Assembly: GCA_947176455.1 (NCBI GenBank)
Contig: CAMWQQ010000013.1
Span: 1-18,625, forward strand
DNA length: 18,625 bases
DNA from: an uncultured Odoribacter sp.
GTDB taxonomy: Bacteria > Bacteroidota > Bacteroidia > Bacteroidales > Marinifilaceae
Direction: 5' to 3'
In this document: piece by piece, positions 1-18,625 of the stretch
Layout: every line of letters begins with the position of its first letter
Numbering within the stretch: position 1 is the stretch's first letter
Translations under genes and position numbers: made by a program
The notes under the pieces: model-generated
Seen by the model: only the letters and a program-made list of their open reading frames with translations
The model's database searches: none
Told to the model about the DNA's origin: nothing

Positions 1-60
1 GTATTGCCGATTGCGCAAGTCGTGTTGGAAAGAAATCCCGCATTAGTACAAAATCCTTGA
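1..60 (+). CDS. 3' end of a SusD/RagB-family outer-membrane lipoprotein gene (partial)
   Basis: Reading frame 1 from the first base gives 19 codons and then TGA at 58-60. The peptide is VLPIAQVVLERNPALVQNP. It matches the characteristic end of SusD/RagB proteins, which typically close with a 'PIPQ..I..NP.L.QNP' pattern. SusD proteins are surface lipoproteins that form the lid of a SusC TonB-dependent transporter and capture glycans or peptides. A susC gene would be expected just upstream, outside the window. The stop codon is only 5 bases before the next start, so this gene and the five that follow are probably one transcript. The call rests on the C-terminal motif and the context alone. Confidence 0.75.
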   Translation, partial: VLPIAQVVLERNPALVQNP

Positions 61-65
61 ACAAA

Positions 66-962
66 ATGATGAATTTAAGCCTAAAAGATATGAAAATAAT
101 CGTATGGAGCTGGTTGATGCTTTTCGTTTTGGTGGTCACCGGCTGTTACAAAGAAAATAGTCCGGAACCGTCACTCGAACCGGAAGCCATATATGGCAAA
201 TACACTTTGCCGCAGGGGAATCACGACTATGACCCGGAGATTTCAGAAATTTATCGAAAATACGGCACACTTTTGCTTTACCGTTTTGAAGACAAGGATT
301 TCTGGTGGGCGGTCAGTAGCGATATTCGGTGGAAATACCAGGAAGGCATCGGGACGGTTGGCGGATACGAGGCGACACCTGCCGATGAGCGTTATGTCGG
401 ACAACAATTAGAACTGATAAAAGGCAAATTCTTGAAGTATTTTCCGGAGAGCTTCTTGAACAAGGCGTTGCCTTTGAAAATGTTGCTGATGAGCGATTTG
501 AATTATGTTCCCAGCCAGGACAATGAGCCGACCGACGAGGACAGGCAGTTTCGGCACGTCTATTGGGGATATGACTACATGGGCGTGAATTGGGGGAATG
601 AAAACATCCTGACGATGACTGCCTCTGAACGGAATGCGTTCAAGTCGGAAATCTGCACCGTCTTTTTAGAGAACTTTTACAAGAAGACAAAAGAGAGCGC
701 AGTGGATTTCTTTGCTGTCAGCAGTTATGCTTCAGGGGCAGGCACTTCGCCGTCAGACGGTTTTGTCGATGCGAGTGCCAATACTCCCGAAAAGGATTGG
801 ATTAGCTTTATCAGGGCAATTGTTTCTACGCCGTATGAGGATATGGTGAACGGGGGCATTTTGACTAATGCAAAGATTCGTCAGAAATATGATATTATGA
901 TCGACTTTTTCAGACAGACATATCAAATCGACCTGCAAGCCATCGGAAACGACGTGGAATAA
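66..962 (+). CDS. SusCD-associated lipoprotein, Mx1 metallopeptidase-like fold with degenerate HExxH
   Basis: This 298-aa protein has a lipoprotein signal: a hydrophobic stretch ending in VVTGC, with lipid-bearing Cys27 counted from ATG 66 (Cys19 if ATG 90 is the true start). Its layout recalls, from memory, the SusCD-linked 'zinc-binding metallopeptidase' lipoproteins (Peptidase_Mx1; substrate import-associated zinc metallohydrolase). It has an N-terminal LLYRFED strand, an ADERYVGQQLELIK helix, a central helix that normally carries HExxH, and a C-terminal NAKIRQKYDIMIDFFRQTYQ segment ending in IDL. The central helix here reads K-S-E-I-C-T (S194-T198), so both zinc-binding histidines are missing. 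A pseudo-enzyme that binds substrate is therefore likely. It lies between susD and a TlpA gene, 18 bases before the latter. The family assignment is inferred from pattern; lipoprotein export is clear. Confidence 0.6.
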   Translation: MMNLSLKDMKIIVWSWLMLFVLVVTGCYKENSPEPSLEPEAIYGKYTLPQGNHDYDPEISEIYRKYGTLLLYRFEDKDFWWAVSSDIRWKYQEGIGTVGGYEATPADERYVGQQLELIKGKFLKYFPESFLNKALPLKMLLMSDLNYVPSQDNEPTDEDRQFRHVYWGYDYMGVNWGNENILTMTASERNAFKSEICTVFLENFYKKTKESAVDFFAVSSYASGAGTSPSDGFVDASANTPEKDWISFIRAIVSTPYEDMVNGGILTNAKIRQKYDIMIDFFRQTYQIDLQAIGNDVE

Positions 963-980
963 AAGAAAAACAACAGACGC

Positions 981-2069
981 ATGAAAAAGATATGGGTTTT
1001 AAGCATTCTCGTGTGGGTGAACGGTATCGGTTTTGCGCAATCGCACTCGAATATCGGACAATTCTGGGAGGAATTTGTGCCCGGAGGGAATCAGGTGGTG
1101 AAAGAGGTGCTCCGGAACAGGGACAGTCTTGCCAGACTCCTGAAAGGGAACAAGCGGGAAATGCAGACGAACCGTATCGAGGCGACAAGATACGTGGCAA
1201 AACGCTTGAAAGCCGGCGAAATCCCGGAAACCAGACCGTCGGACATCAATAAACTGCTGAAGGGCATAGACCTCCGCTCGCCTGAAATCGTACAGGTGGC
1301 GGATTTGGGTGGGTTTGTCGAAAGCTATTTCGGTTTGAAATACATTGCGGCAGGCGCACCGGCGGAGGAAGCCTGGGGAAGTATGTGGTTTAATACGACG
1401 GTGGAAACATTGGGAAACGAGTACGACTACAAGCGTTATCGGGAGATTCTGGAAACGAAGAATCCGGCGTTGATTTCCACCTATCTGGAATGCCTGCGCA
1501 GGGTGTTCCGCTATAACGGCTATACGCAAGGATTGGAAGATATCCGGCCGTTGGTGGAGAAGAATTTCCCGGCAGGTGAGTTGAAAGAGGAGATACTCAG
1601 GCTGTACGAGTCCTATCATCATTTAAAAGAAGGAGCAATTGCTCCTTCTTTTACCCTGAAAGATTTTAAAAATCGGGAGCATTCGCTGTCCGATTATCGG
1701 GGGAAAGTGCTGGTGGTGGATGTCTGGGCGACCTGGTGTGGCGGATGTATCTTGAAATTGCCGGAATTTCTGAAGTTGAGAGAGGCTTACAAGGAGCGTG
1801 AAGATATCGAGTTTATCACGATTTCCATAGATAAGGCTGAAAGTTTCAATACCTGGAAGTATGCTTTGCCACGCCTGAAATTGTTGGGAGTGACCAATCT
1901 GCTGGCACCGGACGGCAAATGTTCTTTCGGGGCGGACTATCGTATCACCGGCATTCCCCGTTATTTCCTTTTTGACAAACAGGGGAAAATCGTATCGGTA
2001 TATGCGCCGACGCCTGGAGAGGATTTGAAGCGACTTATTGACAGGACATTGATGAAGAGTAACAAATGA
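981..2069 (+). CDS. Exported TlpA-like thiol-disulfide oxidoreductase
   Basis: This 362-aa protein starts with a Sec signal peptide (residues 1-20, ending GIGFAQ). About 190 residues of unassigned, mostly helical sequence follow, then a thioredoxin/AhpC-TSA-type domain from about residue 212 to the end. The domain shows the APSFTL entry motif, the redox motif W-C-G-G-C (Cys253 and Cys256) and the cis-proline in GIPRY (Pro326). TlpA proteins act in the periplasm, or facing it, and reduce or reshuffle disulfides in exported proteins. The neighbouring exported proteases contain several cysteines, so they are plausible clients (inference). The gene lies 9 bases before the S8 protease gene. The N-terminal domain does not look like the DUF4369 common in Bacteroides TlpA proteins. 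A 30-bp perfect palindrome falls at the junction of the two domains (see 1624-1653). Confidence 0.85.
   Translation: MKKIWVLSILVWVNGIGFAQSHSNIGQFWEEFVPGGNQVVKEVLRNRDSLARLLKGNKREMQTNRIEATRYVAKRLKAGEIPETRPSDINKLLKGIDLRSPEIVQVADLGGFVESYFGLKYIAAGAPAEEAWGSMWFNTTVETLGNEYDYKRYREILETKNPALISTYLECLRRVFRYNGYTQGLEDIRPLVEKNFPAGELKEEILRLYESYHHLKEGAIAPSFTLKDFKNREHSLSDYRGKVLVVDVWATWCGGCILKLPEFLKLREAYKEREDIEFITISIDKAESFNTWKYALPRLKLLGVTNLLAPDGKCSFGADYRITGIPRYFLFDKQGKIVSVYAPTPGEDLKRLIDRTLMKSNK
1624..1653. repeat. 30-bp perfect palindrome inside the TlpA-like gene
   Basis: Arms 1624-1638 and 1639-1653 are exact reverse complements. The left arm is TAAAAGAAGGAGCAA and the centre is CAATTG. On RNA it could form a hairpin of about 13 bp with a minimal loop, flanked by A and U runs, so it resembles a bidirectional terminator, though AT-rich at the base. 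It encodes the linker residues around KEGAIAPSF, where the N-terminal region meets the thioredoxin domain. No function is demonstrated; the symmetry itself is read directly from the sequence. Confidence 0.9.
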
Positions 2070-2078
2070 CACGATGAT

Positions 2079-3725
2079 ATGAAGACGATTTTAATGGGAA
2101 TCTTGTTTTGCCTTTGGTTTAGCCTGCAAGGCAAAGCCCAGTTGATGAACGAGGAGCGACAGACCGTTTATCCGTTGAATTGGCATACTTTGTCGTTCGA
2201 CCGGGATTCGGTGTACGGTATGGAACTGGACAAGGCTTATGAGTTTCTGAAAGGGAAAGAAAAGAAGCAGAAGGTGATTGTCGCCGTCATTGACGGAGGG
2301 TTTGACGAACAACACGAAGATTTGAAGGAGGTGTTGTGGCGCAACAGAGGAGAGATTCCCGACAATGGGACGGACGATGACAAGAACGGATATGCGGACG
2401 ATTTGCACGGTTGGAATTTTTTGGTGACCAAGGACGGTAAACCGGTGACCCGGACAATGCAGGACGGAGCCATTTTGTTTTTGCGACACCGGGAACGTTA
2501 TGATGCCTTGTCGGCTAAAAAACGCAATGCCAAAGAAGAAAAGGAGTATCAGGAACTGAAAAAGTTGCTGGGAAAGTCGGAGTTGGGCGTAAAGTATCTT
2601 TCGATAGAATTGGCGTTGGCGTTCCGGAAGTATGTCGAGGAATACGACCGGGAAATGAAGGTCCGTTTCCCCGGAGAAACGCTGGGACACGAACATTTCA
2701 ATGCGGTATTGGATACGAAAAATGAGACGGATACCTTGAAGTTGGCGACTCATATGTTTTACAATATTATGTGGGATATGCAACCGGAGAGCAGTTGGGA
2801 CAAGATGTTTGCCGGAAGGCTGGCATCCGAGCAGGTTGCCCGGGAGCAATATGAGGAGCTTTTGGCGAAGCAGACGGACGAAAGGAAACAGGTGGGCGAT
2901 GATATGGAGAATCTGAAAGACCGGGCATACGGCAGTCCGGTACTGCTCAATGAAACGTCCGAACACGGCACTCATATCGCCGGCATTATCGGGGCACAAC
3001 GGGGCAACGAAATCGGTATGGACGGTGTTGCCGACAATGTGGAACTGATGCTGATAGGAGCCATTCCGAACGGAGATGAAAATGACAAGGACGTGGCGTT
3101 GGCTATCCGCTATGCGGTGGACAACGGTGCGAAGGTCATCAATATGAGTTTTGGCAAGCGGGTTTCCATTCATCCGGAATGGGTGGTTGAAGCGATGCAG
3201 TATGCGGAGAAAAAAGGCGTATTGTTGGTGCTGGCGGCTGGAAATGCCCACCAGGATATAGATAATGATTCGTTTTATCCCACCCGCCATATTTCTTCGA
3301 AAAAGTCTATCGGAACTTTTCTGAGGGTCGGAGCTTCCGATCCCGAAGGGAATCCGGCGGTTTCATCGAATTACGGGAAAACGGAGGTGGATGTGTTCGC
3401 TCCGGGCGTGGATATTTATTCAACCGTGACGGGAGACAATTACCGGAAAATGGACGGATCCAGTATGGCGTGTCCTATGGTTTCCGGTGTTGTTGCCTTG
3501 CTGATGACGTATTATCCCGAACTGAGTGCCACTGAAATAAAGGATATCATTATCCAAACCGCTGTCACTCGGAAAGGATGCCGGATACAGATGCCTCAAA
3601 GTCCAAGTATGGTGGTTGCCCGCAAACTGGCAGACTTTTCGGATGTATGCGTGGCAGGCGGTATCGTGAACGCTTATGAAGCGGTGAAATTGGCGGAAAG
3701 TATGGTGAATGCGAAGAAGAAATAA
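2079..3725 (+). CDS. Exported S8 (subtilisin-type) serine protease
   Basis: This 548-aa protein has a signal peptide (about residues 1-20, MKTILMGILFCLWFSLQGKA). The S8 catalytic triad is complete: Asp72 in AVIDGGFD, His296 in SEHGTHIAGI and Ser462 in DGSSMACPMVSG. The oxyanion asparagine is Asn389 in LAAGNA. Asp72 and His296 are 224 residues apart, far more than the roughly 30 in subtilisin. The insertion begins with an acidic DNGTDDDKNGYADD stretch (95-108) that resembles a calcium-binding loop and continues as a charged, helical region; long insertions of this type are known in Bacteroidota S8 proteases. No separate propeptide or C-terminal sorting domain is evident, so the enzyme probably acts in the periplasm or outer membrane. 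It is the third intact gene of the operon and should be active. Confidence 0.92.
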   Translation: MKTILMGILFCLWFSLQGKAQLMNEERQTVYPLNWHTLSFDRDSVYGMELDKAYEFLKGKEKKQKVIVAVIDGGFDEQHEDLKEVLWRNRGEIPDNGTDDDKNGYADDLHGWNFLVTKDGKPVTRTMQDGAILFLRHRERYDALSAKKRNAKEEKEYQELKKLLGKSELGVKYLSIELALAFRKYVEEYDREMKVRFPGETLGHEHFNAVLDTKNETDTLKLATHMFYNIMWDMQPESSWDKMFAGRLASEQVAREQYEELLAKQTDERKQVGDDMENLKDRAYGSPVLLNETSEHGTHIAGIIGAQRGNEIGMDGVADNVELMLIGAIPNGDENDKDVALAIRYAVDNGAKVINMSFGKRVSIHPEWVVEAMQYAEKKGVLLVLAAGNAHQDIDNDSFYPTRHISSKKSIGTFLRVGASDPEGNPAVSSNYGKTEVDVFAPGVDIYSTVTGDNYRKMDGSSMACPMVSGVVALLMTYYPELSATEIKDIIIQTAVTRKGCRIQMPQSPSMVVARKLADFSDVCVAGGIVNAYEAVKLAESMVNAKKK

Positions 3726-3739
3726 CGGAAAATAAGGTT

Positions 3740-4354
3740 ATGGATATGGGAAAACTACTTTTGATTTGGCTCGTCATTGGTTTGTCGGGATATGTTCAAG
3801 CCGAAAATTTGGACGGTAGTTCGGGACTTCTGCCTTGGGGACAACCGGATTCCGTTGAAATCATTGATTTGTTGAATGATTGGAATCGTCAGCAACTTAC
3901 GGCAGAGGAACAAAAGCAGTGGACGGAAAAAATTGAAGGAGATATCCGGCAGGCACTTTTCCTGTATTGTTTGCAGGATAGCGTGACGGGACAGCCGGAT
4001 TTTTCCGAAATCCATACTCTTGTCGGTAATTCCGGCATACCTGTTTGTGCGATGATAAAACATACCTTGGAATTGACCGGCTTTTCTCAGAAAAAGGATT
4101 TGCAGGGGGCTATGGAGGCGGTTGGACATATCGCCAGGGCGGATTTGTCGGGTGCGACTATGCAGGATTGGTTTGTCCTTGGAAAAGGATTGAACTTTAT
4201 TCTGACGGAAGCCGATTTGTCCCAAAGCAAGGCGATGCTCCGGCTATTGGATGACTTGTTAGAGAAAGAGGAGAGACAGGAATGGCTGACCCTGAAGAAA
4301 ATCCGGGATAACTTTGAAGGGAAGATGATGCTTATTGAAATGGGAGAGGAATAA
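3740..4354 (+). CDS. Exported protein of unknown function, operon partner of the proteases
   Basis: I do not recognise this 204-aa protein. It opens with a likely signal peptide (KLLLIWLVIGLSGYVQA, cleavage near residue 21); ATG 3746 is an equally possible start. The rest looks mainly helical and acidic, with no transmembrane segment after the signal. Two cysteines remain in the mature part (in FLYCLQD and PVCAMIK). It starts 14 bases after the S8 protease stop and ends 4 bases before the aspartic protease start. That spacing makes it very likely a functional partner, for example an inhibitor, chaperone or adaptor of the proteases. No motif shows which. Confidence 0.75.
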   Translation: MDMGKLLLIWLVIGLSGYVQAENLDGSSGLLPWGQPDSVEIIDLLNDWNRQQLTAEEQKQWTEKIEGDIRQALFLYCLQDSVTGQPDFSEIHTLVGNSGIPVCAMIKHTLELTGFSQKKDLQGAMEAVGHIARADLSGATMQDWFVLGKGLNFILTEADLSQSKAMLRLLDDLLEKEERQEWLTLKKIRDNFEGKMMLIEMGEE

Positions 4355-4358
4355 TCGG

Positions 4359-5516
4359 ATGATGAACGGATTTAAAATAAAGTATGTTTTTTTCCTGTTC
4401 TGCTTATGTATGGGAAGCGCAAACGCTTTTTCGCAGGCGACCGGATATTACGAGGAAATCCCTTTTGAGTGGGAACGCAACAAGATTATCGTTCAGGTGA
4501 CGGTAGAGGGCGTGAAAGGACGTTATATCTTTGATACGGGAGCTTCTATGTGCATCACTCATTCCCGAATGGAGAAGTGCGGGGACAAACATTTTTCCGA
4601 ACAGACCGTTACCGATGCCCACGGCAAGGAGGCAAGTTTTCGAGAGGTGGTTATGGAGTCGGTGAAATTGGGTTCGGTCGATTTCCGGAATGTCCCTGCC
4701 TTGGTGCTCGGAAAGGGGCATTTGCTGGAATGCTACGGGGTGGACGGCATTATCGGAAGTTCGCTGTTCCCTGCATCGGTCATTCGCATAGATGTTGCCC
4801 GTAAGATACTGACATTGACTGACGGTACGGCAAGACTTGGGTTAAATCCGCGAACGGTGATGCCGTTGATGCTTGATCGACAGAACATCCCTTATATCGT
4901 ATTGAATTTGGGAGAGGGGCAGGAGGAAAAAGTGATGTTCGATACGGGAGCTCCGGCGTTTTATGAAATGAATGAACCGACCTACCAGGCGTTGAAATCC
5001 CGAACGCTGATGAAAACGACAAGCACCGGATTCGGTATCTTGGGAATGGGTATCGGCGGTCTGGAAAAGGCAATGGTGAAATACCGCTTGGAATTGGCGG
5101 AAGTCCGGATAGGAATGGGAAAATTCAAGCGAGTGACCGTTGAAACGATGAATGGTCCGGGGTCGCGCATAGGAGCCGGTTTGCTGGAATATGGAGTGGT
5201 TACTCTGGATTACCCGGGGAATAAGTTTTATTTTGAACCGTTTAATGCCACTCCGGTTGATTTGTCGCGGAAAGAGTGGAATGTCGCCATAACCGTTTCC
5301 GGTGACAGTCTGGTCATCGGGTGCGTTTGGGAAAGTATGCGGGATGAATTGAAAAGTGGCGAAAGGGTAGTTGCCGTCAACGGTCAAAGAGTGGGAAGCA
5401 TAGACCCTTGCACTGCCTTGACTTCTTCCGTCATAAAAATGGAAGGCGAGGAAGCGACAATCTCCGTGGTGGATGAACAAGGTATGGAAAAAGAGGTGGT
5501 TATCAGGAAGGAGTAA
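4359..5516 (+). CDS. Exported retropepsin-like aspartic protease with C-terminal PDZ domain
   Basis: This 385-aa protein has a signal peptide (about residues 1-26, FFLFCLCMGSANAFSQA). Two retropepsin-like lobes each carry a catalytic D-T-G-A motif: Asp59 in IFDTGAS and Asp195 in MFDTGAP. Hydrophobic-Gly segments follow each lobe (GVDGIIGSSLF and GSRIGAGLLEYG). Both halves of a pepsin-like active site therefore lie in one chain. The last 80 or so residues, including SGERVVAVNGQRVG, look like a PDZ domain, which usually binds C-terminal peptides of substrates. Five cysteines in the mature part are possible TlpA clients. ATG 4359 was chosen because an extension upstream would need a TTG codon inside the preceding gene; ATG 4362 is also possible. 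The gene ends the operon, and its stop is only 2 bases from the stop of the opposing GrpB-family gene. Confidence 0.88.
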   Translation: MMNGFKIKYVFFLFCLCMGSANAFSQATGYYEEIPFEWERNKIIVQVTVEGVKGRYIFDTGASMCITHSRMEKCGDKHFSEQTVTDAHGKEASFREVVMESVKLGSVDFRNVPALVLGKGHLLECYGVDGIIGSSLFPASVIRIDVARKILTLTDGTARLGLNPRTVMPLMLDRQNIPYIVLNLGEGQEEKVMFDTGAPAFYEMNEPTYQALKSRTLMKTTSTGFGILGMGIGGLEKAMVKYRLELAEVRIGMGKFKRVTVETMNGPGSRIGAGLLEYGVVTLDYPGNKFYFEPFNATPVDLSRKEWNVAITVSGDSLVIGCVWESMRDELKSGERVVAVNGQRVGSIDPCTALTSSVIKMEGEEATISVVDEQGMEKEVVIRKE

Positions 5517-5518
5517 GG

Positions 5519-6079
5519 TCAATACCTGTTTCCGTATTTTAATTTCGCTTCATTCGTGTATTTTTGGATGAACGCTGTTTTGGCGTAGGTGTAACCGTCC
5601 CGGTCGTGCTCGAATTTTTTCCACAACGTTAGTTTCATCTTTTCGTATTCACGGGCAACGTCGGGAAATTCCATAAGATAATCCCGGAAATACAGTTCGT
5701 CGTTGTCTCCGGTATGTCTTAAATGCAGATGAAATACTTTTTCGGCAAATCCAGCTTCCGTATATCCTTTATTGAGAGAAATCCTGTCTGTATTATGACT
5801 CATACAAGTATAGCCGTTTTTGAGTAGCGGGTCTTTGATGTTTTTCAAATCACATCCCGTTGAAACTTCTACCAGAATGTCAATAATCGGTTTTGCCCAA
5901 ATGGAACCTATAGCTGTACTGCCTATGTGTTCTATTCGGACGGCTTGGGGAATGATTTTTTTCAAATCGCTTTCTTCATCGGCATACCAAGTTTTCCAAC
6001 AATCCCGGTGTTCGGTTAAAAAGATAGGGAACAACTGCCACAGTTCTTCCAGACTCATTTCCGATATTTTTTTATTCAT
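5519..6079 (-). CDS. GrpB-family (UPF0157) nucleotidyltransferase-fold protein
   Basis: This 186-aa protein carries the family signature EHIGSTAIGSIWAKPIIDI (residues 50-68, with His51 and Asp67) and the downstream HLHLRH and FRDYL segments. The length fits GrpB/UPF0157 proteins. They have a nucleotidyltransferase-like fold and are sometimes fused to dephospho-CoA kinase, but their substrate is not known. It is cytoplasmic, with no signal peptide. ATG 6079 was chosen because the frame extends further upstream only through the terminator hairpin at 6110-6140. It follows pgk on the same strand but lies beyond that terminator, so it probably has its own weak promoter in 6080-6110; no clear one was seen. 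It converges on the aspartic protease gene. Confidence 0.87.
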   Translation of the reverse strand: MNKKISEMSLEELWQLFPIFLTEHRDCWKTWYADEESDLKKIIPQAVRIEHIGSTAIGSIWAKPIIDILVEVSTGCDLKNIKDPLLKNGYTCMSHNTDRISLNKGYTEAGFAEKVFHLHLRHTGDNDELYFRDYLMEFPDVAREYEKMKLTLWKKFEHDRDGYTYAKTAFIQKYTNEAKLKYGNRY

Positions 6080-6109
6080 CGCATTGACTTTGTTTGTTTC
6101 GGGATATAG

Positions 6110-6140
6110 AAAAGCGTCCGACATTCCGCCGGACGCTTTT
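6110..6140 (-). terminator. Hairpin terminator after pgk (probably bidirectional)
   Basis: GCGTCCG (6114-6120) pairs with CGGACGC (6130-6136) around a 9-base loop. The flanking AAAA (6110-6113) and TTTT (6137-6140) extend the stem to 11 bp. It lies 22 bases past the pgk stop on the - strand. The T-rich tract is actually longer on the + strand (6137-6151), so it could also stop transcripts that read through from the protease operon across the GrpB-family gene. Confidence 0.85.
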
Positions 6141-6161
6141 TGTTTTGCTTTTGAGTCTACG

Positions 6162-7421
6162 TTATTCTCCGCGGATAGCAGAGATTCCCGGCAGTTCTTT
6201 GCCTTCGATGTATTCCAGAAGGGCACCTCCTCCGGTGGAAACGTAGCTGACTTTGTCTGCCAGTCCGAACTGGTTGATGGCGGCAACCGAGTCACCTCCG
6301 CCAATCAGGGAGAAAGCTCCGTCGGCTGTGGCTTTGACAATAGCTTCAGCAACCGCCTTTGTCCCTTCTGCGAATTTCGGTATCTCAAATACGCCGACAG
6401 GACCATTCCAAAGAATCGTTTTTGAGTTCTCGATGACTTTGGCAAAGCGTTCACGGGTTTCCGGACCGACATCCAACCCTTCCCAACCGTCCGGAATATT
6501 CATCGGGTCGCAGAGTTGCGTGTTAGCTTCATTGCTGAACGAGTCGCCGATGACAGCTTGGTTGGACAATACCAGATTCACTCCTTTTTCCTTGGCAATT
6601 CGCAGGATATCCAAAGCCAGGTCCAGTTTGTCGGTTTCGCAAATAGAACTGCCGACGTGTCCTCCCAATGCGGCCTTGAAGGTGTACGTCATACCTCCGC
6701 CCAGAATCAGATTGTCCACTTTGTCCATCAGGTTCATAATGATGTCGATTTTGGAGGATACTTTGGAACCACCCATAATAGCAGTAAACGGCCGTTGCGG
6801 ATGTTTCATCACGCTGTCGACGGCTTTCAGTTCACCCTCCATAACGTAACCGAACATTTTGTCGTTCGGGAAATATTTTGCAATCAAAGCGGTGGAAGCG
6901 TGAGCGCGGTGGGCTGTCCCGAATGCGTCGTTAATCCAGCAGTTCCCCAGGGAAGCCAGGTCGGCAACGAATTTCTTTTGGGATTCCTTGACAACGGCTT
7001 TGGCCGCTTTCTTTTCTTCTTCCGAAACGTCTTCTGCCAATCCCCTAGGCTTGCCTTCCTCTTCGGCATAGAAACGAAGGTTTTCAAGCAACAGCACTTC
7101 TCCTGGCTTCAATTCTGTTGCTTGTTTCTTGGCGCTTTCCCCGATACAGTCGTCAGCAAATTTCACCGGTTGGCTCAACAGTTCTTCCAGGTGTTTTTGG
7201 ATGTGTTTCAAGGAATACTTCGCATCAACGCCTTTGGGACGTCCAAGATGCGACATCAGAATGACGGAACCTCCGCCTGCCAGTACTTTTTTGATGGTTG
7301 GGATTGCCGCACGCATACGGGTGTCATCGGTAATCTCGAACTTGTCGTTCAAAGGTACATTGAAATCTACACGAATCAACGCTTTTTTGCCTTGAAAGTT
7401 ATAAGTGTCTATTGTCTGCAT
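6162..7421 (-). CDS. pgk: Phosphoglycerate kinase
   Basis: This 419-aa cytoplasmic enzyme transfers a phosphate between 1,3-bisphosphoglycerate and ADP, making ATP and 3-phosphoglycerate in glycolysis. The N-terminal lobe has RVDFNVP (17-23), SHLGRPKG and [14 protein letters not shown]. The C-terminal nucleotide lobe has [29 protein letters not shown] and GGGDSVAA, with the final [18 protein letters not shown]. Length and motifs are those of the whole family. A hairpin terminator follows. The start lies only 32 bases after the stop of an Rpn-type nuclease gene on the same strand, and I see no good TAnnTTTG element in that gap. Its promoter must lie inside the nuclease gene or it shares the nuclease transcript. 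Confidence 0.98.
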
Positions 7422-7453
7422 AAATATGATTGTTAGTTATCAATATTTTTATT

Positions 7454-8407
7454 TTAAAGTTTTTCTATGTCGCTTGCGTCAAGCCCCGTTGTCGAAACAA
7501 TGACATCCAATGGAAGCCCGAGACCTTTCATTTTATGGGCTATTTGCAATCGTTCTTCAATCTTTCCTTCCGCTATCCCTTCCAGCCTGCCTTCAGCTCT
7601 ACCTTCAGCTATCCCTTCGGCCCTGCCTTCTATTCTTCCCTCTGCTCTTCCTTCAAGCCTTCCTTCTGCTTTGCCCTCTATCCAGCCCGTTTCTATCACA
7701 CTTTTTTGATAACGAATCGCCTCCAGTTCTCTGTAATAGGCTTGTTTTTCATCCGAACTCAAGGCATCGACTTTTAGTCGTTCCCGGGCTTCCGGTAAGC
7801 CTTTTGCCGTAGCGTTTTTATCTATCTGACCTGTTTTCAGAAATTGAATCCACTCATCCAAAGGCGTGTTGGCTATCTGGTCGAACTCGTTGACCCGAAG
7901 CACATAATATTCCGGGAAAAGGTCACCGGCCTCTTTGCCCACGAACAATTCCCGCTGTTGGACAGACAAATGCAAAATATCCTCCGGATTGTGCAATCCC
8001 CGGAAAAAAGTTTTCCCGTGGTACACGTAATCTTTCCCTTGTCCCAAATCGAAATAAACGATATTAATGGAATACACTTTCCGTATCTTGCTATATGCGT
8101 CCCCTAGACCGATGTACTCTGAAATCGTTTTGGACACCCCGTATAACATCCGGTGAAAATAATCCAATTCCCTGTTGTTCTGCACTTCGATAATTAGCAG
8201 TTCCCCGTTCGTATTTTCAACCAGGATATCTGCCCGGTTGAACTTATCCAGCGCGTCCGTCTGATTTGACTCGCTTTCAAGGAACTTGCAGATACGAATA
8301 TCCTCCTCCAAAAGAGTGGATAAAAACCCTTCCAAGACCACGTAATTGCTCTTGTCCCGAAGCAACCGTTTCATTGCCCAATCGAAGTGGATTAAATTCG
8401 TGCCCAT
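7454..8407 (-). CDS. Rpn-family PD-(D/E)XK nuclease (putative transposase family) with EGxx repeat tail
   Basis: This 317-aa protein starts with HFDWAMKRLLRDK, close to the 'DxxFKxlF' opening of Rpn/PDDEXK_2 proteins. The nuclease core follows: Asp60 in NRADILVEN and Glu74-x-Gln76 in LLIIEVQNN, then the FHRMLYGVSK helix. E. coli Rpn proteins are DNA endonucleases that promote recombination, and some act in phage defence. The C-terminal part has a charged helix and then ten tetrapeptide repeats of E-G-x-x, closed by EERLQIAHKMKGLG and a short DVIVSTTGLDASDIEKL segment. ATG 8407 was chosen because the longer frame needs a TTG that overlaps the promoter. It has a good promoter of its own and is followed after 32 bases by pgk. 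The ends of a transposon are not visible. Confidence 0.88.
   Translation of the reverse strand: MGTNLIHFDWAMKRLLRDKSNYVVLEGFLSTLLEEDIRICKFLESESNQTDALDKFNRADILVENTNGELLIIEVQNNRELDYFHRMLYGVSKTISEYIGLGDAYSKIRKVYSINIVYFDLGQGKDYVYHGKTFFRGLHNPEDILHLSVQQRELFVGKEAGDLFPEYYVLRVNEFDQIANTPLDEWIQFLKTGQIDKNATAKGLPEARERLKVDALSSDEKQAYYRELEAIRYQKSVIETGWIEGKAEGRLEGRAEGRIEGRAEGIAEGRAEGRLEGIAEGKIEERLQIAHKMKGLGLPLDVIVSTTGLDASDIEKL
7559..7678 (-). repeat. Ten 12-bp tandem repeats encoding (EGxx)10
   Basis: The stretch is exactly 120 bases, ten in-frame 12-base units in the 3' part of the Rpn gene. Each unit encodes Glu-Gly followed by two of K/R/I and A/L/I. The units are degenerate at the DNA level (GAA/GAG, GGC/GGA/GGG) but keep a strong purine-rich pattern on the coding strand. 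Gain or loss of units would leave the frame intact, so the tail length could vary between strains. Confidence 0.92.
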
Positions 8408-8431
8408 AACATTTGGTGTCGGATTACTCAA

Positions 8432-8463
8432 CAAAGATATGAATAAGTGAGGGCAAAAACAAA
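8432..8463 (-). promoter_or_regulatory. Bacteroidales-type promoter for the Rpn nuclease gene
   Basis: On the - strand TTTG (8463-8460) is followed after 20 bases by TATCTTTG (8439-8432), which matches TAnnTTTG fully. Transcription would start near 8428, leaving a leader of about 20 bases before ATG 8407. Confidence 0.65.
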
Positions 8464-8519
8464 TTTATTTGTTTTTGCTTATCTTATATAGCCAGATGAG
8501 GTATCTTCGGAGATATTGC

Positions 8520-8527
8520 TATATTTG
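8520..8527 (+). promoter_or_regulatory. Candidate -7 element upstream of tadA
   Basis: TATATTTG fits TAnnTTTG exactly and lies about 90 bases before tadA. No TTTG is found 19 to 21 bases upstream of it, so only half of the promoter is supported. The 210 bases between the Rpn gene and tadA hold this element, the Rpn promoter and otherwise AT-rich sequence with no further gene. Confidence 0.35.
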
Positions 8528-8617
8528 TTGAACGAAACGGATGAAAACGATGCAGAATGGTTATTTGTTTTTCAATGAAATCCGAATAATTAAAGGGAAG
8601 GTGTAAATGATATTAGT

Positions 8618-9052
8618 ATGGATGCTTATGAGCAATATATGCAGTTGGCTTTGAACGAGGCGGTCAAGGCGGCGGAAGAGGGGGAAATCCCTGTTGGGGC
8701 GATAGTGGTATGCAAGGGCAAGATTATCGCTCGGGCGCATAATGAAACGGAGAAACTGAACGACGTCACTGCCCACGCGGAAATGTTGGCAACCACAATG
8801 GCAAGCGCCTATTTGGGAGGGAAGTACTTGAACGAATGTACCTTGTATGTGACGTTGGAACCCTGCGTGATGTGTGCTGGTGCACTTGCCTGGGCGCAAT
8901 TGGGAGAATTGGTCATTGGAGCATCAGACCCTCACCGGGGGTATTCCCGTTTAAGTCCTGCTGTCTTGCATCCCCGGACGAAAATCACCACAGGCGTATT
9001 AGCTGAGAAATGCGGTGAGCTGGTCAGACAATTTTTCCAGTCCAAAAGATGA
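8618..9052 (+). CDS. tadA: tRNA-specific adenosine deaminase
   Basis: This 144-aa zinc enzyme converts adenosine to inosine at the wobble position of tRNA-Arg(ACG), which lets one tRNA read several arginine codons. The zinc and catalytic residues are visible: His53-Ala-Glu55 in TAHAEML, and Cys83 and Cys86 in LEPCVMCAGAL. The N-terminal helix (YMQLALNEAVKAAEEGEIPVG) and length match bacterial TadA, which acts as a dimer. ATG 8618 is the first in-frame start; an ATG at 8607 is in another frame. The gene stands alone on the + strand and converges with aroA, 23 bases between stops, with no terminator visible in the gap. Confidence 0.96.
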   Translation: MDAYEQYMQLALNEAVKAAEEGEIPVGAIVVCKGKIIARAHNETEKLNDVTAHAEMLATTMASAYLGGKYLNECTLYVTLEPCVMCAGALAWAQLGELVIGASDPHRGYSRLSPAVLHPRTKITTGVLAEKCGELVRQFFQSKR

Positions 9053-9075
9053 GAAATCTAAGCTGAAAGAGCCAA

Positions 9076-10287
9076 TCAACATCCGGTTAACCGGTTTAAT
9101 TCCTCCCAATATCCAGGGAAGGATTTGGTCACGACTTCTTTGTTCCGAATGACCAGGTCGGGATATTTCAATGTTGCCGGAGCGAAAGCCATAGCCATAC
9201 GGTGGTCGTGGTAAGTGTGGATTTCCGGATGTGTGTCCGGCGGGTTCTTTGCTCCTTTCCAAAGCAATTGGTTGTCCTCGTCCGTTTCCAGGAGATATCC
9301 CAACTTGGTCAGTTCTGTTGTCAGGGCGGTTATCCGGTCTGTTTCTTTAATCCTTAATGTTTCCACTCCGCTGAAACGAAACGGTATGTCGTTCAGACAA
9401 CAAGCTACTGCGAATGATTGAACCAGGTCCGGCATTTCTACAAAGTCGTATTCCAGATAGGATATTTGCGGTTGACGACTTTTGGTCAATATTGCTTCGT
9501 TTCCGGCAAACCGGGTTGTGATGCCCAGTCTTTCCCATACTTCGATTTGTCGGGCGTCTCCTTGTACGCTGTCGGACTGCAGACCCGAGAGCCGGATTTC
9601 TCCGTGGTCGGCAATCGCCAGCAACTCATAAAAATAAGAAGCGGCGCTCCAGTCTGCTTCTACTCGGAACGGGACTGGTTTGTAGGGTATGGGAGCGACC
9701 CGAACCGATGCTCCTTCCCGTGTCACTTCGGCTCCGAAATGGCGCATAATGCGGAGGGTCATATCGATGTAAGAACCGGATACGATTTTCCCAGTCAACT
9801 GGAGGGTCAGGCCTTTTTCCATATACGGTGCTATCATCATCAGTGCTGATATGTACTGACTGCTAACTGATGCTGGCATTTCCAGTGTTCCGCCCATCAG
9901 CAAGGAACCGGAAATCCGCAGAGGAGGGAACCCGTCTTTCTCCAAATATTCGATTTTTGCCCCCAAATGTTTCAGAGCCTCTACCAGAATCCCTATCGGT
10001 CGTTGCTTCATCCGTTCGGAACCTGTGATTTCCCATTCTCCGGAAGTGCGGGCGAGAAAGGCGGTTAGAAAACGCATCGCCGTCCCTGCCTGCCCGACGT
10101 CAAAGCAGTGACTATCCGAATGCAAAGCCCGGAACAGGGTGTTCGTGTCGTCGCAGTCGGACAGGTTTTCAATGGACCACTCTCCGTTTGCCAGGGCGTG
10201 GATGAGCAATGCCCGGTTGGAGATACTTTTGGAAGCAGGCAGATTTACCTGGCCATTTATCCGTTTGCTATCGAAATCGAGGGGCAT
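9076..10287 (-). CDS. aroA: 5-enolpyruvylshikimate-3-phosphate synthase
   Basis: This 403-aa enzyme joins shikimate-3-phosphate and phosphoenolpyruvate in the shikimate pathway to aromatic amino acids. The substrate-binding segment PASKSISNRA holds Lys20, Ser21 and Arg25. Further motifs are GQAGTAMRFL (65-74), the MPDLVQSFAVA catalytic-Asp segment, RIKETDRI, YHDHRMAMA and KEVVTKSFPGYWEEL. The length is slightly below the 427 residues of E. coli AroA. Where E. coli has Pro101 in GTAMRP, this enzyme has Phe73, and Gln66 replaces Asn94. The start codon lies 3 bases after the aroB stop, so the two genes are clearly co-transcribed. Confidence 0.96.
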   Translation of the reverse strand: MPLDFDSKRINGQVNLPASKSISNRALLIHALANGEWSIENLSDCDDTNTLFRALHSDSHCFDVGQAGTAMRFLTAFLARTSGEWEITGSERMKQRPIGILVEALKHLGAKIEYLEKDGFPPLRISGSLLMGGTLEMPASVSSQYISALMMIAPYMEKGLTLQLTGKIVSGSYIDMTLRIMRHFGAEVTREGASVRVAPIPYKPVPFRVEADWSAASYFYELLAIADHGEIRLSGLQSDSVQGDARQIEVWERLGITTRFAGNEAILTKSRQPQISYLEYDFVEMPDLVQSFAVACCLNDIPFRFSGVETLRIKETDRITALTTELTKLGYLLETDEDNQLLWKGAKNPPDTHPEIHTYHDHRMAMAFAPATLKYPDLVIRNKEVVTKSFPGYWEELNRLTGC

Positions 10288-10290
10288 ATT

Positions 10291-11328
10291 TTAGATTTGT
10301 TCCAACGCTTCCAGAATCTCTTCCCGTCTGCAATATTGGTTGATTTCCACTTCCCCGGGGCGACTTAGTAACGTAAAGTTCGCTCCCTCGTGTTCGTTTT
10401 TCTTGTCATACAGCATCAATTCGTAGAGTCCGTCTGGTTCACCGACGGGGTGATAGACCGGATATTTTTCCCGAATAAATGCCTTGACGGTTTCGTAGTA
10501 CTTGGGGTCGAATCCCATTTTTTTGACGGAAAGATAGAGTTCGGCAATCAATCCGTAGGTGACGGCGTCACCGTGATAAATCTCAAGGCCTTTTTTTATG
10601 GCAATGCTTTCAATGGCGTGTCCCACGGTATGTCCCAGGTTCAATGCCTTGCGCAACCCCTTTTCGTTCGGGTCTTCCGTGACAATGGCGGATTTCACGG
10701 CGACCGACTCTTGGATGAGTGGCAGGAAATCCTCTTGGGCGACCTGTGACAAGTCCGTTGCCATAATTTCTGCCAGATGCTTTTCCCCTGACAGCAGGGC
10801 GTGTTTTAGCATTTCGGCGAATCCGGACAATATCTGGCGCGGGGGCAGTGTCTCTAGGAAATGATTGTCAATGATGACCCATTCCGGTAACGAGAAGGTT
10901 CCGATGTCGTTTTTTAAGCCGTCAAAGTTGATGCCGGTTTTTCCGCCCAGGGATGCATCCACTTGCGCCAACAATGTGGTGGGAACGTTTAGAAAACGGA
11001 TACCGCGTTTGAAACAGGCGGCGGCAAATCCGCCGATGTCGGTAATCACGCCCCCACCGATATTCACCAGCACGGCGTTGCGACGGGCTCCGCAGGACGA
11101 TAACTGATGCCAGATTAGCGCGACATTGTCCAGGCATTTATTGTGTTCTCCCTCTGCGATGGTGATGACGTGTTCTCCGGGCACGTATCCCATATTCAAA
11201 TGTTCCATACAGTAGTTTCGGCTGTTGTTGTCCACCAGTACGAAAATATCCGAGGCGGGGATGTGCTCCAGCTTGCTCCTTAACGTCGCGTTGGCGTCTC
11301 TGGTAAAAACGATATGGTTCATCTGCAT
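10291..11328 (-). CDS. aroB: 3-dehydroquinate synthase
   Basis: This 345-aa enzyme is NAD- and zinc-dependent and cyclises DAHP to 3-dehydroquinate, the second step of the shikimate pathway. Motifs are EGEHNKCLDNVA, the NAD site NIGGGVITDIGGFAAACFKR, VPTTLLAQVDASLGGKTGIN and the zinc ligands Glu172 (GFAEMLKHAL), His233 (NLGHTVGHAIE) and His252 (YHGDAV). The frame stays open upstream to ATG 11361, but that start would lie upstream of the -7 promoter element, so it is excluded. ATG 11328 or ATG 11322 are the realistic starts. aroA follows after 3 bases. The other shikimate genes are not in the window. Confidence 0.96.
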   Translation of the reverse strand: MQMNHIVFTRDANATLRSKLEHIPASDIFVLVDNNSRNYCMEHLNMGYVPGEHVITIAEGEHNKCLDNVALIWHQLSSCGARRNAVLVNIGGGVITDIGGFAAACFKRGIRFLNVPTTLLAQVDASLGGKTGINFDGLKNDIGTFSLPEWVIIDNHFLETLPPRQILSGFAEMLKHALLSGEKHLAEIMATDLSQVAQEDFLPLIQESVAVKSAIVTEDPNEKGLRKALNLGHTVGHAIESIAIKKGLEIYHGDAVTYGLIAELYLSVKKMGFDPKYYETVKAFIREKYPVYHPVGEPDGLYELMLYDKKNEHEGANFTLLSRPGEVEINQYCRREEILEALEQI

Positions 11329-11338
11329 AAAATTTTGA

Positions 11339-11369
11339 CAAATGTAAAAAGTAAATTTCATATCTCAAA
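11339..11369 (-). promoter_or_regulatory. Bacteroidales-type promoter for aroB-aroA
   Basis: On the - strand TTTG (11369-11366) precedes TACATTTG (11346-11339) by exactly 19 bases, a full consensus match. The expected start point is near 11335. That leaves a leader of about 7 bases to ATG 11328 or 13 to ATG 11322. The rest of the 178 bases between aroB and dprA is AT-rich; no convincing dprA promoter was found, only weak elements such as TAAATTTA at 11473-11480. Confidence 0.7.
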
Positions 11370-11506
11370 ATCAGTGCATTGGGGAGATTGTCCGCTTCCC
11401 TGTTGAATTTGTCTGGTGTGCTTTTACGATAACCGTATCTTCCTGCTGATTGGTTGTTTGCATAAAATTTCGTAAATTTATCAAACAAACTTTATCACAA
11501 TTTTGT

Positions 11507-12625
11507 ATGAAAGTCGTCAGTTCAGTCCGGACGGAGGTTGCGGTTAGCTGTATTCCTCGGCTAAACAGCCGTTTTTGTCTCCCTTTGTTTGAAAGATGCG
11601 GGGGTATGGAAGGTTTTTTCCTGGAAAGTGACAGGGCGTTGGATGCCATTTATCGGGAACTGGGTATTTCCGCTCGTCTGTTCGACCGTCAGAAGGCGCT
11701 TCGGGAGGCGGACAGGGAGTTGGAGCAGATAGACAAGCAGGATATCCGGATTTGTTCTGTGGAAAGCGATGCTTATCCGGAATTGCTCAGGCAATGCGAG
11801 GATGCTCCTTTGGTGTTCTATTACAGGGGCGATATCCGGACTGCCGAAAAAACGATGTCCCTTGCTATTGTGGGTACTCGCCGGGCTTCTGTCAGATGCC
11901 GGGATCAAGTGACAGCGGTTGTGGAGGAACTTGCTCGGACAGGACACGACATTGCCATTGTCAGCGGTCTTGCCTATGGCATTGATGTTGCGGCGCATCG
12001 GGCGAGTTTGCAGTGTGGATTGAGGACATTCGCCGTCTTGGGTCACGGTTTGCATATGATTTATCCGGCTGCTCATAAAAATCTGGCAGACCATATTCTC
12101 CAGACAGGAGGTGCTTTGATTAGCGAGTTCCCTTGTATTTCCTCCGTCCATCCTGGCAATTTCTTGCGTCGCAATCGGATTATTGCTGGAATGTGTCATG
12201 CCACTCTCGTTGCCGAATCGGCAGAAAAGGGAGGGGCGATGTCCACGGCACGGATTGCCGCTTCGTACAACAGGGAGGTAATGGCTTTCCCGGGCAGACC
12301 TGATGATAAGTATTCGGCAGGATGCAACCGACTGATTAAAGAAAATACGGCAGCTCTTGTCGATAATGCCACGGATGTCTTGCATTTGCTCGGAGTTCCG
12401 GTTGCTATCTCCCAGCAGATACCGGAAATACCCGGTTTGTTCGATACGGGAGACAGGGCAGTTGTTTTGATGCAACTGCTTGAAAAGATGGAAGACGCTA
12501 CCGCCGATGAACTCATTCGCTTGACGTCTATGCCGGAAGGTGAGGTGTTCGCCCTTTTGTTGCAGTTGGAACTGGAGGGCAAGGTGTTGGCGTTGCCGGG
12601 GAAACGGTATGCCTTGAGAAATTGA
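11507..12625 (+). CDS. dprA: DNA-processing protein DprA (Smf)
   Basis: This 372-aa cytoplasmic protein binds incoming single-stranded DNA and loads RecA in natural transformation; it is also found in species not known to be competent. A helical SAM/HhH-like N-terminal segment (about 1-75) is followed by the Rossmann-like DprA domain: GTRRAS (123-128), SGLAYGIDVAAH (153-164), SEFP, PGNFLRRNRIIAG (217-229), ESAEKGGAMSTARIA and FPGRPDDKYSAGCNRLI. A short linker leads to a C-terminal winged-helix domain (about 315-372). ATG 11507 was chosen because an earlier in-frame start would be TTG 11450. It is divergent from aroB; no other competence genes are in the window. Confidence 0.95.
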   Translation: MKVVSSVRTEVAVSCIPRLNSRFCLPLFERCGGMEGFFLESDRALDAIYRELGISARLFDRQKALREADRELEQIDKQDIRICSVESDAYPELLRQCEDAPLVFYYRGDIRTAEKTMSLAIVGTRRASVRCRDQVTAVVEELARTGHDIAIVSGLAYGIDVAAHRASLQCGLRTFAVLGHGLHMIYPAAHKNLADHILQTGGALISEFPCISSVHPGNFLRRNRIIAGMCHATLVAESAEKGGAMSTARIAASYNREVMAFPGRPDDKYSAGCNRLIKENTAALVDNATDVLHLLGVPVAISQQIPEIPGLFDTGDRAVVLMQLLEKMEDATADELIRLTSMPEGEVFALLLQLELEGKVLALPGKRYALRN

Positions 12626-12653
12626 TGCCTCTGGCGGATGCTTTTGGCGATTT

Positions 12654-12683
12654 ATAACAGATTATCAGCAAGAAGTCTGTTAT
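12654..12683 (+). other. Inverted repeat between dprA and gdhA
   Basis: ATAACAGA (12654-12661) and TCTGTTAT (12676-12683) are exact reverse complements around a 14-base loop. The position, 28 bases after the dprA stop, would suit a terminator, but no T-run follows. It might instead be a protein-binding site upstream of the gdhA promoter. Confidence 0.4.
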
Positions 12684-12740
12684 TGCTATCAATCCGAAGT
12701 TAAAACGGGATTTGTTTGTAAAAAATTAACTGCAAAAAAT

Positions 12741-12770
12741 TTTGATATCGCAAATATTTAGATAATTTTG
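12741..12770 (+). promoter_or_regulatory. Bacteroidales-type promoter for gdhA
   Basis: TTTG (12741-12744) is followed after 18 bases by TAATTTTG (12763-12770), a full TAnnTTTG match. The start point would be near 12774, giving a leader of about 40 AT-rich bases before ATG 12814. Confidence 0.7.
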
Positions 12771-12813
12771 ACCTCCGGAAACGTTTGAACAACTCATAAT
12801 TAAAATTATAGAA

Positions 12814-14148
12814 ATGAGACCAGAAATAAAAGAATTCATGGATGCCTTAAAGGCAAAAACAGTGGGTGAAGTTGAATTTCACCAGGCTGTAGAAGAAGTT
12901 ATTGAGACCGTATGGGATACCTATCAGGCAAATCCGAAATACAAGGCCAATAAGATTCTTGAAAAAATGGTAGAACCTGAAAGAGTCATTATGTTCCGGG
13001 TTCCGTGGATTGATGACAAAGGCGAAGTGCAAATCAACCGCGGTTACCGTGTACAATTCAATAGTGCTATCGGACCGTACAAAGGCGGTTTGCGTTTCCA
13101 CCCGTCCGTAACGCTTGGCGGTTTGAAATTCTTGGGTTTCGAGCAGACTTTCAAGAACTCTCTGACTACGTTGCCTATGGGTGGCGGTAAGGGAGGTTCA
13201 GACTTCAACCCGAAAGGCAAATCAGACAATGAAGTGATGCGTTTCTGCCAGAGCTTTATGACTGAGCTTTGCAAGCACATCGGACCGGATACTGACGTTC
13301 CTGCCGGTGATATCGGCGTTGGCGGACGTGAAATCGGTTATCTGTTCGGACAATACAAGAGAATTCGCAATGAGTTCGTAGGCGTATTGACTGGAAAGAA
13401 CCGGGAATTCGGAGGTTCGCGCGTGCGTCCGGAAGCTACCGGTTACGGTACGGTTTACTTCGCACAGCATATGCTGAAAGAAAAAGGCCAGGACATCAAG
13501 GGCAAGACGGTTGCTATCTCCGGATTCGGTAACGTTGCTTGGGGTGCTGCACAGAAACTCGTTCAGCTGGGTGCCAAACTGGTAACCATTTCAGGACCGG
13601 ACGGATATATCTATGACGAAAAGGGTATTACCCAGGAAGGTGTAGACTATATGCTCGAACTGCGTGCTAGCAACAACGACGTTGTTGAACCGTATGCAAA
13701 GAAATTCGGTGCTAAGTTCTTCGCCAAGAAAAAGCCGTGGGAGGTTAAGTGCGACATCGCATTCCCGTGTGCTATCCAGAATGAATTGAACGAGGACGAT
13801 GCAAAACAATTGGTTGCCAACGGTTGCCAAATGGTTGTTGAAACTTCCAATATGGGATGTACGGCAGAAGCTGTTCGCTATCTGAACTCTCACATTTCTT
13901 TTGCTCCGGGTAAGGCTGCCAATGCCGGTGGTGTTGCCGTATCGGGTCTGGAAATGAGCCAGAACTCTATGCGTTACAGTTGGACGGCTGAAGAAGTTGA
14001 CCAGAAGTTGTCTCAGATTATGAAAGACATCCACGACACTTGCGTTAAGTTCGGTAAGGAAGGCAACAAGATTGACTACGTGAAGGGTGCCAACATCGGT
14101 GGCTTTATCAAAGTGGCTGAGGCTATGTGTGCTCAAGGACACGTGTAA
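12814..14148 (+). CDS. gdhA: Glutamate dehydrogenase, hexameric NADP-type
   Basis: This 444-aa enzyme makes glutamate from 2-oxoglutarate and ammonia, the main nitrogen entry route in many gut Bacteroidales. Substrate residues are Lys90 (GPYKGGLRFHPSV) and catalytic Lys126 in PMGGGKGGSDF, with Asp166 in VPAGDIGVGGREIG. The nucleotide fold shows SGFGNVAWGAA (236-246) and then TISGPDGYIYDEKG, where cofactor choice is set; length and sequence fit the NADP-linked GDH class, but use of NADH cannot be ruled out from sequence. It has its own promoter and terminator and so is a single-gene unit. By eye its codon choice favours C-ending codons (TTC, AAC) more than its neighbours, as expected for high expression. 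Confidence 0.95.
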   Translation: MRPEIKEFMDALKAKTVGEVEFHQAVEEVIETVWDTYQANPKYKANKILEKMVEPERVIMFRVPWIDDKGEVQINRGYRVQFNSAIGPYKGGLRFHPSVTLGGLKFLGFEQTFKNSLTTLPMGGGKGGSDFNPKGKSDNEVMRFCQSFMTELCKHIGPDTDVPAGDIGVGGREIGYLFGQYKRIRNEFVGVLTGKNREFGGSRVRPEATGYGTVYFAQHMLKEKGQDIKGKTVAISGFGNVAWGAAQKLVQLGAKLVTISGPDGYIYDEKGITQEGVDYMLELRASNNDVVEPYAKKFGAKFFAKKKPWEVKCDIAFPCAIQNELNEDDAKQLVANGCQMVVETSNMGCTAEAVRYLNSHISFAPGKAANAGGVAVSGLEMSQNSMRYSWTAEEVDQKLSQIMKDIHDTCVKFGKEGNKIDYVKGANIGGFIKVAEAMCAQGHV

Positions 14149-14178
14149 TTGAGCATAAACTTTTGCTTACATAACGAA

Positions 14179-14216
14179 AACCGGCGGACTTTTACAGTCT
14201 GCCGGTTCTTTTTTTT
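14179..14216 (+). terminator. Rho-independent terminator of gdhA
   Basis: AACCGGCGGACT (14179-14190) pairs with AGTCTGCCGGTT (14196-14207), 12 bp with one G-U pair, around a 5-base loop. A run of eight T follows (14209-14216). It begins 30 bases after the gdhA stop. On the other strand the hairpin ends in only four T but could also serve the convergent thioredoxin-family gene. Confidence 0.92.
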
Positions 14217-14218
14217 CG

Positions 14219-15397
14219 TCATTTATTTTTTCCTCTCTTCGGTTTCTCTTTCAGTAAGGGATGTCGTAGGTCATACACTTGTTTCCCGTATGCAGGGGTT
14301 TCAAGCAAATTTGCCGGAATTGGTTTGCCTTCCTGAATGGAACGTTGAATCAGGTATTCCAGGGCATTGGCATAATTGTAATGCGTATAGGCATCGTCCC
14401 GGTTGTACATATTGTAAGCGACATACCTTGCATATCGGATTTTTTTAACCAATTCGTCGAAACTCAAATCCTGGTCCGTGTATTTCGGATGGATTCGGGT
14501 GTAAAAAGAGAGTTGTTTTATGAATTTGTGCTGGTCAATGGTGGTGTCGGCAATCAGCTGGTCCACGTATTTCCAGGCTTTATCGTGTTTCTTTTGCTGG
14601 AATAACCGGGACATATGCGCCATTTTCAGATTGTAATCCTTACCTTCGAAATCGACCAGGCTGTCCATGAAAGTTTTCGGAGCATACGCCGTTGCTGTGG
14701 TGAGTTTTTCATCAACAGCCTTTTTGCCGAATAGCCGGACAAATTCGTCGTAATGGTCGGAGATCTGTTTCAGATACGGATTGTCATAACCGTTTACGCA
14801 TTCCACATACAGATTCCAGATTTCGGGGTCGGAGAGTTTGCCTCCCATCTCAATCAATTTGTCGAAATCCTTTAGGATATTGCGATTGCCTGAAACTTTC
14901 TGGCTACGGATATAGTCTATCAGAAAATCACGGTCGTATTTTCCGCTTTTGTATTTTTCCGTCAGGTAAATGGAACTCAGTTTCGGGTTGAGCGCCCCTT
15001 TGGCATCCGCAATGAAGTCGGTTGCCGGCTTATTGCCACCGCTACGGTGTATCATCTCCTGCGTTTTCGGGTCGATGAAGATATAGGACGGATAGGAATG
15101 GATGTCGTACTTTTTTGCCAATACCCGTCCTTCGCCCTTCTCCGCATCGATTTTCAAACAGATGAAGTTCTTGTTGTACACGTCGCCCACTTCCGGCAAC
15201 GGAAAGACCGTCAGTGCCATATTCAAGCAGGGACCGCACCATTCGGTAAAGAAATCGACGAAGACCTTTTTCTTTTCTTTCTTTGCCAATGCCATTGCCT
15301 CCTCCCACGTCCCGTGGAAAAAGCGGATTCCGCTTTCCTGTGCGGTGGCAGGAAGCAGAATCGCTATGAATGATAAAATGAATAAGCCTTTTTTCAT
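14219..15397 (-). CDS. Exported thioredoxin-fold protein with long helical C-terminal region
   Basis: This 392-aa protein has a Sec signal peptide (about 1-19, ILSFIAILLPATAQ). A thioredoxin-like domain spans about residues 25-140, with the redox motif E-W-C-G-P-C (Cys54, Cys57) and a cis-proline (Pro103 in HSYPSYIF). The FFHGTWEEAMALAKKEKKKVFVDF entry resembles the Thioredoxin_7/DsbD-gamma-like group that acts on periplasmic or outer-membrane proteins. The remaining 250 or so residues are helical, with no clear repeat family, and end in a basic tail (KEKPKRGKNK). It lies 76 bases downstream of topB on the same strand, so it could be read from topB or from a promoter in that gap; none is convincing. 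Confidence 0.88.
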   Translation of the reverse strand: MKKGLFILSFIAILLPATAQESGIRFFHGTWEEAMALAKKEKKKVFVDFFTEWCGPCLNMALTVFPLPEVGDVYNKNFICLKIDAEKGEGRVLAKKYDIHSYPSYIFIDPKTQEMIHRSGGNKPATDFIADAKGALNPKLSSIYLTEKYKSGKYDRDFLIDYIRSQKVSGNRNILKDFDKLIEMGGKLSDPEIWNLYVECVNGYDNPYLKQISDHYDEFVRLFGKKAVDEKLTTATAYAPKTFMDSLVDFEGKDYNLKMAHMSRLFQQKKHDKAWKYVDQLIADTTIDQHKFIKQLSFYTRIHPKYTDQDLSFDELVKKIRYARYVAYNMYNRDDAYTHYNYANALEYLIQRSIQEGKPIPANLLETPAYGKQVYDLRHPLLKEKPKRGKNK

Positions 15398-15473
15398 CGT
15401 ATTTCGTTTTTATTTGTTGGAGCATTTTTTGCAATCTACCAATCAATAAACGGAATAACGAATGAAAAGTTTT

Positions 15474-17573
15474 TTAGATTTTCTCAATGTCCAGAAGTTT
15501 ATTTTCATTCAGGATGATGATTCCGTTGAAGGTGTCGCCTTCAGCTGTTTTGAATCCTGATATTTTTCCGGTCTTTCCTTTTTGCACAAGCGTTTCGATT
15601 TGTTTCGGGGTCAGTTTTTTGCCTTGTATTTCCATAGGAATCAGGAAGTCGCACGATTTCCGGTACAGCGTGCACCCCCAGGCTGTTTTCCCTTTCACGA
15701 CCTTGCCTTGTCCGCACTTCGGACAGAGCAGAATTACCGGTTCTTTTTCCTTTTTGACCGGCTTGTCTTCTTCTTTTTTCTTTTCCTTCTCGTTTTCTTC
15801 CACGTGAATGGTTTTGGCGGAGGAGTGGCGGACGAAATGGACGATTTCGTTTACCATAACTTTCAATTCCTCCATAAAGTCCGTCACCTGATAGGTGCCG
15901 TCTTCAATCATCCGGAGCTTCTTTTCCCATTGTCCGGTTAGTTCTGCGGATTTCAACAGGTCGTTTTGAATTGTGTCTATCAGTTCGATGCCGGTGGATG
16001 TTGCCAGCAACCGTTTCTTGTCTTTGCGGATGTATTGTCGCTTATACAGGGTTTCGATGATGTTGGCGCGAGTGGAGGGGCGACCGATGCCGTTTTCTTT
16101 CATCAGGTCCCGCAGTTCTTCGTCTTCCACTTGCTTTCCGGCGGTTTCCATAGCCCTTAGTAAATCAGCTTCCGTATAATATTTCGGTGGTTGGGTCTGC
16201 TTTTCCTGCAATTCGGGGGTGTGCGGTCCGTGTTCTCCTTGTTCGTAGGCGGGTAGCACGTTCTCTTCGTTTTGCTTGTCCGTATTGTTGCCGAAAACGA
16301 CTCGCCAGGCGGGGTCGATGATTTGTTTTCCGGTTGCCTTGAACTCTTCATCGCCGATTTTAGCCATAACCGTGGTGTTGGCAACTTCGCAGTCGGGGTA
16401 GAATACGGCGATAAACCGCCGGGCAACCAGGTCGTAGACCCTTTTTTCGTCCGGTGACAGGTCGTAGCTAAATACGCCTGTCGGGATAATGGCGTGGTGG
16501 TCGGTGATTTTTTTGTCGTTGAACACCTTGGGGGATTTGCGAATCTTTCCTCCTTCCAGTATCGGTTTGGTCAACGCTTCATAAGGTTTCAAGCCTTTCA
16601 GGATATTGGGCACCTTGGCATACTGGTCGTTGGGTAAGAAACTCGTATCCACGCGGGGATAGGTAGTCAGTTTTTTCTCGTATAGCGTCTGAATGATTTT
16701 CAGGGTATTTTCTGCCGTGAAAGCGTATTTGCGGTTGCATTCTACTTGTAGGGAGGTCAGGTCGAACAGCTTGGGGGGATGTTCCATTGCTTTTTTCCGT
16801 TCGACGCTGAGGATTTCCAGTTCCAAGGGAGTGATTTTCTCCACAATGGCTTCCGCTTCCTCTTTTTTATTGAACCGTCCGCGCTGGCAGGAAAAGATGC
16901 CGTCCCGGTAATTGGTCCGGATTTCCCAATAGGTCTCCGGTTTAAAGTTCTCGATTGCTTTTTGCCGTTCTACCACCAGGGCGAGTGTCGGGGTTTGCAC
17001 CCTGCCGATAGACAATACATTCTTTCCGGTGCCGTATTTCAGGGTATATGCCCGGGTGGCGTTCATACCTAACAGCCAGTCACCGATAGCCCGGGCGGAA
17101 CCGGCCGCATACAGCGAGTCGAAATCCTTGCCGTCCATAAGCTTTTCAAATCCTTCCCGGATAGCCTCTTCTGTCAGGGAGGAAATCCAGAGGCGTTTGA
17201 CGGGTATGCCACATTTGGCTTTGGTGAGCACCCACCGTTGTATCAGTTCCCCTTCTTGCCCGGCATCCCCGCAGTTGATGACCATTTCCGCCTTGGCAAC
17301 CAGGTTTTCGATGACGGCAAACTGTTTTTTGATGCCCTCGTCTTCTATCAGCCGGATGCGGAATTTGGAGGGAATCATCGGCAATACCCCCATATTCCAT
17401 TTTTGCCATTTCTCCGTATATTCTCCGGGTTCCTGCAAAGTGCACAGATGACCGAACGTCCAGGTCACGCAATATCCGTTTCCCTCCAGATAGCCGTCTC
17501 TCCGGGCGGTGGCGCCCAGAATGGTGGCGATTTCTTTGGCAACGCTCGGTTTTTCGGCAATACACATTTTCAT
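15474..17573 (-). CDS. topB: DNA topoisomerase III (type IA)
   Basis: This 699-aa enzyme cuts and passes single DNA strands, separating linked daughter chromosomes and recombination intermediates. The Toprim domain has IAEKPSVAKEIA near the start and the acidic motif D-A-G-Q-E-G-E (Asp103-Glu109). The active-site tyrosine is Tyr305 in TTYPRVDTS. GRPSTRANIIETL and the decatenation-type core follow. A Lys/Glu-rich linker (about 588-612) leads to a zinc-ribbon with Cys617, Cys620, Cys634 and Cys641, and a short terminal domain. ATG 17573 is preferred over the upstream GTG 17582; ATG 17567 is also possible. Its length and Toprim motif resemble topB genes of Bacteroides conjugative elements (Exc of CTnDOT), yet no mobile-element gene is beside it. 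Confidence 0.95.
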   Translation of the reverse strand: MKMCIAEKPSVAKEIATILGATARRDGYLEGNGYCVTWTFGHLCTLQEPGEYTEKWQKWNMGVLPMIPSKFRIRLIEDEGIKKQFAVIENLVAKAEMVINCGDAGQEGELIQRWVLTKAKCGIPVKRLWISSLTEEAIREGFEKLMDGKDFDSLYAAGSARAIGDWLLGMNATRAYTLKYGTGKNVLSIGRVQTPTLALVVERQKAIENFKPETYWEIRTNYRDGIFSCQRGRFNKKEEAEAIVEKITPLELEILSVERKKAMEHPPKLFDLTSLQVECNRKYAFTAENTLKIIQTLYEKKLTTYPRVDTSFLPNDQYAKVPNILKGLKPYEALTKPILEGGKIRKSPKVFNDKKITDHHAIIPTGVFSYDLSPDEKRVYDLVARRFIAVFYPDCEVANTTVMAKIGDEEFKATGKQIIDPAWRVVFGNNTDKQNEENVLPAYEQGEHGPHTPELQEKQTQPPKYYTEADLLRAMETAGKQVEDEELRDLMKENGIGRPSTRANIIETLYKRQYIRKDKKRLLATSTGIELIDTIQNDLLKSAELTGQWEKKLRMIEDGTYQVTDFMEELKVMVNEIVHFVRHSSAKTIHVEENEKEKKKEEDKPVKKEKEPVILLCPKCGQGKVVKGKTAWGCTLYRKSCDFLIPMEIQGKKLTPKQIETLVQKGKTGKISGFKTAEGDTFNGIIILNENKLLDIEKI

Positions 17574-17599
17574 AATCCGCACGACTGAATAATCACCTG

Positions 17600-17607
17600 C
17601 GAAGATA
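17600..17607 (-). promoter_or_regulatory. Candidate -7 element for topB
   Basis: TATCTTCG on the - strand has one mismatch to TAnnTTTG and lies 26 bases before ATG 17573. No clear TTTG stands at the right distance upstream, so this is tentative. Confidence 0.35.
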
Positions 17608-17710
17608 CGAATTAAAAATGAAACTAAGGAGTTTGTCCGTCTGCCGTCCGGTTTTGCCTTTCTGTGGAAATGTTTCGGGGATTGGGAGGTGAAATAAACG
17701 GGGATAACTA

Positions 17711-17741
17711 TTTGTTCTTTGGCTTTTTATCTTTATATTTG
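17711..17741 (+). promoter_or_regulatory. Bacteroidales-type promoter for the second Rpn nuclease gene
   Basis: TTTG (17711-17714) precedes TATATTTG (17734-17741) by exactly 19 bases, a full consensus match. The leader to ATG 17840 would be about 95 bases, longer than the others here, with no uORF or strong hairpin noticed. The 266-base gap 17574-17839 otherwise holds only the topB upstream region. Confidence 0.7.
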
Positions 17742-17839
17742 CATAAAAGGTTGCACTTGCGTGCGATTCCCGGATGTATAAACGGTGTTCGGCTGTGCTG
17801 TTTCTGTTGCGTGGCTGACGGCAAATAAGAGAAACGATT

Positions 17840-18625
17840 ATGAGATACCTTAACCCCAAAGCGGACCTGACTTTCAAGCGTGTTTTCGGAGAACATCCGG
17901 ATTTGGTGATGAGTCTGCTGAATGCCTTGTTGCCGTTGGAAGCCGACCGGAAAATCACGGAAATCGAGTACCTGCCCTCGGAAATGGTGCCCGAGAATCC
18001 GTTGCGCAAGAACAGCATCGTGGATGTGCGGTGCAAGGATGCGCAAGGACGGCATTTCCTGGTGGAGATGCAGATGCTGTGGTCGCCCGAATTCAAACAG
18101 CGCGTGTTGTTCAACGCCTCCAAGGCGTATGTCCGACAACTGGACGCCGGCAACTACTATCACTTGCTCCAGCCGGTGTATTCGCTCAATTTGGTCAACG
18201 AGGTCTTTGAACCCGAACTGGAGGGCTTTTACCACCATTACCGACTGGTGCACGTGGAGAATTCCGACCGGATTATCGACGGTCTTCAACTGGTGTTCGT
18301 GGAACTGCCCAAGTTTGTCGCCCACACCTACGGCGAAAAGAAGATGCAGGTGCTGTGGTTGCGCTATCTGACGGAAATCGACGAGCGTACGCGCGAAGTG
18401 CCGGTCGAATTAATGGAAAACCCGGACATCCGGAAAGCCGTGTCCATTTTGGAGGAGTCCGCCTTTACTCCGGCACAGTTGCAGGGATACGAGGATTTCT
18501 GGGACGGGGTGAGTGTGGAAAGGACGATGTGGCTCGACGCAAAAATGGAAGGGTATCGAACTGGACATCAAGAAGGACACCAGGCAGGGCATCAGGAAGG
18601 TCGCCGAGAAGGATACCGGGAAGGT
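17840..18625 (+). CDS. Rpn-family PD-(D/E)XK nuclease (putative transposase family), 3' end beyond window
   Basis: An open frame of 262 codons runs from ATG 17840 to the last base with no stop. It opens with RYLNPKADLTFKRVFGEHPD, the standard start of Rpn/PDDEXK_2 proteins in Bacteroidales. The nuclease core has Asp62 in SIVDVRCKD and Glu76-x-Gln78 in FLVEMQM, the same 14-residue spacing as in the gene at 7454-8407. The middle (VYSLNLVNEVF, HYRLVHVEN, VFVELPKF) fits the family. The tail is a G-x-x-E/A/T repeat that is still running at the window edge. The GC content is somewhat higher by eye (33 of 60 bases at 18061-18120). It is divergent from topB. Confidence 0.9.
   Translation, partial: MRYLNPKADLTFKRVFGEHPDLVMSLLNALLPLEADRKITEIEYLPSEMVPENPLRKNSIVDVRCKDAQGRHFLVEMQMLWSPEFKQRVLFNASKAYVRQLDAGNYYHLLQPVYSLNLVNEVFEPELEGFYHHYRLVHVENSDRIIDGLQLVFVELPKFVAHTYGEKKMQVLWLRYLTEIDERTREVPVELMENPDIRKAVSILEESAFTPAQLQGYEDFWDGVSVERTMWLDAKMEGYRTGHQEGHQAGHQEGRREGYREG
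18551..18625 (+). repeat. 12-bp tandem repeats encoding a G-x-x-E-like tail (continues past window)
   Basis: Six full in-frame 12-base units and the first codon of a seventh encode GYRT, GHQE, GHQA, GHQE, GRRE, GYRE and G. The period matches the tail of the other Rpn gene at 7559-7678, but the residues differ (His/Gln/Tyr instead of Ala/Leu/Ile). Confidence 0.85.

What the first reader, a model, noticed from the sequence alone, without database searches (positions are those of the whole stretch)
1..5516. SusCD-linked operon carrying two proteases of different classes, a TlpA partner, a pseudo-metallopeptidase and an unknown exported protein
Gaps of 4-18 bases link susD, an Mx1-like lipoprotein, a TlpA-like thioredoxin, an S8 protease with intact triad, an exported 204-aa protein and a double-DTG aspartic protease with PDZ. 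SusCD loci usually pair with glycan enzymes; RagAB of Porphyromonas shows that SusCD-type systems can import peptides. Here the cargo handling looks entirely proteolytic, with serine and aspartic proteases made together. I infer a peptide- or protein-capture system in which the lipoprotein binds, the proteases cut and TlpA keeps cysteine-containing parts folded. An alternative is processing of a self-made exported peptide.
Basis: partly seen in the sequence, partly recalled or inferred. Interest (0 to 1): 0.75.

Follow-up and report, generated by a model that had tools for sequence, protein, structure and literature searches.

The report
Peptide-import operon with dead-protease relatives
This stretch is one version of a recurring gut-bacterial operon that probably brings protein fragments into the cell; in the 24 related copies examined the big serine protease and the surface metalloprotease have lost their cutting residues, while in this copy the serine protease looks alive.

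Summary
In detail: susD 3' end, metallopeptidase-like lipoprotein, TlpA-type thioredoxin, S8 protease with intact triad, 204-aa exported protein and double-DTG aspartic protease form one tight + strand unit. The contig starts at window base 1, so susC is not seen here; in 23 of 24 related loci (12 other genomes, three families) SusC, SusD and the lipoprotein precede the S8 gene, and FecR lies upstream in 19. Of S8 genes outside such loci, 18 of 18 with wide context are intact; one with narrow context (L222) is not. A third protein, an aspartic-protease fold fused to thioredoxin, reads DLxG/DTW instead of DTG. Six dead S8 pairs show dN/dS 0.055-0.173, like intact pairs. The 204-aa protein is a helical module of thioredoxin proteins and pairs with this TlpA type in 8 of 8 loci. 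Best reading, inferred: import of peptides or glycopeptides, thiol reduction, peptide holding by inactive protease folds, and cleavage. No transport was shown.

The parts
1..60 (+). 3' end of a susD gene (19 codons and stop; rest off the contig)
   Evidence: frame 1 reads ...LERNPALVQNP*; SusD of L192 and L200 ends LDKNPALVQNP; contig starts at base 1
66..962 (+). lipoprotein with metallopeptidase (Mx1/TIGR04549-like) fold but no HExxH; start may be base 90; probably surface-exposed
981..2069 (+). TlpA-type thioredoxin with an N-terminal part of about 200 residues, WCGGC
2079..3725 (+). S8 (subtilase) protease, D72/H296/N389/S462 intact, signal-peptide-like start
   Evidence: the 8 nearest database relatives listed (P0133-P0140) are intact too
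3740..4354 (+). 204-aa all-helical protein with signal-peptide-like start; related to the segment after thioredoxin domains in proteins of L118-L121; ends FEGKMMLIEMGEE
4359..5516 (+). clan AA aspartic protease with two DTG motifs (D59, D195) and a weak PDZ-like C-terminus

Best explanation
The window holds a reduced member of a Bacteroidales SusCD cassette for uptake of peptides or small (glyco)proteins. Inferred working: SusC, which in a relative carries an STN signalling domain, senses bound cargo and signals through FecR to an ECF sigma factor (gene order and domains seen in relatives; the scheme is the known FecIR one, recalled). A lipoprotein with a dead metallopeptidase fold and SusD capture cargo and SusC imports it. 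In the periplasm TlpA-type thioredoxins, helped by the 204-aa helical module, reduce disulfides, and the double-DTG aspartic protease cuts. In the relatives the S8 protein and an aspartic-protease/thioredoxin fusion have lost catalytic motifs and are proposed to hold peptides; in the window's lineage an intact S8 occupies that place, so cargo is cut by two protease classes. Shown here: gene set, conservation, loss of motifs, purifying selection. Inferred: cargo, binding role, place of each step.
For: 24 relatives' loci in 12 genomes: lipoprotein 24/24, SusC and SusD 23/24, thioredoxin next to the lipoprotein 20/24, aspartic protease with two or more DTG/DSG 21/24, Asp-thioredoxin fusion 21/24 (L206 and L129 break off at contig ends). 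FecR upstream in 19, ECF too in 12. STN domain in the SusC of L007, FecR and ECF domains at L005. S8 has lost three or four of D, H, N, S in 23 complete loci and D and H in partial L206; Asn replaced by Glu or Asp in 23 of 23, Asp by Gly in 20 of 23. dN/dS 0.055-0.173 for six dead pairs; three intact pairs 0.072-0.125. DLxG or DVAG in 118/118 and DTW in 119/119 readable fusions of 120 listed. One 966-aa protein in G069 fuses dead S8, altered Asp fold and thioredoxin. 204-aa and this TlpA type (over 300 bits) co-occur in 8 of 8 loci. L007 and L196, nearest in layout to the window, are followed by GH85 endo-beta-N-acetylglucosaminidase genes, which fits N-glycoprotein cargo. The SusC of L007 matches the peptide importer RagA (2.6e-62; function from PMC11817032, passages).
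Against: No expression, binding or transport data. SusC is not on the contig. RagA is barely ahead of another SusC homologue (8aa4, 1.1e-61) and far behind 8ypu (6e-106), whose cargo I do not know, so kinship hardly speaks for peptide. GH85 is absent from the window and was not found in its 68%-complete genome. L125 has no SusCD beside it. L222 shows an S8 with lost residues without cassette genes in its short stretch. Glycan loci can also carry proteases (recalled).
Confidence: 0.47

Rival explanations
1. Glycan or glycopeptide utilisation locus in which proteases and thioredoxins only open the protein scaffold; glycans are the imported cargo.
For: SusCD systems commonly import glycans (PMC7782687, passages); GH85 follows the cassette in L007 and L196; SusC of L007 is about as near to 8aa4 as to RagA.
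Against: Every gene of the window operon and the genes matched by our profiles in the 24 cassettes are of other kinds; GH85 not found in the window's genome, 68% complete. I made no general search for glycosidases.
Confidence: 0.22
2. Regulatory or envelope-quality-control unit: proteases and thioredoxins act on the cell's own envelope proteins or on FecR, and SusCD is a sensor rather than a nutrient importer.
For: FecR/ECF genes upstream; in L212 and L213 an intact S8 gene lies between ECF and FecR genes.
Against: Up to four cassettes per genome, as with nutrient systems; SusC and SusD are kept in 23 of 24, although split into two frames in L005 (SusC) and L126 (SusD).
Confidence: 0.13
3. Processing of a self-made exported peptide.
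For: Proteases and thioredoxins occur in peptide-maturation loci (recalled); gaps of 127-217 bases exist in L193, L195 and L129.
Against: Largest gap inside the window operon 18 bases, and at most 113 in 20 of 25 loci; the two largest, in L128 and L203, hold other frames. No gene matched by our profiles is an exporter; no separate search was made.
Confidence: 0.05
4. The inactive proteases are decaying genes with no role; only the thioredoxins and aspartic protease matter.
For: Catalytic residues are gone in 24 of 24 relatives.
Against: dN/dS as low as in intact pairs; frames without stops; the same site always replaced by Glu/Asp; fusion with thioredoxin in G069.
Confidence: 0.05

Closest known systems
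RagAB of Porphyromonas gingivalis and Bt2261-64 of B. thetaiotaomicron (SusCD-type peptide importers)
   Same: SusC/SusD pair; SusC of L007 matches RagA at 2.6e-62 and BT_2264 at 1.1e-34; peptide-binding SusCD is established (PMC7782687 and PMC11817032, passages).
   Different: Proteases and thioredoxins are encoded beside SusCD here; the nearest solved pair is 8ypt/8ypu (SusD of L005 7e-40, SusC of L007 6e-106), not RagAB.
TIGR04549 'substrate import-associated zinc metallohydrolase lipoprotein' / Peptidase_Mx1
   Different: Below both curated cut-offs and HExxH absent.
CspC/CspBA-type subtilase pseudoproteases (NF040808, NF040809)
   Same: Subtilase fold without catalytic residues (role in binding recalled; weak match of the L005 S8; the intact window S8 matches as weakly).
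   Different: Different phylum and setting (recalled); scores far below cut-offs.
Utilisomes (SusCD with surface lipoproteins in one complex)
   Same: SusCD with lipoprotein partners (PMC7618045, title, abstract start and term passages).
   Different: Those are described for oligosaccharides; I saw only passages found by peptide and RagAB terms.

Membership tests
SusCD (RagAB-type) outer-membrane import system | SusC TonB-dependent barrel and SusD lipoprotein adjacent | tested here: inconclusive
   susD 3' end in the window, SusC off the contig. In relatives SusC and SusD 23 of 24; SusC of L007 TIGR04056 673.5 bits, cut-off 368.25
SusCD (RagAB-type) outer-membrane import system | cargo is peptide | not testable with these tools
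   no ligand data; kinship to RagA is weak evidence
TIGR04549 zinc metallohydrolase lipoprotein | score above curated cut-off and HExxH | tested here: not met
   19.7 bits against 75; HExxH in 0 of 25 lipoproteins of the 25 loci and 0 of 10 more (L119, L120; eight of L010-L018)
Metallopeptidase fold of 4l7a | overall fold | tested here: met
Peptidase S8, catalytically competent | Asp, His, oxyanion Asn, Ser | tested here: met
   window DHNS; not met in the 24 relatives' cassettes; activity itself not testable here
Clan AA aspartic protease | D[TS]G, here twice in one chain | tested here: met
   D59, D195; Asp_protease_2 4.6e-14
TlpA/ResA thioredoxins | thioredoxin fold with CxxC | tested here: met
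   AhpC-TSA 9.1e-18, WCGGC; NCBIfam cut-offs for ResA and TlpA not reached
Polysaccharide utilisation locus | glycan-active enzymes with SusCD | tested here: not met
   none among the window operon's genes; upstream part missing; GH85 only downstream of L007 and L196

The most novel reading that the evidence does not exclude
A 'dead-protease relay': SusCD cassettes in which inactive metallo-, serine and aspartic protease folds have been turned into peptide-holding proteins that, with thioredoxins, reduce and pass cystine-containing glycoprotein fragments to a live aspartic protease; the window shows a lineage where a live serine protease stands in the place of a dead one.
Probability: 0.3. Interest if true: 0.8.

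Novelty: new variant of a known kind. Interest (0 to 1): 0.58.

Why it matters
SusCD loci are read as glycan systems by default. A cassette with up to four copies per genome in Butyricimonas, joining SusCD to thioredoxins, a live aspartic protease and several inactive protease folds, would be a distinct route for gut bacteria to use proteins or glycoproteins, and would give a natural series (dead and live S8 at the same place) to test what inactive proteases do in nutrient import.

Tried and rejected

Trees: the first left one or two origins of dead S8 open. In the second (55 rows) L007/L196 lie outside the clade of 20 dead ones, but a single clade of all 22 cassette S8 proteins in it is not rejected (p-AU 0.3), so I claim no second loss. 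Left out of the second tree: L129, L207 and the 966-aa fusion; taken: 8 of 28 order loci and 15 of 120 listed proteins. Single-residue deviants of unknown context (P0141, P0163), P0147 (DHDD) and P0165 (GMDG) were counted as 'pseudo' there. The dN/dS script stopped with an error after six dead S8 pairs; the rest was run: intact pairs 0.101, 0.125, 0.072 (YN00), seventh dead pair saturated. Some other genes gave no value. My ORF caller hid genes under longer opposite frames; one search repeats the table without that filter. One search's rule labels L209 a cassette, but its S8 lies upstream of SusC with only thioredoxin-like matches beside it, and I counted it outside. L205 (fusion on a 5.6-kb contig) and L222 (short stretch) are in neither count.

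Literature, judged from titles and abstract starts: SusD+pseudoprotease (0 papers), SusC/TlpA/peptidase/Butyricimonas, 3 of 4 (58, 20 listed), RagAB/SusCD/oligopeptide (10), polysaccharide utilization/peptidase/SusC/thiol-disulfide/Odoribacter, 4 of 5 (7), PDB codes 8YPT, 8YPU, 9URD, 9IY9 (0), zinc metallohydrolase lipoprotein or SusD (1,853, only 12 listed, so no real test), pseudoproteases/Bacteroidetes/peptide binding/SusD, 3 of 4 (1), SusD/thioredoxin/subtilisin/aspartic protease (0). None listed describes this cassette as far as titles and abstract starts show; most subscription papers and all bioRxiv preprints are outside that library. The RagAB and Bt2261-64 original papers are not held.
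Full report
What is there. The window is contig C13 of a 2.04-Mb, 68%-complete genome in 337 contigs. One listed relative each of its 204-aa and S8 proteins is named Odoribacter sp. (60% and 85% identity), so an Odoribacter-type bacterium is likely; this is inference. Bases 1-60 are the end of susD, followed on the same strand by lipoprotein, TlpA-type thioredoxin, S8 protease, 204-aa protein and aspartic protease with gaps of 5, 18, 9, 14 and 4 bases. The next gene, GrpB-like, is convergent.

Relatives. The 204-aa protein is narrow: 11 proteins besides the window's own among 5.8 billion, and matches in 3 of 59 genomes, the own one included. The other two, G016 and G027, have contigs of the lengths of Candidatus Butyricimonas faecavium and B. 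synergistica DSM 23225 contigs, and G064's C2 that of one of Butyricimonas sp. Marseille-P3923. Their loci L005-L007 hold SusC, SusD, lipoprotein, thioredoxins, S8, aspartic proteases and a 204-aa homologue. A profile of 12 S8 proteins matched in 13 of 56 genomes of the family (5 of 17 genera, own included) at E 1e-40 and in 42 of 295 of the order at 1e-100. All 36 genes of the family were read; of the 44 order matches outside the own genome and G007, 30 were read.

The cassette. Over the 24 relatives' loci in which S8 follows SusD or the lipoprotein and has aspartic-protease genes beside it, or breaks off (12 genomes; families f1, f9, f143): lipoprotein 24, SusC and SusD 23, thioredoxin beside the lipoprotein 20, aspartic protease with two or more DTG/DSG 21, Asp-thioredoxin fusion 21, 204-aa homologue 7; FecR upstream in 19, with ECF in 12 of them; in L005, L006 and L196 the stretch starts at SusC, and in L125 and L242 none was found. 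L125 lacks SusCD and has a tyrosine-recombinase gene on its upstream side, which suggests an insertion. A simpler set, SusC-SusD-lipoprotein-thioredoxin without match to our S8 and aspartic-protease profiles, occurs in 8 of the 9 loci L010-L018 (records titled Bacteroidaceae, Mediterranea, Butyricimonas). Nearest in layout to the window are L007 and L196: lipoprotein, this TlpA, 204-aa, two more thioredoxins, S8, one aspartic protease, no fusion; the window lacks the two thioredoxins and has S8 before the 204-aa gene. L007 and L196 continue into a GH85 gene, the window does not.

Dead proteases. Aligned to the window's D72, H296, N389, S462, the S8 protein of 23 complete relatives reads GIEG (5), GTEG (2), GIEP (2), GGEF (2) and once each GMEG, GLEG, VLDG, GIDP, GVEA, GSEA, GVDC, GIDC, GPDF, GSET, DEDR, DEDK: three or four of the four are lost, and Asn always becomes Glu or Asp. 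L206 breaks off at the contig end but has lost D and H. The 18 S8 genes outside such loci with wide context are all DHNS. Against a strict rule: of the 28 order loci, 25 are DHNS, L214 and L215 are the cassettes L242 and L243, and L222 (DQNG) shows no cassette gene in its short stretch. Fisher's test gives 5e-11 for 23 of 24 (the window as the live one) against 0 of 18 (L222 not included), but related sequences are not independent. In the tree 20 dead proteins from three families form one clade (100/100); L007/L196 lie outside it, but one clade of all 22 is not rejected (p-AU 0.3). The window's S8 sits with live P0136, P0137 and P0139 (100/100). It either keeps an older live state or replaced a dead one; I cannot tell which. 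Of the 120 listed relatives of the window's S8, 116 are DHNS, the nearest eight included. Six dead pairs have dN/dS 0.055, 0.079, 0.173, 0.069, 0.070 and 0.117, three intact pairs 0.101, 0.125 and 0.072: the dead ones are as constrained as live ones.

The 204-aa protein. It is all helix (pLDDT 78.6). A profile of 14 members matches the segment after the first and after the second thioredoxin domain of 704-714-aa proteins of L118-L121, loci of three genomes of the same genus and of G020 that also carry an aspartic protease: score 63 and 60, pairwise E 8e-8 and 2e-7; single members 46-58, against at most 34.7 for 117 unrelated frames. It occurs in the same 8 loci as the window's TlpA type (over 300 bits) and directly after it in 7; weaker TlpA relatives (173-247 bits, in L010-L018) have no 204-aa match beside them. 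I read it as a split-off helper of the thioredoxin. It ends E[ML]GEE in 6 of the 8; L007 and L196 end differently.

How it may work. The SusC of L007 has STN, plug and carboxypeptidase-regulatory-like domains, which with FecR and ECF sigma gives the usual ligand-induced circuit (recalled). Its nearest solved relatives are 8ypu/8ypt, then RagA and 8aa4 almost level, so cargo cannot be read from kinship. With thioredoxins and proteases but no recognised glycosidase in the unit, peptides or glycoprotein fragments are the likeliest cargo; GH85 beside two relatives points to N-glycoproteins. That the dead folds bind peptides is my inference.

Verdict. Observation confirmed; interpretation partly supported and changed in its main point. 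A new variant of SusCD systems, interest 0.58.

Noticed in passing
L212:9176-10615 (-) and L213:9092-10552 (-): An intact S8 protease gene lies between the ECF sigma and FecR genes upstream of SusC in two Butyricimonas genomes (G027, G064); it could cut FecR.
   Followed up: partly
L196:13401-15575 and L007:19158-19901: GH85 endo-beta-N-acetylglucosaminidase genes directly downstream of the two cassettes nearest in layout to the window (the L007 one is cut by the end of the stretch).
   Followed up: yes
L205:1537-4437 (-): 966-aa protein fusing dead S8, altered aspartic-protease fold and thioredoxin.
   Followed up: yes
L192 and L200: S8 genes of these two near-identical loci differ far more at silent sites (dS about 0.6) than an aspartic-protease gene and the fusion gene beside them (about 0.06), which suggests exchange by recombination.
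   Followed up: no
L125:4743-5861 (-) and 13611-18043 (+): Cassette without SusCD, with a tyrosine recombinase upstream and an M16 peptidase and an alpha-galactosidase gene downstream.
   Followed up: partly
L203:6789-9325: Two frames without profile match sit between susD and a shortened lipoprotein gene; they look like an inserted mobile element (from the look of the sequence only).
   Followed up: no
L005:3-3033 and L126:5905-7425: SusC of L005 and SusD of L126 are each split into two frames: broken genes or sequencing errors.
   Followed up: no
L222 (G722): S8 protein with DQNG at the four sites, in a short stretch without cassette genes.
   Followed up: no
window 7454-8434 (-) and 17840-18625 (+): Two PF12784 (PD-(D/E)XK family) genes with repeated E-G-R/Q-type tails.
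   Followed up: partly
window 14219-15397 (-): Thioredoxin with a long tail, matching the repeated unit of the double-thioredoxin proteins of L118-L121 (hhalign E 1e-24).
   Followed up: partly
L119, L120: Related SusCD loci carry a FISUMP-domain lipoprotein and a double-thioredoxin protein next to an aspartic protease.
   Followed up: partly
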